Assembly (NCBI GenBank): GCA_016278485.1
Contig: JADQBT010000019.1
Span: 124,001 to 188,000 of the forward strand
Direction: 5' to 3'
Length of the DNA stretch: 64,000 nucleotides
Source: Halanaerobiales bacterium
GTDB taxonomy: Bacteria > Bacillota > Halanaerobiia > Halanaerobiales > Halanaerobiaceae
Position 1 is the first letter of the stretch, and each line of letters starts with the position of its first letter. Below, one piece after another: positions 1-64,000 of the stretch. Both the position numbers and the translations under genes were made by a program. The notes under the pieces are model-generated. The model was given only the letters and a program-made list of their open reading frames with translations, had not been told where the DNA came from and did not search any database.

Positions 1-651
1 ATGCGGGGTAAAGAAGAAGCTCATGATTATAGATACTTTCCGGAACCAGATCTTGTACCACTAGAAATAAGTCGGGAGTGGGTAGCTGAAATTAATGAGA
101 CTTTACCAGAACTTCCACGGGAAAAATATAAAAGATTTATTTCTGAATTCAGTCTCCCAGCTTATGATGCAGGTGTACTTACTGGGGATAAAGAAATGGC
201 ATTATTGTTTGAAGAGACTATTAGTTACTTTAATGATCCCAAGACAATTAGTAATTGGATTATGAGTGAATATTTACGTCTTTTAAATGAAAGTGAGCTG
301 ACAGTCTCTGCAAGCAAGATAGATGCAGAAGGATTGGGGACCATGTTAAAGATGGTAGATGATGGAGTTATCAGTGGCAAAATTGCAAAAACCGTATTTG
401 AAAAGATGTTTGAGACTGGTGATAGACCAGCTGCAATTGTTGAAGAAGAAGGACTTAAACAGATTAGTGATTCCGACAAGTTAGCTGAAATTGTGAATCG
501 CATTATTGCTGATAATCCGGATGCAGTAGAAGATATTCAGGCTGGTAAAGATAGAGCGATTGGTTATTTAGTAGGCCAGGTAATGAAAGAAACAAGAGGT
601 AAAGCAAATCCTGGTATGGTTAATAAAATGCTTAGAGAAAAAGTTAAATAA
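1..651 (+). CDS. gatB: Aspartyl/glutamyl-tRNA amidotransferase subunit B, 3' part only
   Basis: GatB activates and amidates misacylated Glu-tRNA(Gln) or Asp-tRNA(Asn) in the cytoplasmic GatCAB complex. The reading frame is open from the first base, and its first residues (MRGKEEAHDYRYFPEPDL) are an internal signature of GatB, so the first Met here is not the start. About 216 C-terminal residues are present; the family is usually about 475, so roughly the first half lies upstream. What remains is the end of the catalytic cradle and the helical GatB/YqeY tRNA-binding tail (about residues 75-216), including the typical SNWIMSEYLRLLNE stretch. A strong terminator follows, so this is probably the last gene of a gatCAB-type operon. 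Confidence 0.95.
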   Translation: MRGKEEAHDYRYFPEPDLVPLEISREWVAEINETLPELPREKYKRFISEFSLPAYDAGVLTGDKEMALLFEETISYFNDPKTISNWIMSEYLRLLNESELTVSASKIDAEGLGTMLKMVDDGVISGKIAKTVFEKMFETGDRPAAIVEEEGLKQISDSDKLAEIVNRIIADNPDAVEDIQAGKDRAIGYLVGQVMKETRGKANPGMVNKMLREKVK

Positions 652-666
652 CTAGCTCAATAAATT

Positions 667-704
667 AATCTGTCGGGGCTAGTTAGCTTCGGCAGATTTT
701 TCTT
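667..704 (+). terminator. Rho-independent terminator after gatB
   Basis: A near-perfect stem of up to 15 pairs (AATCTGTCGGGGCTA against TAGCTTCGGCAGATT, with a few G-T pairs) is followed by a T-rich run. It separates gatB from the NUDIX gene. Confidence 0.9.
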
Positions 705-719
705 CAAGGAGGATTTGCA

Positions 720-1334
720 ATGCAGATTGAACTAATTAAAAAAAAGATTAAAAATAAGCTACCAGGGCCACTCCATATCAAAAAATATTTTGCTATATTA
801 CTTCCTCTAATTGAAATAGATGGTGAAACACATCTCATTTATCAGATACGTGCAGAAGAATTAAATACTCAACCAGGTGAAGTCTCATTTCCTGGGGGCA
901 GAGTTGAATTTGGTGAGAGTTTTTGTCAAGCTGCTGTGCGGGAGACCTGTGAAGAATTATGTTTAGATAAAGAACAAATTGAAATATTAGGAGAGATTGA
1001 TTATCTCTATACTCCTTATAATTTTGTAATCTATGCTTATGTTGGTATTTTAAAAGGAGTTAAATTTTCTGAAATTAAAGCTAATCCAGCAGAAGTGAAA
1101 AAGTTGTTTACAGTACCAGTAGATTTTTTAATAGAAAATCCACCCCAGAAACATATGACTAAAGTAATGTCAGAACTTGGTGATGACTTTCCCTTTCATT
1201 TAATAAAAAATGGTATTCAATATAAATTTAGAGAAGGAGTCCGACCAATCTATTTTTATGAATATCAGGAGCAAGTTATCTGGGGGTTTACAGCGGAAAT
1301 GACGAGAAATTTTATCAATATATTAAATGAATAA
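720..1334 (+). CDS. NUDIX hydrolase, CoA pyrophosphatase-like
   Basis: The 204-residue protein carries a NUDIX box at about residues 60-82 (GRVEFGESFCQAAVRETCEE), with the metal-binding REtcEE core intact. The usual Gly near the end of the box is Cys. Just upstream is a PGEVSFPGG stretch resembling the UPF0035 motif of the NudL/Pcd1 CoA pyrophosphatases, which cleave CoA or acyl-CoA to 3',5'-ADP and phosphopantetheines. The ATG follows AAGGAGGA at 706-713 with good spacing. It lies between two transcription units. The family call is firm; the CoA substrate is inferred from the upstream motif. Confidence 0.85.
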   Translation: MQIELIKKKIKNKLPGPLHIKKYFAILLPLIEIDGETHLIYQIRAEELNTQPGEVSFPGGRVEFGESFCQAAVRETCEELCLDKEQIEILGEIDYLYTPYNFVIYAYVGILKGVKFSEIKANPAEVKKLFTVPVDFLIENPPQKHMTKVMSELGDDFPFHLIKNGIQYKFREGVRPIYFYEYQEQVIWGFTAEMTRNFINILNE

Positions 1335-1354
1335 GGGTAGATAATTATTTCCCC

Positions 1355-1383
1355 TTGACTTTTTAGCAACTATATCGTATTAT
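1355..1383 (+). promoter_or_regulatory. SigA-type promoter of the arsR / sulfur flavoprotein operon
   Basis: TTGACT at 1355-1360, a 17-nt spacer and TATTAT at 1378-1383. The nearby inverted repeat overlaps the -10 box. Confidence 0.75.
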
Positions 1384-1398
1384 TTAAATATAACGATA
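1373..1398. promoter_or_regulatory. Inverted repeat over the -10 box, probable ArsR operator
   Basis: TATCGT at 1373-1378 and ACGATA at 1393-1398 are perfect 6-bp arms around 14 AT-rich bases. They cover the -10 hexamer directly upstream of the ArsR-family gene, which suggests autorepression. Binding is inferred from position and symmetry only. Confidence 0.6.
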
Positions 1399-1421
1399 AA
1401 GAAGTATTTGGAGGTGTTTTT

Positions 1422-1739
1422 ATGGATTATTTTGCAAATCAAGAGAATAGAAGTACAATTGATATTGACTTAAACATTTTAGAAGAAAAAGCAAATCTAT
1501 TAAAAGCACTGGCCCATCCGGTCAGACTTTGTATTGTTAAGGGTCTAATTGAAGAAGAAGGATGTCATGTTTCACATATGCAGACTTGTTTAGATATACC
1601 CCAATCAACATTATCACAGCATCTGGCAAAGTTAAGAGATGTTGGGATTTTAGCGAGTAAAAGAGAGGGATTGGAAAGGCATTATTACGTTGTAAATGAG
1701 CAGGCAATAAAAATAGTTAATTTATTAGTGGAAGATTAG
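1422..1739 (+). CDS. ArsR-family transcriptional regulator with three cysteines
   Basis: A 105-residue winged-helix protein: ALAHPVRLCIVKGL (about residues 29-42) is the ArsR/SmtB N-terminal helix, PQSTLSQHLAKLRDVGIL (about 61-78) is the recognition helix, and REGLERHYYVVN forms the wing. Cys residues are at 37, 48 and 56. They do not form the classical ELCVCDL metal site. Persulfide sensors of this family (SqrR, BigR) also use cysteines, and the next gene, 29 bp downstream, is a sulfur-handling flavoprotein, so a sulfide/persulfide sensor is the best guess. The promoter and operator upstream suggest autoregulation. GGAGGT precedes the ATG. Confidence 0.85.
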   Translation: MDYFANQENRSTIDIDLNILEEKANLLKALAHPVRLCIVKGLIEEEGCHVSHMQTCLDIPQSTLSQHLAKLRDVGILASKREGLERHYYVVNEQAIKIVNLLVED

Positions 1740-1768
1740 AAATAATTTATCACAACAGGAGGATTAAG

Positions 1769-4261
1769 ATGACAAAAAAAGTTATTATTGTTGGTGGAGT
1801 TGCTGGAGGAGCAAGTACAGCAGCACGTTTACGAAGAATGGATGAAAAGATAGAAATTATAATGTTAGAAAAAGGTGAATATATTTCTTTTGCTAACTGT
1901 GGTCTCCCTTACCATATTGGTGAAGTAATACCGGAAAGAGAAAAATTACTTGTTCAGACACCAGAAGCAATGGAAGCAAGATTTAATATTGATGTGCGCA
2001 TAAAAAATGAAGCAATTAAGATAGATAGAGAAAACAAAGAGATTTTGATTAAAGATTTACAAAAAGATGAAGAATATCGTGAAAAATACGATTACCTCAT
2101 ACTTTCGCCCGGGGCTGAACCAATTAAGCCACCATTGCCTGGTATCGATCTTACCGGGGTCTTTACTTTAAGAAATATTCCAGATACAGATCAGATCAAA
2201 AGTTTTGTTGATAAACGCAAACCTGATCGTGTAGTTGTAGTTGGTGGGGGTTTTATTGGCTTGGAGATGGCTGAAAACCTACATGAAAGAGGTATTGAAG
2301 TATCAATTGTAGAGATGTTAGATCAGGTTATGGGTCCAATTGATTATGAAATGGCTGCTATGGTGCATAACCACATGCGGACCAAAGGGGTTGATCTCCA
2401 TTTAGGTGATGGTCTTACTTCAATTGAAGATAATAATGAAAGCAAAATAGTCAGCCTACAGAGTGGGAAGAAATTAAAAGCAGATATGGTTGTGCTGGCG
2501 ATTGGCGTAAGTCCCAATACCAAACTCGCTAAAGAAGCAGGCCTTGAAATTGGTGAAACACGCGGCATAATGGTTAATGAATATTTACAGACAAATGATG
2601 CTTCAATTTATGCAATTGGAGATGCAATAGAAATAACTGATTATGTAACAGGCAAGCCGGCTCGTATTCCGTTAGCAGGTCCTGCGAATAAACAGGGGAG
2701 AATAGTTGCTAATAATATATGTGGACGCCAAGAAACATATAATGGTACACAAGGTACATCGATCGCAAAAGTTTTTGATCTTGCAGTAGGTTCTACTGGT
2801 CCTGCTGAAAAAAGATTAAAAGAATTAAATATTGATTATCAGGCCATCCATATTGATGTAAATAATCATGCTGGTTATTATCCCGGTGCAGTGCCTATGA
2901 TGATAAAATTATTATTCTCTCCTGATCAAGGAAAAGTACTAGGAGCACAGATTGTTGGTTATGATGGAGTTGATAAGAGAATAGATGTTTTTGCAACTGC
3001 AATTAGAAATGGTCTGACAGTTTATGATCTGCAGGAATTAGAATTAGCATATGCTCCTCCTTTTGGTTCAGCAAAAGACCCTGTAAATATGGCCGGTTTT
3101 GCAGCTGGCAATATCTTAGATGAGCTTGTGCATACTGCTCATTGGTATGAAGTTGATCAGTTTGATCAAAATCAAACAGTTATGCTTGATATTAGAGAGG
3201 AAATTGAGTCACAATTAGGGGAACTAGCTAATTCAGTTAATATACCTTTAAATGAATTAAGAGAACGGCTAGATGAATTAGATAAAGAAAAAGAATATAT
3301 CGTCTATTGTGCGGTAGGTTTAAGAGGATATATAGCAGCAAGGATTTTAATGCAACATGGTTTTAAAAAAATACGCAATTTGAGTGGTGGCTACAGACTA
3401 TATATGGCCGTTCAAGATGATAAGGCTGAAATAATTGAGGATCCAGATCTTGATAGATTGACATCAGCATCAAATCCTGAAGATGGCCAACTAGCTGGTA
3501 GCGAAATGTTAAATCATAAGCGAGCTAAGGTGGTTGAATTAGATGCTTGTGGTTTACAGTGTCCGGGTCCAATTATGCGAGTTTATAAAAAGATGGAAGA
3601 ACTTAAGCAAGGGGATATACTTGAAGTTAAAGCAACTGATCCTGGATTTGCAAAAGATATCAGAGCCTGGTCTAAAAATACCGGTAATACTGTTTTGAAT
3701 ATAGAAGAGCTTTCAGAGGAACTAAAAGTAACTATTATGAAAGGTAAGAGAAGTAATAAATCAAATAATCTAACCGAAAGTTCTGTAGCTAAAAAGGGAA
3801 AAACAATGGTTGTTTTTAGTGGTGAATTGGATAAAGCAATTGCTTCATTTATTATCGCAAATGGTGCTGCCTCAATGGGTAATAAAGTTACATTGTTTTT
3901 TACATTCTGGGGCCTAAATATTTTGCGCAAAGAAAATATTGCACAGGTAGAGAAAAGTTTCATGGAAAAGATGTTTGGTAGTATGATGCCAAAAGGAAGT
4001 AAAAAATTACCTCTTTCTAAAATGAATATGTTGGGCATGGGACCTAAAATGATTCGTAATATCATGCAAGAAAAAGGGGTTGACTCTTTAGAAGAGTTAA
4101 TAAAACAGGCGCAAGACAATGGTGTGGAACTTGTTGCTTGTCAGATGACAATGGATATGTTAGGTATTAAAAAAATGGAGTTAATAGATGGGGTTGAAGT
4201 TGGTGGAGTAGCTACTTTTCTTGGAGCTGCTGATGAATCTAACATGAGTCTTTTTATATAA
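1769..4261 (+). CDS. Four-domain sulfur flavoprotein: CoA-disulfide/polysulfide reductase + rhodanese + TusA + DsrE-like
   Basis: This 830-residue protein fuses four sulfur-transfer modules. Residues 1-450 are a FAD/NAD(P)H pyridine-nucleotide oxidoreductase (VGGVAGGAS near residue 8, SFANCGLPY with redox Cys44, second dinucleotide fold VVVGGGFIGLEMA). Residues about 455-550 are a rhodanese with active Cys514 in VYCAVGLRGY. Residues about 588-660 are a TusA-like domain with C594 and C598 in ACGLQCPGP. Residues about 670-830 are a DsrE/DsrF-like domain. Related CoADR-rhodanese enzymes reduce per- and polysulfides or CoA persulfide with NAD(P)H in the cytoplasm. All recognisable active cysteines are present. 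AGGAGGATTAAG precedes the ATG. It is co-transcribed with the ArsR gene; the exact substrate is not shown by sequence. Confidence 0.92.
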   Translation: MTKKVIIVGGVAGGASTAARLRRMDEKIEIIMLEKGEYISFANCGLPYHIGEVIPEREKLLVQTPEAMEARFNIDVRIKNEAIKIDRENKEILIKDLQKDEEYREKYDYLILSPGAEPIKPPLPGIDLTGVFTLRNIPDTDQIKSFVDKRKPDRVVVVGGGFIGLEMAENLHERGIEVSIVEMLDQVMGPIDYEMAAMVHNHMRTKGVDLHLGDGLTSIEDNNESKIVSLQSGKKLKADMVVLAIGVSPNTKLAKEAGLEIGETRGIMVNEYLQTNDASIYAIGDAIEITDYVTGKPARIPLAGPANKQGRIVANNICGRQETYNGTQGTSIAKVFDLAVGSTGPAEKRLKELNIDYQAIHIDVNNHAGYYPGAVPMMIKLLFSPDQGKVLGAQIVGYDGVDKRIDVFATAIRNGLTVYDLQELELAYAPPFGSAKDPVNMAGFAAGNILDELVHTAHWYEVDQFDQNQTVMLDIREEIESQLGELANSVNIPLNELRERLDELDKEKEYIVYCAVGLRGYIAARILMQHGFKKIRNLSGGYRLYMAVQDDKAEIIEDPDLDRLTSASNPEDGQLAGSEMLNHKRAKVVELDACGLQCPGPIMRVYKKMEELKQGDILEVKATDPGFAKDIRAWSKNTGNTVLNIEELSEELKVTIMKGKRSNKSNNLTESSVAKKGKTMVVFSGELDKAIASFIIANGAASMGNKVTLFFTFWGLNILRKENIAQVEKSFMEKMFGSMMPKGSKKLPLSKMNMLGMGPKMIRNIMQEKGVDSLEELIKQAQDNGVELVACQMTMDMLGIKKMELIDGVEVGGVATFLGAADESNMSLFI

Positions 4262-4281
4262 ATTGATAAATAGTAATAATT

Positions 4282-4314
4282 ACCGCAGATGAGAAAGATT
4301 ATCTGCGGTTTTTT
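4282..4314 (+). terminator. Rho-independent terminator
   Basis: ACCGCAGAT and ATCTGCGGT form a perfect 9-bp stem with a 10-nt loop, followed by TTTTT. It ends the arsR operon. Confidence 0.9.
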
Positions 4315-4336
4315 ATAGCATTTTTTACTAATAAAT

Positions 4337-4344
4337 GTTATAAT
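4337..4344 (+). promoter_or_regulatory. Extended -10 promoter element of the hemerythrin gene
   Basis: TGTTATAAT contains a TG-n-TATAAT extended -10. No good -35 hexamer is seen at the expected distance. Confidence 0.5.
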
Positions 4345-4380
4345 ATTTAGAGAATAAGATAACATTAAGGGGGTTGTGCT

Positions 4381-4827
4381 TTGCAATTAGAATGGGATGA
4401 TAGTTATAAAGTAGGCATTGATGTAATAGACAAACAACATAAAGTGCTTTTTGATAGAATTGAGAAGATGATTAATAATTTAAAAATGGATCTAGGTGCA
4501 AATGCTGATCAGGCTTTAATAAAAACAGAAGTTGAAGATATGTTTTATTTTTTAACAGATTATTTTAATACACATTTTGCATTAGAAGAAAAATATCATG
4601 CTAAATACAATAAAGACGGATTAGCTGAACATAAAGAAATACACAAAAGTTTAATGGAAGTTTTAAATGAAATTAAATATGATGTTTTTTTAAAAGATAA
4701 TATAGACAAAGCATTAGTAAATGAGTTAAAGACTCAGGTATTAACACTTTGGGTGACGCATACCGGCGGAGAGGACCAAGTATTAAAGGAGGGTTTGCAA
4801 CGTCATCAAGCAGAAGGAGATAATTAA
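4381..4827 (+). CDS. Bacteriohemerythrin
   Basis: A 148-residue single-domain hemerythrin that binds O2 (or NO) reversibly at a non-haem di-iron centre. The ligand pattern is complete: His20 in VIDKQHKVLF, the HFALEEKYH segment (HxxxE plus a following His), EHKEIH, and HTGGED near the C-terminus. The N-terminal WDDSYKVGIDVIDKQH is typical. The start is TTG, set by AAGGGGG at 4368-4374, with no upstream ATG in frame. Single-domain hemerythrins in anaerobes are thought to scavenge or deliver O2. It is monocistronic, with its own extended -10 promoter and a following hairpin. Confidence 0.93.
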   Translation: MQLEWDDSYKVGIDVIDKQHKVLFDRIEKMINNLKMDLGANADQALIKTEVEDMFYFLTDYFNTHFALEEKYHAKYNKDGLAEHKEIHKSLMEVLNEIKYDVFLKDNIDKALVNELKTQVLTLWVTHTGGEDQVLKEGLQRHQAEGDN

Positions 4828-4848
4828 AATCTATCTTAATAAATATAT

Positions 4849-4876
4849 GCTGGCCTAAGTGCCAGCTATTATTTAT
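4849..4876 (+). terminator. Weak hairpin terminator after hemerythrin
   Basis: GCTGGC and GCCAGC are perfect 6-bp arms with a 6-nt loop. They are flanked by AT-rich sequence that can extend the stem, and the T-run is interrupted. Confidence 0.55.
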
Positions 4877-4888
4877 TAAAAATAATCC

Positions 4889-4918
4889 TTGACATAAGTA
4901 TTAAATAGCAATTATAAT
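4889..4918 (+). promoter_or_regulatory. Promoter of the tripartite efflux operon
   Basis: Consensus TTGACA at 4889-4894, an 18-nt spacer and TATAAT at 4913-4918. The 14-bp inverted repeat begins at the last base of the -10 box. Confidence 0.85.
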
Positions 4919-4949
4919 AATAGTGCATTAGCAAACTAGTGCACTATTA
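4918..4949. promoter_or_regulatory. Large inverted repeat at the transcription start, probable operator
   Basis: TAATAGTGCATTAG and CTAGTGCACTATTA are 14-bp arms with one G-T mismatch around a CAAA centre. They sit over the expected +1 of the efflux operon. There is no T-run, so a repressor site is more likely than a terminator. No regulator gene is adjacent. Confidence 0.65.
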
Positions 4950-4985
4950 TTAAGTAATTATTTTGAAAGGTGGTAACTTTTTGTC

Positions 4986-6353
4986 ATGAGAAGTAAATGT
5001 TTTGTTTTATTAGTTTTATTATTAAGTTTTCTTTGGTCAGGAGGGGCACTAGCAGTTGAGGAGAGTAATTTAGTCAAGTTAGAGGATTTAGCCCTGCAAA
5101 ATTCAGCTGAATTAAATTATCTGAAGCAAGAGTATCGATTGCTACTAGATGATTATCAATTATGGGAGCAAAGGTATGTGAAAGATTTGCAGATCAATAT
5201 CAGTAGTAATTATGATATATTTACAAAAAATGAATCTCCAGGGAGTACCCAGATAGATGTAAGTAAACAATTAAGTGAAAAAAGCAGGATAAATTATAAT
5301 CAGAGTCTTTTAGAAGAAGATGAAGTGGATTTACTTGGCAGAGGTGTTTTTACATATCAATATCAAATTACAGATAATTTTAATCAAGAAACTGATAATG
5401 ATCTGCAAGCAATAAACCAGCAGATTACTATCATGCGTAAAAGAGCTGAGATTGAAAACAAAATTAAGAGTGTAAAAAAAGAACTCGTAGATAATTATTA
5501 TAATTATTTAACTCTAAAACAAGAATTGAGAAATCAACAAGTCTTATTAACAGAGAATGAGAGAACAAAAGAAAGAGTAAAAAACCTGATCAGACAGGGT
5601 GAAAGGGCAGAAGTAGATCTTTTAGAAATAAATATTGCTCTATTGGAAAACAAATTGGCAGTAGAAGATATTCAGGTTAAATTATTACAGACCAAAGATG
5701 AATTAAAAATGTTAACAGGTCTGGATGAACTACCTGAGATTAAGGCATTAAATGAAATGTTAACCTGGAATTTAAGTAAAGATAAATATGTGAAATATAT
5801 CATAAATAGCCAAATTTCTTTAGAAATTATGGAAAAAAAGATTAAATTGCAGAATTTAGTTTATCAAGGGGTAAAATCTGCTAATAGGCCTGAGGTGAAT
5901 TTACAGGCCAAAATTGCGGTAGATGATGAAAGAAAATTTCCAGCAGATTATGGTTTATATTTTAATGTAAATTATAATTTTGATAATTATCAAAATAGCA
6001 AGCGTGAAAATAAAGAAGAATCTATTCTGCTTACTATTAAAAATTTGCAAGATGAGAAGCAAAAGATATTAGATGACATTTGGCAGATGACAGATAAACA
6101 GTATCAAAATTTAGATTCTAAAGCTAAAAGAATAGATTTATTAGATAATATCTTACTTTCATCAGCTAGAGAGGTAGAGATTGCACGTATGCGTTATGAA
6201 CAAGGAATCATTTCTTTAGCAGATTATTTACAGAAGCAATCTAGTTATTATAGAAAAAAAATAAATTATAATGCTACAATTATTGAATATAATAAAGAAG
6301 TTATAAATATGATGATTGAGGCTGATTTAAATTGGGAGGATAAAGATGTTTAA
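4986..6353 (+). CDS. TolC-type outer membrane efflux protein
   Basis: A 455-residue secreted protein with a clear signal peptide (hydrophobic residues about 5-20, cleavage near GALA-VEES). The rest is two long alpha-helical coiled-coil halves (about 150-245 and 350-445) separated by beta-rich segments, as in the OEP/TolC fold whose trimer spans the outer membrane and reaches into the periplasm. The second half contains the typical ARMRYEQGIISLADYLQKQSS motif. The gene overlaps the fusion-protein gene by 8 bp and opens a five-gene efflux operon. Its presence implies an outer membrane. RBS AAAGGTGG lies upstream of the ATG. Confidence 0.85.
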   Translation: MRSKCFVLLVLLLSFLWSGGALAVEESNLVKLEDLALQNSAELNYLKQEYRLLLDDYQLWEQRYVKDLQINISSNYDIFTKNESPGSTQIDVSKQLSEKSRINYNQSLLEEDEVDLLGRGVFTYQYQITDNFNQETDNDLQAINQQITIMRKRAEIENKIKSVKKELVDNYYNYLTLKQELRNQQVLLTENERTKERVKNLIRQGERAEVDLLEINIALLENKLAVEDIQVKLLQTKDELKMLTGLDELPEIKALNEMLTWNLSKDKYVKYIINSQISLEIMEKKIKLQNLVYQGVKSANRPEVNLQAKIAVDDERKFPADYGLYFNVNYNFDNYQNSKRENKEESILLTIKNLQDEKQKILDDIWQMTDKQYQNLDSKAKRIDLLDNILLSSAREVEIARMRYEQGIISLADYLQKQSSYYRKKINYNATIIEYNKEVINMMIEADLNWEDKDV

Positions 6354-7809
6354 AAAAATTATGATTGTATTGATTATTATTGCGATGCTTGGGGGAGGAT
6401 TCTATTACTATCGTTCACAGCAGACATCTGCTCAACAGCAGGAAGCAGTAGTTGTTGAAACCCAAGAACTTGTTTTAGGTAATTTAACTAAACATGTAAC
6501 TGCTGATGGAAATGTGGTAGTTAGTGAGGACCAGGATGTTAAAACTGAGGTAGAGAGTCTTATTTCTAGTCTGGAAGTAGAGAAAGGAGACTTAATTGCC
6601 AAAGGTGATCTTGTAGCCAAATTATCAGGTGATTTATTCCGTGATCAGTTGCAAAATTTACAAATAGAGTTAGAGGAAGCAAATCTTAATTATGAAAAGA
6701 TGTTGGCCCAGAGAGAAAAAGAAGAAGAACTGCGTCAACATAGGTTAAATAATGCGAGACAGGAGATTGAGAAAGCTAAGTTGGCCCTGGAGAGAGAAAA
6801 AATTAGTCTTGCAGAAATTGAAGCAGATTACAATAATCAGATTGAGAATATTATCGTTGATTTAAGCCAGTTAAAAGATGACCTTGCCAAAAAAGAATAT
6901 TTACTCTCTGAAGGAGCAATAGCTAAAAATGAAGTAGAAGCAATTAGAAACAAAATTTCAAATTTAAAAATTGAAAAAGATAATCTAAATAAAAAACTAG
7001 AAAAATTTCTTAACCAGACGAAAGTAAATAGATTAAAAATAGCTAGGACTTCACTCCAGCAGGCTGAAAGCAGTATTGAACAGTTAAAAGTAGAATTTGC
7101 TGATCAGAATATCTTTCTGCGAGAAAAACGTCTGGCTAAATTAAGTATTGAAAAAGTTAAAACAAAAATTAATGAAATTAGTGATAAATTAAAAAAAATA
7201 GATGTTTATTCACCTTATACTGGAACTGTCATTGAGTTAAGTGTGCAAGACGGGTCAATGGTTGAAGCAGGAGATACAGTTATTAAAGTAGCTGATATTT
7301 CTGATCTAGAGATAAGAGCTTTAGTTGATGAAGTTAATATCAATGAAGTAGCAGTTGGCCAGTCTGTAACAGTGAGTAGTGATAATTATAATGGTATTTT
7401 GAAGGGAGAAGTAAAAGAAATTTCTCCAATAGCTATTCAGGAAGGTAATATAAATAAATATGAGACTATTATCAGTCTTAATGAAGGTTTTCAAAAACTA
7501 AAACCTGGTATGTTTGTTTCTGCAGAGATTATGACTCATGATTTAAAAGACGTATTTAGTCTACCATTAATGGCGATACTGGGTGAAGAACAGAAGTATG
7601 TCATGGTAAATGATAATGGTGTTTCACGCAAAAAAAATATTGAGACAGGACTGCGCAATCTTAGTCAAGTGGAGATAGAATCTGGTCTAGAAAAAGGAGC
7701 AGAAGTTATTATTGGTCCATTTAATATTCTGCGTAACCTGCAGGAGGGTCAGTTAATTCAAGTTAAAGCCGAAAAGAATGCAGAAAAGGTGGAAGAAGAT
7801 GGTAAGTAA
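6346..7809 (+). CDS. Efflux periplasmic adaptor (membrane fusion protein, HlyD/MacA-like)
   Basis: A 487-residue adaptor. An N-terminal membrane anchor at residues about 4-24 is followed by a lipoyl-like half (VEVEKGDLIAKGDLVAKLSG), a long coiled-coil hairpin (about 100-275), the second lipoyl half (DVYSPYTGTVIELSVQDGSMVEAGD), and beta-barrel and membrane-proximal domains with KPGMFVSAEI. It links the inner-membrane ABC transporter to the TolC-like channel. It overlaps the preceding gene by 8 bp and the ATPase gene by 11 bp, so the three are translationally coupled. The substrate is not evident. Confidence 0.88.
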   Translation: MFKKIMIVLIIIAMLGGGFYYYRSQQTSAQQQEAVVVETQELVLGNLTKHVTADGNVVVSEDQDVKTEVESLISSLEVEKGDLIAKGDLVAKLSGDLFRDQLQNLQIELEEANLNYEKMLAQREKEEELRQHRLNNARQEIEKAKLALEREKISLAEIEADYNNQIENIIVDLSQLKDDLAKKEYLLSEGAIAKNEVEAIRNKISNLKIEKDNLNKKLEKFLNQTKVNRLKIARTSLQQAESSIEQLKVEFADQNIFLREKRLAKLSIEKVKTKINEISDKLKKIDVYSPYTGTVIELSVQDGSMVEAGDTVIKVADISDLEIRALVDEVNINEVAVGQSVTVSSDNYNGILKGEVKEISPIAIQEGNINKYETIISLNEGFQKLKPGMFVSAEIMTHDLKDVFSLPLMAILGEEQKYVMVNDNGVSRKKNIETGLRNLSQVEIESGLEKGAEVIIGPFNILRNLQEGQLIQVKAEKNAEKVEEDGK

Positions 7810-8515
7810 TAAGTATGTAATAGATGTAGATGAATTAAATAAAACTTATGGATCTGGTGAACTTGCAGTACATGCTTTACAAGACGTTTCTTTTAAAGTG
7901 AAATCAGGAGAGTTTGTAGCAATTATGGGGCCGTCTGGTTCAGGAAAATCAACATTAATGAATATCCTAGGCTGCCTTGATACTCCCACATCTGGCTTTT
8001 ATCAATTAGCAGGTAATGATATTAGTTCCCTAAAAGAGAGGGAATTGGCAAAAATTCGTAATATACAGATTGGTTTTGTCTTTCAGACTTTTAATCTTTT
8101 ACCAAGGTTTTCTGCTTTGAAGAATGTTGAACAGCCGATGATCTATCGTGGTTTGAAAAAAAACAAACGCAAAGAAAAGGCATTGGCAGCATTAGCAGCA
8201 GTTGGTCTTGCAGATCGCGTTGAACATAAGCCTAATGAGTTATCTGGCGGTCAAAAACAGCGGGTGGCTATTGCCAGATCACTAGTAAATGATCCTAGTA
8301 TCATTCTTGCTGATGAACCAACTGGAAATTTAGATAGTGAATCTGAGTCTGAAATATTAAACATTTTGAATGGTCTGCATGAAGATGGTATTACAATAGT
8401 TATGGTAACACATGAAAGAGAGGTTGCTGAACATGCAGATCGGATCGTTCATTTTCGTGATGGGAAAATTGTAGACCAGGAGATAATAAAAGATTATAGA
8501 GGTGAGCCTAGTTGA
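7799..8515 (+). CDS. ABC transporter ATPase, MacB/LolD type
   Basis: A 238-residue ATPase with Walker [10 protein letters not shown], the Q-loop in FVFQTFNLLPRFSALKNVE, signature [15 protein letters not shown], Walker B IILADEPTGNLD and the H-loop in MVTHE. It energises the following permeases. An in-frame ATG at 7778 exists, but the ATG at 7799 has AAAGGTGG at 7785-7792 with 6-nt spacing and begins the usual VIDVDELNKTYGSGE sequence, so I chose it. It lies inside the end of the fusion-protein gene. Confidence 0.93.
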   Translation: MVSNKYVIDVDELNKTYGSGELAVHALQDVSFKVKSGEFVAIMGPSGSGKSTLMNILGCLDTPTSGFYQLAGNDISSLKERELAKIRNIQIGFVFQTFNLLPRFSALKNVEQPMIYRGLKKNKRKEKALAALAAVGLADRVEHKPNELSGGQKQRVAIARSLVNDPSIILADEPTGNLDSESESEILNILNGLHEDGITIVMVTHEREVAEHADRIVHFRDGKIVDQEIIKDYRGEPS

Positions 8516-9735
8516 AGTGGTTAGAATATATTAGGCTGGCAATTTATGAAATTTGGCATAATAAGATAAGAACATTTTTAACTTTAATTGGTATTATTAT
8601 TGGCATAGCCTCAGTTATTTTAATTATATATATTATTCAAGGGGCAGAAGTATTTTTACTGCAAGAGTTAGAAAAAATTGCACCGACTGATGTATTAATA
8701 GCTTATACTCGTTGGGATCCTGATACTAGACGCTCAATGGCTGAAATTTCTCCAAGTGATATTAAGCAGATTAAAAATGTAACCGGGGAGAACATTAGTG
8801 CAATTTCTCCACGCTATAGTGATAGTGAGAGTGTTAGGAAAGGTGTACGCGAAGAAGATGCTACTATCATTGCTGGAAATGAAAATATTGATTTATTATA
8901 TGACCTGGATCTGGCTCGGGGCAGGTTTTTGACTAATTTTGATATATTAGAAAATAATAAAGTTGCAGTTTTAAGCCAGGAGATAGCAGGCAAATTGTTT
9001 CCAACGGAAGATCCATTAGGGAAGAATATTAGAATGTTTGGCACAAATTTTAGGATAATTGGGATCCTGCTTCCTAAAGAGGAATCTATTATTGCAAATA
9101 ATATAAATGAAAATAATATATATATGCCAGTAACTACTTATCAAAGATTAAGAGGTAGAGGATCCAATTTTAGTATGATAATGATTAAAGTTTCTGATAA
9201 AAAGTTAACGTCTGGTGTAATTAGGCAGATTAATAATATATTTAATTCTCGCTATGGATTAGATAAGTTTGGCCGTTCTAAATTTTTTGTTAGAGAATGG
9301 GTCTCTGGTTTAGATCAGGTGCAGGTAGTTAAGACTGTTTTATTAATATTATTAAGCAGTGTAGCTAGTGTGACTTTGTTAGTAGCTGGAATTGGTTTAA
9401 TGAATATTATGTTGGTAATTGTTACAGAAAGAACGCGAGAAATTGGCTTGCGAAAAGCACTGGGGGCAAAAAGAAGAGACATTTTATTTCAATTTATGAT
9501 AGAAGCTATTGTCCTCTGTATTAGTGGAGGAACAGCTGGTGTATTATTGGGCATATTTTCTACCGAAATTGCCGAAAATATTGCAACTCAGTTTATTGAT
9601 TTCTCATATCAAGTACCAGAATGGGCAATTATTACTTCACTTGTTTTTACAACAAGTATCGGTCTGTTCTTTGGCATATATCCAGCCGTTAAAGCAGCCA
9701 GACTTAATCCTATAGAAGCATTAAGACATGAATAA
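8512..9735 (+). CDS. MacB-like ABC permease 1
   Basis: A 407-residue permease with an N-terminal TM helix (about 20-43, after the typical IRLAIYEIWHNKIRTFLTLIGIIIG), a large periplasmic MacB-PCD domain (about 45-275) and a C-terminal FtsX domain with three TM helices, ending PAVKAARLNPIEALRHE. It starts with TTG in a TTGA overlap with the ATPase stop codon. It lacks the fused ATPase of Gram-negative MacB. It probably pairs with the next, distinct permease. Confidence 0.9.
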   Translation: MKWLEYIRLAIYEIWHNKIRTFLTLIGIIIGIASVILIIYIIQGAEVFLLQELEKIAPTDVLIAYTRWDPDTRRSMAEISPSDIKQIKNVTGENISAISPRYSDSESVRKGVREEDATIIAGNENIDLLYDLDLARGRFLTNFDILENNKVAVLSQEIAGKLFPTEDPLGKNIRMFGTNFRIIGILLPKEESIIANNINENNIYMPVTTYQRLRGRGSNFSMIMIKVSDKKLTSGVIRQINNIFNSRYGLDKFGRSKFFVREWVSGLDQVQVVKTVLLILLSSVASVTLLVAGIGLMNIMLVIVTERTREIGLRKALGAKRRDILFQFMIEAIVLCISGGTAGVLLGIFSTEIAENIATQFIDFSYQVPEWAIITSLVFTTSIGLFFGIYPAVKAARLNPIEALRHE

Positions 9736-9746
9736 GGAGGGATAGC

Positions 9747-10967
9747 ATGGGGTTTTTTGCCTTAAATAGTATTGCCTTTGGTGGTATTAAAAGTAATAAG
9801 TTTAGGACATTTTTAACTTTATTAGGGATAATTATTGGTGTGAGTTCAGTCATTCTCATGGTCTCCCTTGGCTCAGGTACAAGTAAAGTTGTTAGTGGTC
9901 AGTTTCAGGATCTAAATACTAGACAAATATATTTAAGTTCTAATTTTCAACTCCCCTATCAACAGCGAGGTAATTTAACTGCAGAAAATGTTAATTATTT
10001 GCAAAATGCTGCTCAAGGAATCGATAAAATTTATCCTTTTTATCGATTATATTTTAATGTAAAAGTAGGCCGGCAAGCAAAAGATAATAGAATTATTGGA
10101 GCTTTGCCTAACACTGATGAATTAACTAATCTGGAAGTTAAGTATGGACGTTATCTTGATCAGAGTGATCTAAACAATCGTAGCCGGGTAGCAGTAGTAG
10201 GAGAGACTTTTTTAAGGGAACTTTCAAACAGAACTGAATTTAGTAACTTTATCGGACAATATCTAGAAATTGATCGTAAACAGTTTCTAATTATTGGTAT
10301 TTTAGCAGAAGCTGATACGACACTAACTATTCCAGATAGTTCTGTTATAATACCTCATACAACTGCTAGCTCAATTTGGCGCAGACAAACTAGGTATTAT
10401 GATTATGCACTAATCCCATATCAAGCTGATCATTCAGAAAAAGATATAATGGAACAGATTAAGTATCTATTGAAATTAAAGTATGGACTAACATCTGAAG
10501 GGGAAAGTAGATATTATTTTGAAGGTCTGAGTAGTTCAGTTGGAATTTATTCACAAGTAGTAACAATCTTCACTTATGTTCTGGGTGGAATAGCTGCTAT
10601 TTCATTGCTAGTTGGTGGAATTGGAGTTATGAATATTATGCTAGTTACCGTTAAAGAACGGACTAGAGAAATAGGGTTACGGATGGCTATCGGCGCAAGC
10701 AGAAAAGAGATAAGAATTCAATTTTTGTTGGAATCAGTAATGATGGCCTTTGCTGGTGGCATGATAGGGGTTGTAATTGGAGTAACTCTGTCCAGTACAG
10801 CGAATATGCTGATTGGAAAATATTTTGACTGGTGGCAAGGAGTAATTCCTATTTGGGTAATTGGGTTGTCATTTTTGGTAACAATTACAATTGGTGTAGT
10901 CTTTGGTTATTATCCTGCCTTTAAAGCTTCAAAGTTAGATCCAATTGATGCTTTACGCTATGAATAG
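9747..10967 (+). CDS. MacB-like ABC permease 2
   Basis: A 406-residue paralogue of the preceding permease with the same plan: TM1 (NKFRTFLTLLGIIIGVSSVILMV), periplasmic MacB-PCD domain, then an FtsX domain with GGIGVMNIMLVTVKERTREIGLRMAIGAS and the ending PAFKASKLDPIDALRYE. AAGGAGG precedes the ATG, 11 bp after the first permease. Two separate permease genes suggest a heterodimeric transporter. The stop codon lies in a hairpin shared with the convergent MATE gene. Confidence 0.9.
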   Translation: MGFFALNSIAFGGIKSNKFRTFLTLLGIIIGVSSVILMVSLGSGTSKVVSGQFQDLNTRQIYLSSNFQLPYQQRGNLTAENVNYLQNAAQGIDKIYPFYRLYFNVKVGRQAKDNRIIGALPNTDELTNLEVKYGRYLDQSDLNNRSRVAVVGETFLRELSNRTEFSNFIGQYLEIDRKQFLIIGILAEADTTLTIPDSSVIIPHTTASSIWRRQTRYYDYALIPYQADHSEKDIMEQIKYLLKLKYGLTSEGESRYYFEGLSSSVGIYSQVVTIFTYVLGGIAAISLLVGGIGVMNIMLVTVKERTREIGLRMAIGASRKEIRIQFLLESVMMAFAGGMIGVVIGVTLSSTANMLIGKYFDWWQGVIPIWVIGLSFLVTITIGVVFGYYPAFKASKLDPIDALRYE

Positions 10968-10986
10968 AAGTGGTTAAACCACTTCT
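10966..10986. terminator. Hairpin shared by two convergent stop codons
   Basis: AGAAGTGG and CCACTTCT form a perfect 8-bp stem with loop TTAAA. It spans the + strand TAG (10965-10967) and the minus strand TAA (10974-10976). Neither side has a good T-run, so it may be a weak bidirectional terminator. Confidence 0.45.
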
Positions 10987-12353
10987 TCTTCACCAGCGCG
11001 CATTCTTTTAAAAATATTGCGTAATATATATATTAACCAGATTGAAGCAGGGATAATACTAATTACTTCTGATAAGGGGAATGCATACCAAAGATTATTT
11101 AATCCAAACCATTTACCAAAGAAATACATGACAGGAAGCAAGATGACAATCTGTCTTAAAAATGAAAACAATAGACTAGGAAAGCCCTTGCCTAAAGCCT
11201 GGAATGTTGTTGATATAATGATAGCTGGACCAATAATAGGGAAGGCCAGGCTAATTTTTTTTAGAGCGGAGGTACCAATCCGAATCAATTCAGGATCACT
11301 ATTAAACATACTAATTAATAATTCAGGGATAGTTTGAAAGAGGATAAAGCCAGCTGTTGTAAAAGAAAATGCAACAATTACGGTAGATTTAATAGCTTTT
11401 TTCATTCGTTCTGGTTTGTAATGGCCATAGTTATACCCTATAATTGGCATATAACCTTGATTTAGTCCAAAGACGGGCATAAATACAAAAGATTGTAATC
11501 TAAAATAGATGCCGGCTGCAGCAATTGCTGTAGCTGAATATTCTGCCAGGATACGATTCATACCACCTAACATAAAACTAGCTAGAAATTGCATAAACAT
11601 GGCTGGTAATCCAACTTTATAGACATCAAATATAATTTGTGGTTCAAATTCAAAACTTTTCATATTAATTTTCAACTCGTTTTTATCACTAAATAGAATA
11701 TAAATTAAAAAGGCCCCACTTAGTAAACGAGCGAGCACTGTTGCATATGCTGCTCCAGCTACTCCTAATTTTGGCATAAAACCTAATCCGAAAATAAAGA
11801 TAGGATCAATAATTATATTGAGCACGGAACCGATAAGCATGGCTATCATCGGTGTAAAGGTATTGCCTTCTCCTCTTAAAATATTATTTGCAATCATAGG
11901 TAAAAACATAGCAAATGAACCAACTAGGATAATGCGAATATATTCAGAACCAATACTTATTAGTTTATGATTATCAGTGAAAAGTTGTAAAATATCTTTT
12001 GCAAAAATTGCACCAATGATAGCTACCACAACTCCATAAATTGCAGATAACAAAATTACATGTTCTGCAACATTGGCAGCTTTTTTATTATCACCTTGAC
12101 CTAATAGTCTTGATATAAGTGAGCTTGTTCCTATACCTGTACCTACTCCGATACCTATAATAATAAGTTGAATAGGAAATGCTAAGGAAAGAGCTGATAG
12201 AGCATCAGTACTTAAACGACCAACATAAATACTATCTACCACGTTATAGAGGGCTTGAATGGACATGGCAATAATTGACGGTATTGATAATTTGAAGAGT
12301 AATGGAATAATTGCCTCTTCACCCATGCGGGCAGATTTTTTATTTTTATTCAT
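10974..12353 (-). CDS. MATE family efflux transporter
   Basis: An approximately 459-residue membrane protein with about 12 TM helices in two homologous halves. It has the MATE opening LFKLSIPSIIAMSIQALYNVVDSIYVGRLS and a second-half counterpart (VYKVGLPAMFMQFLASFM). MATE proteins expel cationic drugs or organic compounds using Na+ or H+ gradients. A GTG at 12362 opens the frame, but AAGGTG overlaps it and is better read as the RBS for the ATG at 12353. It is the second gene of a minus-strand operon, 13 bp after the AEC transporter. Confidence 0.92.
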   Translation of the reverse strand: MNKNKKSARMGEEAIIPLLFKLSIPSIIAMSIQALYNVVDSIYVGRLSTDALSALSLAFPIQLIIIGIGVGTGIGTSSLISRLLGQGDNKKAANVAEHVILLSAIYGVVVAIIGAIFAKDILQLFTDNHKLISIGSEYIRIILVGSFAMFLPMIANNILRGEGNTFTPMIAMLIGSVLNIIIDPIFIFGLGFMPKLGVAGAAYATVLARLLSGAFLIYILFSDKNELKINMKSFEFEPQIIFDVYKVGLPAMFMQFLASFMLGGMNRILAEYSATAIAAAGIYFRLQSFVFMPVFGLNQGYMPIIGYNYGHYKPERMKKAIKSTVIVAFSFTTAGFILFQTIPELLISMFNSDPELIRIGTSALKKISLAFPIIGPAIIISTTFQALGKGFPSLLFSFLRQIVILLPVMYFFGKWFGLNNLWYAFPLSEVISIIPASIWLIYILRNIFKRMRAGEEEVV

Positions 12354-12366
12354 TAATTTCACCTTC

Positions 12367-13287
12367 TTAAGTTATTAAATAAATCAAAAGCGGGATAGTT
12401 ATTAGGGAAAACAGAGTTGTTAAAAATACACCTTCAGCAGCATAGCGATAATTTGCATCGAATTTTTCAGCAAAGATTACAGCATTTGCTGCGGCAGGCA
12501 TGCCAATTTGAATTGTTAAGATTGTAACGATTACTTTGTTTGCTACAAAAAAGTCAAATATATAAAAAGCAGTGAGCGGTATTATGATTAATCTTAGTAG
12601 AGAAACTCCAATAATATATCTTTCTTTAAAGATATCCGAGAGTTTCATTGTAGCAAGAGTACTACCGATAATTAACATTGAAAGTGGGAATGTTGAGTCT
12701 GCAAGCATGGTAACTGCATTTTTGATTGAAACGGGTAATTGTAAATCAGTCAACATGAAAATTAAGCCAATTATAATAGCATAAATTCCATTATTTAATA
12801 GATTTTTTATGTTCAGCTCTGTATTACCATTACCGCGGTTATAAAGATATATTCCATAAGTCCAAAGTGAAAAATTAAAAGGCATGATTGCCATTGTCCC
12901 AAAAAATGCACCTTGTTCAGGATAGACTGCTTTTAGAACGGGTAAACCCATATAGCCAATATTTCCAAAGATAAGTAAAAATTCAAGCACAGCTATTTTC
13001 TTTTCCGAAAGATGCAAAAATTTACCTATTAAATAAGCAATGATAGAAACTATGATAAAAAAAATAAACCAATATATAGAGATAGCACCTGCGTTTTTTA
13101 GCATTGTTGCATTAACTTTTACTGTCAATGACGACAATATCAAGGCTGGAAGGATGTAGTCAGTTAAAACATCAGATAATTTTTTTGTGAAACTATCTGT
13201 AAAATAATCTATTTTTCTTAAGTAATAGCCAATCAGCATTAGAATAAAAAGCGCAAATATCTGATTAATTATAAAACTAAAATTCAA
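12367..13287 (-). CDS. AEC family transporter (auxin efflux carrier fold)
   Basis: A 306-residue, roughly 10-TM membrane protein. It begins with the AEC-type LMLIGYYLRKIDYFT and has the conserved ILPALILSSL and GNIGYMGLPVLKAVYPEQG motifs, with an inverted second half. Bacterial members are usually annotated as malate/malonate or organic-acid permeases; the substrate here cannot be told. The start is TTG with AGGTGA about 9 nt upstream. A promoter on the minus strand precedes it. Confidence 0.88.
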   Translation of the reverse strand: MNFSFIINQIFALFILMLIGYYLRKIDYFTDSFTKKLSDVLTDYILPALILSSLTVKVNATMLKNAGAISIYWFIFFIIVSIIAYLIGKFLHLSEKKIAVLEFLLIFGNIGYMGLPVLKAVYPEQGAFFGTMAIMPFNFSLWTYGIYLYNRGNGNTELNIKNLLNNGIYAIIIGLIFMLTDLQLPVSIKNAVTMLADSTFPLSMLIIGSTLATMKLSDIFKERYIIGVSLLRLIIIPLTAFYIFDFFVANKVIVTILTIQIGMPAAANAVIFAEKFDANYRYAAEGVFLTTLFSLITIPLLIYLIT

Positions 13288-13324
13288 AATTTCACCTCAT
13301 CTGCTTCAATGTATTGTTCTAGTC

Positions 13325-13354
13325 ATTCTATCATAGTAAATCTTGTTATGTCAA
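13325..13354 (-). promoter_or_regulatory. Promoter of the AEC-MATE operon
   Basis: Read on the minus strand: TTGACA (13354-13349), 18-nt spacer, TAGAAT (13330-13325). Confidence 0.65.
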
Positions 13355-13394
13355 AGATTAACAGATCTAAATAGTAGCTATTATTGAGTTATAC

Positions 13395-13423
13395 TTGGCA
13401 AAAAGAAGGATAACTGATAAGAT
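13395..13423 (+). promoter_or_regulatory. Promoter of rlmD
   Basis: TTGGCA at 13395-13400, 17-nt spacer, TAAGAT at 13418-13423, about 45 bp upstream of the start codon. Confidence 0.6.
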
Positions 13424-13468
13424 AGTAAAGTAGTAAATTATAAGAAAAACTATACCGGAGTGATTTTT

Positions 13469-14824
13469 TTGTTAAAAAAAGGAGATACACTTATACTAGA
13501 AATTGATGATCTTGCTCATGGTGGGGATGGAGTAGGTCACCTCAAAGATGGACTAGCTGTCTTTGTACCAACAACTATGCCAGGTGATAAAGTTAAGATT
13601 AGAGTTAAAAATAAAAAAAGAAATTATATAAAGGGAGAGTTCTTAGAAGTAATTGAACCAGCCCAAGCCAGGATTAAACCAGACTGTCCTGTTTTTTATA
13701 AATGTGGCGGTTGTCAGATTCAACAGATTGATTATCCTAAACAGTTAGAGTTAAAAGAAAACATGGTTAAAGAAATCATGAAGAGAATTGGTGGTATCAG
13801 TAATATTGAATTATGTGATATAATAGGAAGTGATGATGCATGGAGATATCGCAATAAAGCTCAGTTTCCTTTAGCCACTAATGATGCAGGTGAGATTATA
13901 GCAGGTTTTTTTCAGAGAGGAACCCACAAGATTACACCATTTACTGATTGTTTGATTCAACATCCATTAATTAATCGGATTCTAAAGGAGACATTGCAAC
14001 TTCTGAATGAATATCAAATATCAGTTTATAATGAAAGAAAACATAGAGGTCTATTAAGGCATTTACTGATTAGAACAGGTGTCTGTACAAACCAAGCTTT
14101 GTTAACAATAGTGGCCCGTGCAGATAAAATTGAAGATCTAGAGGAAATTGCTGATAAATTGTCTAAAAAGATTCCGGAACTGGGAGGCATAATTTTAAAT
14201 ATCAATTCAGGCAAGACAAATGTGATTACTGGAGATCAATATAAGACTATTAAAGGAAAAGATTTTTTTATTGATTATATAGGTAAAATAAAGTATCAGA
14301 TTTCTGCAGCCTCATTTTTTCAGGTTAATACGATTCAGGCGCATAAACTTTATGAAGTTGTAAAAGAGATGGCGAATCTTAATGGTGATGAGTCAATTAT
14401 AGATGCTTATTGTGGAATTGGAAGTATTGGACTCTATTTAGCGAAAAACGCTGGAAAAATATTTGGTATTGAAATAGTCCCTGAAGCTATCGTAAATGCT
14501 CAGCAAAATGCAAAATTGAATGGAATTGATAATGCTAATTTTATCAGAGGCAAGGTTGAAAACAGACTTGATGAATTGTTAGAAACTGAAAAGATAGATA
14601 TTATTATTTTCGATCCACCTCGCAAAGGGCTTGATGAGAATATGTTAAAAAAAGTAATCAGTTCTGAAATTGAGAAGATTATCTATGTTTCTTGTAATCC
14701 TGCTACGCAGGCTAGAGATTTGAAGTTATTAAAAGATTATTATAATATTATAGAAATGCAACCTGTTGATATGTTTCCCCAAACTTATCATGTAGAGAAC
14801 GTTGCGCTTTTAACTAAAAAATAG
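13469..14824 (+). CDS. rlmD: 23S rRNA (uracil-5)-methyltransferase, RlmD/TrmA family
   Basis: An approximately 451-residue SAM-dependent RNA uracil-C5 methyltransferase. An N-terminal TRAM domain (about 1-58) is followed by a [4Fe-4S] motif CPVFYKCGGCQIQQ with a later Cys in FTDCLIQHP. The catalytic domain has the SAM site DAYCGIGSIGLYLA, FDPPRKGLDENM, and nucleophile Cys in YVSCNPATQARDL. Firmicutes often have several paralogues (RlmCD), so the exact target U747 or U1939 is uncertain. The frame opens at GTG 13460, but GGAG overlaps it. TTG at 13469 has the correct spacing and is preferred. Confidence 0.88.
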   Translation: MLKKGDTLILEIDDLAHGGDGVGHLKDGLAVFVPTTMPGDKVKIRVKNKKRNYIKGEFLEVIEPAQARIKPDCPVFYKCGGCQIQQIDYPKQLELKENMVKEIMKRIGGISNIELCDIIGSDDAWRYRNKAQFPLATNDAGEIIAGFFQRGTHKITPFTDCLIQHPLINRILKETLQLLNEYQISVYNERKHRGLLRHLLIRTGVCTNQALLTIVARADKIEDLEEIADKLSKKIPELGGIILNINSGKTNVITGDQYKTIKGKDFFIDYIGKIKYQISAASFFQVNTIQAHKLYEVVKEMANLNGDESIIDAYCGIGSIGLYLAKNAGKIFGIEIVPEAIVNAQQNAKLNGIDNANFIRGKVENRLDELLETEKIDIIIFDPPRKGLDENMLKKVISSEIEKIIYVSCNPATQARDLKLLKDYYNIIEMQPVDMFPQTYHVENVALLTKK

Positions 14825-14842
14825 GCGGAGGCGGTCTAATCC

Positions 14843-15508
14843 ATGTTATTAAAGGAAAGTAGAGAAGAGATTGTAAAATATGGTAATAAGATGTTGGAAA
14901 GTAATCTGACGACTGGTAGTGGCGGTAATTTAAGTATTTATAATAGAGAAGCTAATTTAGTTGCCATTAGTCCGAGTGGCTTACCATATTATGAAACAAG
15001 ACCTGAAGATATAGTTATTGTAAATCTGCAAGGTGAGATCATTGAAGGGAAGCTGCAACCTTCCAGTGAGTTAAATATGCATCTGATATTTTATAAAAAC
15101 CGGCCAGATGTAAATGCAGTCATGCATACTCATTCTGTATTTGCAACGACAATTTCTTGTCTTAACGAAGAAATTCCAGCTGTTCACTATTTGGTTGCTT
15201 TTGGTGGGAATAAAATTCCTTGTGCAGATTATGCAACTTATGGAACTCAGGAGTTAGCAGAAAATGCCTGGCAATCAATGGGCTCTAAATATCAAGTTGG
15301 ATTATTAGCTAACCATGGTTTATTGGCCGTTGCTAACGATATGTCTGCTGCTTTTAATAGTGCAGAAGAAATTGAGTTTGCAGCCGAACTTTATTATAGA
15401 ACTAGAGCAATTGGTGAGCCAGTAATTTTAAATGAAAGTGAAATGGATTTGATGCAAGAAAAATTTAAAACATATGGCCAGGTGCAAAAGAATCAAAAAG
15501 TGGAGTGA
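14843..15508 (+). CDS. Class II aldolase/adducin family protein (fuculose-phosphate aldolase-like)
   Basis: A 221-residue protein of the FucA/AraD fold, which cleaves or epimerises sugar phosphates at a divalent zinc site. Visible motifs are TGSGGNLSI (phosphate/substrate loop), ISPSGLPY, catalytic Glu in QPSSELNMHLIFY, zinc ligands in VMHTHSVFAT and the third His in LLANHGLL. Annotators usually call this group L-fuculose-phosphate aldolase; no fucose genes are nearby, so the substrate is open. It lies 18 bp after rlmD and just before a small membrane protein. Confidence 0.85.
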   Translation: MLLKESREEIVKYGNKMLESNLTTGSGGNLSIYNREANLVAISPSGLPYYETRPEDIVIVNLQGEIIEGKLQPSSELNMHLIFYKNRPDVNAVMHTHSVFATTISCLNEEIPAVHYLVAFGGNKIPCADYATYGTQELAENAWQSMGSKYQVGLLANHGLLAVANDMSAAFNSAEEIEFAAELYYRTRAIGEPVILNESEMDLMQEKFKTYGQVQKNQKVE

Positions 15509-15512
15509 TTTA

Positions 15513-15785
15513 ATGGATTTTTTATTATTAATAATATTTGTTTTAGTTGGTATTGCTGGTCTAATTTTTAAAGTAGAGACAGGGGTTTTTGTCGGTTTAG
15601 GACTATTTCCATGGCAAATTCTTAAATTAAAAATGAATAAAAAACTGATATTAACCAGTATTATTTCTGCTGGAATAATAGGTAGTATATATTTTATTAT
15701 GCAGGGAGAATGGCTAATATTTGCCCTCTTTATTTTTATTCAAAGCTATAATTATTGGGGATTTTTAAATTTAGATCGTAGTTAG
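15513..15785 (+). CDS. Small membrane protein of unknown function
   Basis: A 90-residue hydrophobic protein with about three TM segments (roughly 2-18, 45-62 and 68-82) and few charged residues. I do not recognise a family. GGAGTGA at 15502-15508 and the ATG at 15513 place it 4 bp after the aldolase stop, so it is translationally linked to it. The frame extends upstream into the aldolase gene, but the RBS fixes this start. Confidence 0.65.
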   Translation: MDFLLLIIFVLVGIAGLIFKVETGVFVGLGLFPWQILKLKMNKKLILTSIISAGIIGSIYFIMQGEWLIFALFIFIQSYNYWGFLNLDRS

Positions 15786-15790
15786 TTTAC

Positions 15791-15819
15791 TTGACAATTA
15801 ATCTTTTTTTTATTATAAA
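15791..15819 (+). promoter_or_regulatory. Promoter of the zinc-ribbon gene
   Basis: TTGACA at 15791-15796, 17-nt spacer, TATAAA at 15814-15819. Confidence 0.75.
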
Positions 15820-15853
15820 TATAAGTGAATACAGATAAAAGGAGGAAAAACTG

Positions 15854-16069
15854 ATGCCTACTTATCTATATGAGTGTGATGGATGTGGCAGATTTGAAGA
15901 ATTTCAAAAAATAACTGCTGAACCTTTAGAAGAATGTCCAAAATGTGGTGGAGCAACTAAAAGAATAATAGGTTCACCAGGCGTTATTTTTAAAGGATCA
16001 AATTTTTATGTAAATAATAGTAAGGATAAGAAAAAAAGTAGTGATAAAAAATCTGAAAAAGTTTCTTGA
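15854..16069 (+). CDS. FmdB-type zinc ribbon protein
   Basis: A 71-residue protein beginning MPTYLYECDGCGRFEEFQ with a second pair ECPKCGG, the CxxC...CxxC signature of the FmdB/CxxC_CXXC_SSSS regulatory family. It ends in a Lys/Ser-rich tail after SPGVIFKGSNFYVNN, as usual. The function of the family is not established; it was named for a putative regulator of formamidase. It is monocistronic, with its own promoter and terminator. Confidence 0.9.
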   Translation: MPTYLYECDGCGRFEEFQKITAEPLEECPKCGGATKRIIGSPGVIFKGSNFYVNNSKDKKKSSDKKSEKVS

Positions 16070-16082
16070 AATTTTTTTTGAC

Positions 16083-16118
16083 AATGACTGTTCCGTTTCT
16101 GGAGCAGTCATTTTTTTT
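16083..16118 (+). terminator. Rho-independent terminator
   Basis: AATGACTGTTCC pairs with GGAGCAGTCATT (12 bp, one G-T) around a 6-nt loop and runs into T8. Confidence 0.92.
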
Positions 16119-16150
16119 GCATATTTCTCTCTAAATTAGAAAACATATTA
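16119..16150 (+). promoter_or_regulatory. Possible forespore (SigG-type) promoter of sleB-ypeB
   Basis: GCATA at 16119-16123 and CATATTA at 16144-16150 resemble SigG boxes. The 20-nt gap is longer than the usual 17-18, so this is weak. The gene content is what makes it plausible: sleB-ypeB is SigG-controlled in Bacillus. Confidence 0.3.
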
Positions 16151-16178
16151 ATGAACTAAAAAAAAGGAGAGGAATAGC

Positions 16179-16874
16179 ATGGTTAAAGTATTAAAAAAAC
16201 AAAATATTATAAAATTCTTGTTATTAATTTTATTTATCTCACTGGTATTAATCAATAGTACTTCTGCACAAAGAGAACTTCTTTATCCAGGGGTTAGGGA
16301 CAATGATGTAAGGTTGGTTCAGCGCAGATTAGCAAGTTGGGGTTACTATAATGGAAAAATTGATGGAATATACGGGGACGAAACAATGAGAGCTGTAATA
16401 GATTTTCAGGTGAGAAATAATTTGCGGACAGATGGAGTTGTAGGAGCCGAAACCTGGCGAGCCTTAGGCTATAATTATAAAAGACGTCGGGCTAATACGG
16501 CTTATGCAGCAAGTGTTAGTAGAAATCAAGAAATAGAAATGCTGGCCAGATTAATACATGCTGAGGCCAGGGCAGAACCTTATGAAGGACAAGTAGCTGT
16601 AGCAGCTGTACTACTTAACAGAGTAGAATCAGCTTCATTTCCAAATTCAATAAGTGGAGTAATTTATCAGCCCTTAGCATTTGAGTCAGTTGCTAATGGT
16701 CAATTTAACTTAGCTCCTAATAATGAAAATAGAAGAGCTGCTAGAGCGGCATTAAATGGCTGGGATCCAACTTATGGTGCAAAGTTTTTTTGGAATCCTT
16801 CTAAACCTGTCAATAAGTGGATTTGGTCACGGAAAGTTATTAGAACAATAGGCGATCATATTTTTGCATATTAA
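16179..16874 (+). CDS. sleB: Spore cortex-lytic enzyme SleB
   Basis: A 231-residue exported protein: signal peptide (about 1-30), peptidoglycan-binding type 1 domain (about 36-92, VRLVQRRLASWGYYNGKIDG...VIDFQ) and a C-terminal SleB/Hydrolase_2 domain (about 115-231) starting MLARLIHAEARAEPYEGQVAVAAV, which contains the catalytic Glu. In spores it is a lytic transglycosylase that degrades muramic-lactam cortex during germination. It is followed 21 bp later by ypeB, its usual partner. RBS AAAAGGAGAGG upstream. Confidence 0.92.
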   Translation: MVKVLKKQNIIKFLLLILFISLVLINSTSAQRELLYPGVRDNDVRLVQRRLASWGYYNGKIDGIYGDETMRAVIDFQVRNNLRTDGVVGAETWRALGYNYKRRRANTAYAASVSRNQEIEMLARLIHAEARAEPYEGQVAVAAVLLNRVESASFPNSISGVIYQPLAFESVANGQFNLAPNNENRRAARAALNGWDPTYGAKFFWNPSKPVNKWIWSRKVIRTIGDHIFAY

Positions 16875-16895
16875 AATAAGAAAGGAGAGTTTGTT

Positions 16896-18263
16896 ATTAA
16901 GAGAGAAAGAAATTATCTAATTATCTTTTTTGTGTTCTTGTTCCTAATGGCAGGAACAGGGCTTTGGGGATATGGTCAGTATAAAGCACGTATAAAATAT
17001 GAAAATTATCTCAGTAGTGAGTATCAAAAAGCTTTTGCTAAACTTGGACAAAATATGGAGGAATTAAATACACAGTTGGGAAAAACTATGGTATCATCAT
17101 CACCATTAGTTAATATTCTCAATTTTGATAGGGTTTGGCATACTGCAAATCAGGCCCATGCTGAATTGAATAATTTACCAATTGAAACACCTGAAATTAT
17201 GAGAACAGCAAAGTTTTTAAGTCAAACTGGTGCTTTTGCGCATATGTTGGCTCGAAACAATGCTGAGAAAAAGCCTCTAACTTCAGAACAAAGAGATGTT
17301 ATTGGTGAATTAAGACAACAGGCCACAATCTTAAGTAATTCATTAAAAAATTTACAAAATAAAGTCTATAGTGGTAATATTAATTGGCATAACATTGCCA
17401 GTCAAGGTGATGATGCTGCTGAAACTGGTGAAACTCCCATTAGAGATGGGTTTACAAAAGTAAGAGAAGAGCTTGATCAATATCCAACTTTAATTTATGA
17501 TGGTCCATTTTCAGATCACATTATGGAGACCGCTTACAATAATATTAAAGGTAGACAATTGAGTAGTGAGGAAGCAGAAAAGATAGCAGTTGAATTAGTA
17601 AAACAAACAAGTGTGGAACCTGCTGACTCCTTAAAAAAGGTAACCAGTCGAGCTGTAAGAGGTAAATTACCTTGCTATAGTTATCAATACCGGAAAGATA
17701 ATAATGTTGGCTATACAGTAGACCTTACAAGAGCAGGTGGAAAGCTAGTTACTTTAATGTCTTATCGCGATGTAGGTGAAAAGAATATAGATCTTGAACA
17801 AGCTAGAGATAGAGCGCTTAGTTATTTAGCTAAAGCGGGTTTTGAAAATATGCAGTCAACTTATGCAGAAATAATAGATAATATTGCCTATATACCATTT
17901 GTCTACAAAAAAGATAATATTATTTATTATTCTGATTTAATTAATGTACAGATTGCGCTAGATAACAATGAAATATTAGGTGTTGAAGCACTTGGTTATC
18001 TTTCTGCTCATAAGGAAAGAAAACTACCTGAGCCCGTTTTAACTAAAGAGCAGGCCAGAGAAAAGGGCGCTGTGAATTTAGACCAAGTTGACTCTGTTCG
18101 GCTGGCTTTAATTCCAATTGAAAGTACAAGAGAAGTATTAACTTATGAAATTCGCGGTACTAATCAAGGTAACACCTATCTAATTTATTTAAATGCTGTA
18201 ACAGGTACTGAAGAAAAGATATTACAGGTTATAGAAAGTGAAAAAGGAACCTTTACTATCTAA
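16896..18263 (+). CDS. ypeB: Germination protein YpeB, apparently started at a non-canonical ATT
   Basis: YpeB is the membrane-anchored partner needed for SleB assembly and stability in the spore. The protein has one N-terminal TM helix, a helical N-terminal half and C-terminal PepSY-like repeats (AEKIAVELVKQ..., LEQARDRALSYLAKAGFE..., TKEQAREKGAVNL...). Upstream of the in-frame GTG at 16932 there is no ATG, GTG or TTG before the sleB stop. That GTG lies inside the TM helix and has no RBS. AAAGGAGAG at 16881-16889 is spaced correctly for ATT at 16896, which would give IKRERNYLIIFFVFLFLMAG, the expected anchor. Alternatives are a sequencing indel or a real GTG start with a shortened anchor. 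Confidence 0.85.
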   Translation: MKRERNYLIIFFVFLFLMAGTGLWGYGQYKARIKYENYLSSEYQKAFAKLGQNMEELNTQLGKTMVSSSPLVNILNFDRVWHTANQAHAELNNLPIETPEIMRTAKFLSQTGAFAHMLARNNAEKKPLTSEQRDVIGELRQQATILSNSLKNLQNKVYSGNINWHNIASQGDDAAETGETPIRDGFTKVREELDQYPTLIYDGPFSDHIMETAYNNIKGRQLSSEEAEKIAVELVKQTSVEPADSLKKVTSRAVRGKLPCYSYQYRKDNNVGYTVDLTRAGGKLVTLMSYRDVGEKNIDLEQARDRALSYLAKAGFENMQSTYAEIIDNIAYIPFVYKKDNIIYYSDLINVQIALDNNEILGVEALGYLSAHKERKLPEPVLTKEQAREKGAVNLDQVDSVRLALIPIESTREVLTYEIRGTNQGNTYLIYLNAVTGTEEKILQVIESEKGTFTI

Positions 18264-18277
18264 ATTTGATTTATTAC

Positions 18278-18305
18278 TTTACTACAGGCTTTCCTATGAT
18301 ATAAT
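18278..18305 (+). promoter_or_regulatory. Candidate promoter of the DUF362 gene
   Basis: TTTACT at 18278-18283, 16-nt spacer, TATAAT at 18300-18305. Confidence 0.5.
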
Positions 18306-18334
18306 TAAATAAATATTTATAGGGAATGATCATT

Positions 18335-19477
18335 TTGGAAAAAGTTTCAGTACGAGAATGCAAAGATTATAAGCAAAAACATCTCTTGAATAAAGTTGAT
18401 GAAGTAGTAAAAGACCTGGGGGGATGGGATAGTTTAATCACTCCAGGTCAAAAAGTTCTATTAAAAGTAAATCTATTAATGGGTAAAGACCCGGCTGAGG
18501 CAGTCACAACACATCCAGAATTGCTAAGAGCTGTTGCTAAGAAGGTGCAAGAATCTGGTGGTGAGGTTATAATTGGGGATAGTCCAGCCGGTCCTTTTAA
18601 TAGTCAAACATTAAAATGGGCCTATAAAAAAGCTGGATATTATGCCGTAGCCCAAGCAGAAGGATTTCAATTAAATTATAATGTGGCCCAAAAAAAGATT
18701 GAATTTCCTGCAGGTAAATTAAAAAAATCTTTTATAATCAGTGAATATGTTACTGAAGCTGATTTAATTATCAATTTACCTAAATTAAAAACCCATGGCT
18801 TAACAAAGTATACAGGAGCTGTAAAAAACTTATTTGGTGTGGTTCCAGGTGTATTAAAAGCAGAATATCATCTTTTAATGCAAGGAGTAGATGATTTTTC
18901 TAGAATGCTAAATGACCTGGCAACTTTAATTAAACCTGAGTTAACTATTATGGATGGTATAATCGGTATGGAAGGAGAAGGTCCGTCAGGTGGCAATCCT
19001 AGAGAATTTGGCTTTTTGCTAGCCAGTCGTTCTCCCTTTGCACTGGATGCAGCAGTGATTGATTTTCTTGGCATTGAGCCTGCTGAAAAAGTACCATTAA
19101 TAAAAACTGCTCGCCAAGACAAACTTCTATCAGTCCCAGGTTATCAGTTGATAGGGGATCAAATGGGTAAGTTAGCAGATGTCAAGATACCTGTTATTGA
19201 AAAACAGTCTAATTTAATTGATAATAAATTGCCAGATTTTCTTGCTAATTTTTTAGAAAAGTTATTAAGGCCTAGGCCTATTTTTTTAGAAGAAAAGTGT
19301 GTTGGGTGTAAAACTTGTGCAGAAAGTTGTCCCCCCACTGCTATAGAAATGAAAGATAATTTCCCTGAAGTTGAGCTTGCTGAATGTATACGTTGTTTTT
19401 GTTGTCAGGAATTATGTCCATATCAGGCAGTCGAAATTAAACATCCATTTTTAGGAAAAATATTTTTTGGATCATAA
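18335..19477 (+). CDS. DUF362 protein with C-terminal 2[4Fe-4S] ferredoxin domain
   Basis: An approximately 380-residue protein. Residues about 30-240 are a DUF362 domain (VLLKVNLLMGKDPAEAVTTHPELLRAVA, NLPKLKTHGLTKYTGAVKNLFG). Residues about 315-370 carry two ferredoxin motifs: CVGCKTCAESCPPTAI and CIRCFCCQELCPYQAV. The family is common in anaerobes and is assumed to be an iron-sulfur redox protein; no reaction is established. An ATG at 18326 touches AGGGA directly, so the TTG at 18335, with normal spacing, is the likelier start. Confidence 0.85.
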   Translation: MEKVSVRECKDYKQKHLLNKVDEVVKDLGGWDSLITPGQKVLLKVNLLMGKDPAEAVTTHPELLRAVAKKVQESGGEVIIGDSPAGPFNSQTLKWAYKKAGYYAVAQAEGFQLNYNVAQKKIEFPAGKLKKSFIISEYVTEADLIINLPKLKTHGLTKYTGAVKNLFGVVPGVLKAEYHLLMQGVDDFSRMLNDLATLIKPELTIMDGIIGMEGEGPSGGNPREFGFLLASRSPFALDAAVIDFLGIEPAEKVPLIKTARQDKLLSVPGYQLIGDQMGKLADVKIPVIEKQSNLIDNKLPDFLANFLEKLLRPRPIFLEEKCVGCKTCAESCPPTAIEMKDNFPEVELAECIRCFCCQELCPYQAVEIKHPFLGKIFFGS

Positions 19478-19505
19478 AATAAATTTTATGGGGGGAGCGG
19501 ATATC

Positions 19506-19988
19506 ATGCAGATAGGTGTTATATCTGATACACATCTATCAAGTAAAAGTAATAAATTGCCAGATGCGTTATTAGAGAGACTAAAAAATGTAGATTTGAT
19601 TATTCATGCAGGTGACCATGTCTCTCTGGGAGTAAGTAATAAATTAGAAAAGTTAGGTCCTTCTCTGAAAGCAGTATATGGTAATGTTGATCAGCTAAGT
19701 GTAAAAAATAAATTACCAGAAAAAATAACGTTTGTATATCATACTTTTAAGATTAGTATTATCCATGGACATCAATTTAGAGGCGATATTATTAGCAAAC
19801 TTCATTATGAATTTCCAGAAAGCGATATCATAATTTTTGGGCATACACACCAGCCAACTCAACTTAGGGAAAAGGGAACTTTATTTTTTAATCCCGGTTC
19901 ACCTACTGATAAAAGAAGTCAGCCTCATCATACTTATGGGATCATAGATATTACTGATCATATTGAAGCAAAAATTATCAACTTATAA
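19506..19988 (+). CDS. Metallophosphoesterase, YfcE/MJ0936 family
   Basis: A 160-residue calcineurin-like phosphodiesterase with the complete metal-binding set: DTH (in GVISDTHLSS), GDH (HAGDHVS), GNVD, the single His in IIHGHQF and GHTHQP near the end. Characterised members hydrolyse bis-p-nitrophenyl phosphate; the physiological substrate is not known. GGGGGAG at 19490-19497 selects the ATG at 19506, although the frame is open further upstream. Confidence 0.9.
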   Translation: MQIGVISDTHLSSKSNKLPDALLERLKNVDLIIHAGDHVSLGVSNKLEKLGPSLKAVYGNVDQLSVKNKLPEKITFVYHTFKISIIHGHQFRGDIISKLHYEFPESDIIIFGHTHQPTQLREKGTLFFNPGSPTDKRSQPHHTYGIIDITDHIEAKIINL

Positions 19989-20027
19989 CAAAATGGCTTA
20001 CGGTTATCTAAATAACATTAAAAAAAT

Positions 20028-20056
20028 AAAGCACCCTTAATTGTTTCGGGTGCTTT
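20028..20056. terminator. Terminator between convergent genes
   Basis: AAAGCACCC and GGGTGCTTT form a perfect 9-bp stem with an 11-nt loop. The A-run on its left gives a good T-run for the minus-strand Nfu-like gene; the + direction has only TTT. Confidence 0.85.
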
Positions 20057-20071
20057 AAATAAATGTTATAA

Positions 20072-20293
20072 TTAAACTGGGCGTACTTCTTTAACGCCAG
20101 GTACGTTTTCTTTTAATGTTCTTTCAATACCATTTTTAATTGTTAAAGTTGACATTGGACAACCTTTACAGGCACCAAGCAGTCTAACTTTAACTATGCC
20201 ATCTTCAGTGATTTCAACAAGCTCCACATCACCACCATCAGCTTGTAGGCTTGGTTTAATTTTATCAAGATATTTTTCAACTTCCTTTTGCAA
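20072..20293 (-). CDS. NifU C-terminal domain (Nfu-type) iron-sulfur carrier
   Basis: A 73-residue single-domain Nfu protein, about the minimum for this fold: LDKIKPSLQADGGDVELVEI and the cluster-binding CxxC in GACKGCPMSTLTIKNGIE. Two subunits share a [4Fe-4S] cluster delivered to apo-proteins. A GTG at 20302 is in frame, but AGGAGGTG overlaps it; TTG at 20293, 7-8 nt downstream, is the better start. A good minus-strand promoter precedes it and a terminator follows. Confidence 0.9.
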   Translation of the reverse strand: MQKEVEKYLDKIKPSLQADGGDVELVEITEDGIVKVRLLGACKGCPMSTLTIKNGIERTLKENVPGVKEVRPV

Positions 20294-20326
20294 ATGAGAC
20301 ACCTCCTGAGACTATGATTTGTTATT

Positions 20327-20355
20327 ATTATACACAATCGCAAAATTTATTACAA
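20327..20355 (-). promoter_or_regulatory. Promoter of the Nfu-like gene
   Basis: Minus strand: TTGTAA (20355-20350), 17-nt spacer, TATAAT (20332-20327). Confidence 0.75.
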
Positions 20356-20390
20356 TGTAATTATTAACAATTAAGAAAAAAAGTATTTAT

Positions 20391-20879
20391 TTACTCATCT
20401 GAACCAGCTTTTTCAGTAGTTGTTTCAATATATAGGTCAAGAGATCTTCCCAAGACCAGTAGTTTTAATTTTAATTGATAAACTTTATTTTCATCTTTAA
20501 AATAACGATCATTAATCATATCAGAAATAAAAATAGGATCAACATCATTGACAGACTTACCGATAAGATTTTCTAAAATTTTTTGTAAATTTTCTTTTAT
20601 TTGTTGATTGCGATGTTCGTTTAAGTCTGTGATTAAATTTATATTTATTTTTTCAATAAAGTTTTCTTTTTGACGAGCTAAATTCTTTTTTAATTGCTTT
20701 ATTTCAGCATCTTTTTCTTCAACTTGTGAAATGAGTTTTTTGTTTTGCAGGACAAGTTGATCATATTCTTTGCTGATAATAATTGTGAGAAAGGTAGAAC
20801 CCACAATAAAACCTAGTAAGAATACAGCAAAAAGATAGAATATTTTTTTTCTGGTTAAAATACAGTATAGTCCAGACAA
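20391..20879 (-). CDS. YtrI-like sporulation membrane protein
   Basis: A 162-residue protein with one N-terminal TM helix (about 14-36), then a coiled coil (about 38-75, VLQNKKLISQVEEKDAEIKQ) and a globular C-terminal part. Sequence alone is weakly distinctive. The call rests on architecture and on position directly after ytrH and next to dnaE, the arrangement of Bacillus ytrI-ytrH-dnaE. The frame is open upstream into ytrH, but GGAGGA positions the TTG at 20879, leaving 2 bp between the genes. Confidence 0.65.
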   Translation of the reverse strand: MSGLYCILTRKKIFYLFAVFLLGFIVGSTFLTIIISKEYDQLVLQNKKLISQVEEKDAEIKQLKKNLARQKENFIEKININLITDLNEHRNQQIKENLQKILENLIGKSVNDVDPIFISDMINDRYFKDENKVYQLKLKLLVLGRSLDLYIETTTEKAGSDE

Positions 20880-20881
20880 AC

Positions 20882-21193
20882 TTATCTTCCTCCAGCAAAT
20901 ATGATGACTAACCAATAGGCAAGGCGGGCTCCAGCAAAAGCACTAATTAAAATCATTATCTGTTCAAAAAGAAGATGTAATTCTCCTTGCAGAAATGAAC
21001 CTTCTAGTAGTCGTAAATTGTTAAATGTGCCACCTATTGCTGAGATAATTGCATAGAGTTTGAGGTCTGAAGCTATATCAGACATGAATTTCAAAGGAGA
21101 CTGACCAGTTATTATACCACCAATACTACCAACAAAAGTACCACCAAGGACAACACCAAGAGCAATAAAAAAAGCAGGTAGTATTCTTTGCAA
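20882..21193 (-). CDS. ytrH: YtrH family sporulation protein
   Basis: A 103-residue membrane protein with three hydrophobic segments and the family's Gly-rich opening (FFIALGVVLGGTFVGSIGGIITGQSPL) and mid-section DLKLYAIISAIGGTF. In Bacillus YtrH is a SigE-controlled mother-cell protein required for efficient sporulation. It starts with TTG preceded by GAGGTGA and is divergent from dnaE, a conserved neighbourhood in Firmicutes. Confidence 0.85.
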   Translation of the reverse strand: MQRILPAFFIALGVVLGGTFVGSIGGIITGQSPLKFMSDIASDLKLYAIISAIGGTFNNLRLLEGSFLQGELHLLFEQIMILISAFAGARLAYWLVIIFAGGR

Positions 21194-21240
21194 AGTAATT
21201 CACCTCATATCTTATATTTAATTCCAGGAGTATGATAAAT

Positions 21241-24200
21241 ATGACTCAAAATTTTGTTCACTTACATAATCATACAGAATTTAGTCTTTTAGATGGAGCC
21301 TTAAGGGTAAATGACTTAATTAAACAGGCGAAAGAATTTGCTATGCCTGCAGTAGCTATGACTGATCATGGAGTTTTATATGGCCTGATAGATTTTTATA
21401 AAAAGGCCCAGCAGGAAAATATAAAACCACTGATTGGTTGTGAAGTATATCTTACACCAGGTTCATATCAGGAAAAGCATACCCGTCAGAGATATCATCT
21501 GCTATTAATTGCAGAAAATAATGAGGGTTATCATAATCTTTTGAAATTGGTTTCAAAATCATGGTTAGAAGGTTTTTATTATAAACCACGGATAGATAAA
21601 GATTTGTTATATGAACACCGCCAAGGTCTGCTCGGGCTTTCAGCCTGTATTCAGGGAGAAATACCTTCATTGATTTTAAATAATAGAGAAGAAGCCGCTT
21701 TTGAAGCTGCCAGAGAATACAGTCAAATTTTTGGGCAGGATAACTTTTTTATTGAACTACAAGATCATCAACTTTCTCAGGAAAAAAAAGCTGCAACTGC
21801 TTTGATTAAATTAGCAAGAAAAATGGATTTACCACTTGTTCTAACAAATGATACTCATTATTTACGAAAAAAAGATGCTAAATTACAGGATATTTTACTA
21901 GCTTTACAGACTGGAACAACAATCAAAGCTGAAAAAAGGATGAAATTTACCGGAGAAGAATTTTATTTTAAAAGTCCTGATGAAATGCGGGATATTTTTC
22001 CACACTTGCCAGAAACAATAGATAATACTTTAAAAATTGCTGAGCGCTGTCATGTAAATCTCCAATTTGATAAGTTCTATCTACCTGAGTTTCCCGGACT
22101 ACCCAAAGAAAAGACACCTACTTCTTTGTTAGCAGAATTATGTCAGGCGGGTTTGCAGCAAAAAGGAATGCAAGAAGATCAAGTAGCAAAGGATAGATTA
22201 GCTCATGAACTAGGTGTTATTAAGCAGATGGGATATGATTCATATTTTTTAATAGTACATGATTTTATAAGTTATGCCGAAAAAAATAATATTAGAGTTG
22301 GCCCAGGCCGAGGTTCTGCAGCAGGTAGTCTTGTTTCATATTTATTAAATATAACAAGGATTAATCCGTTGAAGTATGGTCTTCTTTTTGAAAGATTTTT
22401 AAATCCTGCCCGTGTGACAATGCCTGATATTGATATTGATTTTGATGAACAGCGTGATAAAATAATTGACTATGTAAAAAATAGATATGGTAATCATAAA
22501 GTTGCTCAAATCGGAACCTTTGGTACAATGGCTGCCAGGGCTGCGATCAGAGATGTAGGACGGGCTCTGGATATGGCTTATGGAAAAGTAGATAGAATAG
22601 CAAAACTTATTCCTTCAGTTCCTGGGATAACAATAGATAAAGCTATGCAGAAAGTAGCAAAACTGACTGAAATCTATGAAAACGAAAGAGAAGCCAGATC
22701 ACTAATTGATTTTGCGCGGGGATTAGAAGGGATGCCTCGCCATATCTCAACACATGCAGCCGGTGTAATAATAGGTCCTTGCCCTTTGCAAGAGATTATT
22801 CCTCTTCAGACACAGGATGAAAATATTATTACTCAGTTGCCGATGGGTGATTTAGAAGAGTTAGGGTTATTGAAAATGGATTTCCTTGGCTTGCGGAATT
22901 TAACTGTAATTGAAAATACTTTGCAATTAGTTGAAGATAATAGCGAAGAAAAAATAGATATAGACCAGGTGCCATTAGATGATTCTGATGTTTATCAACT
23001 ATTGCAGACAGGTGAAACAATGGGCGTTTTTCAGATGGAGTCATATTTATTCCAAAATTTAAATCGACGGCTTAAGCCTGATCGCTTTACAGATATAATT
23101 GCTTTATTGGCCCTGGGTAGACCGGGGCCATTAGGTAGTAATATGGTTGATGACTTTATTGCGGTTAGACATGGCGAAAAAGAGGCCAAGTATTTACATC
23201 CATCCTTAGAGCCAATACTTGCTGAAACCTTTGGTATGATATTATATCAGGAACAGGTTATGGAAATCGCTAGTAAACTTGCTGGCTACTCAATGGGAGA
23301 AGCAGATTTGTTGCGCAGGGGTATGGGTAAAAAGAAAAAAAAGTTAGTAGCTAATGAGAGAGAAAAATTTGTTGCAGGTGCTCAGGAAAATGGGATTTCT
23401 GTAGATATAGCAAATGAAATATTTGATCAGATGGAATACTTTTCTGGTTATGGTTTTAATAAGTCACATAGTGCAGCATATGCTTTATTAGCTTATCAGA
23501 CTGCTTATCTGAAGGTTCATTATCCAGCTGAGTTCATGTCATCACTATTATCTTCTGTTATGTCAAATCAAGACAAGATCAGTAAATATATTTCAGCAAC
23601 AAAAGAAATGGGAATTGAAGTTTTACCACCAAATGTAAATAAGAGTCGTTATGGCTTTACACCAGATGCTGGTATGAAAATAAGATTTGGTTTAAAGGCA
23701 ATTAAAAATGTTGGTGAAGGCGCTATTGAAGCTATTATTAAGGGAAGGAAAAAACAGCCATATCAATCTTTACATAGTTTTTTCAAACAGATTGATCTGC
23801 AGCAAATAACCGTACAAACTGTAGAAGGATTGATTAAATCTGGGGCAATGGATAGTTTTCCTGGCAAAAGATCACAACTTTTAGTCACTTATGAAGATCT
23901 TTATCAGAAATTTAATGCAGCTAGTAAGGAAAAATCTGCAGGACAAAGATCATTCTTTGATTTATTTGATGATAAACAAGATAAAGATAATGACTTTTTT
24001 ACTGATGAATTAGATTATCCTGAAATTGCTGAGATGAAGATTGATCATAAATTAGAACAGGAAAGAGAGTATATTGGTATCTACTTGTCAGGACACCCAC
24101 TAGATAATTTTAAGTTAAAAAAAGAAAAGCTACCAGTTATAGCTATAGATGAAGTGGAGAATATCCATACAGAGCAAGTAATCATGCTGATGGGACTTGT

Positions 24201-24633
24201 TAAAAGTATTAAAGAACATCTAACTAAACGCAAGAATCAGATGGCTTTCTTGACAATTGAGGATTGGTTAGGTAAGATAGAGTTGATTATTTTCCCTGAT
24301 TTATATTCTAAGCTGGAGTTTCCGCTAAAAAATGGTGATAAAATATTGTTTGTGGGAAAAAGAGATGAAGATAAAATAATTGCTAAAAACATTATAAACC
24401 TTGAGCAAAAAATCTTAATGGTTAACATTAATGGTTTAAGTTGGGACAAAATCGGCTCACTAAAAAAGATTTGCTTAAATCATCAGGGTAGGGTACCTTT
24501 ATTCTTGCAGACAGATCTTTCTAACTCAAAAGAAATGATTATTGCTGATAGAAGGTACTGGATTAACCTTGAGGAAAGTTTAGTGACTAGTTTAGAAGAT
24601 TTATGTGGAACAGAAGCACTAACATATTTATAA
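21241..24633 (+). CDS. dnaE: DNA polymerase III subunit alpha
   Basis: The replicative polymerase subunit, about 1130 residues and complete. The N-terminal PHP domain starts VHLHNHTEFSLLDGA. The polymerase core has GPGRGSAAGSLVSYLLNIT and the catalytic aspartates D396 and D398 in MPDIDIDFD. The helix-hairpin-helix region, and an OB domain at about 985-1060 (VIMLMGLVKSIKEHLTKRKNQMAFLTIED), follow. The domain order is that of the DnaE1 class, not PolC. No intein is present. An ATG at 21232 is only 1 nt from AGGAG; ATG 21241 has 10-nt spacing and is preferred. Confidence 0.96.
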   Translation: MTQNFVHLHNHTEFSLLDGALRVNDLIKQAKEFAMPAVAMTDHGVLYGLIDFYKKAQQENIKPLIGCEVYLTPGSYQEKHTRQRYHLLLIAENNEGYHNLLKLVSKSWLEGFYYKPRIDKDLLYEHRQGLLGLSACIQGEIPSLILNNREEAAFEAAREYSQIFGQDNFFIELQDHQLSQEKKAATALIKLARKMDLPLVLTNDTHYLRKKDAKLQDILLALQTGTTIKAEKRMKFTGEEFYFKSPDEMRDIFPHLPETIDNTLKIAERCHVNLQFDKFYLPEFPGLPKEKTPTSLLAELCQAGLQQKGMQEDQVAKDRLAHELGVIKQMGYDSYFLIVHDFISYAEKNNIRVGPGRGSAAGSLVSYLLNITRINPLKYGLLFERFLNPARVTMPDIDIDFDEQRDKIIDYVKNRYGNHKVAQIGTFGTMAARAAIRDVGRALDMAYGKVDRIAKLIPSVPGITIDKAMQKVAKLTEIYENEREARSLIDFARGLEGMPRHISTHAAGVIIGPCPLQEIIPLQTQDENIITQLPMGDLEELGLLKMDFLGLRNLTVIENTLQLVEDNSEEKIDIDQVPLDDSDVYQLLQTGETMGVFQMESYLFQNLNRRLKPDRFTDIIALLALGRPGPLGSNMVDDFIAVRHGEKEAKYLHPSLEPILAETFGMILYQEQVMEIASKLAGYSMGEADLLRRGMGKKKKKLVANEREKFVAGAQENGISVDIANEIFDQMEYFSGYGFNKSHSAAYALLAYQTAYLKVHYPAEFMSSLLSSVMSNQDKISKYISATKEMGIEVLPPNVNKSRYGFTPDAGMKIRFGLKAIKNVGEGAIEAIIKGRKKQPYQSLHSFFKQIDLQQITVQTVEGLIKSGAMDSFPGKRSQLLVTYEDLYQKFNAASKEKSAGQRSFFDLFDDKQDKDNDFFTDELDYPEIAEMKIDHKLEQEREYIGIYLSGHPLDNFKLKKEKLPVIAIDEVENIHTEQVIMLMGLVKSIKEHLTKRKNQMAFLTIEDWLGKIELIIFPDLYSKLEFPLKNGDKILFVGKRDEDKIIAKNIINLEQKILMVNINGLSWDKIGSLKKICLNHQGRVPLFLQTDLSNSKEMIIADRRYWINLEESLVTSLEDLCGTEALTYL

Positions 24634-24668
24634 AATTTTAATTAGATTGTCAACTGGGGGTAACAATA

Positions 24669-26093
24669 ATGCTAATGCGCGAAGAAAGGGATTCTCTCGG
24701 ATCCAGAGAAGTACCTAAAGATGCTTATTATGGGATTCAATCTTTAAGAGCTTCGGAAAATTTTAAAATAACCAATCTAAAGGTTCATCCAGAGTTGATC
24801 AAGAGTTTAGCCCAGGTAAAAAAGGCCGCTGCTTTAGTCAATAGTGAAGTAGGAGTTTTAAATAATAAGATAGCAAATGCTATCATTCAGGCTGCCAATG
24901 AGATAATTAATGGTTCACTGGAAGATCAATTCATTGTTGATGCTGTTCAGGGTGGGGCAGGTACTTCAATTAATATGAATATTAATGAGGTCTTGGCAAA
25001 TAGAGCAATTGAAATAATTGGTGGAGAAAAAGGTAATTATTCTGTAGTGCATCCGAATAATCATGTTAATATGGGCCAATCTACAAATGATGTTGTGCCA
25101 ACAGCTGTAAGAATGGCGGTAATTAGACTGCTCCATGGAGCATTGGCAGAACTAAGGTCATTTTATGAAGCTTTAATGGTTAAATCGGAGGAGTTTAATG
25201 ATGTATTAAAAATGGGGAGGACCCAGTTGCAAGATGCTGTGCCAATAAGATTAGGTCAAGAATTTAAGGCATATGCAAATGCAGTCAAGCGAGATATTAG
25301 ACGTATCACAGAGACTATTGATGATTTGCAGGTAGTTAATTTGGGTGCTACTGCAATCGGAACAGGCTTGAATGCTGATCTTGCTTATGTAGCAAATGTA
25401 ACTAAAAAATTAAATGAAATCTCTGGTTTTAATCTGAGTCAGGCTGATGATTTGATTGATGCTACCCAAAATGTTGATGCATTGGTAGAAGTTTCTTCAG
25501 CTATGAAGACAAGTGCAGTTACATTATCAAAGATTGCTAATGATTTAAGATTATTATCTTCTGGCCCAAGAACAGGACTAAATGAAATTAATTTACCAGC
25601 TGTGCAACCTGGCTCATCAATTATGCCTGGTAAAGTAAACCCAGTTATTCCAGAAGTAGTTAATCAAATATCTTTTCAGATTATTGGAAATGATACTACT
25701 ATTACCATGGCAGCTGAATCGGGTCAATTAGAATTGAATGTTATGGTCCCAATCCTGGTTTTTAATTTGATTCAATCAATTGAAATGCTTAAAAACGGAG
25801 TGCATACTTTTACAGAAAAAGCTATTAAAGGTATCACAGTTAATAGAGAAAGATGTCAGCAACTTGTAGAAAATAGTGTTAGTCTAATTACTGCTATTAA
25901 TCCACATGTTGGCTATGAAGTAGCTGCTCGTATTGCCAAAGAAGCTCTGGCAAAGAATAAATCTATCCAAGAAGTCATTTTAGAACAAGGTGTTCTCTCT
26001 CAAGAAGAATTGGAGATAATTTTAAACCCCTTTGAGATGACTCAGCCTGGTATTGCTGGGAAGGAATTGCTTGAAAATGGAGGCATAGTATAA
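24669..26093 (+). CDS. aspA: Aspartate ammonia-lyase (aspartase)
   Basis: A 474-residue member of the aspartase/fumarase superfamily, converting L-aspartate to fumarate and NH3. The opening EERDSLGSREVPKDAYYGIQSLRASENF is aspartase-like, and the superfamily signature GSSIMPGKVNPVIPE with the catalytic serine loop is at about residues 316-330. NHVNMGQSTNDVVPTAVR and GRTQLQDAVPIRLGQEF are also present. Fumarase C is the alternative but fits the N-terminus less well. An in-frame ATG at 24675 is a possible second start. It lies 35 bp after dnaE. Confidence 0.92.
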   Translation: MLMREERDSLGSREVPKDAYYGIQSLRASENFKITNLKVHPELIKSLAQVKKAAALVNSEVGVLNNKIANAIIQAANEIINGSLEDQFIVDAVQGGAGTSINMNINEVLANRAIEIIGGEKGNYSVVHPNNHVNMGQSTNDVVPTAVRMAVIRLLHGALAELRSFYEALMVKSEEFNDVLKMGRTQLQDAVPIRLGQEFKAYANAVKRDIRRITETIDDLQVVNLGATAIGTGLNADLAYVANVTKKLNEISGFNLSQADDLIDATQNVDALVEVSSAMKTSAVTLSKIANDLRLLSSGPRTGLNEINLPAVQPGSSIMPGKVNPVIPEVVNQISFQIIGNDTTITMAAESGQLELNVMVPILVFNLIQSIEMLKNGVHTFTEKAIKGITVNRERCQQLVENSVSLITAINPHVGYEVAARIAKEALAKNKSIQEVILEQGVLSQEELEIILNPFEMTQPGIAGKELLENGGIV

Positions 26094-26094
26094 T

Positions 26095-26571
26095 ATGGAG
26101 AGTGTTTTTTACTTTCTGGAAGAGCATCTTTCAGGTGAGTTAGCAGTATTTTTAACAGCATGGTTACCATTTATTGAATTAAGAGGGGCAATACCACTTG
26201 GTATAAAATTGGGTATTGATCCAATTCAGGTATTTATCCTAGCAGTTATTGGTAATATAATACCCATCATACCGATCTTATTATTATTAAATCCAGTTCG
26301 AGAATTTTTAATTAGAAATTCGCAGATTATGAAAAGATTTTTTGATTGGTTATATAACCGAACAATTCGTAAGAGTGATCAAGTTGATAAATATGGAGCA
26401 TTAGGACTGATTTTATTTACGGCGGTACCACTACCCACTACTGGTGCTTGGACAGCTAGTTTTGCAGCTATTATATTTAAAATAAAGTTTAAATATGCTT
26501 TTCCCGCAATAGTAGCAGGAGTTTTGTTGGCAGGTGTAGTAGTTACACTAATGAGCTTGGCAATTTTTTAG
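26095..26571 (+). CDS. Small multidrug export family membrane protein (COG2426)
   Basis: A 158-residue membrane protein with about four TM helices and the family's LTAWLPFIELRGAIPLGI motif and LILFTAVPLPTTGAWTAS loop, both DedA-like re-entrant features. The family name comes from weak early data; the function is unproven. It begins one base after the aspartase stop, so it is co-translated. Confidence 0.85.
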   Translation: MESVFYFLEEHLSGELAVFLTAWLPFIELRGAIPLGIKLGIDPIQVFILAVIGNIIPIIPILLLLNPVREFLIRNSQIMKRFFDWLYNRTIRKSDQVDKYGALGLILFTAVPLPTTGAWTASFAAIIFKIKFKYAFPAIVAGVLLAGVVVTLMSLAIF

Positions 26572-26586
26572 CCAATTTTGTGTAAC

Positions 26587-26616
26587 TTGACAATAGATTT
26601 TAAAATATTATATGAT
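26587..26616 (+). promoter_or_regulatory. Promoter of mtrB-pfkA-pyk
   Basis: TTGACA at 26587-26592, 18-nt spacer, TATGAT at 26611-26616. Confidence 0.7.
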
Positions 26617-26639
26617 TAACTAAATAAGGAGTGTATAAT

Positions 26640-26861
26640 ATGGATATTAATGCTGATTATATTGTTATTAAAGCTTTGGAAGACGGTGTAACAATCATTG
26701 GTCTGACCAGAGGTAAAGATACTAGATTCAATCATACTGAAAAGCTGGACAAAGGAGAAGTGTTAATTGCTCAATTTACAGAGCATACTTCTGCCATTAA
26801 AATCAGAGGTAATGCAGAAGTTATCAGTGAACATGGAAATGTTCAAGCTGAAACTTTTTAG
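26640..26861 (+). CDS. mtrB: trp RNA-binding attenuation protein (TRAP)
   Basis: A 73-residue protein that aligns over its whole length with Bacillus MtrB, which forms an 11-mer ring that binds tryptophan and then GAG/UAG repeats in trp leaders. The tryptophan-binding segments LTRG and AQFTEHTSAI are intact. So are the residues matching the RNA-contact Lys37, Lys56 and Arg58 (TEKLDKGE and AIKIRG). A GTG at 26631 overlaps the AAGGAG site; ATG 26640 has 8-nt spacing. No trp gene lies in the window. It is placed ahead of pfkA and pyk rather than with folE as in Bacillus. Confidence 0.93.
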   Translation: MDINADYIVIKALEDGVTIIGLTRGKDTRFNHTEKLDKGEVLIAQFTEHTSAIKIRGNAEVISEHGNVQAETF

Positions 26862-26877
26862 AAAGGAGTAATTATAG

Positions 26878-27054
26878 ATGTGGCAGGTCGTATATATTGC
26901 CAGTTCTTCAGAAGAGGCTCAGCAAATAGAAAAGAAAATTAAAGCAGAAGGGTTTATGGTCCAGATAGAAACAGCAGGATCTGGTATTTTTCAAATTAAA
27001 GTACTTACTTCAGAGGCAGAAGAAGCATATGATTGCTTAAATGATATTAACTAG
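26878..27054 (+). CDS. Small DUF2007-like protein
   Basis: A 58-residue protein starting MWQVVYIASSSEEAQQIEKK and ending SEAEEAYDCLNDIN. The ferredoxin-like pattern (beta strand, helix, strands, helix) and the GFMVQI...GIFQIKVLTSEAEEAY region resemble the DUF2007 signal-transducer-like family. From memory, similar small genes precede pfkA in several Clostridia. AAAGGAG precedes the ATG at 16 bp after mtrB. The function is unknown. Confidence 0.75.
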   Translation: MWQVVYIASSSEEAQQIEKKIKAEGFMVQIETAGSGIFQIKVLTSEAEEAYDCLNDIN

Positions 27055-27074
27055 GATAAGCGGAGGTATTAGTT

Positions 27075-28073
27075 ATGGAGAAAATAGGTGTGCTAACTAG
27101 TGGTGGAGATGCTCCCGGTATGAACCCTGCTGTTAGATCAGTTGTTAGAACTGCCATTTACCATGATTTAGAAGTTGTTGGTATAAAAAGAGGTTATGCT
27201 GGTTTAATTGAGAATGATTTTATTGAAATGAAGAGAAATTCAGTAGCCGATATCATCCATCGAGGTGGAACAAAGTTATTAACTGCTCGTAGTGAAGAAT
27301 TCAAAAGCAAATCAGGTAGGGAGAAAGCTTTTAAAAATATGCAAGCAGCTGGCATTGATGGTCTAGTAGTTATTGGTGGGGATGGTTCTTTGAAAGGTGC
27401 CCGTGCCATTAATAATGAGTTAGATATTCCCACGATCGGTATACCAGGAACAATTGATAATGACTTAGCGTGTACAGATTACACATTAGGTTTTGATACA
27501 GCCATGAATACTATTTTAGATTCATTAAATAAGATACGTGATACTGCCACTTCTCACGAGAGAACATTTGTTATTGAATGTATGGGTAGAGATTCTGGGT
27601 ATCTAACACTAATGGCTGGACTAGCAGGTGGTGCAGAATTTATTTTAATACCAGAGATTGATTTTACATTAGAAGAGGTTAATAAAAAGATTGTTAGTGG
27701 TTTTGAAAAAGGTAAGCTACATAGTTTAATATTAATTGCAGAGGGAGTAGAAAAACCTTTTGAACATCTTTCTAAATATAATGGAAGTCCCGGAATGGCC
27801 CTGGGAGAAGTAATTCGTGAGGAAACTGGTCTGGAAACCAGAGTATCGGTGCTTGGTCATCTTCAACGAGGAGGTAGTCCAACTGCAACCGACCGTGTGA
27901 TTGCAAGTCGGATGGGTGCAAAAGCTGTTGAATTATTAATAGATGGTCAACGAAACAAGATGGTTAACTATTTGCAGCATAGTATTGGTTATTGTGAAAT
28001 TGATGATGCTTTAAAAGATGAACATAAAATTGATATGGATATTTATGAATTGGCCCGTATTCTTTCACTATAA
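27075..28073 (+). CDS. pfkA: ATP-dependent 6-phosphofructokinase
   Basis: A 332-residue enzyme that phosphorylates fructose 6-phosphate in glycolysis. It has the ATP site TSGGDAPGMNP, GGDGSLKGA (Gly after GGD marks ATP rather than PPi use), catalytic Asp in PGTIDNDL and MGRDSGYLTL. The C-terminal half has the expected LGHLQRGGSPTATDR. It lies 20 bp after the small gene and 25 bp before pyk. The pfkA-pyk pair is standard in Firmicutes. Confidence 0.96.
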   Translation: MEKIGVLTSGGDAPGMNPAVRSVVRTAIYHDLEVVGIKRGYAGLIENDFIEMKRNSVADIIHRGGTKLLTARSEEFKSKSGREKAFKNMQAAGIDGLVVIGGDGSLKGARAINNELDIPTIGIPGTIDNDLACTDYTLGFDTAMNTILDSLNKIRDTATSHERTFVIECMGRDSGYLTLMAGLAGGAEFILIPEIDFTLEEVNKKIVSGFEKGKLHSLILIAEGVEKPFEHLSKYNGSPGMALGEVIREETGLETRVSVLGHLQRGGSPTATDRVIASRMGAKAVELLIDGQRNKMVNYLQHSIGYCEIDDALKDEHKIDMDIYELARILSL

Positions 28074-28098
28074 TAATTTAGGACAAGGGGGCAAAGAA

Positions 28099-29853
28099 AT
28101 GAGAAGGACAAAAATTGTCTGTACTTTAGGTCCAGCCACTAATGATCAGGAAATAATTAAAAAATTAGTCAAAGAAGGTATGAGTGTTGCCAGAATGAAT
28201 TTTTCTCATGGCGACCAAGCTGAACATTTACAGAGGATTAATTTTGTTAAAGAAGTTGAAGCTGAATTGGGTGTTCCAATTGGTTTAATGTTAGATACTA
28301 AAGGTCCAGAAATTCGGACAGGAATGATGGAAAATGACAAAGTTACTTTAACTGAGGGTTCTGAACTAATTATATCTGCTGAAGAGGTTTTAGGAAGACC
28401 GGAAAAAATTTCTGTTTCTTACAAAGATTTAGCTAATGATATGAATGTAGGTAATAAAATATTATTAGATGATGGTTTGATTGAACTAGAGGTAACTGAA
28501 ATTAGTGAAGAAGATGTTAAAGTGAAAGTTATTAATGGTGGTGAATTAGGATCACGTAAAGGTGTTAATTTGCCAGGTGTAAAAATTAAATTACCCGCTT
28601 TAACGGAAAAAGATATTTCTGATATAAAATTTGGGGTAAAAGAAGGAATACATTTTATTGCAGCTTCTTTTGTTAGAAAAGCAGCTGATGTGATGGAGAT
28701 CAGAAAGATTCTTGATGAGGCAGGTAACGAAGATATCTATATTATTGCTAAAATAGAGAATCAAGAAGGTGTAGAAAACATTGATTCGATCTTGCATGTA
28801 GCTGATGGGATTATGGTGGCTCGGGGAGATCTGGGTGTTGAAATTCCTCCGCAGAAGGTACCAGTAATTCAAAAAATGATAATCAGAAAGTGTAATGAAG
28901 TAGCTAAGCCAGTAATTACAGCAACTCAAATGCTCGATTCTATGATCCGTAATCCCCGTCCAACCAGAGCAGAAGCCTCAGATGTTGCCAATGCAATTTA
29001 TGATGGGACAGATGCTACGATGCTTTCTGGTGAGTCAGCTGCAGGTAAATATCCGGTAGAATCAGTTAGAACAATGTCACAGATTGCACTAGAGGTGGAA
29101 TCATCGGAATCTTATCTGAATAAATTTCTTGATAGCAAACCTCCTAAAAATGTAACTGTTACTGAAGCTATTAGTTTAGCTACTTGTGAAACAGCCAATG
29201 AACTTGGCATAGAGGCTATCATAAGTTCAACTGGTTCTGGCTTAACAGCTCGTATGGTAGCAAAATTTAGGCCAATGGCTCCAATTATTGCGGTGACTCC
29301 CAATAAACTAGTCCAACATCAGTTAACATTAAGCTGGGGAGTATATCCTTTATTAGCTGGAAATAGTAATACAACAGATGAAATGATGGATAATGCTATT
29401 TCAACCGCTGTTGAACATGATTTAATTAAAGAAGGAGATTTAGTTACAATTACCGCTGGAGCTCCTGTGGGTATTCCTGGTACAACGAATTTAATTAAAA
29501 TAGATGTTGTGGGTAAGCCAGTAGCCAAAGGTCAGGGAGTTGGACGTGGCATTGTTGTTGGAAAGGTGCGTCATGTTGCAACGGCAGAAGAAGCGATAGA
29601 GAAGATAGAAGAAGGGGATATTATTCTTGCTCCAATGACAGATAGAAATTATATACCTGCGATGAAGAAAGCAGCAGCAATTATTACATATGGTGGAGGT
29701 CTTACTTCACATCCTGCTATTGTGGGTCTAAATTTAGGTATTCCTGTTATAGTAAATACAGGTGATATCGGTGGACAGATTGCTGATGAAGAACTAATAA
29801 CTGTGGATAGTTCTAGAGGCTTAGTTTATCGAGGTAAGGCTCACATAAAATAA
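28099..29853 (+). CDS. pyk: Pyruvate kinase with C-terminal PEP-utilizer domain
   Basis: A 584-residue enzyme: TIM barrel with inserted B domain (RRTKIVCTLGPATND, MLDTKGPEIRTG, MVARGDLGVEIP, MLDSMIRNPRPTRAEASDVANA), allosteric C domain (about 355-470), and an extra domain (about 490-584) with GGGLTSHPAIVGLNLGIP like the swivelling phosphohistidine domain of PEP synthases, as in Geobacillus. The His is retained, but its role in Pyk is unclear. AAGGGGG at 28085-28091 selects the ATG at 28099, although the frame opens earlier inside pfkA. Confidence 0.95.
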   Translation: MRRTKIVCTLGPATNDQEIIKKLVKEGMSVARMNFSHGDQAEHLQRINFVKEVEAELGVPIGLMLDTKGPEIRTGMMENDKVTLTEGSELIISAEEVLGRPEKISVSYKDLANDMNVGNKILLDDGLIELEVTEISEEDVKVKVINGGELGSRKGVNLPGVKIKLPALTEKDISDIKFGVKEGIHFIAASFVRKAADVMEIRKILDEAGNEDIYIIAKIENQEGVENIDSILHVADGIMVARGDLGVEIPPQKVPVIQKMIIRKCNEVAKPVITATQMLDSMIRNPRPTRAEASDVANAIYDGTDATMLSGESAAGKYPVESVRTMSQIALEVESSESYLNKFLDSKPPKNVTVTEAISLATCETANELGIEAIISSTGSGLTARMVAKFRPMAPIIAVTPNKLVQHQLTLSWGVYPLLAGNSNTTDEMMDNAISTAVEHDLIKEGDLVTITAGAPVGIPGTTNLIKIDVVGKPVAKGQGVGRGIVVGKVRHVATAEEAIEKIEEGDIILAPMTDRNYIPAMKKAAAIITYGGGLTSHPAIVGLNLGIPVIVNTGDIGGQIADEELITVDSSRGLVYRGKAHIK

Positions 29854-29875
29854 ATAAATAAGGGAGTATCAAACT

Positions 29876-31900
29876 ATGAGTTTAAATGAAGACAGACAGG
29901 AAGAAGTAGTGGCAAAGGGAGTAGGAATTAAGTTTAAACTAATAATTGTGATGCTTTTATTAGCGTTAGTTTCAGTCGTGGGTATTGGCTATTATTCATA
30001 TATTACAATTCATGATTATCTGTTGGATGATGCCAAAGAGCAATTAACAAGCGTACTGGATCTTAATGGTAATAGAATCGAAGAATGGTTAGAGGGTAAT
30101 TTAACTGCAATGGAAAAATTAGCCTCTGATAACATGATAGTTCCTATGAATTCTGCTGGCTTGGTGCAAATGAGAATTAATTATAATATCAAGGAAATGT
30201 CACAATTTAATTATGTTTTTACATTTAAACCAGATGGTTCTCTATTTGCAACGAATTATGAGCTTAAACCTGAACAGGAAATAAATATTAGTGAGTATGA
30301 TTATGTTAGCCAAATTATTAATGAACAGCAAACTTTTTATGGGTTGGGTAAGTCGCCGATAAATGGGGAAACTGCTTTATTAATTGGATTACCATTGATC
30401 AATAATGAGCAACAGACTGGTTTTGCTGTTGGCCAGATTAATATTGAAAATTTTTATGGAGTGGTTAATAATATTAAAACTACTGATAAGTATAATTTTA
30501 ATATTGTTAATGGTCAGGGACAGATTCTTTATAGTTCAGACCAAGCAAAAATTTTACAAAATGATTTTTATGAGGCTGATCGGGAAGAATTAAAAAATCT
30601 AGAATTTAACGGTGATAATAATAATCTATTTATAAATTATCAAAAAGATGGACAAACCTATCTGGCTTCCCTGAAGAAATTTGATCTGCTGAACTGGCAA
30701 TTAATAATTTCTAGTTTGGAAAATAGCTTTCTTCAGTCAGCGAATGTTTTAAAGACTAGAATTATATATTTTGGTTTAATTCTGCTAGCATTGTCTTTGC
30801 TAGTTTCATATTATTTAGGAAACGATATTGGCACACGAATAAAAAAACTGGAAGATATCACATTTAAAGTTGCGAGTGGTGATTTAACTACGAAAGTTGA
30901 GATAAAAGGTAAAGATGAAATTGCTGTTTTAGGTAGGGCAATTAACAAGATGGTCGTTAATTTAAAAGAACTAGTTAATAATATAACTAGTCGTTCTAAT
31001 AATATCAATCAGACAGCAGATTCTTTGCGCAATGATCTAGCATTAAATACCCAATCAGCTGAGCAGGTAACGACTGCTATTGAAAATGTAGCAAGTGGAG
31101 CTGATGATCAGGCAATGAATTTGGAAAATGTTGTGAGGATAGTCTCCCAGATGGTAGATAAAATTAATCAGCTTTTAGAAAACAATAATGAAACTGCAGA
31201 AACTGCCCAGGATTCTTTAAATGCTGTTAAAAATGGGAATAAGTCTATGGCTAATTTAACAGATCAGATGCAGGCTATTTCTAAAAAAGTTGATCACATG
31301 TCTACAATTATGGAAAAATTAGATGAAACTTCTGGTGAAATTGGTGAGATTGTAGAGATAATAAATAATATTGCAAAACAGACTAATTTGCTGGCTTTAA
31401 ACGCAGCAATTGAGGCAGCTCGTGCGGGTGAACATGGACGCGGATTTTCTGTGGTTGCTGAAGAAGTTAGAGAATTGGCAGAGGAATCAATTTCATCAGC
31501 TGAGAAGATCAATAGTTTGATCCAGGAAACTCAGCAGAATACTGTTCTGGCCCGGGATGCTATGTTTGAAGAAAAAGAAGTAGTAAAAGAAGGCATAGAA
31601 ATTGTAGATAATACAAATACGGTATTTAACAAATTACAGAATTTGATTGATGAAACATACCATGATGCTATCAAGGCCAGTGAAGTTGCCGCTGAATTGG
31701 TTGATAATGCATCAGATGTTGGTGAAAAAATAGAAAGTACAGCCAGCATTGCAGAAGAAATATCTGCCAGCAGTCAAGAAGTGACTGCATCTTCTGAAGA
31801 GCAGACTAGTTTAGTTAGTGATATGGCTGGTGAGGCAGATAAATTGCATGATTTAGCTCAAGAAATGAAGGATATGGTTGCTAAATTTAAAGTTAAATAA
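29876..31900 (+). CDS. Methyl-accepting chemotaxis protein
   Basis: A 674-residue chemoreceptor: cytoplasmic N-tail, TM1 (about 22-45), extracytoplasmic Cache-like sensor (about 46-285), TM2 (about 292-313), HAMP (about 314-366) and a long cytoplasmic coiled coil with the highly conserved hairpin tip [30 protein letters not shown] (about 499-528). Gln/Glu methylation-type positions flank the tip. The ligand cannot be read from sequence. RBS AAGGGAG. A terminator sits just past the stop, inside the convergent gene. Confidence 0.93.
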
Positions 31901-31903
31901 AAG

Positions 31904-32872
31904 TTATTTATAGTTATTATAATGCGTCAGAATCTTAGTGATTCTGGCGTATATTTTTGTCCAGCTATAACGGGCAGCTTTCTCTTTTCTGATTTTAACC
32001 AATTTTTGCGAGTTATTTACTAGAGCTTTATTGATATCTTCTATAAAATTGTCGGCTCCATTAGATTGATAAACGATTTTATTAAAATCATTTACAGCCG
32101 GTAGCGGAGTGCTGACTACAGGTAATCCAGCTGCCAGATATTCGTATAATTTAAGAGGAGAAGCAGCTTTGCTGGTCGGTATATTACGGAATGGAATAAT
32201 ACCAACATCAAAATTATTAAGATAGGCTGGTAGGTCATCATAATTTACTTCACCTAAAAAATAACCACTATCAGGAGAATTTTTGCCAAATTCCTTACCG
32301 ATTATAACTAAACTAAAATTTTCTGAAACTTTTTTTATTATCTCACTATCAACCCAGAAGCCTAATGCACCGCTAAAACCAATTCGTGGTTTTGGAATAG
32401 CTGCTAATCTTTCAGGAATAGTTTTATTATTTTTGAAATGTTCAGGTTGGCAACCATTTTCAACAAGATAAACATCTGGGTGTTCAGAATATTTTTTTTG
32501 ATATAAATATTTTGAGCTTGTAAAAATTAGATCGGCATTACGAAATAGTATTTTTTCTCTATCCTGATAATCAGGAAAATAATCTAGACAATCATAAATT
32601 ATTGTTTTTGCACTAACTTTTTTGATGTGTTTTGAACCCAAAGGTGAAGTAATATATAAAATCTCAGGTTTAGTAACTAATTTAAGAGCTAAATCATAGT
32701 CATGATGGATTATAACTCCTTCTTTGCTTTTTTCATATTTCTTGCCTGGTTTTTGTGTTTTATTACAATAATGTACAGTCCAACCATGAAGAGAAAATTG
32801 TCTTAATATTTGTTGTGGTCTTTGAAAAAGAAAATTCCAATCAAGAGTTGGTGGATAAAAGATTTCTGGCAT
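31904..32872 (-). CDS. GT-B fold glycosyltransferase (GT4-like)
   Basis: A 322-residue glycosyltransferase resembling TuaH/WsaF-type enzymes. The N-terminal half begins DWNFLFQRPQQILRQFS, a known signature of this group, and includes FTSSKYLYQKK and VENGCQPEHF. The C-terminal nucleotide-sugar half has RIGFSGALGFWVDSEII and SPLKLYEYLAAGLPVVSTPLPA. It is probably cytoplasmic and adds a sugar to a cell-surface glycan. It stands alone between + strand genes, with GAGGAA before the ATG. Confidence 0.85.
   Translation of the reverse strand: MPEIFYPPTLDWNFLFQRPQQILRQFSLHGWTVHYCNKTQKPGKKYEKSKEGVIIHHDYDLALKLVTKPEILYITSPLGSKHIKKVSAKTIIYDCLDYFPDYQDREKILFRNADLIFTSSKYLYQKKYSEHPDVYLVENGCQPEHFKNNKTIPERLAAIPKPRIGFSGALGFWVDSEIIKKVSENFSLVIIGKEFGKNSPDSGYFLGEVNYDDLPAYLNNFDVGIIPFRNIPTSKAASPLKLYEYLAAGLPVVSTPLPAVNDFNKIVYQSNGADNFIEDINKALVNNSQKLVKIRKEKAARYSWTKIYARITKILTHYNNYK
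31922..31958 (+). terminator. Terminator of the chemoreceptor gene, inside the convergent glycosyltransferase ORF
   Basis: ATGCGTCAGAATC pairs with GATTCTGGCGTAT (13 bp, two G-T pairs) around TTAGT and is followed by ATTTTT. It lies within the last codons of the minus-strand gene. Confidence 0.8.
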
Positions 32873-32976
32873 TTAATCATTCCTCACTTTTTATTTATAT
32901 GTTATGGGATAGTAAAGGAAAATGGGACTATTATAGGTTCTAAAATAGTCAGAATATATTTATTTTAATTTAATCC

Positions 32977-33005
32977 TTTACAAAACTAAAGTAATAAAGT
33001 ATAAT
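32977..33005 (+). promoter_or_regulatory. Promoter of the amino-acid ABC operon
   Basis: TTTACA at 32977-32982, 17-nt spacer, TATAAT at 33000-33005. Confidence 0.75.
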
Positions 33006-33040
33006 AAAAGCAGATAATAAAAATTGAGGGGGAAATAAAA

Positions 33041-33832
33041 ATGAAAAAATATTTTATTGCATTTTTGTTAATAATTTTAATGATTGGGATTATGACTGGA
33101 ACAATTTTGGCTGAGGACTCATTAGCTGAAATAAAAGAAAAGGGCAAAATTGTTGTTGGGCTTGATGATAGTTTTCCACCAATGGGTTTTAGAGATGAAG
33201 CTGGCGAGATTGTTGGTTTTGACATAGACCTTGCTAAAGAAGCAGCACGCAGAATGGGTGTAGAAGTAGAGTTTAAACCAGTTCAGTGGGATGGAGTCCT
33301 TTTAAGTTTAAAAAACGGTATGATCGATCTTATCTGGAATGGATTAACAATTACAGAAAAAAGAGCTGAACAGATCGATTTTTCTGATCCCTATTTAGCT
33401 AATAGACAAATAATTATAGTCCAAAGTGATGCTGATTTAGTAGGAAAAGCAGATCTTTCAGGGAAAGTTGTCGCTGCTCAATTAGGTAGTAGTAGTGTAA
33501 CTGCAATTGAGTCTGAACCAGAAATCATGGCTAGTTTTGCTGAACTAAGACTATTTTCTAACAATACAGAAGCATTACTTGACTTACAAACAGGAAGAGT
33601 TGATGCAGTTGTAGTAGATGAAATAGTAGGACGTTATTATATTAGTAAAAGACCTGGTGTTTTCAAAGTATTAAAAGCTGATTTTGGTAGAGAAGAGTAC
33701 GGGGTTGGAATTAGACAAAATGAAACTAGTTTTAAAGCAGAGTTAAATAGAGTAATGCAAGAGATGAAAACAGATGGAACAGGTGCAGAAATTTCCAAAA
33801 AATGGTTTGGTGAAGATATTTTACTTAAGTAG
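33041..33832 (+). CDS. Amino-acid ABC transporter substrate-binding protein
   Basis: A 263-residue SBP of the polar amino-acid family (SBP_bac_3): GKIVVGLDDSFPPMGFRDEAGEIVGFDIDLAKEAA, WDGVLLSLKNGMIDLIWNGLTITEKR and a C-terminal KADFGREEYGVGIRQNE. The signal peptide (about 1-24) ends TILA-EDS without a lipobox Cys, so the mature protein is predicted soluble in a periplasm, not a lipoprotein. The ligand class (His/Gln/Arg/cystine) cannot be resolved. First gene of a three-gene transporter operon. Confidence 0.92.
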   Translation: MKKYFIAFLLIILMIGIMTGTILAEDSLAEIKEKGKIVVGLDDSFPPMGFRDEAGEIVGFDIDLAKEAARRMGVEVEFKPVQWDGVLLSLKNGMIDLIWNGLTITEKRAEQIDFSDPYLANRQIIIVQSDADLVGKADLSGKVVAAQLGSSSVTAIESEPEIMASFAELRLFSNNTEALLDLQTGRVDAVVVDEIVGRYYISKRPGVFKVLKADFGREEYGVGIRQNETSFKAELNRVMQEMKTDGTGAEISKKWFGEDILLK

Positions 33833-33843
33833 GAGGCTCACGG

Positions 33844-34485
33844 GTGGACTATATATTAAATGTGACAGGATATATACTTGAAGGAAGCTTAATAACATTT
33901 AAATTATATCTAGCAACAGCAGTATTTGCTGTGCTATTAGGCATATTTGGAGCTCTAGGTAAAATTTCAAACATAAAATTTATCAATAAGGTCTTAGAAA
34001 TCTATACTTGGGTATTTAGAGGGACCCCTTTATTATTACAGCTCTTTTTTGCCTATTATGGTCTGCCAATTATCGGTATAACACTGCAGCCATTTACAGC
34101 AGCTACTTTAACCTTTATTGTAAATTATGGAGCATATTTTACTGAAATATTTAGAGCAGGGATAGAATCAATTGATAAAGGCCAGTATGAAGCTGCGCAA
34201 GTGTTGGGTATGAATTATCGTCAGACAATGGTTAGAATAATACTTCCACAGACTATTAAACGGGTCTTACCTCCTACCAGTAATGAAGCAATTAATCTGG
34301 TGAAAGATAGTGCACTGGTAGCTGCGATAGGGTTGGGAGATCTTCTGAGAGCAGCTAAGGTTGTTGTGACAAGAGATTTTACTATTACTCCGTTTATCAT
34401 TGCGGCTATCATGTATCTCCTAATTAGTTCAGTTATCGTTACTGTTTTTCGTCAACTTGAAAAAAAGTATTCTGTTTATGAATAA
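33844..34485 (+). CDS. Amino-acid ABC transporter permease
   Basis: A 213-residue HisM/GlnP-type permease with about five TM helices: YTWVFRGTPLLLQLFF, NYGAYFTEIFRAGIESIDKGQYEAAQVLGM and the EAA loop QTIKRVLPPTSNEAINLVKDSALV. GTG start 7 nt after AGGAGG. Only one permease gene is present, so a homodimer is expected. Confidence 0.94.
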   Translation: MDYILNVTGYILEGSLITFKLYLATAVFAVLLGIFGALGKISNIKFINKVLEIYTWVFRGTPLLLQLFFAYYGLPIIGITLQPFTAATLTFIVNYGAYFTEIFRAGIESIDKGQYEAAQVLGMNYRQTMVRIILPQTIKRVLPPTSNEAINLVKDSALVAAIGLGDLLRAAKVVVTRDFTITPFIIAAIMYLLISSVIVTVFRQLEKKYSVYE

Positions 34486-34496
34486 GGTGATAATAA

Positions 34497-35216
34497 ATGA
34501 AAATGATTGAGGCAAATAAACTCTTTAAAAAATTTGCTGATTTGCAGGTTCTGCGTGATGTAACTTTTGCAGTTGAACAAGGGGAAGTGATTTCAGTAAT
34601 TGGTCCTTCTGGTTCTGGAAAAAGTACACTTTTGAGATGTCTGATTGGTCTTGAAAAAATAAATGATGGTAAAATAATTATTGAAGGACTTGATGCTGTA
34701 AAAACTGGTAAAAAAGCTTATCGAAAAATGGGAATGGTCTTTCAAGGATTTAATTTATTTCCACACAAAACAGTACTGGAAAATTTGATGGTTGCTCCAA
34801 TGCTAGTTAATAAAAATAATAAAAATGAATTAAGAAAAAAATCAGAAAAGTTGCTATCTAAAGTGGGACTAATTGATAAAAAAGACGTTTATCCCTCGAA
34901 GTTATCAGGTGGCCAAAAGCAAAGAGTGGCGATAGCCAGAGCACTTGCTATGGAGCCAGATATTATGCTTTTTGATGAACCAACTTCTTCCCTTGATCCC
35001 GAGTTAGTAGGAGAGGTTTTAGCTGTAATTAAAAAATTGGCTGAAGAGAAGATTACAATGATGGTTGTCACTCATGAAATGGGGTTTGCCCGCGAAGTAT
35101 CTGATAGAGTGTTCTTTATGGATGAAGGCAAAATACTTACTGATTCAACTCCAGATGAAATATTTTTAAATCCAGAGGAAGAAAGAATCAAGTTATTTCT
35201 CAATAAAATTTTATAA
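34497..35216 (+). CDS. Amino-acid ABC transporter ATPase
   Basis: A 239-residue GlnQ-type ATPase: Walker [11 protein letters not shown]-loop [18 protein letters not shown], signature [15 protein letters not shown], Walker [18 protein letters not shown] and H-loop [17 protein letters not shown] precedes the ATG at 11 bp after the permease. A hairpin follows. Confidence 0.95.
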
Positions 35217-35227
35217 TAGAACCAGAT

Positions 35228-35256
35228 AATAACCGCATTTTGTGATGCGGTTATTT
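35228..35256 (+). terminator. Hairpin terminator after the ABC operon
   Basis: AATAACCGCAT and ATGCGGTTATT are perfect 11-bp arms with a 6-nt loop. The T-run is short (TTATTT). Confidence 0.7.
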
Positions 35257-35374
35257 GCATGTTTAATAAAATACTGTTAAAATATGTACTGTAAATAAAA
35301 TTTTGTTAAAGGAAATTAAGTATAATAAATATATTAAATGTTTTTTATAAGTTTATAATTCAATAAGAGGAGTG

Positions 35375-36124
35375 ATGATTATTTTAAAAATTGAAGCTGA
35401 TTTGCATACACATACTATTGCAAGTGGCCATGCTTATTCGACTGTAGAAGAACTTGCTAAATCTGCTAGTCAGAGAGGGCTTAAGTTGTTTGCTGTGACT
35501 GACCATGGGATAGCTCTTCCGGGTGGGCCTCATCTTTATCATTTTACAAATATGGGTGTATTACCGGAAAAGATACATGGAGTAAGAGTTTTAAAAGGTG
35601 TTGAAGCTAATATTCTTGGTAACGGAAATATAGATATGGGGAGACGTCTCCTGCATAAATTGGATTTTGTAGCAGCTGGTTTACATTCAAATACGGGTCA
35701 TAATTTCAAGAATATGAAAGAATATACAGATGCTATTATTAATGTAATGAAGAATCCATTTGTTAATATGATTACACATCCAGTTAATAGATATTTTCCT
35801 ACCAATTTAGAAAGAGTAGTCTTAGCTGCAAAGAAATATGGGATTATTTTAGAGCTTAATGCGGGTTCATATTGTAGGAGAAAAAATTCAAGTCGTGGAG
35901 TTAAAGAAATGTCAATTAAATTAGCTCAATTGGCCCAGAAACATCATGTCTATTTATCTTTAAATAGTGATGCCCACTATCATGATTTGATTGGGGATGT
36001 TTCTGCCTTAGATTTTGTCCTTAATGAAACACAGATTGATGAAGAGATAATTATAAATAGCTCTGCTGAAAGAATTTTATCATTTCTGGACTATCAAAAA
36101 GAAGAAAAAAAATCAGCAGTATAA
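35375..36124 (+). CDS. PHP domain phosphatase, YcdX-like
   Basis: A 249-residue PHP phosphoesterase of the YcdX/histidinol-phosphatase-like group. Metal-binding motifs are in order: ADLHTHTIASGHAYST, AVTDHGIAL, KGVEANIL, AAGLHSN, ITHPVNR and LNSDAHYHD. Relatives are trinuclear-zinc phosphatases; the substrate is unknown. GTG 35372 overlaps the AGAGGAG site, so ATG 35375 is the likelier start, though its spacing is short. No T-run separates it from the next gene; the two may be co-transcribed. Confidence 0.9.
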   Translation: MIILKIEADLHTHTIASGHAYSTVEELAKSASQRGLKLFAVTDHGIALPGGPHLYHFTNMGVLPEKIHGVRVLKGVEANILGNGNIDMGRRLLHKLDFVAAGLHSNTGHNFKNMKEYTDAIINVMKNPFVNMITHPVNRYFPTNLERVVLAAKKYGIILELNAGSYCRRKNSSRGVKEMSIKLAQLAQKHHVYLSLNSDAHYHDLIGDVSALDFVLNETQIDEEIIINSSAERILSFLDYQKEEKKSAV

Positions 36125-36162
36125 ATAATAACTTGAGATAGGTAATTTATGGAGGATTATAG

Positions 36163-37119
36163 ATGGAACTTTATTATAAATACACAGATTATTTGATTAA
36201 AAAATATGGTGCTAAAACTTATAAGTTACCTATCAACTTGCCTGTAACATGTCCCAATCGGGATGGTAATTTAGGAAAAAATGGCTGTGCCTTTTGTGGA
36301 GAAAAAGCAGCAGGCTTTGAAATTTTATCTGATGCAATTTCTGTTGAAAATCAGTTATTAGAAAATAAAGAGTATATGGGAGATAGGTTTAATGCAGAAA
36401 AATTTATTGCATATTTTCAAAATTTCACAAACACCTATCTTCCTTTAACTCATCTGAGAAAATTTATTGCTGAGGCTGTCCAGGTTGATGATATTGTAGC
36501 CATTAATCTTTCTACAAGACCTGATTGTATTAATGAAGAATATTTGGAGGGAGTTTTAGCAGAGATTGAAGATAAAAATCCTCTGGTTGAACTTGGTTTA
36601 GAAATTGGATTACAAACAGTTAATTATCATACTTTAGAAGAAGTGCAGCGGGGTCATACTTTAGCAGAATTTATTGATGCAGTATTGATGGCTAAAAAAT
36701 ATGATTTAGAAGTATCGGTGCATTTAATACCTAATTTACCAGGTGATAATTTATTGGATGTCAGAGAAAATGCCAGAATATTATCTGCTCTTGGTGTTGA
36801 TACTGTTAAATTACATGCCCTTTATATCAGAGAAAATTCTCTTTTTGGAAAAAAATATGCTGAAGGTGAGTTAGAAATTACTTCTCTGGATGATTATATT
36901 GAACGAATTATTCTATTTTTAGAAAATCTTGATCCATCTATAGCAGTGCAAAGATTACTTGGTAGAGCCCCAGGAAAAGAAACATTATTTGAGAACTGGG
37001 ATCTCCATTGGACAAAAATACAAAATAAAATTCTTGCCGAGATGAAGAAAAGAGAAACATATCAAGGCAAGAAATTTGATTATTTGTCTGGTAAGGCGCT
37101 AAAAGGGTTTACTCAATAA
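36163..37119 (+). CDS. TIGR01212 family radical SAM protein (YtqA-like)
   Basis: A 318-residue radical SAM protein with an expanded cluster motif (TCPNRDGNLGKNGCAFCGE), the Cys set of the Elp3-related TIGR01212 group, and SVHLIPNLPGDNLLDVRENA and VKLHALYIRENSLFG. The family's reaction is not established, though Elp3-like chemistry is suspected. GGAGG precedes the ATG. It sits 24 bp upstream of an ABC transporter. Confidence 0.92.
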   Translation: MELYYKYTDYLIKKYGAKTYKLPINLPVTCPNRDGNLGKNGCAFCGEKAAGFEILSDAISVENQLLENKEYMGDRFNAEKFIAYFQNFTNTYLPLTHLRKFIAEAVQVDDIVAINLSTRPDCINEEYLEGVLAEIEDKNPLVELGLEIGLQTVNYHTLEEVQRGHTLAEFIDAVLMAKKYDLEVSVHLIPNLPGDNLLDVRENARILSALGVDTVKLHALYIRENSLFGKKYAEGELEITSLDDYIERIILFLENLDPSIAVQRLLGRAPGKETLFENWDLHWTKIQNKILAEMKKRETYQGKKFDYLSGKALKGFTQ

Positions 37120-37143
37120 AGATACAAGAGGAGATGTCAAATT

Positions 37144-38055
37144 ATGCAGAAAAGTTTAAAGATGTTTTATTTGGGATTGTTAGTTTTTTCACTATTGATT
37201 ACTTTTTCATTTGGGTCAATTGCTGCAAATGAAAGCCAGACCTTAAAAATTGGAATTATGCCGGCTGTTGATTCTGCTCCAATCTTAGTTGCTGATAAGC
37301 TTGGCTATTATACAGAAGAAGGTTTAAATATGGAAATCGATATTTATACTAATGCAGTCAACCGGCAGAGTGCCCTACAGACTGGAACATTAGATGGAGC
37401 AATGACTGATTTAGTTGCATTTGTAAATAATGTTAATAATGGTTTTCCAGTCAAGATTACAACAAGTACAGATGGTAGTTTTCCTTTTCTCGTAAGAAAA
37501 GGTTTTGAGGAAAAAGAGCGAATAAATATTGGTATGATGGAAGTGAGTGTTACGAATTTCCTTTCTGAGCAATTTCTAAGTGGAGAATATGTTATGAATA
37601 AAATTTATATTCCTGCTATTCCAGCCAGATTAGAGATGATTAAAGCCGGGAAAATGGATATGGCAATTATACCTGAACCAATGGCCTCCATGGGAGAATT
37701 AGCTGGTTTAGAAAAAAGAGTATATGAAAATAAGTATGACTATACGCCTGAAGCAATGATTTTTACAGAGAAAGCACTTGCAAATAAATCAGCAGCTATC
37801 GCTAGTTTCCATAGGGCTTATAACAGAGCTGTTAGAGAGATTCAGTCTAATGATAACTTAGCTCGGGAAGTATTAATAGAAAAGTTAAATTTAAATCCAG
37901 CTATTGAAAATTTAATTGAACTTCCAGATTATCATCTGGCTAGGGTACCTTCTCAGGCATATCTTAATTATGTTATAAAATGGGTTGAAGAAGTACAGGA
38001 AGAAGATATAAATGTTAATTATAATGAAGTGATTGAAAGGAAGTATAGTGAGTAA
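37144..38055 (+). CDS. ABC transporter substrate-binding protein, NMT1/SsuA type
   Basis: A 303-residue binding protein. The signal peptide is about residues 1-27 (FSFGSIAA-NES) with no lipobox Cys. The mature part is NMT1-like: LKIGIMPAVDSAPILVADKLGYYTEEGLNMEI, LQTGTLDGAMTDLVAFVNN and KMDMAIIPEPMASMGELAG. Family ligands are sulfonates, taurine, nitrate or thiamine precursors. The convergent TauE/SafE gene makes a sulfonate plausible but not proven. Confidence 0.88.
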   Translation: MQKSLKMFYLGLLVFSLLITFSFGSIAANESQTLKIGIMPAVDSAPILVADKLGYYTEEGLNMEIDIYTNAVNRQSALQTGTLDGAMTDLVAFVNNVNNGFPVKITTSTDGSFPFLVRKGFEEKERINIGMMEVSVTNFLSEQFLSGEYVMNKIYIPAIPARLEMIKAGKMDMAIIPEPMASMGELAGLEKRVYENKYDYTPEAMIFTEKALANKSAAIASFHRAYNRAVREIQSNDNLAREVLIEKLNLNPAIENLIELPDYHLARVPSQAYLNYVIKWVEEVQEEDINVNYNEVIERKYSE

Positions 38056-38789
38056 TGTTAGAAGTCGATTCAGTCAATTTTTCTTATCAGAAAGAAAAAG
38101 TAGTTAAAAATATCAGTTTTAGGATCGATTCTGGGGAAAGTTGTTCTATAATTGGTCCTTCTGGTTGTGGAAAAACAACGCTCCTATATCTATTGGCCGG
38201 GTTAATGCCTGTTAAAGAAGGAACTATTAAAATAAATGATAATAAATTAGTAGGAATTAGGCCTAAGTCAGGCGTAATTTTACAAAATTACGGACTTTTT
38301 CCCTGGAAAAATGTTTATCATAATATAGAACTAGGTTTGTTAGCTCGCCATACTGATAGAAAAATGATTGAACAGAAAGTTAAGGCTGTTTCTAGTCGAC
38401 TAAATATAGAAGATCATTTAGAAAAATTTCCGATTGAATTAAGTGGTGGTCAACGCCAACGGGTAGCTATAGCTAGGACATTAGTTCTATCTCCTGATTT
38501 ATTATTAATGGACGAGCCTTTTTCTGCACTCGACACATTGACAAGAGAAGAGATGCAGAATTTAATTTTGAGGATACATAATAGGGATAACTTGTCTTTT
38601 GTGATTGTAACTCATAATATTGAAGAAGCTGTTTTTTTAGGACAAAAAATTGCTATAATGAAAAACGGTAAATTTACTCATTGGCTTGACAACCCTTATT
38701 TTGGGGAACCAGATTTAAGAAATAGAGAAGAATTTTTTAAAATTTCACGTCAATTAAGAAGGTTAATGGCTGAGGATGATTTATTGTGA
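38055..38789 (+). CDS. ABC transporter ATPase, SsuB/TauB type
   Basis: A 244-residue ATPase: Walker A GPSGCGKTT, Q-loop VILQNYGLFPWKNVYHNIELGL, signature LSGGQRQRVAIARTL, Walker B LLLMDEPFSALD and H-loop VTHNIEEAVFLG. Its ATG shares one base with the stop of the binding-protein gene. Confidence 0.94.
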   Translation: MLEVDSVNFSYQKEKVVKNISFRIDSGESCSIIGPSGCGKTTLLYLLAGLMPVKEGTIKINDNKLVGIRPKSGVILQNYGLFPWKNVYHNIELGLLARHTDRKMIEQKVKAVSSRLNIEDHLEKFPIELSGGQRQRVAIARTLVLSPDLLLMDEPFSALDTLTREEMQNLILRIHNRDNLSFVIVTHNIEEAVFLGQKIAIMKNGKFTHWLDNPYFGEPDLRNREEFFKISRQLRRLMAEDDLL

Positions 38790-39553
38790 TTAAAAAGTTC
38801 AATACATTATGGGGAGTAATGATTATATTTTTTTCTTGGTTAATAAGTCACCAATTAATTGGGTCTAATATTATTCCTGCTCCTCATGTAGTAGCATTAA
38901 ATTTTATAAATATATTTTATCCGATAATTTTACCCCATTTATTTATGAGTTTATTGAGAATTTTAGTTGCGATTATTATTTCGCTTTTTTTGGGGGTAGG
39001 TTTAGGATTATTGATAGGCATGAATAATAAACTAGATTTAATTATTTCTCCAGTGGTATATTTACTTTATCCGGTTCCCAAGATAGCATTTTTGCCAGTC
39101 TTTATGCTATTATTTGGTCTGGGCAATAGTTCAAAAATTATTTTAATAACTGTTATAGTGGTTTTTCAAATAATAGTTACTACCCGTGATAGTGTTAAAG
39201 CTATTAGTCAGGAGTATTTTTATTCTGCTTCTTCTCTAGGATTATCGGGGATACAAATTTATCAGCATTTAGTTTTCCCTGCAATATTACCAAACATTTT
39301 AACTGCTTTAAGAATTACTGTGGGAACTAGTATTGCAGTATTATTTTATACTGAAAATTTTGCTGCTAAGTTTGGGATCGGTTATTTTATCATGAATAGT
39401 TGGAGTATGGTTAATTATGTAGAGATGTTTAGTGGTATTGTGGCCCTTAGTTTATTAGGTCTTGCATTATTTAAACTGATTGATCTTTTGGAAGATTATT
39501 TTTGCTATTGGGTAAAGGCCGGTAATAGAGAGGGAAGGCCAGAGTTAAGGTGA
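38786..39553 (+). CDS. ABC transporter permease, SsuC/TauC type
   Basis: A 255-residue permease with about six TM helices and the EAA-like region KAISQEYFYSASSLGLSGIQIYQHLVFPAILPNILTALR. Earlier come ISPVVYLLYPVPKIAFLPVFMLLFGLGNSSKI, typical of this group. GTG start within a GTGA overlap with the ATPase stop. Its last 83 bp overlap the 3' end of the convergent TauE/SafE gene. Confidence 0.93.
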   Translation: MIKKFNTLWGVMIIFFSWLISHQLIGSNIIPAPHVVALNFINIFYPIILPHLFMSLLRILVAIIISLFLGVGLGLLIGMNNKLDLIISPVVYLLYPVPKIAFLPVFMLLFGLGNSSKIILITVIVVFQIIVTTRDSVKAISQEYFYSASSLGLSGIQIYQHLVFPAILPNILTALRITVGTSIAVLFYTENFAAKFGIGYFIMNSWSMVNYVEMFSGIVALSLLGLALFKLIDLLEDYFCYWVKAGNREGRPELR

Positions 39554-40346
39554 TTATTATTAAAGAACCTGTTGGTAACTCAAAATAGTAGTTGAATGCT
39601 TTCATTAATGTAAAAATACCCAGTGTAGTAATAGATGATGTTAAAATTTTTCTTAATAATTTTAAGTTAATTAATTTTATAATTCTGACTGAGATAGGTA
39701 CAGATAATAAGGCTCCACTGATTAAGGCTAATCCAAGCAAAGGATTGAATGTAAAGTTACCAATTAAGTAATAGAGTGAAATACCTATCAAACAGGTTAA
39801 GCTTTCTGCTAGTGAAGTAATCCCTATTGCACTTTTTTCATTTACGCCTGAAATAATTTGACCGCCTGTGATTAGGGGTCCGTATCCACCACCACTAATT
39901 CCTTTGTTGAAAGATGCAATAATACCTATTAACGTAATTTTTCGCCAGGAAAATTGATTTTTGTTGCCAATTTTTAAATAACCTATGATTCCGACTATAA
40001 TTAATAAAAGACCAATATAAGCTTTAATGTAGATAGGTTTAAGTTGCAGGCTAAAAAAGACTGCAACGGTAGTTCCGATACAACTACAGAAGCCTAGTAA
40101 AAGAGCAACTTTCCTACTATGGCTTCCTTTTTCTAAATTGACATTACCATGTTTATGATGTAAAAAAGCTGAAAGGGAGCCAGATAGGAACTCTGATAAT
40201 AAGATAAATGGTACTACTTCTAGGGGCGAATAACCCATTAAAAATAATAGAGGGGTTAGTAAAGTTCCATACCCCATTCCTAATGACGAATCTATAGTTT
40301 CACATAAAAAAGCAATTGTAGTAAGTAATATGTATTTTTCAAACAT
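39471..40346 (-). CDS. TauE/SafE family sulfite exporter-like permease
   Basis: A 291-residue membrane protein with about eight TM helices. It has family hallmarks CETIDSSLGMGYGTLLTPLLFLMGYSP and SFNKGISGGGYGPLITGGQIISG in the second half. Members export sulfite, sulfoacetate or other organosulfur anions, or import small anions. The gene runs 83 bp into the opposite-strand ABC permease gene, giving the C-terminal tail PLYYRPLPNSKNN, which may not be conserved. Convergence with a sulfonate-type ABC transporter hints at shared sulfur metabolism. Confidence 0.88.
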   Translation of the reverse strand: MFEKYILLTTIAFLCETIDSSLGMGYGTLLTPLLFLMGYSPLEVVPFILLSEFLSGSLSAFLHHKHGNVNLEKGSHSRKVALLLGFCSCIGTTVAVFFSLQLKPIYIKAYIGLLLIIVGIIGYLKIGNKNQFSWRKITLIGIIASFNKGISGGGYGPLITGGQIISGVNEKSAIGITSLAESLTCLIGISLYYLIGNFTFNPLLGLALISGALLSVPISVRIIKLINLKLLRKILTSSITTLGIFTLMKAFNYYFELPTGSLIIITLTLAFPLYYRPLPNSKNNLPKDQSV

Positions 40347-40433
40347 TTAATCCCTCCGTTTTATCCTACTAACTAAATATAATATATGTGAAATATTTAG
40401 TCATTGTGAAAAAACAGAAGATATGAAAAAGTG

Positions 40434-40461
40434 AAAAAGCAGCCCCAGATGGGACTGCTTT
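40434..40461 (-). terminator. Terminator of the outer-membrane-like protein gene
   Basis: On the minus strand AAAGCAGTCCC pairs with GGGGCTGCTTT (11 bp, one G-T) around ATCT, followed by TT and a T-rich run. Confidence 0.85.
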
Positions 40462-40486
40462 AATAATTTGCTATCTATCTATATTC

Positions 40487-41056
40487 TTAAAAGTTCATTT
40501 CTCCGCCTAGGAAGAAACCTCCTAGATCATTTTCGGTACCATAATCATGTCTTTCCAGTCTGTAACCAATCTTAGCAGAAAAATCAGAATTGAATTTTTT
40601 GCTTAGACTAACTTCAACATTATATCCATCAAAATCTTCATCTTCAAAATCTCCCAAAATATTAAGGCCAAATTTACCAGTTAAGTACATATCTTTAGCA
40701 GCTTTTGCATCCAGTCTTGCCACAAGTGGTATAGCATAGCCACTATTATCATTAAAGCTTAGACTTTTTAGACCAAGACCCGCCTTGAAATCTACATTAT
40801 CAACTTTAAGCTTACGATAAACTGATAGATTAATATTGCGAAAATCTTCTAGAGCTTTTTCATCACCTATCGACAGATTACCTTCAAATGCATACTGGCC
40901 AAGATCTTGGTTGTAGTAACTGAAGTTGAAAAGATCAATATCAGTATTCTCATATTCAAATTGACCAAAATCAACACCAAGTTTTGCCTCTTGTGCAGCT
41001 GTTCCCAGTGAAAAGAGTAAAACAAAGACCAGGGTTAAAAATAATAATTTTTTCAT
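40487..41056 (-). CDS. Secreted beta-barrel-like protein, probable outer membrane protein
   Basis: A 189-residue protein with a clean signal peptide (about 1-21, GTAA-QEAK). The mature part is beta-strand rich with alternating hydrophobic residues (VDFGQFEYENTDIDLFNFSYY; FKAGLGLKSLSFND; NVEVSLSKKF; AKIGYRLERHDYG; GGFFLGGEMNF), about 8-10 strands. It ends in Phe preceded by alternating residues, the usual Bam-recognised terminal strand. I know no named family. It has its own strong minus-strand promoter and terminator. The outer-membrane location is inferred. Confidence 0.75.
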   Translation of the reverse strand: MKKLLFLTLVFVLLFSLGTAAQEAKLGVDFGQFEYENTDIDLFNFSYYNQDLGQYAFEGNLSIGDEKALEDFRNINLSVYRKLKVDNVDFKAGLGLKSLSFNDNSGYAIPLVARLDAKAAKDMYLTGKFGLNILGDFEDEDFDGYNVEVSLSKKFNSDFSAKIGYRLERHDYGTENDLGGFFLGGEMNF

Positions 41057-41089
41057 TTTTTTACCTCCTTTTTAAATTATTCTGTTACT

Positions 41090-41118
41090 ATTATACTTGA
41101 TAAGTATTAAATTTTCAA
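41090..41118 (-). promoter_or_regulatory. Promoter of the outer-membrane-like protein gene
   Basis: Minus strand: TTGAAA (41118-41113), 17-nt spacer, TATAAT (41095-41090). AAGGAGGT follows before the ATG. Confidence 0.8.
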
Positions 41119-41270
41119 TATATAGGAGACTATTTAAAGTAGACAAACTTTCACTATACTAAGATATGACTAATTTTTATTTGATAACAAAATATGTAAA
41201 CTGTATACTGAAATTTTTTCATACTATCAATACAATATAGAAAAAGAGAAACTTAAATTGTGAGGTGGAA

Positions 41271-41819
41271 ATGTTGGATAATATAAATAAAGATGAAATA
41301 GCAACATTAGCTGGTGGTTGTTTTTGGTGTCTGGAGCCATTTTTCAAAGAATTAAAGGGAGTTAATTCTGTATTGCCTGGTTATACTGGCGGTAAAGTTA
41401 AAAATCCGAGTTATGAGCAAGTTGCGAGTGGTAACACAGGACATGCTGAAGCTATTCAAATCAAGTTTGATGCAAAGATAATTAGCTATCGTGAATTGTT
41501 AGAAGTGTTTTTTACAATGCATGATCCAACAACATTAAATCGGCAAGGGGCAGATATTGGTACCCAGTATCGGTCAGTAATTTTTTATCATAATCAAAAA
41601 CAAAAAGAAATAGCAGGATTGGTAATTAACGATTTTGAAAAAAAATCAGTTTGGGATGATCCAATCGTTACAGAATTAGTTGAATTAGAAAAATTTTATC
41701 CAGCCGCAGCTTATCATAAAGATTATTATAATAAGCATCGGTCACAACCTTATTGCCAGGTCGTGATCGCTCCAAAGCTGGCTAAATTTAGAAAAAAATT
41801 TAATAAAAAGTTAATTTAA
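41271..41819 (+). CDS. msrA: Peptide methionine-S-sulfoxide reductase MsrA
   Basis: An approximately 182-residue enzyme that reduces the S-epimer of methionine sulfoxide. The active site is intact: AGGCFWCLEPFFKELKGV with the nucleophilic Cys, PGYTGGKVKNPSYEQVASGNTGHAEAI, DPTTLNRQGADIGTQYRS and a late FYPAAAYHKDYY. Start choice is uncertain among GTG 41265, ATG 41271 and TTG 41274, because GAGGTGG lies very close. It is a single-domain MsrA with no MsrB nearby. Confidence 0.94.
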   Translation: MLDNINKDEIATLAGGCFWCLEPFFKELKGVNSVLPGYTGGKVKNPSYEQVASGNTGHAEAIQIKFDAKIISYRELLEVFFTMHDPTTLNRQGADIGTQYRSVIFYHNQKQKEIAGLVINDFEKKSVWDDPIVTELVELEKFYPAAAYHKDYYNKHRSQPYCQVVIAPKLAKFRKKFNKKLI

Positions 41820-41874
41820 TATAATCATATGCTCATAATAGTAATAAATTTGTTAATTATGATACATTAATAGA

Positions 41875-41905
41875 TCTGTTAGCTATAAATATTTTTAATA
41901 ACAGA
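41875..41905. promoter_or_regulatory. Inverted repeat upstream of nhaC-like gene
   Basis: TCTGTTA at 41875-41881 and TAACAGA at 41899-41905 are perfect 7-bp arms around 17 AT-rich bases. They sit just before the extended -10. This could be an operator or a weak msrA terminator. Confidence 0.35.
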
Positions 41906-41912
41906 ATATACA

Positions 41913-41921
41913 TGGTATAAT
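41913..41921 (+). promoter_or_regulatory. Extended -10 of the nhaC-like gene
   Basis: TGGTATAAT (TG-n-TATAAT), with no clear -35. The start codon is 31 bp downstream after AAAGGAGG. Confidence 0.55.
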
Positions 41922-41952
41922 AATATATAAATAAAAAAGGAGGTCTATTTTT

Positions 41953-43383
41953 ATGGAATATGGATATTTGAGTTTATTACCACCATTAATTGCGATAGCG
42001 CTTGCTATTTGGTCAAAGCAGGTATTTATATCATTATTTTTAGGCATTTTTACAGGTGAATTAATTTTAAATAGCTGGACTTTTTTCCCAGCTCTAAATG
42101 GCTCATTAAATGATATTGTAGCTGTGTTTTCAGAAGGATGGATTACGAAAACTATTATTTTTTCATTTCTAGTAGGTGGAATAATTACTGTAATCTCTGC
42201 CTCTGGTGGTGTGCAGGGATTTACTGATTACTTAACGAAGAAGAAACAGGTGGTGAAAAGTAAAAGAGGGGCTTTATTATTAGCATATTTTACTGGGTTA
42301 GTTATTTTTATTGAATCATCAATTACAATTCTTGTTTCAGGAACAGTGGCTAGACCATTAACAGATAAATATAATGTATCTAGAGAAAAATTAGCTTATG
42401 TTTGTGATTCAACTTCAGCTCCAGTCTGTGCTCTCATTCCATTAAATGGTTGGGGTGCATTGTTAATGGGTGTTATAGGTGTTCAAATTTCAGAAGGTGT
42501 TATAGAAGGTAATGCTGTTAATATTTTATTGAAATCTATTCCTTATCAATTTTATAGCATAATTGCAGTATTAGCAGTTGGTTACTATATTATGACAGAT
42601 AATGACTGGGGACCAATGAAAAGAGCGGAAGAAAGAGCTCGTAAAACAGGAAAACTATTAAGAGATGGTGCGACACCGATGGTTTCGGAGGAAGCAACTG
42701 CCACTCCACCAATAGAGGGTGTTGAGCCTAATATGTGGAATATGTTATTACCAATCATTGTTTTAATAGGTATGATGCCTGTTAGTTTGTTTATTACGGG
42801 TAATGGAAATATGTTAAACGGATCTGGTTCTACTTCAGTTTTTTGGGCTGTTTTAACGGCAATAACATTTGCCGGGGTATTATATATTGCGAAGGGAATT
42901 ATGTCCTTAGATGAATATATTAAATATGTATATCAGGGAATTGGCGCTATTGTACCAGTTGCAATTCTTTTAATAACTGCTTTTGCAATTGGGAATGTGA
43001 TTAGTGCCCTTGATACAGGTGCATTTATGGCCAGTTTAGTAGAAGGTAAGGTTAGTGGTGTCTTTGGACCTGCGATTATATTTATTTTATCTTCATTAAT
43101 GGCTTTTTCAACCGGTACTAGTTGGGGTACATTTGGTATTATGATGCCAATTGGAATTCAAATGGCTGTAGCAATGAATGCAAACCTTTATGCAACAGTT
43201 GCTGCTGTAATTTCTGGTGGTATTATGGGTGATCATAGTTCTCCAATTTCTGATACGACTATTTTATCTTCAATGGCTTCAGCATCTGATCATATTGACC
43301 ATGTTAGTACCCAGTTACCTTATGCCTTATTAAATGGTGCTATTGCTACCGTGTTATATTTACTGGTTGGATTTATTTCTTAA
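41953..43383 (+). CDS. NhaC family Na+/H+ antiporter
   Basis: A 476-residue membrane protein with about 11 TM helices. Family motifs include GIFTGELILNSW, FLVGGIITVISASGG, ESSITILVSGTVARPLTDKY, CDSTSAPVCALIPLNGWGALLMG, FSTGTSWGTFGIMMPIGI and GGIMGDHSSPISDTTILSS. NhaC-type proteins exchange Na+ for H+; some relatives carry amino acids or malate. It is followed 23 bp later by the TIGR01440 gene. The function suits a salt-exposed cell but does not prove one. Confidence 0.9.
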   Translation: MEYGYLSLLPPLIAIALAIWSKQVFISLFLGIFTGELILNSWTFFPALNGSLNDIVAVFSEGWITKTIIFSFLVGGIITVISASGGVQGFTDYLTKKKQVVKSKRGALLLAYFTGLVIFIESSITILVSGTVARPLTDKYNVSREKLAYVCDSTSAPVCALIPLNGWGALLMGVIGVQISEGVIEGNAVNILLKSIPYQFYSIIAVLAVGYYIMTDNDWGPMKRAEERARKTGKLLRDGATPMVSEEATATPPIEGVEPNMWNMLLPIIVLIGMMPVSLFITGNGNMLNGSGSTSVFWAVLTAITFAGVLYIAKGIMSLDEYIKYVYQGIGAIVPVAILLITAFAIGNVISALDTGAFMASLVEGKVSGVFGPAIIFILSSLMAFSTGTSWGTFGIMMPIGIQMAVAMNANLYATVAAVISGGIMGDHSSPISDTTILSSMASASDHIDHVSTQLPYALLNGAIATVLYLLVGFIS

Positions 43384-43406
43384 CCTAAAAATAAAGGAGT
43401 AGTATT

Positions 43407-43949
43407 ATGGAACTTAATATAATAGAAGATAAGGTTATTACTGCAACACAAGAATTATTAGAACTTAGCAATATTAAAACAGGCCAAATATTTGTTATTG
43501 GTGGTAGTAGTAGTGAAATACAAGGAGAAAGAATTGGCACAGAAACTAGTTTAATAATTGGAGATACTGTAATTAAAGCTGTCATGTCTGTCCTGAAGAA
43601 TAAAAATATTTTTCTAGCAGTACAGGGGTGTGAACATATAAATAGAGCTTTAGTTATAGAAAAAAACTGTGCTGTAAAATATAATTTGGATGAGGTTAAT
43701 GTAATTCCTCATCGCAATGCAGGTGGAGCATTTGCGACAGCGGCATATAATAACTATCAAGAACCAGTAATGGTTGAGAGAATAAAAGGTCATGTTGGAA
43801 TTGATATCGGAGATACATTTATCGGTATGCATCTTAAAGAAATTGTTGTACCTGTAAGGTTATCAATTAAAGAGATAGGATTAGCTCATCTTTCAGCAGC
43901 ACGTATAAGAGCGCGTTTAATAGGCGGAGATAGAGCTAAGCATTTTTAG
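43407..43949 (+). CDS. TIGR01440 family protein (UPF0340, YwlG-like)
   Basis: A 180-residue cytoplasmic protein of the UPF0340 family: VIGGSSSEIQGERIGTETSLIIG, AVQGCEHINRALVIEK, VIPHRNAGGAFATAAY and the end GGDRAKHF. The family is widespread in Firmicutes without an established function. AAAGGAG precedes the ATG. A terminator follows at once. Confidence 0.92.
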   Translation: MELNIIEDKVITATQELLELSNIKTGQIFVIGGSSSEIQGERIGTETSLIIGDTVIKAVMSVLKNKNIFLAVQGCEHINRALVIEKNCAVKYNLDEVNVIPHRNAGGAFATAAYNNYQEPVMVERIKGHVGIDIGDTFIGMHLKEIVVPVRLSIKEIGLAHLSAARIRARLIGGDRAKHF

Positions 43950-43975
43950 GCAGCCAAAACGGCTGTCTTTTTTTT
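43948..43975 (+). terminator. Rho-independent terminator
   Basis: AGGCAGCC pairs with GGCTGTCTT around AAAAC, followed by T8. It starts at the stop codon of the preceding gene. Confidence 0.88.
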
Positions 43976-44005
43976 GGAAAAATCACAAGATAATCACAAA
44001 AATAA

Positions 44006-44034
44006 TTGACACGTTAAATTTGATATGATATTAT
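44006..44034 (+). promoter_or_regulatory. Promoter of the YdhV-type oxidoreductase operon
   Basis: TTGACA at 44006-44011, 17-nt spacer, TATTAT at 44029-44034. This puts about 310 nt of leader before the first start codon. Confidence 0.85.
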
Positions 44035-44092
44035 TAATGTGAAAAATATAACGAACATTTTAGTTAGTTAGATTGATTATTAAATAATTGGA

Positions 44093-44290
44093 TATTTACT
44101 CCGAGCTTTTTAACCTACGGATAAACTAAGGTTGCCTAGCCGTTAGGGTATTTCTGGAAACGGAAGTGCCTCCCGTTGTGGAAAGGAGTTCCTGTTTTCA
44201 AGGGAAACTTTTCACAGCGAAATTGCTTTCCTTCTGGGAAAGCTTTTTCTATATAGAGGCTATTTTAAGCGAAGGGAGGCTTAATAATTT
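44093..44290 (+). ncRNA. Probable molybdenum/tungsten cofactor riboswitch (Moco/Tuco-like leader)
   Basis: The long leader contains conserved-looking blocks in the order I remember for Moco RNAs: ACTCCGAGC (44098-44106), the hairpin AACCT/AGGTT (44112-44116 with 44129-44133), GCCTAGCCGTTAGGG, TGGAAACGGAAGTGCCTCCC (about 44154-44173) and TGTGGAAAGGAGT (44177-44189). ACTCC pairs with GGAGT to close the domain. It precedes a pterin-tungsten/molybdenum enzyme operon, the expected context. Boundaries are approximate; the Moco versus Tuco class and on/off sense were not determined. Confidence 0.7.
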
Positions 44291-44292
44291 CA

Positions 44293-44318
44293 AAGTTTGT
44301 TATTTTTATAACAAACTT
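44293..44318 (+). promoter_or_regulatory. Hairpin between the riboswitch-like domain and the first gene
   Basis: AAGTTTGTTAT and ATAACAAACTT are perfect 11-bp arms around TTTT. No T-run follows, so it is probably part of the expression platform rather than a plain terminator. Confidence 0.5.
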
Positions 44319-44354
44319 AAGTTCCTTATTTCACAAAAACGAGGAGGTTGTCTA

Positions 44355-45023
44355 ATGTCAGAGGAAAAAAAGAAAAATTTTTTAGAACGCCGCACAAGTC
44401 GCCGCGATTTTCTTAAACAGAGCGGTAAAGGAGTAGTTGGGGCAGCAGTTTCCATTTCAATATTAAGTCTATTTACTGATTCAGCCGAGGCAAAGGGGAT
44501 TGCCCTGGCAGATGGAATAGTAATATCTGACCCTGTGAAATGTACAGGTTGCCGTAGGTGTGAGACAAATTGTACTGCATTTAATGATGGTAAGGCTCAT
44601 CCATACATAGCAAGAGTTAAAGTTGGTCAAAATTATAACTTTGGACTTAATGGTCCGGCTCTTGGATACAGATATGATGAAGGTCAATTTGGTGATTTTA
44701 CTATTATTGCAGAAACATGCAGGCAATGTGAATCAGCTCGTTGTGTAAATGTCTGTCCAATGGATGCAATCAGTGCTGACCCTAAGACGGGAGCTCGTGT
44801 TATTAATAAAAAGAAATGTGTGGGCTGTGGTAGATGTGCCGTTGCTTGTCCATATGATATTCCAGTAGTAGATCCTGAAGTTGGTAAATCAACAAAATGT
44901 ACACTTTGTGAGGGAAAACCATCTTGTGCTAAAGGATGTCCTACAGGTTCAATTAAATTTGTTTCCTGGAAAGATGTAGAACTTGCATTACTTAAGCGAG
45001 AACAATTAATCGAAAATAATTAA
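44355..45023 (+). CDS. Twin-arginine-exported 4x[4Fe-4S] ferredoxin-like protein (YdhY-like)
   Basis: A 222-residue electron-transfer protein. Residues about 10-42 are a Tat signal: TSRRDFLKQ followed by a weakly hydrophobic segment ending SAEA. The mature part has four cysteine clusters, 16 Cys in all (CTGCRRCETNC, CRQCESARCVNVCP, CVGCGRCAVACP, CTLCEGKPSCAKGCP). It resembles E. coli YdhY, including the SGKG after the twin-arginine region and the N-terminal NFG loop. It probably relays electrons to or from the following oxidoreductase. The frame opens earlier, but GAGGAGG sets the ATG at 44355; the upstream part is leader RNA. Confidence 0.93.
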   Translation: MSEEKKKNFLERRTSRRDFLKQSGKGVVGAAVSISILSLFTDSAEAKGIALADGIVISDPVKCTGCRRCETNCTAFNDGKAHPYIARVKVGQNYNFGLNGPALGYRYDEGQFGDFTIIAETCRQCESARCVNVCPMDAISADPKTGARVINKKKCVGCGRCAVACPYDIPVVDPEVGKSTKCTLCEGKPSCAKGCPTGSIKFVSWKDVELALLKREQLIENN

Positions 45024-45052
45024 ATGATTGGGAAAGATAGGAGGTACTAAAT

Positions 45053-47140
45053 ATGCCAAAATATAAAGGCTGGGCTGGTAAAATATTAAGAGTTAATTTG
45101 TCTAATGGTTCAATTACAGAAGAAAATACTACTGATTATATTGATTATATTGGCGGTATGGGAATTGGATATAAGGTCATGTTTGATGAGGTGCCTGCAG
45201 GAGTAAAGGCATTTGATGAAGAAAATAAAATTATATTTGGAGCAGGACCAGTTACTGGTACAGGAGTCCCCTGTACAGCAAGAACTAATATAACATCACT
45301 CTTACCATCTAATCCATATAATTTGATTAGTGATGGTCATATGGGTGGTCATTTCTCTCCTGAACTAAAATATGCTGGTTGGGATGCAATTATTATTGAA
45401 GGTAAATCACCAAGTCCTGTATGGTTAAGAATTGAAGATGATAAAGTAACACTGGAAAGTGCAAGAAAATTATGGGGTAAGGGTATTTTTGATACAACTG
45501 CCGAAATAAATGCCATAATGGGTAAAGAAGCTCAGGTAGCTGCAATTGGTCAAGCGGGTGAAAATATGGTTCATCTTTCCACAATAATGACTAATGGAAA
45601 TCACTCTGCAGGTGGCCATGGTGGTGTTATGGGTTCTAAAAATATAAAAGCAATCGGTATCATTGGTACAAAATCAGTAAAATATGATGCTAACAAAAAA
45701 GATTGGATAAAACTTAATGATCATGTAATGTCTATTATTGGTGCTAATAATCAGCATGTAGTGCCAAGTACACCACAGCCTTGGGCTGAATTCCATGATC
45801 CTGCCAGTCGTTGGACTGCTCAGGAAGGTTTATATTGGGGTGCTGCTGATCAAGAGATTGAAACAGGTATCTGTGACCCTTATGATACCCATAGGATTGG
45901 TTATAGAACTATGAAAGCCATTAAAGATTTAGGTGCTATTGGTGAAGATTATACTGTGAGAATGGGTGGTTGTCAGTCATGTCCAGTAAGATGTCATTCT
46001 CATGTAGAGGTTCCTGAATTAGAAAAATACGATAGATCACCTTATGTTGCAAATACATGTATGGGTTTCTTTAGTCATTGGTATGTAATGGAGAATATGA
46101 CTGAAAAGCAGGCATTCTTGGCTAAGACTCTGGGAGCACAGTTAGCGGATGATTATGGCTTATGGTGTAACTATGGTCAGTTAGGTAGAGACTTGAAATA
46201 TGCTTATCATAACGGTATACTAGAAGAAGTACTACCTACTGAAGAATATGAAAGTATTCCTTGGGATAAGCTTGAAAATGGAGATCCAGAATTTTTGATT
46301 GATTTCTATAGAAGAATGACTTTTAAAGAAGGAGAACTAAGCCACCTGGCAGATGGAGCTGCATTAATTGCTGAAAGATGGAATTTTGGTGAAGATTATT
46401 GGAATGACCGACATAATAAACTATGGTCACCAATGGGTTATCCAATTCATCATGCAAATGAGTCAAATGGTCAAGTTGGGGCTTTAATTAATATCATCTT
46501 TAACCGTGATCCAATGTGTCATTCACATCAGAACTTTATTGGTAGTGGATTACCAACAAAACTGCAAAAAGAAATTGCAGCTGAATTATGGGGTTCTGAA
46601 GATGCTATCGATGTTCCAGCAAATTACACACCTATCAATGAAGCTAAGGTTAAATTTACTAAGTGGAGTTTAGTTCGTAATGCCTTACATGATTCAATGA
46701 CAGTCTGTAACTGGATGTTCCCAATGGCTACTTCTCCACTTAAAGAAAGAAATTATCGTGGAGATACTTCTATTGAAGCTCAATATTTTAGTCTATCAAC
46801 AGGTATGGAAGTATCTGAAGAAGAATTAGATTTAATGGGAGAAAGAATTATTACTCTCCATAGAGCTATGACTGTTAAACAAATGGAAACAGTAGATATG
46901 AGAAATGAACATGATGTTATTGTAGATTGGGTATTTGATATGGATCCTGATAAAGCGGCATTTAGTCCAGGTACTATTAAGATGGATCGAGCTGATATGG
47001 AAAAAGCCAAAACCATGCTTTATGAAGAATTTGGCTGGGATCCAAAAACAGGAGCGCCTACATATGATACCCTTGTTAGATTGGGTATGAAAGATGTAGC
47101 CCTTACTTTAGGCAAGAAGGGTTTATTACCTAATAGTTAA
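45053..47140 (+). CDS. Aldehyde:ferredoxin oxidoreductase family enzyme, YdhV-type
   Basis: A 695-residue AOR-family protein, predicted to hold a tungsten or molybdenum bis-pterin and one [4Fe-4S] cluster. It starts YKGWAGKILRVNLSNGSI. The cluster ligands are C307, C310 and C314 (GGCQSCPVRCHSH) plus C489 (DPMCHSHQ). From memory it matches E. coli YdhV closely along its length (WAEFHDPASRWTAQEGL, DDYGLWCNYGQLGRD, LWSPMGYPIHHANES, KERNYRGD). YdhV has been reported to bind a bis-Mo-MPT cofactor; its substrate is unknown. This protein has no signal peptide. If exported, it would have to travel with the Tat ferredoxin encoded 29 bp upstream. Confidence 0.94.
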   Translation: MPKYKGWAGKILRVNLSNGSITEENTTDYIDYIGGMGIGYKVMFDEVPAGVKAFDEENKIIFGAGPVTGTGVPCTARTNITSLLPSNPYNLISDGHMGGHFSPELKYAGWDAIIIEGKSPSPVWLRIEDDKVTLESARKLWGKGIFDTTAEINAIMGKEAQVAAIGQAGENMVHLSTIMTNGNHSAGGHGGVMGSKNIKAIGIIGTKSVKYDANKKDWIKLNDHVMSIIGANNQHVVPSTPQPWAEFHDPASRWTAQEGLYWGAADQEIETGICDPYDTHRIGYRTMKAIKDLGAIGEDYTVRMGGCQSCPVRCHSHVEVPELEKYDRSPYVANTCMGFFSHWYVMENMTEKQAFLAKTLGAQLADDYGLWCNYGQLGRDLKYAYHNGILEEVLPTEEYESIPWDKLENGDPEFLIDFYRRMTFKEGELSHLADGAALIAERWNFGEDYWNDRHNKLWSPMGYPIHHANESNGQVGALINIIFNRDPMCHSHQNFIGSGLPTKLQKEIAAELWGSEDAIDVPANYTPINEAKVKFTKWSLVRNALHDSMTVCNWMFPMATSPLKERNYRGDTSIEAQYFSLSTGMEVSEEELDLMGERIITLHRAMTVKQMETVDMRNEHDVIVDWVFDMDPDKAAFSPGTIKMDRADMEKAKTMLYEEFGWDPKTGAPTYDTLVRLGMKDVALTLGKKGLLPNS

Positions 47141-47236
47141 TAAATAATTGAAGAGATGTTTGGATGTTGGTGATTAGTGAGGTCTTTCAGCTAATTCTGA
47201 TTGACCTCACCCCTTTCTTTAAGGATGTGAAAGTAG

Positions 47237-47785
47237 ATGAAAGAAAAAGAAAAGATAGATATTTCAGAAAAGTTAGCTAATCTTATCAGAGAAAATTCAA
47301 AGAATGTGAAAATTACTGTACTAGCTGAGTTTAAAGACGAAAAATATGAGTTAACAGATGAAGAAATATTAAAGGTAATTGCTGAATTTAAAAATGAAGA
47401 TAAATTTTCTGATATACAGATTTTAAAAGGACGGACCAGATATTTCTTCTCTGATGATTCTATGTCTGAAAGTTATGCAAGAACTTTGGCTCGAGTTGAA
47501 GATAAGGATCTTTTAAAATTAATAGCTGAAACAGTTAGAGAAAATTCTAGAATTTATCCCAGACCTTCAGATTGTCGTACATTTTATAAAACACCATATA
47601 ATATATCGGAAGAAATTTTTAAAAGTGTATTAGAAGAAATGAAAGAGAAAGAAGAATATCAAGATATAAAAATTACTGAAGCTTCAAATGGTGTTCCTTA
47701 TCTTTATTCTGACGAATTTTTAGAAGAAGAACACGCAATTGCTTTAACAGAATGGATAGAGGTAATTAGAAAAGAAGTTCCCTAA
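47237..47785 (+). CDS. Unknown protein made of two tandem repeats, in the oxidoreductase operon
   Basis: An acidic 182-residue protein I do not recognise. It is an internal duplication. Residues about 12-86 (LANLIRENSKN...TDEEILKVIAEFKNEDKFSDIQILKGRTRYFFSDD) match residues about 91-172 (LIAETVRENSRI...SEEIFKSVLEEMKEKEEYQDIKITEASNGVPYLYSDE). Each unit looks like two or three helices plus a beta hairpin, similar to a winged helix. It has no signal peptide or metal motif. It lies between the enzyme and fdhD, so a dedicated chaperone or assembly factor is plausible. The third gene of E. coli ydhYVWXUT is also uncharacterised; homology was not tested. Confidence 0.8.
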   Translation: MKEKEKIDISEKLANLIRENSKNVKITVLAEFKDEKYELTDEEILKVIAEFKNEDKFSDIQILKGRTRYFFSDDSMSESYARTLARVEDKDLLKLIAETVRENSRIYPRPSDCRTFYKTPYNISEEIFKSVLEEMKEKEEYQDIKITEASNGVPYLYSDEFLEEEHAIALTEWIEVIRKEVP

Positions 47786-47799
47786 AGGAGGTTAAACTG

Positions 47800-48534
47800 G
47801 TGCCAGATAGAAAACTAAATATATGTGAAGAAAAACCAATAAAAATGATTGTCAATGATAAAGAATTAGTCACATTTATGTGTACACCAAACTCGTTAAA
47901 AGAATTGGCACTAGGTTATCTTTATAATCGCAACTTGATAAGTGGAATTAATGATATCCTTGTTCTTCGTAGTTGTGATGATCGTGATGTAATTAGTGTC
48001 ATGACTAACAATGATCTAGCTGAAAAAGAGTATAATTTAATTGATGTATTGGCTAGTGGATGTGGGAGTGGGAGTATCAGGGAAAAGAAGATGCAACAGC
48101 TTCCTTTTATTGAACCAGAGCCAGGTTTTAATTTTAGTCTTCTATATTTACATGAGATGACAAAAAATATGTTTGCTGAAGCAGAGCTCTATCAGAAAAC
48201 AGGTGGTGTTCACTGTGCAGCGATGATTAATCAGCAAGATAAATTATTGCAAAGAGAAGATATAGGTAGACATAATGCGGTGGATAAAATAGTTGGTGCA
48301 GGATTAATGGCTGGTATAGATCTTAGAAAGACTGCAATATTAACAACTGGCAGATTATCATCTGATATGCTATTAAAGGCTGTCAGTGCGCGTGTACCAG
48401 TTGTTGTATCGCGAAGTATACCTAGTGATTTAGCTCTTGAAATTGCTGAAAATGCCGGTATTACTATAGTTGGAAGGGCAGTTAGCAGTAGTCCAATTGT
48501 CTATAGTCACTCAGTTCGAATTACTGATCATTAA
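47800..48534 (+). CDS. fdhD: FdhD family cofactor sulfurtransferase, variant without the CxxC loop
   Basis: A 244-residue FdhD protein. E. coli FdhD moves sulfur from IscS to the Mo-bis-pterin of formate dehydrogenase. Family regions are clear: KELALGYLYNRNLI, QKTGGVHCAAM, REDIGRHNAVDKIVG, TTGRLSSDMLLKAVSARVPVVVSRSIPSDLALEIAENAGITIVGRA. The catalytic loop, usually CGVC, reads GCGSGS here, so only one of the two cysteines remains. No formate dehydrogenase is nearby; the client is presumably the YdhV-type enzyme. GTG start with AAAGGAGGT at 47784-47792. Confidence 0.92.
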   Translation: MPDRKLNICEEKPIKMIVNDKELVTFMCTPNSLKELALGYLYNRNLISGINDILVLRSCDDRDVISVMTNNDLAEKEYNLIDVLASGCGSGSIREKKMQQLPFIEPEPGFNFSLLYLHEMTKNMFAEAELYQKTGGVHCAAMINQQDKLLQREDIGRHNAVDKIVGAGLMAGIDLRKTAILTTGRLSSDMLLKAVSARVPVVVSRSIPSDLALEIAENAGITIVGRAVSSSPIVYSHSVRITDH

Positions 48535-48572
48535 AAAATTTGGAGATTATTACTTTAAAAGGAGGAATTGTA

Positions 48573-48770
48573 ATGTTAGGAAGATTAGGTCCTATGGAAT
48601 TAGTTTTAATACTTGTCATTGCTTTAGTGGTGTTTGGTCCATCTAAACTACCTGATGTAGGTAAGGCTTTTGGTAAAGCTATTAAAGAATTTAAAAATCA
48701 TGCCAATAAGATTTCTGATGAAGTAGATGTTTCAGAAGAACTTGAACTTGAAGATAAAAAGCAGAAATAG
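48573..48770 (+). CDS. tatA: Sec-independent translocase protein TatA
   Basis: A 65-residue TatA/E protein: short periplasmic start, TM helix (about 8-22, LVLILVIALVVFGPSKLP), the FGP hinge, amphipathic helix (KAFGKAIKEFKNH) and an acidic tail. AAAAGGAGG selects ATG 48573; the frame opens earlier, just after fdhD. No tatB is present, as is typical of Firmicute TatAC systems. It lies 38 bp after fdhD and 45 bp before tatC. Confidence 0.95.
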   Translation: MLGRLGPMELVLILVIALVVFGPSKLPDVGKAFGKAIKEFKNHANKISDEVDVSEELELEDKKQK

Positions 48771-48815
48771 ATAGCAAGATACGTAGTATAGTAGAATCAC
48801 AGGAGATGAATTATT

Positions 48816-49526
48816 GTGGATGATAACATGTTGACACCAGTGGAACATCTGGCAGAATTAAGAAAAAGATTATTTATTATAATAATATTATTGTTGGCCG
48901 GTACGATTGTTGGTTATTATAATATTGATAAAATAATTGCTATATTATTAGAACCAGTCAGAGAGATAGATTTTATTTACTTAACTCCACCTGAATTATT
49001 TTTAGCTTATCTGAAAATATCAATAATAGTCAGTGCAATTGTTACATCACCATTGATATTTTTACAGGTCTGGTTATTTGTAAGACCTGGTCTAGTAAAA
49101 AAAGAGAAAATATATTTAGTATTTTCTCTTTTAGCTGGATTTTTTCTTTTTCTGTTGGGAGGATTTTTTGCTTATAAAGTGATAATCCCCATTACAATCG
49201 ACTTTTTTATTAAGCTTAAAATACCTGAGATTGAGCCTCGCTTTTCCTTTGGTAGTTATATAAGCTTTATTAATTCAATTCTACTATCTTTTGGGCTTGT
49301 CTTTGAGCTTCCTATTTTAGTAGTTTTACTTACTAAGTTAAGATTAATAACCCCAGAAACTTTAAAGAAATATCGAAAAGTTATTATATTATTTATTTTC
49401 ATATTGGCAGCGTTTCTATCTCCACCAGATGTGATATCACAGGCTTTATTAGCTGCGCCAATGCTTGTTTTATTTGAAATTAGTGTTATAATCTCAAAAG
49501 TTATTTATAAACGAAATAAAGATTAA
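48816..49526 (+). CDS. tatC: Sec-independent translocase protein TatC
   Basis: A 236-residue protein with six TM helices, the Tat signal receptor. It has the conserved cytoplasmic start TPVEHLAELRKRL, the FIYLTPPELFLAYLKIS segment, QVWLFVRPGL, and a Glu in the FGLVFELPI helix. GTG start behind AGGAG. It closes the operon before a strong terminator. Its linkage to a twin-arginine ferredoxin suggests a dedicated substrate. Confidence 0.95.
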   Translation: MDDNMLTPVEHLAELRKRLFIIIILLLAGTIVGYYNIDKIIAILLEPVREIDFIYLTPPELFLAYLKISIIVSAIVTSPLIFLQVWLFVRPGLVKKEKIYLVFSLLAGFFLFLLGGFFAYKVIIPITIDFFIKLKIPEIEPRFSFGSYISFINSILLSFGLVFELPILVVLLTKLRLITPETLKKYRKVIILFIFILAAFLSPPDVISQALLAAPMLVLFEISVIISKVIYKRNKD

Positions 49527-49540
49527 CCATAGCAGTAATT

Positions 49541-49576
49541 AACCTCTTTTTAATAATTATTAAAGAGAGGTTTTTT
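49541..49576 (+). terminator. Rho-independent terminator of the oxidoreductase-Tat operon
   Basis: AACCTCTTTTTAAT pairs with ATTAAAGAGAGGTT (14 bp, one G-T pair) and is followed by T6. Confidence 0.88.
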
Positions 49577-49664
49577 ATGTTAGTGTAGAATTAGTCTCTT
49601 AGTTAAAAAGGGAGTCTTCTACAAATTAAAAAGTAACTTGACATGATCTTTAATTTTATCTGAA

Positions 49665-49693
49665 TTGAATATTTGTTTGCAAAATGGTAAAAT
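49665..49693 (+). promoter_or_regulatory. Promoter of the sugar-kinase / gal operon
   Basis: TTGAAT at 49665-49670, 17-nt spacer, TAAAAT at 49688-49693. A TTGACA at 49638-49643 lacks a matching -10 and was not chosen. Confidence 0.55.
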
Positions 49694-49711
49694 ATATCTG
49701 AGGTGAATTTG

Positions 49712-50686
49712 ATGAATATTGATTTAATTACGATGGGTGAAATGTTAATAGATTTTATACCAATGCAAAAAGGTGTACCTTTAAAGCAGAACAAGGGATT
49801 CTATAGAATGCCAGGTGGAGCACCAGCTAATGTCGCAGTAGGTGCTGCTAAATTAGGTGCTAAATCAGCTTTTTTTGGTAAAGTTGGAGACGACCCTTTT
49901 GGCGATTTGCTAGTCGATACTTTAGCTGAAAATAGGGTAGTTACAGATTATATAGTGAAAACGGATGTAGCTCATACTGCTCTTGCCTTTGTAACTCTAG
50001 CGGAAAATGGAGAGCGTGATTTTACTTTTTACAGAAATCCTAGTGCAGATATGTTATATATTTGGGAAGAAGTTGATCAAAAAGCATTACTTTCTGCAAA
50101 AATATTTCATCATGGCTCAATTAGTCTAATTGATGAACCAGTAAAAACCACTACTTTTAAAATGGTTAAGATGGCAAGAGACAATGGTCTGTTAATATCC
50201 TATGATCCTAATTTGCGGTTACCGCTCTGGTCAGACAAGGAAACTGCTAGAAGAACTATTAAACAAGGTTTAGAAACTGCTGATATTTTAAAAATATCTG
50301 AAGATGAATTAGAGTTTATTACTAAAGAAAAGGATATTGGTAATGGCATTGAAAAACTTAGTAAATATAAGATACCATATATATTCATAACAGCAGGTAA
50401 AGAAGGTACATATTATTTTAGCAATAATTATCAGGGCCATCAACCAGCTATTGAAGTTAAAGTTGAGGATACTACTGGGGCAGGTGATGCCTTTGCGGCT
50501 GCTATTCTTACTCAATTTATTAAAAATGACGTGAAATTAGGAGAAGATATTTCACAGGAAAAGTTAGTGTCCATGGTGAAATATGCTAATGTAGCTGGTG
50601 GTATAGCAACTACTGGCAAAGGTGCAATTGCTTCTTTACCAGATCAAAAAATGGTAGATAAGATTATAAAAGGAGAGGATTTATAA
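49712..50686 (+). CDS. PfkB family carbohydrate kinase (fructokinase-like)
   Basis: A 324-residue ribokinase-fold kinase: LITMGEMLIDFIP, GGAPANVAVGAAKLGAKSAFFGKVGDDPFG and the PfkB signature VEDTTGAGDAFAAAILTQF with the catalytic Asp. It resembles fructokinases of Firmicutes, but the sugar cannot be fixed. GTG 49703 overlaps GAGGTGA; ATG 49712 is preferred. First gene of an operon leading into the Leloir genes. Confidence 0.9.
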   Translation: MNIDLITMGEMLIDFIPMQKGVPLKQNKGFYRMPGGAPANVAVGAAKLGAKSAFFGKVGDDPFGDLLVDTLAENRVVTDYIVKTDVAHTALAFVTLAENGERDFTFYRNPSADMLYIWEEVDQKALLSAKIFHHGSISLIDEPVKTTTFKMVKMARDNGLLISYDPNLRLPLWSDKETARRTIKQGLETADILKISEDELEFITKEKDIGNGIEKLSKYKIPYIFITAGKEGTYYFSNNYQGHQPAIEVKVEDTTGAGDAFAAAILTQFIKNDVKLGEDISQEKLVSMVKYANVAGGIATTGKGAIASLPDQKMVDKIIKGEDL

Positions 50687-51690
50687 TGGCAAAAGTTAAA
50701 TGGGGTATTATTAGTTGTGCTGGGATCGCGAAGAAAGCAGTAGTTCCAGCTATAATAGCTGCTGGAAATAGTGATTTGCACGCCATTGCTAGTAGAAGTT
50801 TGGCTAAAGCGAACGATTTCGCAAAAGAATATTCTATTCCAAAAAGTTATGGAAGTTATAATGACTTATTAAATGATCCGGATATTGACGCTGTTTATCT
50901 GCCATTACCAAATGCTTTACATAAAGAATGGACACTAAAAGCGTTGCAAGCTGGTAAACACGTTCTATGTGAAAAACCACTTGCAACAAATGAAAAAGAT
51001 GTTTTAGAGATGATCAAAGTAGCTGAAAATTATAATAAGATACTTATGGAAGCATTTATGTATCGTTTCCATCCTTTAACTAAAGCTGTAAAAAAATATG
51101 TTAGTCAAGGTTCATTAGGGAAGATAAAGCGGATTAGCGCTAGTTTTTCATTTAATAGTAGTCGACCTGCGGGAGATATTAGGTTCAGTAAGGAACTTGG
51201 CGGAGGAGCATTAAATGATATTGGTTGTTATGCGGTAAATTTATCCCGTTATTTGGCAGGCGCTGAACCAGTGGCAGTTTATAATAGCTGGCAGGAACGG
51301 TCAGGTACAGGGGTTGATAATACTGGTATTGGTGTTTTAGAGTTTCCTGATGGTTTAATGGCCAATATATTTTATAGTATGGGTACTTATGCTAGTCGAG
51401 GTGTTGAAGTTAATGGAACAAAAGGCCAAATTATTATACCCGATTTTTTTTCTTGGCAAGGAGAAGAAGATAGATCTTTTTATCTAGTAAAAGAAGATGC
51501 TAGCAAAGAAATAAAAGTAGCAGGAGCGGAACAATATCAACTACAGATAGAAGAATTCAGTAAAGCAGTGCTTAATGAGAGAATGGAGGCACCGTTAGCG
51601 GTCAAGGATGACGCTTTGGCCAACAGAATTGTCATGGATGCTTTAGCAAAATCTGCAGAAACTGGTAAAAGAGTTTATATCAGCAACTAA
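50686..51690 (+). CDS. Gfo/Idh/MocA family oxidoreductase
   Basis: A 334-residue NAD(P)-dependent sugar oxidoreductase. The Rossmann start is KVKWGIISCAGIAKKAVVPAI; then come VYLPLPNALHKEWTLKALQAGKHVLCEKPLATN with the conserved EKP Lys and the C-terminal beta domain from GGGALNDIGCYAVNLSRYL. It resembles glucose-fructose oxidoreductase or trans-dihydrodiol dehydrogenase relatives. Its ATG overlaps the kinase stop by one base. Confidence 0.9.
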   Translation: MAKVKWGIISCAGIAKKAVVPAIIAAGNSDLHAIASRSLAKANDFAKEYSIPKSYGSYNDLLNDPDIDAVYLPLPNALHKEWTLKALQAGKHVLCEKPLATNEKDVLEMIKVAENYNKILMEAFMYRFHPLTKAVKKYVSQGSLGKIKRISASFSFNSSRPAGDIRFSKELGGGALNDIGCYAVNLSRYLAGAEPVAVYNSWQERSGTGVDNTGIGVLEFPDGLMANIFYSMGTYASRGVEVNGTKGQIIIPDFFSWQGEEDRSFYLVKEDASKEIKVAGAEQYQLQIEEFSKAVLNERMEAPLAVKDDALANRIVMDALAKSAETGKRVYISN

Positions 51691-51733
51691 TGCGAGAAAT
51701 AGATGAGATATTTATATTATAAGGAGTGGGATA

Positions 51734-52720
51734 ATGAATGTTTTGGTAACAGGTGGAGCAGGCTATATTGGCAGTCATATTGTGAAGATGTTATTAGAAG
51801 ATAATAATCATGTCATCACACTAGATAATCTGAGCAAAGGACATAGAGAGGCCGTTGTTGGAGGAGAATTTATTAAGGGTGATCTTAATAACATTCAGGA
51901 ATTAAAAAATATTATACAGACTAAAAAAATTGAAGGAGTAATTCATCTCGCAGCAGACAGCCTGGTGGGAGAATCTATGCAAAATCCAGAAAAATATTAC
52001 CGTAATAATGTTTGTAATGGTTTAAATCTCCTAGCAGCCATGCAAGATTGTGGGGTAGATAAGTTGGTATTTTCCTCTACAGCAGCAGTTTATGGTGAAC
52101 CCGAGAAAGTACCTATTGCTGAAGATCATCCCACTCGTCCTACTAATACTTATGGTGATAGTAAATTATTTTTTGAAAAAATCATGCATCGTTACCATCA
52201 AATTCATGGACTTAAATATGTTTCATTAAGATATTTCAATGCTGCTGGAGCTGATCTATCCGGAAAAATTGGTGAAGCCCATAATCCTGAAACACATTTG
52301 ATTCCAATTGTATTGCAGAAAGCGCTTGGTCAGAGAGATAATCTGGCAATTTTTGGTGATGATTATGCGACTGCAGATGGAAGTTGTGTAAGGGATTATA
52401 TTCATGTCAGTGACTTAGCTTCAGCACATGGATTAGCTTTAAAAGCGCTTCAGCAAGGCAAAGAAAAGGCTATTTATAATCTTGGTAATGGAGAAGGTTA
52501 TTCAGTAAAAGAAGTTATAGAAACAGCTAGGGAGGTAACTGGCCTACCTATTGAAGCAAAAATAGCTGATAGAAGAGCAGGTGATCCAGCAGTATTAATT
52601 GCAAGTTCTGTAAAGATAAAGGAAGAGCTTCACTGGGAACCTAAATATCCTGAATTAGAAAAAATTATCAGTTCAGCCTGGCAATGGCATAGAAAGGGTG
52701 GTTTTAGTGAAAATGGATAA
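51734..52720 (+). CDS. galE: UDP-glucose 4-epimerase
   Basis: A 328-residue SDR enzyme interconverting UDP-galactose and UDP-glucose: NAD site VTGGAGYIGSHIVKML, catalytic Ser region FSSTAAVYGEP, Tyr-x3-Lys in TNTYGDSKLFFEKI, RYFNAAGAD and GSCVRDYIHVSDLASAH. AAGGAG precedes the ATG. The 3' end overlaps a small ORF that leads to galT. Confidence 0.96.
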   Translation: MNVLVTGGAGYIGSHIVKMLLEDNNHVITLDNLSKGHREAVVGGEFIKGDLNNIQELKNIIQTKKIEGVIHLAADSLVGESMQNPEKYYRNNVCNGLNLLAAMQDCGVDKLVFSSTAAVYGEPEKVPIAEDHPTRPTNTYGDSKLFFEKIMHRYHQIHGLKYVSLRYFNAAGADLSGKIGEAHNPETHLIPIVLQKALGQRDNLAIFGDDYATADGSCVRDYIHVSDLASAHGLALKALQQGKEKAIYNLGNGEGYSVKEVIETAREVTGLPIEAKIADRRAGDPAVLIASSVKIKEELHWEPKYPELEKIISSAWQWHRKGGFSENG

Positions 52721-52844
52721 AGAGACTATCCAAAAAGAAGATGGTCGTCAACTAATTTATTATACTTTCTCTGGTGCTGATAAAATAGATAAAAAAGATT
52801 ATACGGGAAAAGAAGTAGCAAAAAATAAGGAGGCTTCTTCCTAA
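52707..52844 (+). CDS. Small ORF between galE and galT
   Basis: A 45-codon ORF (GTG 52707, or ATG 52713) with AAAGGGTGG at 52693-52700. It overlaps the end of galE by 14 bp and its stop abuts the galT ATG. The peptide is charged, with a core GRQLIYYTFSGADK and a Lys-rich tail. I do not recognise it. Position and spacing suggest it is translated as part of the gal operon, perhaps coupling galE to galT translation, or as a small partner or detached N-terminal segment of GalT. Confidence 0.5.
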   Translation: MKMDKETIQKEDGRQLIYYTFSGADKIDKKDYTGKEVAKNKEASS

Positions 52845-53828
52845 ATGTCTGAATTAAGATGGAATCCAATTATGAAAGAATGGGTTATTACTGCCACACA
52901 TCGTCAAAATAGAACTTTTAAACCACCAAAAAATTACTGTCCGCTCTGTCCGACTGAAGAAGAAGGCTTTCCGACTGAAGTTCCAGCAAATGACTATGAT
53001 TTAGTGGTTTTCGAAAATAAGTTTCCTTCCTTACAGGCAAAACCGCCTGCACCCGTTGTAAAAGGTTCTGAGCTTTATCGAGTAGATGAGGCTAAGGGTA
53101 TTTGTGAAGTTGTTTTATTTACATCTGATCATGGAGGTGTAATGTCAAAAAAACCACTGAGTAGGTTTTTAAAATTAGTAAAAGTTTGGCAGGATAGATA
53201 CCGAGAACTAGGGGCAAAAGATTTTATAGATTATGTTTATATATTTGAAAATAAAGGTGAAGAGGTTGGGGTGACATTAGACCACCCGCATGGACAAATT
53301 TATGCATATCCTTTTATTCCTCCATTTGTAAAGACCAAACTGGAATCAAGTAAAGAACACTTTGCAAAAAGTGATAGTTGTCTATTTTGTGATGTATTAA
53401 AAGAAGAATTGTCTGATGGCTCAAGAATTGTAGCCAGAAATGATTCTTTTACAGCTTTCGTACCGTTTTTTGCTAAACATACATATGAAATAAATATTTT
53501 TGCAAATAACCACTTACCTTCTTTTAATGAATTCAATGCCAAAGTAGAAGAAGATTTGGCTAGAATTTTAAAAATCGTATTGATGAAATATGATAATCTT
53601 TTTGGATTTGTTTTTCCCTATATTATGTCAATTAACCAACAACCAACTAATGGCGAGGGAGAACAATATTCTCACTTTCATATTGAATTTTATCCACCTT
53701 ACCGAACAGAGAAAAAATTAAAATATCTTGCAGGCAGTGAAGCAGGCGCAGGAACTTTTATAAATGGTTCTATGGCAGAAGAAAAAGCTGCTGAATTGAG
53801 AAATGTTAAACCAGTTCTTGATCTATAA
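52845..53828 (+). CDS. galT: Galactose-1-phosphate uridylyltransferase
   Basis: A 327-residue HIT-superfamily enzyme. The start LRWNPIMKEWVITATHRQNR is typical. Zinc-type Cys pair CPLCP, then the second CLFCD. The active-site His is in H147-P-H149-G-Q (DHPHGQIYAYPFIPP). The C-terminal domain has HFHIEFYPPYR. It transfers UMP between UDP-glucose and galactose-1-phosphate in the Leloir pathway. AAGGAGG lies 11 nt upstream. Confidence 0.95.
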   Translation: MSELRWNPIMKEWVITATHRQNRTFKPPKNYCPLCPTEEEGFPTEVPANDYDLVVFENKFPSLQAKPPAPVVKGSELYRVDEAKGICEVVLFTSDHGGVMSKKPLSRFLKLVKVWQDRYRELGAKDFIDYVYIFENKGEEVGVTLDHPHGQIYAYPFIPPFVKTKLESSKEHFAKSDSCLFCDVLKEELSDGSRIVARNDSFTAFVPFFAKHTYEINIFANNHLPSFNEFNAKVEEDLARILKIVLMKYDNLFGFVFPYIMSINQQPTNGEGEQYSHFHIEFYPPYRTEKKLKYLAGSEAGAGTFINGSMAEEKAAELRNVKPVLDL

Positions 53829-53842
53829 AAAGAGGTGAAATA

Positions 53843-55006
53843 ATGGATATTCAAATGCTCTGGAGAAAATTTTATGAAACTTTTAAAAATACAGGCTTAG
53901 AAAGTGGAACTTTTCTTGCTCCAGGAAGAGTGAATTTAATTGGTGAACATACAGATTATAATGATGGTTTTGTGTTGCCAATGGCGATAGAAAAAGAAAT
54001 CATCATGCTGGGACAATTAAGATCTGACGAGAAAATAAAGGCTTATGCATGGGATTACAAACAGCAGTTAGAATTTAAACTTGGAGAACTGTCATTTGAT
54101 AAAGATAATATGTGGGCCAATTATATTATGGGTATCATGGATGAACTAATGAAAATGGGTAAGAAGATACAAGGAGTAAATTTAATGTTTACTGGCAATG
54201 TTCCTCAGGGTGCCGGTTTGAGCTCTTCAGCTGCTCTGGAGGTTGTGGCAGCGTTGATGATGAGTACCCTCAATCAGGTTGATTTTGAGCCAATAGAATT
54301 AGCTTTGCTTGCCCAGCGAGCGGAAAATAATTTTGTAGGTGTGCAGTGTGGAATTATGGATCAATATATTTCCCGATTAGGTAAGAAAAATCATGCTCTT
54401 TTGATTGATTGCCGCACCAAAAAATATGAGTTAATTCCTTTTGAAAATGATAATTATAAAGTAGTTATTTGCAACTCAAAAGTAAAAAGAGGTTTAGTTG
54501 ATTCAAAATATAACAAGCGCCGTGAAGAATGTAATCAAGCAGTAGCCTATTTCAACAATAAAATAGGGAAAAAAATATCTGCTTTAAGGGATGTTAATCA
54601 AGAAATGTTAGCTGAATATAAGGATAACCTTACAGAAAATGTTTATAAAAGAGCTAGACATATAATTACTGAAAATGATCGGGTTCTAGAAAGTCGCAAG
54701 GCTCTTATTAGTAATAATATGGATAGATTGGGTGAACTAATGCTTGCTTCTCATTTAAGTCTTAGGGATGATTTTGCGGTGAGTTGTGCAGAGTTAGACT
54801 TACTAGTTGAGCTTGCTATGGCTGAAGAAGGAGTTAAAGGAGCTCGCATGACTGGCGCCGGTTTTGGTGGGTGTACTGTTAATTTAGTTCGCCAGGTCGA
54901 TGTAGATAATTTTATTAGCCAAATTTGTGAAAATTATCAGAAAAAGACTGGTATTAAACCAGATATTTATGTTAGTAATCCAGCTGATGGTGCTAGGAAA
55001 TTATAA
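53843..55006 (+). CDS. galK: Galactokinase
   Basis: A 387-residue GHMP kinase: galactokinase signature PGRVNLIGEHTDYNDGFVLPMA, ATP loop VPQGAGLSSSAALEV, catalytic Asp in CGIMDQYIS and motif 3 GARMTGAGFGGCTVN. It phosphorylates galactose at C1. Located 14 bp after galT with GAGGTGAAA; completes galE-galT-galK. No galM or dedicated gal regulator is adjacent. Confidence 0.96.
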   Translation: MDIQMLWRKFYETFKNTGLESGTFLAPGRVNLIGEHTDYNDGFVLPMAIEKEIIMLGQLRSDEKIKAYAWDYKQQLEFKLGELSFDKDNMWANYIMGIMDELMKMGKKIQGVNLMFTGNVPQGAGLSSSAALEVVAALMMSTLNQVDFEPIELALLAQRAENNFVGVQCGIMDQYISRLGKKNHALLIDCRTKKYELIPFENDNYKVVICNSKVKRGLVDSKYNKRREECNQAVAYFNNKIGKKISALRDVNQEMLAEYKDNLTENVYKRARHIITENDRVLESRKALISNNMDRLGELMLASHLSLRDDFAVSCAELDLLVELAMAEEGVKGARMTGAGFGGCTVNLVRQVDVDNFISQICENYQKKTGIKPDIYVSNPADGARKL

Positions 55007-55046
55007 TAAATTTAAATTGAAGTAAATTAATATGGGGGTGCTGTTT

Positions 55047-56477
55047 TTGCAAAATGTTAAAGGATCTAAGTTTTTGGAGAAAAAAAATAATTTAATGAAA
55101 GATATAATTGAGGAATTGACTAAGGAATTCAAGTATTGCTCAATTTTAGGTACTGACGTAAGGGGAAAAGAATATTTGGTACAAAAATCAGGTTCTAGTT
55201 TTAATGATTCAAACTGGAATGAAAGAGGTTTTGTAGTTAGAGTCTATAATGGAATAAATTATACTGAATATTCATTCAACCATTTAATTGCTGATAAAGT
55301 GGAGCAAATAATTGATGAAGTTAAAAAGAAAGCACAGCAAGAATTAAAATTAATAACTAAAAAATTTGAATTAATAAATTATCCTTTAGTTAATGAAGAT
55401 GAAATATCTGAAGAATATTTTGGAGAAGTTAAATTATTACCAAATAGTATTACCATAAGTGATAAATTATCTAAAATGAATAGGATTAAAGATAAAGCCC
55501 TTCCTTTATCAGAAAAAATAGTTGACTTTAGAGTCAGATATGAAGACGTTAAAGTATCAAAAGTATTTATTTCTAATAATAAGGAGTTAAAACAATCATA
55601 TATTTGGAGCCAGGGTTATTTAATAGCAATTGCTAGAAAAGATGATGATACCAGATTTTTTTATAAGACATTTTCTGGATTAAAAGGGCCTGAACTTTTA
55701 GATGAGATGGAAAATTCATATCAAGAAGTAGTTGAAAAAGCAGAGAGTTTAATTGGCACAGAACCACCTGAACCCGGTACATATGATGTTATTTGTGATC
55801 CGGATACTGCTGGTATAATTGCTCATGAGGCATTTGGCCATGGAGTGGAAGCAGATATGTTTGTAAAAAACAGAGCAAAAGCACTAGAATATTTAGATCG
55901 TGATGTAGCCTCCAAAAATGTTACCATGTATGATGGAGCTAGGTCTGCCAATCATGTTTCTTCCTATTTATTTGATGATGAAGGCACTATTGGCCAAAAT
56001 ACTAAAATAATAGATAATGGAATATTAAAAAAAGGAATTTCTGATCTTTTATCGGCTCTATTGAGGAAGACTGAACCGACAGGAAATGGTAAGCGTGAAT
56101 CCTATGAAAGAAAAGCATATTCCAGGATGACAAATACATTTTTTGCGTCAGGTGATGCCGAACTAGCTGAGATGATTGCTTCTATTGAAAGTGGTTACCT
56201 TCTAGAAAACCCAATGTCAGGCATGGAAGACCCTAAGAATTGGGGCATTCAATGTGTAATGATTTCTGGGAAAGAGATTAAAAACGGAAAACTAACCGGA
56301 AATATTGTAGCTCCTGTTCTAATGACCGGCTATGTACCAGATTTATTAAAAAATATTTCGATGGTTGCAAAAGAAGTTAAATTATCGGGTTCTGGTGCTT
56401 GTGGAAAGGGTTATAAGGAATTAGTTAAAGTTTCTTCAGGCGGTCCCTATATTAAAACTAAAGCGAGGTTGGGATAA
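55047..56477 (+). CDS. TldD family metalloprotease
   Basis: An approximately 476-residue TldD protein with the zinc motif HEAFGHGVEAD (HExxxH) at about residues 247-257, a distal conserved Cys/Gly region SGSGACGKGYKELVKVSSGGP and the central beta-rich fold. TldD/TldE heterodimers cleave unfolded peptides and mature some RiPPs such as microcin B17. ATG 55032 has no RBS; GGGGGTG at 55034-55040 is well placed for TTG 55047. It lies directly after galK and one base before the PmbA gene. Confidence 0.9.
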   Translation: MQNVKGSKFLEKKNNLMKDIIEELTKEFKYCSILGTDVRGKEYLVQKSGSSFNDSNWNERGFVVRVYNGINYTEYSFNHLIADKVEQIIDEVKKKAQQELKLITKKFELINYPLVNEDEISEEYFGEVKLLPNSITISDKLSKMNRIKDKALPLSEKIVDFRVRYEDVKVSKVFISNNKELKQSYIWSQGYLIAIARKDDDTRFFYKTFSGLKGPELLDEMENSYQEVVEKAESLIGTEPPEPGTYDVICDPDTAGIIAHEAFGHGVEADMFVKNRAKALEYLDRDVASKNVTMYDGARSANHVSSYLFDDEGTIGQNTKIIDNGILKKGISDLLSALLRKTEPTGNGKRESYERKAYSRMTNTFFASGDAELAEMIASIESGYLLENPMSGMEDPKNWGIQCVMISGKEIKNGKLTGNIVAPVLMTGYVPDLLKNISMVAKEVKLSGSGACGKGYKELVKVSSGGPYIKTKARLG

Positions 56478-56478
56478 T

Positions 56479-57780
56479 ATGATAAATAAAATAATTGAAA
56501 TATTAAATGCAACTAATGAGATAGATGCCTGGAAATTAACAGAGAGAAAAACAAAGAGTAGTGAACTATTTTTTATAAAAAATAAGTTAGAAATGAATAG
56601 AGGAAAAGATGTAGTAAAATACAAAATATCTGTTTATAATGATTTTAGTAATAATGAACATAAATATAGAGGTTCTGCAGATGTAGAATTATTACCTGAT
56701 ATGGAAAGAGAAGAAATAGAACAAATTATTCAGGAAGCTGCAGTTGGTGCTTCATTTATCAAAAATAAATATTATCCCTTAGCAGATCCAGTTGAAATTG
56801 ATTACAATGTGCCTGCCAGTGATTTTTATGATAATAGTTTTGCTGATATTTTATCACAAATTAGTGAAGCTCTTTTTGAGAGTGATAATTTTGATAATGG
56901 AGGATTAAATTCTGCAGAATTATTCTTAAATGAGCATCAGATAAGAATTATAAATTCTAAAGGAGTGGATAATAGTTATCAAAAAAGAGTATTAGATATT
57001 GATTTCATTACTAATTGGCAGGAAAACTCAGAAGAAATTGAGTTATCTAAAATAATTACATTAGCTGAATTCGATCTTGATACAATAATAAATACAGTAC
57101 GTGAAATGCTAATTCAGAGTAGAGAAAGGTCAAAAGCAGAATCCCTTCCAAATATAAATGATATTCCAGTGATATTAACTGGAAGTTCTGTTAAAGAATT
57201 ATTAGAATATTTTTATGTACAGGCGAATGCTAAGCAGATATATGAAAATGTATCAATCGCTGAGATTGGTGAGTCAATGCAAGGAAAAGAGATCAAAGGT
57301 GATAAAGTAGATCTTTTATTAGATCCTAATCTCTCGGGTTCTACGCATAGTGTTCCATTTGATAAAGATGGTTTTCCGTTATCTGCTCAAAAGATAATTG
57401 AAGGAGGAAAACTCCTGCAATTCTGGGGAGATATTCGATTTTCACATTATCTTGGGATCGAAGCAACTGGTGATATTAAGAATTTATCCTTTGCGGAGGG
57501 GAGTTATTCTGAAAAAGAATTGAAAAGTGAACCACATTTAGAATTACTAGTTTTTTCTAATTTTCAAATGGACCATCTGGCTGGTAACTTTGGGGGAGAG
57601 ATAAGATTGGGAAGATATTTTGATGGGGAAAAATCAATCCCAGTTACAGGAGGATCTATTTCGGCAAACATAAATAAAATAAAGAATGATATGCTTTTAT
57701 CTATAGAGAAGCAGCAAATAAATAATTATTATGGTCCTAAATTTATAAAATTAAATAATATAAGTATTGCAGGTGGATAG
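56479..57780 (+). CDS. PmbA/TldE family protease subunit
   Basis: A 433-residue PmbA/TldE homologue lacking the zinc motif, as expected for the non-catalytic partner. It has the YFYVQANAKQIYEN region, DLLLDPNLSGSTHSVPFDKDG and the C-terminal FQMDHLAGNFGGEIRLGRYFD. It starts one base after the TldD stop, consistent with a TldD-TldE complex. Confidence 0.88.
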   Translation: MINKIIEILNATNEIDAWKLTERKTKSSELFFIKNKLEMNRGKDVVKYKISVYNDFSNNEHKYRGSADVELLPDMEREEIEQIIQEAAVGASFIKNKYYPLADPVEIDYNVPASDFYDNSFADILSQISEALFESDNFDNGGLNSAELFLNEHQIRIINSKGVDNSYQKRVLDIDFITNWQENSEEIELSKIITLAEFDLDTIINTVREMLIQSRERSKAESLPNINDIPVILTGSSVKELLEYFYVQANAKQIYENVSIAEIGESMQGKEIKGDKVDLLLDPNLSGSTHSVPFDKDGFPLSAQKIIEGGKLLQFWGDIRFSHYLGIEATGDIKNLSFAEGSYSEKELKSEPHLELLVFSNFQMDHLAGNFGGEIRLGRYFDGEKSIPVTGGSISANINKIKNDMLLSIEKQQINNYYGPKFIKLNNISIAGG

Positions 57781-57817
57781 AGGCTAGGAGTTGTAATTAG
57801 AGAAGAGGTGTTGGCTA

Positions 57818-58717
57818 ATGAAGTGTGTGAGTTTGATTTATAATCCAAAATCAGGGGATAAATCTTTTCCAGGTCATCTTGATAGTTTTATAACTAAATT
57901 CCAACGTAAAGGATATATAGTAGATATTTATCGCAGCATGGAAGCAGGCGATCTTGGTAAAAATCTAAGAGATTTAAATCAAGAAAAATATAAGATGATT
58001 ATTGTTGCTGGTGGTGATGGTTCAGTAAATGAACTGGTAAATGTTATGATCAATAATGATATTAATAAGCCATTGGGAATTATCCCAGCGGGTACTGCAA
58101 ATGATTTTGCATCTCAGCTTAAAATGCCAGCCAATATTGAGCAGGCAATTGATAAAATTTTATTAAACAATAAAAAAAAGATTGATATAGGAAGAGTTAA
58201 TCAGAAGTATTTTGTCAATGTCTGTGTAGGAGGAGCATTAGCCAATATTTCTTATACTACAGATAATGATATCAAAAATATGATTGGAAAGCTTGCTTAT
58301 TATTTAAAAGGAATCAAGGAGATACCAAAGTTCAAACCAATGCATCTGCAAATTACAACTAGTAAACAAACCATAGATGATAATTTTTTAATGTTTATAA
58401 TACTTAATAGTAAAGGAGCAGGTGGATTTAAAAATATTGCTAGAAATGCAGTAGTAAATGATGAGTTGTTCGATTTTATTGGCATAAAATCCAATAGTAT
58501 TTTAAAGTTTCCTGCAACTTTAGCCAGGTTCTTTCAAGGTGAGCAATCTAATGATGAAAATATAACATATTTTCAGGATAATTATTTCTTAATTGAACAT
58601 TTAGATCAACAAGAGCAGCAACTTTTTTGTGATATAGATGGGGAAAAGGGACCTAGTTTCCCATTAGAAATAAGTCTTTTACCTCAGGCATTAACTGTGT
58701 TTACAAATCAGTTTTAA
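57818..58717 (+). CDS. Diacylglycerol/lipid kinase family protein (YegS/BmrU type)
   Basis: A 299-residue DAGK-catalytic-domain protein: SLIYNPKSGDKSFPGHL, VAGGDGSVNELVNVMI (nucleotide site with GGDGS), GIIPAGTANDFASQL and the C-terminal QQLFCDIDGEKGPSFPLEISLLPQALTVF. Family members phosphorylate lipids such as diacylglycerol or related alcohols. It follows PmbA by 37 bp with AGAGGTG. Confidence 0.9.
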   Translation: MKCVSLIYNPKSGDKSFPGHLDSFITKFQRKGYIVDIYRSMEAGDLGKNLRDLNQEKYKMIIVAGGDGSVNELVNVMINNDINKPLGIIPAGTANDFASQLKMPANIEQAIDKILLNNKKKIDIGRVNQKYFVNVCVGGALANISYTTDNDIKNMIGKLAYYLKGIKEIPKFKPMHLQITTSKQTIDDNFLMFIILNSKGAGGFKNIARNAVVNDELFDFIGIKSNSILKFPATLARFFQGEQSNDENITYFQDNYFLIEHLDQQEQQLFCDIDGEKGPSFPLEISLLPQALTVFTNQF

Positions 58718-58783
58718 GCCATTTTTGTTTAATTAATATTATTTTAGTGGTTTTATTATTTGTTTAGTCTAAAGGTGGTATTA

Positions 58784-59755
58784 ATGAATAAAATAGATCG
58801 TTTGCTTGCTATTATTTTAAAATTAAATCAAACAGATAAAGTTACTGCTCAAGAACTAGCAGATTATTTTGAAGTAAATGTTAGAACAATTTACCGTGAT
58901 ATAGATGCATTAAGTCAAATGGATATTCCAATTATCACTCACATTGGTAAAAACGGTGGTTATTCTCTATTAAATGATTCTTTTCTCACACCAATTATAT
59001 TTAATAGAGAAGAGATATTCACATTGCTTTTATCTGAAAAATTAATTCAACAAGTAGATTTGCCTGGTTTTACTAAATATGTAAATAGTGCATTTTTAAA
59101 GATTAAAGAAAGTATCAAAGGTAAATTTAATCAGGAATTAGATGAACTAAAGGATAAATTTTTGTTTGAAATTAAACATAAATCTCCACCAGGTAATCAT
59201 CTGGAAAAGTTTGATATTTTAAAAAGTTCACTTGCGGAAAATTATAAAATCAAAGTTTGTTATTTTAATCCGCATAAGTTAGAATCGACTGAACGGGTTT
59301 TACATCCATATGGTTTAATATTTGCAGATGGTGGATGGTATATTGTTGCTTTTTGTGAAATGAGAGAGTCCGTCAGATGGTTTCGATTGTATAGAATAAA
59401 GAAAATAAATTTATTAAAAGAAAAATTTAAAACCCAAGCTAATTTTAATATTAATGATTTATCGCAGATGAAGCAGTTGGAAAGAGATTATAAGAGTAGT
59501 AATTCAAAAGAAAAATTACTTATAAAAGTTTCAGAAAAAATATATCATATTATAAAAGAATACAATCATTTTAAATACTCTAATATCCTAAAAAAAGAAG
59601 ATGGCGAGTTTTTAATTGAAATCAATACATCATCCCCAGAAAAGTATTTTCAATTTGCATTTGATTTTTATGATGGTCTTGAAATAGTTTCTCCAAAGTG
59701 GTTAAGAAAACAGGTGAAAGATGAATTAATTAATGTACTAAAAAAATATAAATAA
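58784..59755 (+). CDS. WYL-domain transcriptional regulator (YafY-like)
   Basis: A 323-residue regulator: N-terminal HTH_11 (MNKIDRLLAIILKLNQTDKVTAQELADYFEVNVRTIYRDIDALSQ), a WYL domain (about 135-215, with KVCYFNPHKLEST and GLIFADGGWYIVAFCEMRESVRWFRLYRI) and a WCX C-terminal extension. WYL domains sense ligands, often nucleic-acid or nucleotide-like. AAAGGTGG selects ATG 58784. The likely targets are itself or the following PfpI gene. Confidence 0.92.
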   Translation: MNKIDRLLAIILKLNQTDKVTAQELADYFEVNVRTIYRDIDALSQMDIPIITHIGKNGGYSLLNDSFLTPIIFNREEIFTLLLSEKLIQQVDLPGFTKYVNSAFLKIKESIKGKFNQELDELKDKFLFEIKHKSPPGNHLEKFDILKSSLAENYKIKVCYFNPHKLESTERVLHPYGLIFADGGWYIVAFCEMRESVRWFRLYRIKKINLLKEKFKTQANFNINDLSQMKQLERDYKSSNSKEKLLIKVSEKIYHIIKEYNHFKYSNILKKEDGEFLIEINTSSPEKYFQFAFDFYDGLEIVSPKWLRKQVKDELINVLKKYK

Positions 59756-59765
59756 TTATTTTTTA

Positions 59766-59792
59766 AAGACTGACATCCAAGGTGTCAGTCTT
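59766..59792. promoter_or_regulatory. Perfect inverted repeat between the WYL and PfpI genes
   Basis: AAGACTGACA and TGTCAGTCTT are perfect 10-bp arms with a 7-nt loop. No T-run follows on either strand, so it may be a weak terminator or an operator. Confidence 0.5.
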
Positions 59793-59849
59793 ACTATGTT
59801 AAGCTATAAAAGTATGAAAAATAAAATATAAAAAAAGGAGTTGATTTTA

Positions 59850-60410
59850 ATGAATGTTTGTGCACTTTATTATGATGGTTTTTGTGAATTTGAGTTAGTG
59901 TTGACAGCAGCCCAATTTAAAGAAAGCTTGCTTACTGTTGCTTTGGAAGACAGAGTATATGTGAGTGAAGAGAAGCAAAGATTTTTACCTCATAAGAGAT
60001 TAGCTGAAGTTAATCCAACTGATATTGATTTATTTATAATTACAGGTGGTGATCCGTCATATCTTTACGATAACGTTGAGTTACAAGAATTTGTTGAAAT
60101 AATTCGTAAAAATGGAGCCTATATTGCAGGTATTTGTGGAGGAACGTATCTCATGGCCAAATATGGGTTATTAGATGGCAAAAAATGTACGGGAGGATCA
60201 TCGGGCATATTAGAAAATGAAGAAACAAAAAGTCTGTTTAAAAAAGCCAATATTATTAATGAAGATGTAGTAATTGATGGGAAAATTGTAACTGCAACAG
60301 GTCAAGCTTTCGTTGAACTGGCGGGAGAATTGGCACAATTAATGGGTATTTATAAATCTGAAACAGAAAGAGTGGAGGATTATAAATGGATGAAAAATAT
60401 AAAAAGTTAG
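59850..60410 (+). CDS. DJ-1/PfpI family protein
   Basis: A 186-residue class I glutamine-amidotransferase-like protein of the DJ-1/PfpI type, with the nucleophile elbow AGICGGTYLMAKYGLLDGKKCTGG and the preceding FIITGGDPSYLYDN. Family members include glyoxalase III, chaperone/deglycase and protease activities, so the role here is open. AAAAGGAG selects ATG 59850 over TTG 59841. Confidence 0.88.
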   Translation: MNVCALYYDGFCEFELVLTAAQFKESLLTVALEDRVYVSEEKQRFLPHKRLAEVNPTDIDLFIITGGDPSYLYDNVELQEFVEIIRKNGAYIAGICGGTYLMAKYGLLDGKKCTGGSSGILENEETKSLFKKANIINEDVVIDGKIVTATGQAFVELAGELAQLMGIYKSETERVEDYKWMKNIKS

Positions 60411-60466
60411 GTGGTGTTAAAATTGAATATAGATATATATATTTGGAGATGGTGCTAAATAATTGA
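60386..60466 (+). CDS. Possible 26-residue ORF overlapping the PfpI gene end
   Basis: ATG 60386 follows GTGGAGG and reads MDEKYKKLGGVKIEYRYIYL to a TGA at 60464-60466, just before the terminator. The RBS is good, but the peptide is short, unremarkable and unrecognised. Treat as speculative. Confidence 0.25.
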   Translation: MDEKYKKLGGVKIEYRYIYLEMVLNN

Positions 60467-60468
60467 CT

Positions 60469-60502
60469 AAAAAGTTTTGCTTACAAAAGCAAAACTTTTT
60501 TT
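60469..60502 (+). terminator. Rho-independent terminator
   Basis: AAAAAGTTTTGC pairs with GCAAAACTTTTT around an 8-nt loop and runs into T7. Confidence 0.9.
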
Positions 60503-60522
60503 ATTGTTCTTATAATAAATAA

Positions 60523-60549
60523 AGGAGTTTGCTGTCATATATTGAATTA
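60523..60549 (+). promoter_or_regulatory. SigH-like promoter of the peptide / HD-GYP module
   Basis: AGGAGTT at 60523-60529, 11 nt, then ATTGAATTA at 60541-60549. This resembles the SigH consensus RnAGGAwwT-N11/12-RnnGAATww. A SigA-like TATAAT lies at 60548-60553 without a matching -35. SigH use is inferred from pattern alone. Confidence 0.45.
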
Positions 60550-60581
60550 TAATAAAAGAAAATATCTGGCGGCACACTAGA

Positions 60582-60656
60582 CTAGCCTAATTTAAATAGC
60601 TTAGCTTACCTTCGTTACTATGAGCTTAGAAAATTTTTAAAACGAAGGGAGGCTGT
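60582..60656 (+). promoter_or_regulatory. Structured leader that can hide the ribosome binding site of the 29-codon ORF
   Basis: CCTTCGTT at 60609-60616 pairs with AACGAAGG at 60641-60648, and AGCCT at 60584-60588 pairs with AGGCT at 60650-60654. Together they bury the GAAGGGAGG site (60644-60652) just before the ATG at 60661. This suggests translational control. It does not match the c-di-GMP-I or -II riboswitch cores I know. Confidence 0.5.
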
Positions 60657-60660
60657 TTTA

Positions 60661-60750
60661 ATGAAAAAGCTTTATTTATTAGTTACAACAGCTCTTATTA
60701 CTATGGCTGCAACAATTTCTGCTTTAGCTGACTCTACTAGATGGGGTTAA
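60661..60750 (+). CDS. 29-residue exported peptide, candidate signal-peptide precursor
   Basis: The ORF encodes MKKLYLLVTTALITMAATIS followed by ALADSTRWG. Two Lys, a hydrophobic core and an Ala-x-Ala site make a complete Sec signal peptide, and cleavage after SALA would leave only the hexapeptide DSTRWG. There is no Cys and no lipobox. A strong GAAGGGAGG site sits 8 nt upstream, in a leader hairpin. The next gene, 59 bp on, is a multi-TM HD-GYP protein. The layout recalls Phr-type pheromone precursors, but no RRNPP receptor is adjacent. Function is inferred. Confidence 0.6.
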   Translation: MKKLYLLVTTALITMAATISALADSTRWG

Positions 60751-60809
60751 TTTAATTTATTAATTAAATGTGCTGTCAGATATAACTATTATTATAAGAG
60801 GTAATTTAA

Positions 60810-62105
60810 TTGAAAAAATCATTAAAAATTTATTTAATAGCTGCATTTTTTTTGTTTGTCTTTTTATTAATTAGTTTAGTGAATAATTATGGCAAATTAA
60901 TATCAATTGAAGAAATAATTTTTTTTATTATTTCGTTATTTATTGTTAGCAATATGAGTATTTTGATGAATTCTTCAAGTGATTTTATTATTTCAATGAA
61001 TATTCCAGTTTTGTTACCAACATTTGCTCTTTTATCTCCATTAGGCGCGGCTGTAACAGCTGCATTAGGTACTATAGAATGGACCAAACAAAGAAATCAT
61101 TTTGTTTGGTATAAATTTTTGTTTAACAGAATTATGTTTTTTGTTGCTGCAGGTATAGGTGGTATAGTTTTTGAAATAATTAATAATAGCTTAACAGTTA
61201 ATTATCAACTTATTTCTTTGTTTATCGCAGCTTTAGCATACTTTTTTGTTAATAATGCATTAGTTTACATAGTTGTTAAGTTATCGAAAAACGGAAGAGA
61301 AAGCAACTCTTTTTTAGTATATCTAGCTGAATTAGTAAAAAATTTAATAACTTCATATTTCTTAGGTGTTCTTTTATATTATTCATATATTGAATTCGGT
61401 AAATTATTTTTTATTCTTGTAATTATATTACTTTATATTTTAAAAGATTTTTTTTATTCTCGCATTCAACAACTGAATTCATATACACAGATTATTGAAA
61501 GTTTTTTAAAAGTAATTGATTCAAAAGACCATTACACAGAAGGTCATTGTATGCGGGTGGCAGAATATACTTCAGAGTTAAGTAATGCCTTGAAATTATC
61601 TAGTCTTAAAAGAGAGAAGATAATTAGTGTAGCAAAAATTCATGACATAGGAAAAATTGGTGTTTCGGATAAAATTCTAAAAAGTTCTGAAAAACTTACT
61701 ATAAAAGAATATGAAGAAATTAAAAAACATACTACCTATGGATACGAACTACTAAAAGATATTGATTTAGTAAATGATCAATTGGACATTATTCTTTACC
61801 ATCATGAAAGATTTGATGGGACAGGTTATCCAAAAGGGATAAAAGCAAAAAATATTCCAATCGGAGCCAGAATATTAAGTGTTTGTGATGCTTTTGATGT
61901 GATGACAAGAGGAAGAAAATATAAAGCAGCTATGTCAAAAGCTGAAATTATAAAGGAATTTAAAGAGTGTGCTGGAACTCAGTTTGATCCAGATGCTGTA
62001 GAAGCGATGTTGAAATTGATTGAACGAGGGACTTTTGATCATTGTTTTCTGGAAAAAGAAATAGTGGAGGGATTAGATGTTCAAGCAGTTAAGTCAAACT
62101 ATTGA
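60810..62105 (+). CDS. Multi-TM membrane protein with cytoplasmic HD-GYP phosphodiesterase domain
   Basis: A 431-residue protein. Residues about 1-220 are a membrane domain with roughly 7-8 TM helices, with charged loops but no recognised Cache or PAS domain. Residues about 228-415 are an HD-GYP domain with all key residues: H278-D279 in IHDIGKIGVSDKIL, HTTYGYELL, H331-H332 and G337-T-G-Y-P in FDGTGYPKG. Such domains hydrolyse c-di-GMP to GMP or pGpG. TTG start preceded by AAGAGGT. It lies downstream of the 29-codon ORF and overlaps the next gene by 29 bp, so the membrane domain may sense an external signal. Confidence 0.9.
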   Translation: MKKSLKIYLIAAFFLFVFLLISLVNNYGKLISIEEIIFFIISLFIVSNMSILMNSSSDFIISMNIPVLLPTFALLSPLGAAVTAALGTIEWTKQRNHFVWYKFLFNRIMFFVAAGIGGIVFEIINNSLTVNYQLISLFIAALAYFFVNNALVYIVVKLSKNGRESNSFLVYLAELVKNLITSYFLGVLLYYSYIEFGKLFFILVIILLYILKDFFYSRIQQLNSYTQIIESFLKVIDSKDHYTEGHCMRVAEYTSELSNALKLSSLKREKIISVAKIHDIGKIGVSDKILKSSEKLTIKEYEEIKKHTTYGYELLKDIDLVNDQLDIILYHHERFDGTGYPKGIKAKNIPIGARILSVCDAFDVMTRGRKYKAAMSKAEIIKEFKECAGTQFDPDAVEAMLKLIERGTFDHCFLEKEIVEGLDVQAVKSNY

Positions 62106-62685
62106 GGAATTAGATGGTGTGTTTTCTTGTAAAATAACAGGAAAAAATTCAATTGATGAAATTCATATTATTGCGAGTAAAGCAAGAGAACCAAAAAAAA
62201 TAGTACGTGATATTGAGACAATTGTACTTGTTAATCTTGATGAGAAAATTGATCATAAAAAAATTAGCATTGCCCAGGTGAAATTTGCAAATGAGGAAGA
62301 CAATAAGAACAGAGTAGAGTTAATTTCTATTTATTGTGAAAATAATAGACCAGTCTGTCATCTGCAAATAAATATTAATGATGAAAAAATAATAGAGACT
62401 TTTACTAGTAACCCAGGGGAGACGAATGAGAAATTAATTGCAAGAAGTGTAGTAGAAACTATTAGCCATTATACTCATTTCAAAAAACAAATAATTGTAG
62501 ATGATGTTTTCACAATAGAAGGTAAGGATAGATTAGTTTTAGTGAAATTGAATATTTATAATCAAAATGAAAATAGAATTGAGAAAAAATTAGTAGGGGC
62601 AGTATATTTTGATAATGTTCTTCCTTCATCGATTGGGAAAGCTTGTTTAAAGGCTTTGAATAGACAATTACATAATTATATTTAG
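62077..62685 (+). CDS. Unrecognised protein coupled to the HD-GYP gene
   Basis: A 202-residue soluble protein, overlapping the HD-GYP gene by 29 bp and so translationally coupled. The N-terminal part (about 5-72) has a strand-helix pattern with DEIHIIASKAREPKKIVRDI and IDHKKISIAQVKF. I recall similar EIHVLA...PKQIVRDIE...DHKKISIA stretches in unnamed proteins of other Firmicutes. The C-terminal part (about 80-202) is a second alpha/beta domain with VELISIYCENNRPVCHLQI. No catalytic or metal motif is visible, and no signal peptide or TM helix. A regulatory partner of the HD-GYP protein is a guess from coupling. Confidence 0.75.
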   Translation: MFKQLSQTIEELDGVFSCKITGKNSIDEIHIIASKAREPKKIVRDIETIVLVNLDEKIDHKKISIAQVKFANEEDNKNRVELISIYCENNRPVCHLQININDEKIIETFTSNPGETNEKLIARSVVETISHYTHFKKQIIVDDVFTIEGKDRLVLVKLNIYNQNENRIEKKLVGAVYFDNVLPSSIGKACLKALNRQLHNYI

Positions 62686-62706
62686 ATTTAGCATAATTAT
62701 ATTTTA

Positions 62707-62742
62707 TCTAAAACAGTCAGCATTTTTGCTGGCTGTTTTAGA
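62707..62742 (+). terminator. Strong hairpin terminator
   Basis: TCTAAAACAGTCAGCA pairs with TGCTGGCTGTTTTAGA (16 bp, one G-T) around TTTT. The following T-run is interrupted. Confidence 0.75.
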
Positions 62743-62798
62743 TTATTATAACCCTTTTTTCTTAAATGAATAAACTAAGAAAAAGGGGGATTTGAAAA

Positions 62799-63212
62799 AT
62801 GGATTATTTTTCAGTTGCAGATAAATTGTTAGGAGTACCTTATAAGCATAATGGACGGAGTAAAAAGGGAGTTGACTGTTGGGGTTTAATCTACTTATTT
62901 TTTAAAGAGATAGGTTATGATCTACCGCGGGGAGATGGATTCCGTGTTGAAGAAAATTGGTACAAAAAAAATCCCAAGAGATATATTAACGGTATTCGGT
63001 CTTTAGGTGATGAAGTGGGTAGTTTTGTAAATCTCCAGCCCTTAGATCTACCATATTTTAATCTTTATAAAAATGTAATAACTCATACAGGTGTTATGTT
63101 AGATGATGAAAAGTTTCTACATGTATTAATTAATAAGGAAGTAAGAATTGATACTATGAGAAGGAGATTTTGGAAAGCAAAGTATAAAGGAGCGATCAGA
63201 ATTAAGATATAA
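62799..63212 (+). CDS. NlpC/P60 family protein
   Basis: A 137-residue single-domain NlpC/P60 cysteine peptidase-like protein: LLGVPYKHNGRSKKGVDCWGLIYLFF carries the catalytic Cys, and the His is in VITHTGVMLDDEKFLHVL. GVDCWGL is typical of phage-tail and standalone members. There is no signal peptide or cell-wall-binding domain, and no phage gene nearby, so its target is unclear. AGGGGG precedes the ATG; own transcription unit. Confidence 0.85.
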   Translation: MDYFSVADKLLGVPYKHNGRSKKGVDCWGLIYLFFKEIGYDLPRGDGFRVEENWYKKNPKRYINGIRSLGDEVGSFVNLQPLDLPYFNLYKNVITHTGVMLDDEKFLHVLINKEVRIDTMRRRFWKAKYKGAIRIKI

Positions 63213-63237
63213 TCATTTTTTGTCGAAAAAATAGTTC

Positions 63238-63266
63238 TTGCAATTTGTATAAAAATATTATATAAT
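63238..63266 (+). promoter_or_regulatory. Promoter of the TAXI TRAP transporter genes
   Basis: TTGCAA at 63238-63243, 17-nt spacer, TATAAT at 63261-63266. Confidence 0.8.
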
Positions 63267-63324
63267 TAGTTGGGAGCTTTTATTCAAAAAAATATTTTAA
63301 AAACTAGAAGGGAGTAGGTTAAAA

Positions 63325-64000
63325 ATGATTATGAAAAAGACAGGTTTAGTAGTAGTGAGTATTTTAGTATTGGTAGGACTTGTGTTAGTAGGTTTTAGCT
63401 CAGTAGGTCAAACGGCAGAAGAAACAACTTATATATCAATTGCCACTGGAGGTACATCTGGTACTTATTATCCAATAGGAGGAGCATTAGCAAAAGTAAT
63501 TAATGAAAATGTAGCTAATGCAAATGCCTCAGCTCAATCAACTGGAGCTTCTGTGACTAATACAAGGTTGATTGCACATCAAAAAGTTGAACTTGCCATT
63601 TTACAAAATGATATTGCAAGTTATGCAGTAAATGGGGAAAATCAATTCTCTGAAGCCCCTGTTACTAATATGAAAGGAATAGCAACTTTATACCCAGAAA
63701 TTATTCAGATTGTTGTACGTGAAGATGCAAATATATCAAGTATAAAGGATCTTAAGGGTAAAAAAGTTGCAGTAGGTGCACCAGGTAGTGGTGTAGAAGC
63801 AAATGCAAGTCAGATTTTAAAATTCTTCGGTTTAACATATGATGATATTGAAGAGGACTTTTTATCATTTGGTGAAGCTGCCAGTCGCTTAAAAGATAGA
63901 CAGATTGATGCAGCTTTCTTAACAGCCGGTATTCCAACAGCTGCTGTAATGGATGTTGCAGCAACACAGGATATCAATTTGTTGAATTTTACTGATGAAG
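63325..64000 (+). CDS. TAXI family TRAP transporter solute-binding protein, 5' part
   Basis: The first 225 residues are present and the frame runs off the window end; the family is about 320-340 residues. The signal peptide (about 1-32) has no lipobox Cys, so the mature protein is predicted soluble in the periplasm. The mature start YISIATGGTSGTYYPIGGALAKVINE is the TAXI signature, followed by DLKGKKVAVGAPGSGVEANA and RLKDRQIDAAFLTAGIPTAAV. It should be followed by a fused TRAP permease. The ligand is unknown; relatives bind glutamate or C4-dicarboxylate-type acids. RBS GAAGGGAG. Confidence 0.93.
   Translation, partial: MIMKKTGLVVVSILVLVGLVLVGFSSVGQTAEETTYISIATGGTSGTYYPIGGALAKVINENVANANASAQSTGASVTNTRLIAHQKVELAILQNDIASYAVNGENQFSEAPVTNMKGIATLYPEIIQIVVREDANISSIKDLKGKKVAVGAPGSGVEANASQILKFFGLTYDDIEEDFLSFGEAASRLKDRQIDAAFLTAGIPTAAVMDVAATQDINLLNFTDE

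Follow-up and report, generated by a model that had tools for sequence, protein, structure and literature searches.

The module described here lies in a window of 64,000 nucleotides (the whole stretch of DNA analysed) from a Halanaerobiales bacterium, and consists of a 29-codon open reading frame (ORF), a TTG-started gene for a membrane HD-GYP protein, and a gene for a 202-residue partner protein, PT (Table 1). All three are on the + strand, flanked on the left by the upstream gene's terminator (60469-60500) and on the right by an inverted repeat (62710-62739). The ORF is preceded by the Shine-Dalgarno sequence AAGGGAGG and is translated as MKKLYLLVTTALITMAATISALADSTRWG, while the PT gene overlaps the HD-GYP gene by 29 bp. 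An earlier, sequence-only reading of this DNA had listed the three ORFs and the overlap, all of which are accurate on re-reading, together with intact HD-GYP motifs (HD and HHERFDGTGYP are indeed present) and two flanking terminators, of which the left one was computed and the right one read from the sequence. That description of the parts stands, but it left out the structured RNA and the promoter upstream of the ORF. The neighbours of the peptide locus are DJ-1/PfpI, HD-GYP, PT and NlpC/P60, and the gene order in most other Bacillota is partner - peptide - HD-GYP. About 3 kb upstream of the module are two adjacent genes (55032-57780) for TldD/PmbA-type metallopeptidases, a family known for peptide processing. 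The window also carries a molybdenum/tungsten cofactor riboswitch at 44087-44204 (RF01055, 73.9 bits).

Table 1. Features of the peptide/HD-GYP module, in window coordinates
Feature	Position	Strand	Basis
Upstream gene's intrinsic terminator, module's left border	60469..60500	+	14-pair stem, then TTTATTG
Putative SigH-type promoter, AGGA-N17-GAAT	60523..60547	+	Same 25-nt span in 17/18 Halanaerobiales loci
P1 helix, 5′ arm, ATATCTGGCGGCACA	60562..60576	+	Pairing with 60769-60783, phylum-wide covariation
Leader motif copy 1, TAGCCTA	60583..60589	+	Motif comparison
Leader motif copy 2, TAGCTTAG	60597..60604	+	Motif density in leaders ~200x that of the remaining sequence of these loci
P2 helix, 5′ strand, anti-Shine-Dalgarno, AGCTTACCTTCGTT	60603..60616	+	Pairing with 60641-60654 kept by compensatory changes
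Leader motif copy 3, GAGCTTAG, in P2 loop	60622..60629	+	Motif comparison, RNAalifold
P2 helix, 3′ strand, holds peptide Shine-Dalgarno AAGGGAGG	60641..60654	+	Sequence, RNAalifold
Micropeptide ORF, 29 codons, MKKLYLLVTTALITMAATISALA-DSTRWG	60661..60750	+	Translation, conservation, coding pattern, profile search
P1 helix, 3′ arm, TGTGCTGTCAGATAT, 18 nt past stop codon	60769..60783	+	Pairing, covariation
Membrane HD-GYP protein, 431 aa, TTG start	60810..62105	+	N-terminal MASE9-like domain (divergent), joined through a stalk helix to the HD-GYP domain
Partner protein PT, 202 aa, conserved	62077..62685	+	CDF-C-terminal-like and LeuA/citramalate-synthase-regulatory-like domains (predicted)
Terminator-like inverted repeat and T run, AAAACAGTCAGCATTTTTGCTGGCTGTTTT, right border of module	62710..62739	+	Sequence inspection

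The putative promoter agrees with the SigH pattern RnAGGAwWW - spacer - RnnGAAT, and the transcription start predicted from it falls just before the 5′ arm of the RNA helix P1. The AGGA-N17-GAAT pattern by itself is not rare in the window, so the evidence for a promoter is its conservation with an invariant span. The genome encodes SigH (331.6 bits, cut-off 294.8), and the spacing fits SigH promoters; the promoter is here called SigH-like.

The membrane protein is placed in the HD-GYP family by its domain (HD_5, E=9.8e-33), its HHERFDGTGYP motif and its predicted fold (4mcw, Z 26.3), and is a putative c-di-GMP phosphodiesterase. The AlphaFold2 models of this protein and of PT are confident (pLDDT 89 and 92, respectively). 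The window protein gives no match to MASE9 (PF20972) at the Pfam cut-off of 24.3 bits, while its homologues in the same locus position, whose alignment with it is colinear, pass as MASE9 plus HD_5; it is therefore referred to as MASE9-like rather than as a member of the family. The best match of the modelled membrane domain (residues 1-199) outside HD proteins is the ECF S-component 4m58 (Z 12.1, 180 residues, 3.7 Å), followed by FolT, RibU and PanT (Z 10-11), values to be read with the caution that Z below 13 between helical bundles can reflect a common arrangement. Foldseek relates the domain to S-components with E about 1 and a probability of 0.75-0.80. We take the membrane domain for a divergent form of MASE9, with a modelled fold moderately similar to that of ECF S-components, a point absent from the earlier reading. 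In Clostridia-type loci, a DUF5317 membrane protein is encoded directly after the HD-GYP gene (L190:7200-7766, L198:7148-7711, L183:7220-7783 and L207:8544-9068), which suggests that it is a fourth member of the ancestral operon.

PT matches no Pfam or NCBIfam model, and no solved relatives were found by sequence. In its model, the N-terminal domain resembles cation diffusion facilitator C-terminal domains, while the C-terminal half is similar to the regulatory domain with which citramalate synthase binds isoleucine (3f6g, Z 10.0, 112 residues, 2.7 Å); the LeuA regulatory Pfam model reaches this half in relatives with E=0.1, below the cut-off. The PT family also occurs in loci of Chloroflexota, Zixibacteria and Gemmatimonadota (L195, L222 and L226) that have no recognised HD-GYP gene.

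The HD-GYP and PT neighbours are found in Halanaerobiales relatives with ~45-55% identity, and the small ORF is present in every one of these relatives with enough upstream sequence (e.g. MKKLYIAITTALITFGTAISVLA-ESSRW and MKKWYVAILTGLITILSTLSVLA-ESTHWN). A PT scan of named genomes finds the same arrangement in Desulfosporosinus, Thermincola, Clostridium, Fonticella, Caloranaerobacter and others. Inspection of 67 loci, taken from a MASE9 profile search of 199 Bacillota genomes, places an ORF of 24-28 residues just upstream of at least 43 of the 50 MASE9-HD-GYP genes (e.g. MKNIVKAILALVALVLAGGGSVWW and MAKLFKVLTALTALLLAGGATWRW), versus none of the 17 MASE9 proteins with GGDEF or other outputs. 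Two apparent exceptions among the MASE9-HD-GYP loci (L133 and L138, one family) carry a divergent version of the peptide, in which the RNA and the C-terminal K-W are kept and an Arg lies inside the hydrophobic core, so that a clean Sec signal is not universal. Tandem second MASE9-HD-GYP-like genes lacking a peptide ORF are seen at L207:7269-8522, L211:3636-4889 and L220:8106-9350, and two Armatimonadota-like loci (L216 and L219) have in the same place, ~75-195 nt upstream of HD-GYP, a different signal-like ORF of 38 residues (MKYWLTMLLLLVVWATTYGAKLEIYPPPKPPPPPSASY).

A 24-residue profile of the peptide only, built without any HD-GYP information, matches ~43 of the 199 Bacillota genomes at E < 1e-6, with essentially one strong match per genome, and reaches genomes that the MASE9 profile had missed (L271, L275 and L278). 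The best 30 matches have a membrane HD-GYP ORF directly downstream, verified in 28, while the other two (L256 and L280) end at a contig edge. The same ORF filter is positive upstream of 45/60 membrane HD-GYP genes versus 4/451 other genes, and two of these four are true family members. No Pfam or NCBIfam model matches the peptide family at a meaningful score. Judged by this comparison, the peptide is a member of a Bacillota-wide micropeptide family of 24-29 residues, and a dedicated functional link between it and the membrane HD-GYP protein is well supported. The sequence-only reading had made its proposal dependent on conservation of the ORF next to homologous HD-GYP genes and on a protein-coding pattern of substitutions; the former is found in the Halanaerobiales relatives, at the MASE9-HD-GYP loci and among the best 30 profile matches alike.

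The coding pattern is found as well. In 27 independent pairs, the ORF has accumulated 175 nonsynonymous and 163 synonymous substitutions, where 248 nonsynonymous are expected and the lowest count in 1000 simulations is 227, and the changes are distributed 90/63/185 over the three codon positions. On this pattern, the ORF is under purifying selection. It had also been predicted that the signal would be conserved and the end variable, which agrees with a pN/pS of 0.26 in the peptide core versus 0.52 in the last five codons; the latter value places the variable tail under purifying selection too, with no positive selection. Start, stop and a good Shine-Dalgarno sequence are conserved across the peptide ORFs.

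The best conserved residues lie at a would-be signal peptidase site. Outside the Halanaerobiales, this is an AGG site with invariant A at -2 and G at 0 (60/60 each), followed by Trp at +5 in 43/60, and in the Halanaerobiales an A-x-A site with Trp at position 5 after it (DSTRW, ESTHW and DTSKW). The non-polar stretch before the putative cleavage site mostly spans 10 or 13 residues (66/89 peptides). Such a length is less than a membrane span normally needs and is common in the h-region of signal peptides. The distance from the predicted cleavage site to the stop codon varies among peptides, favouring cleavage over arrest at the stop codon. A precursor of 24-29 residues is short for the Sec pathway.

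The peptide ORF is also, by covariation, enclosed by a long-range RNA helix, P1, that covaries across the phylum and whose 5′ arm lies ~85 nt ahead of the peptide start codon in this locus. P1 was scored by a strict helix search with a non-cognate control, a free duplex search having proved insufficiently selective where loci are GC-rich. Over 92 distinct loci, the mean best helix score is 32.2 for cognate arms versus 19.9 for arms from different loci. The arms change in sequence while their pairing is kept, an observation on a set chosen for pairing, for which the cognate versus non-cognate score is the fair control. G-U pairs (53) far exceed A-C pairs (6), pointing to a structure in the sense RNA. 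For the Halanaerobiales, RNAalifold returns both P1 and a second helix, P2, with compensatory change in 8/23 pairs, and P2 pairs with the Shine-Dalgarno sequence of the peptide.

The leaders are further marked by the motifs [TG]AGCGGAG or [TG]AGC[TC]TAG, at 4.7-5.8 per kb versus 0.02-0.03 elsewhere in the same loci. In clostridial leaders, one UAGCGGA copy, the equivalent of copy 3 in Table 1, occupies the loop of a hairpin placed 38-47 nt upstream of the start codon, on a stem that varies freely. RNAalifold on a MAFFT alignment of these leaders returns no structure, as stem lengths vary and the alignment slips; a per-locus search gives a mean stem of 5.7 versus 3.5 in shuffles, a gap somewhat flattered by taking the best of several motif positions, and at least 6 pairs in 45/86 loci. 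In its own genome, the covariance model of the leader has a single strong match, and across 41 genomes the RNA is present in 23/25 that bear PT and in 0/16 that do not; one of the two PT-bearing exceptions is a contig end and the other a PT gene without HD-GYP. A general riboswitch with copies elsewhere was rejected on the basis of this single strong place, restricted to genomes with this locus. A known riboswitch or other RNA family was also rejected: at gathering score, Rfam matches neither the peptide locus of the window nor that of relatives.

Taken together, regulation of the HD-GYP protein by the peptide is the best explanation of these observations, with export, ligand role and an effect on c-di-GMP as its presumed elements. 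Two other explanations of the same data need to be weighed, both of them less probable. The first, which the earlier reading did not consider, is a cis-acting leader peptide, in which ribosomes translating the ORF, or stalling on it, would shift P1/P2 and hence expression of HD-GYP, the peptide itself having no target. This would account for the position of the ORF, always in cis within P1, and for an RNA found in a single copy per genome, exclusively with this locus. In addition, the 3′ arm of P1 frequently starts 7-22 nt past the stop codon with a moderate T enrichment behind it, and this combination could act as a regulated terminator. However, arrest peptides usually conserve residues beside the stalled codon, and here the strong amino-acid conservation is in the signal-like core, far from the stop, with a variable distance from AGG to stop. 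Moreover, the Halanaerobiales RNA hides the ribosome-binding site of the peptide itself, suggesting that it is the peptide whose production is regulated. We consider a leader peptide without a target unlikely.

The second explanation, which we find about as unlikely, is an uncut membrane microprotein, a single-helix subunit that would bind and tune the 7-8 TM MASE9 domain in the manner of KdpF, AcrZ or MgrB. It fits the hydrophobic core between a basic N-terminus and an interfacial aromatic/basic C-terminus, the invariant AGG (which could pack in the membrane) and the strict linkage to MASE9-HD-GYP, and it accommodates the Arg-containing variants more easily. It fits less well with the 10-13 residue non-polar stretch of most members, short for a span, and with the placing of the best-kept residues at the would-be signal peptidase site with a Trp at a fixed distance after it. 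The notion that the ORF is merely a chance hydrophobic frame, untranslated, in a conserved untranslated leader is barely tenable: the region is indeed a conserved RNA, and RNA constraint alone can conserve sequence, but the synonymous excess and third-position bias, the conserved start, stop and Shine-Dalgarno, and the recovery of loci by a protein profile alone all speak against it, and within the limits of comparative evidence the substitutions, the unequal yield of the ORF filter and the peptide-only profile rule it out.

The reading we favour is thus a unit for signalling or regulation, conserved and encoded in cis (structured RNA, micropeptide, membrane HD-GYP and partner), in which an exported and cleaved peptide acts on the MASE9-like domain, and we assign it a probability of roughly 0.45. 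In this proposed mechanism, the peptide would enter the membrane via its signal-like N-terminus and be cut by signal peptidase after A-x-A or A-G-G, releasing a peptide of 5-6 residues with Trp at position 5, here DSTRWG. The mature peptide, or its precursor, would bind within the MASE9 domain, at the pocket that resembles an ECF S-component, and would alter c-di-GMP hydrolysis by the HD-GYP domain. The RNA would set the amount of peptide relative to enzyme, in Halanaerobiales by hiding the peptide ribosome-binding site, and SigH would turn the unit on as cells enter stationary phase. A more far-reaching version, in which a secreted, species-variable Trp pentapeptide serves extracellular signalling throughout the Bacillota, with an S-component-like receptor that is itself a c-di-GMP phosphodiesterase and dosage set by a new RNA element around the ORF, seems to us rather less likely.

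The ligands of the MASE-type domains that feed many c-di-GMP enzymes are mostly unknown, and a gene-encoded candidate ligand that accompanies one of these domains through much of the Bacillota would make the question directly testable. If the favoured reading is true, a peptide-regulated c-di-GMP phosphodiesterase would join the known peptide systems, and with it would come a family of micropeptides that standard annotation passes over for their size, and an RNA element with a small ORF at its centre. In the literature, of which our coverage is incomplete, we found no account of such a peptide, of such a leader RNA, or of a ligand or peptide partner of MASE9.

Among the known peptide systems, Phr/Rap of Bacillus has a short precursor (~40 residues) with a signal-like N-terminus, a product of 5-6 residues and a gene beside that of its receptor, and several phr genes have a SigH-type promoter. 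The window module shares the signal-like short precursor, a putative C-terminal product of 5-6 residues, a gene beside that of the presumed receptor and a SigH-type promoter. It differs in its shorter precursor (24-29 residues versus about 40), in showing no sign of re-import by Opp, in having a membrane HD-GYP protein as presumed receptor, and in the structured RNA wrapped around the ORF. No Rap/TPR receptor is found among the neighbours of the peptide locus, so the comparison with Phr is an analogy only; of the earlier proposal that a peptide controls c-di-GMP, the dedicated link to HD-GYP has gained support from conservation and coding pattern, while the Phr parallel is reduced to this analogy. 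The streptococcal SHP/ComS peptides, which have hydrophobic precursors of ~17-24 residues with an aromatic or Gly-rich end and are encoded beside their receptors, share with the window peptide their shortness, their hydrophobic character, the kind of end and the gene beside a receptor (the receptor here being presumed). Their Rgg receptors, however, are cytosolic transcription factors, and the likeness to the window peptide is one of description.

For the other components, MASE9 (PF20972)-HD-GYP proteins are represented by the relatives in the same locus position, which share MASE9 and HD_5, with the window protein itself below PF20972 detection. The likeness to ECF S-components (NikM, FolT, RibU and PanT) is moderate and structural only, being that of the predicted fold of residues 1-199; the window domain differs in its fusion to HD-GYP through a stalk, and there is no ECF module at the locus. 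The leader resembles the c-di-GMP-I and -II riboswitches as a structured RNA in a c-di-GMP gene locus, but it has no useful Rfam score and is distinguished by the ORF inside P1 and by its repeated AGCGGAG loops. Each part of the unit belongs to a kind already known; what is new, to the extent checked, is how they are combined.
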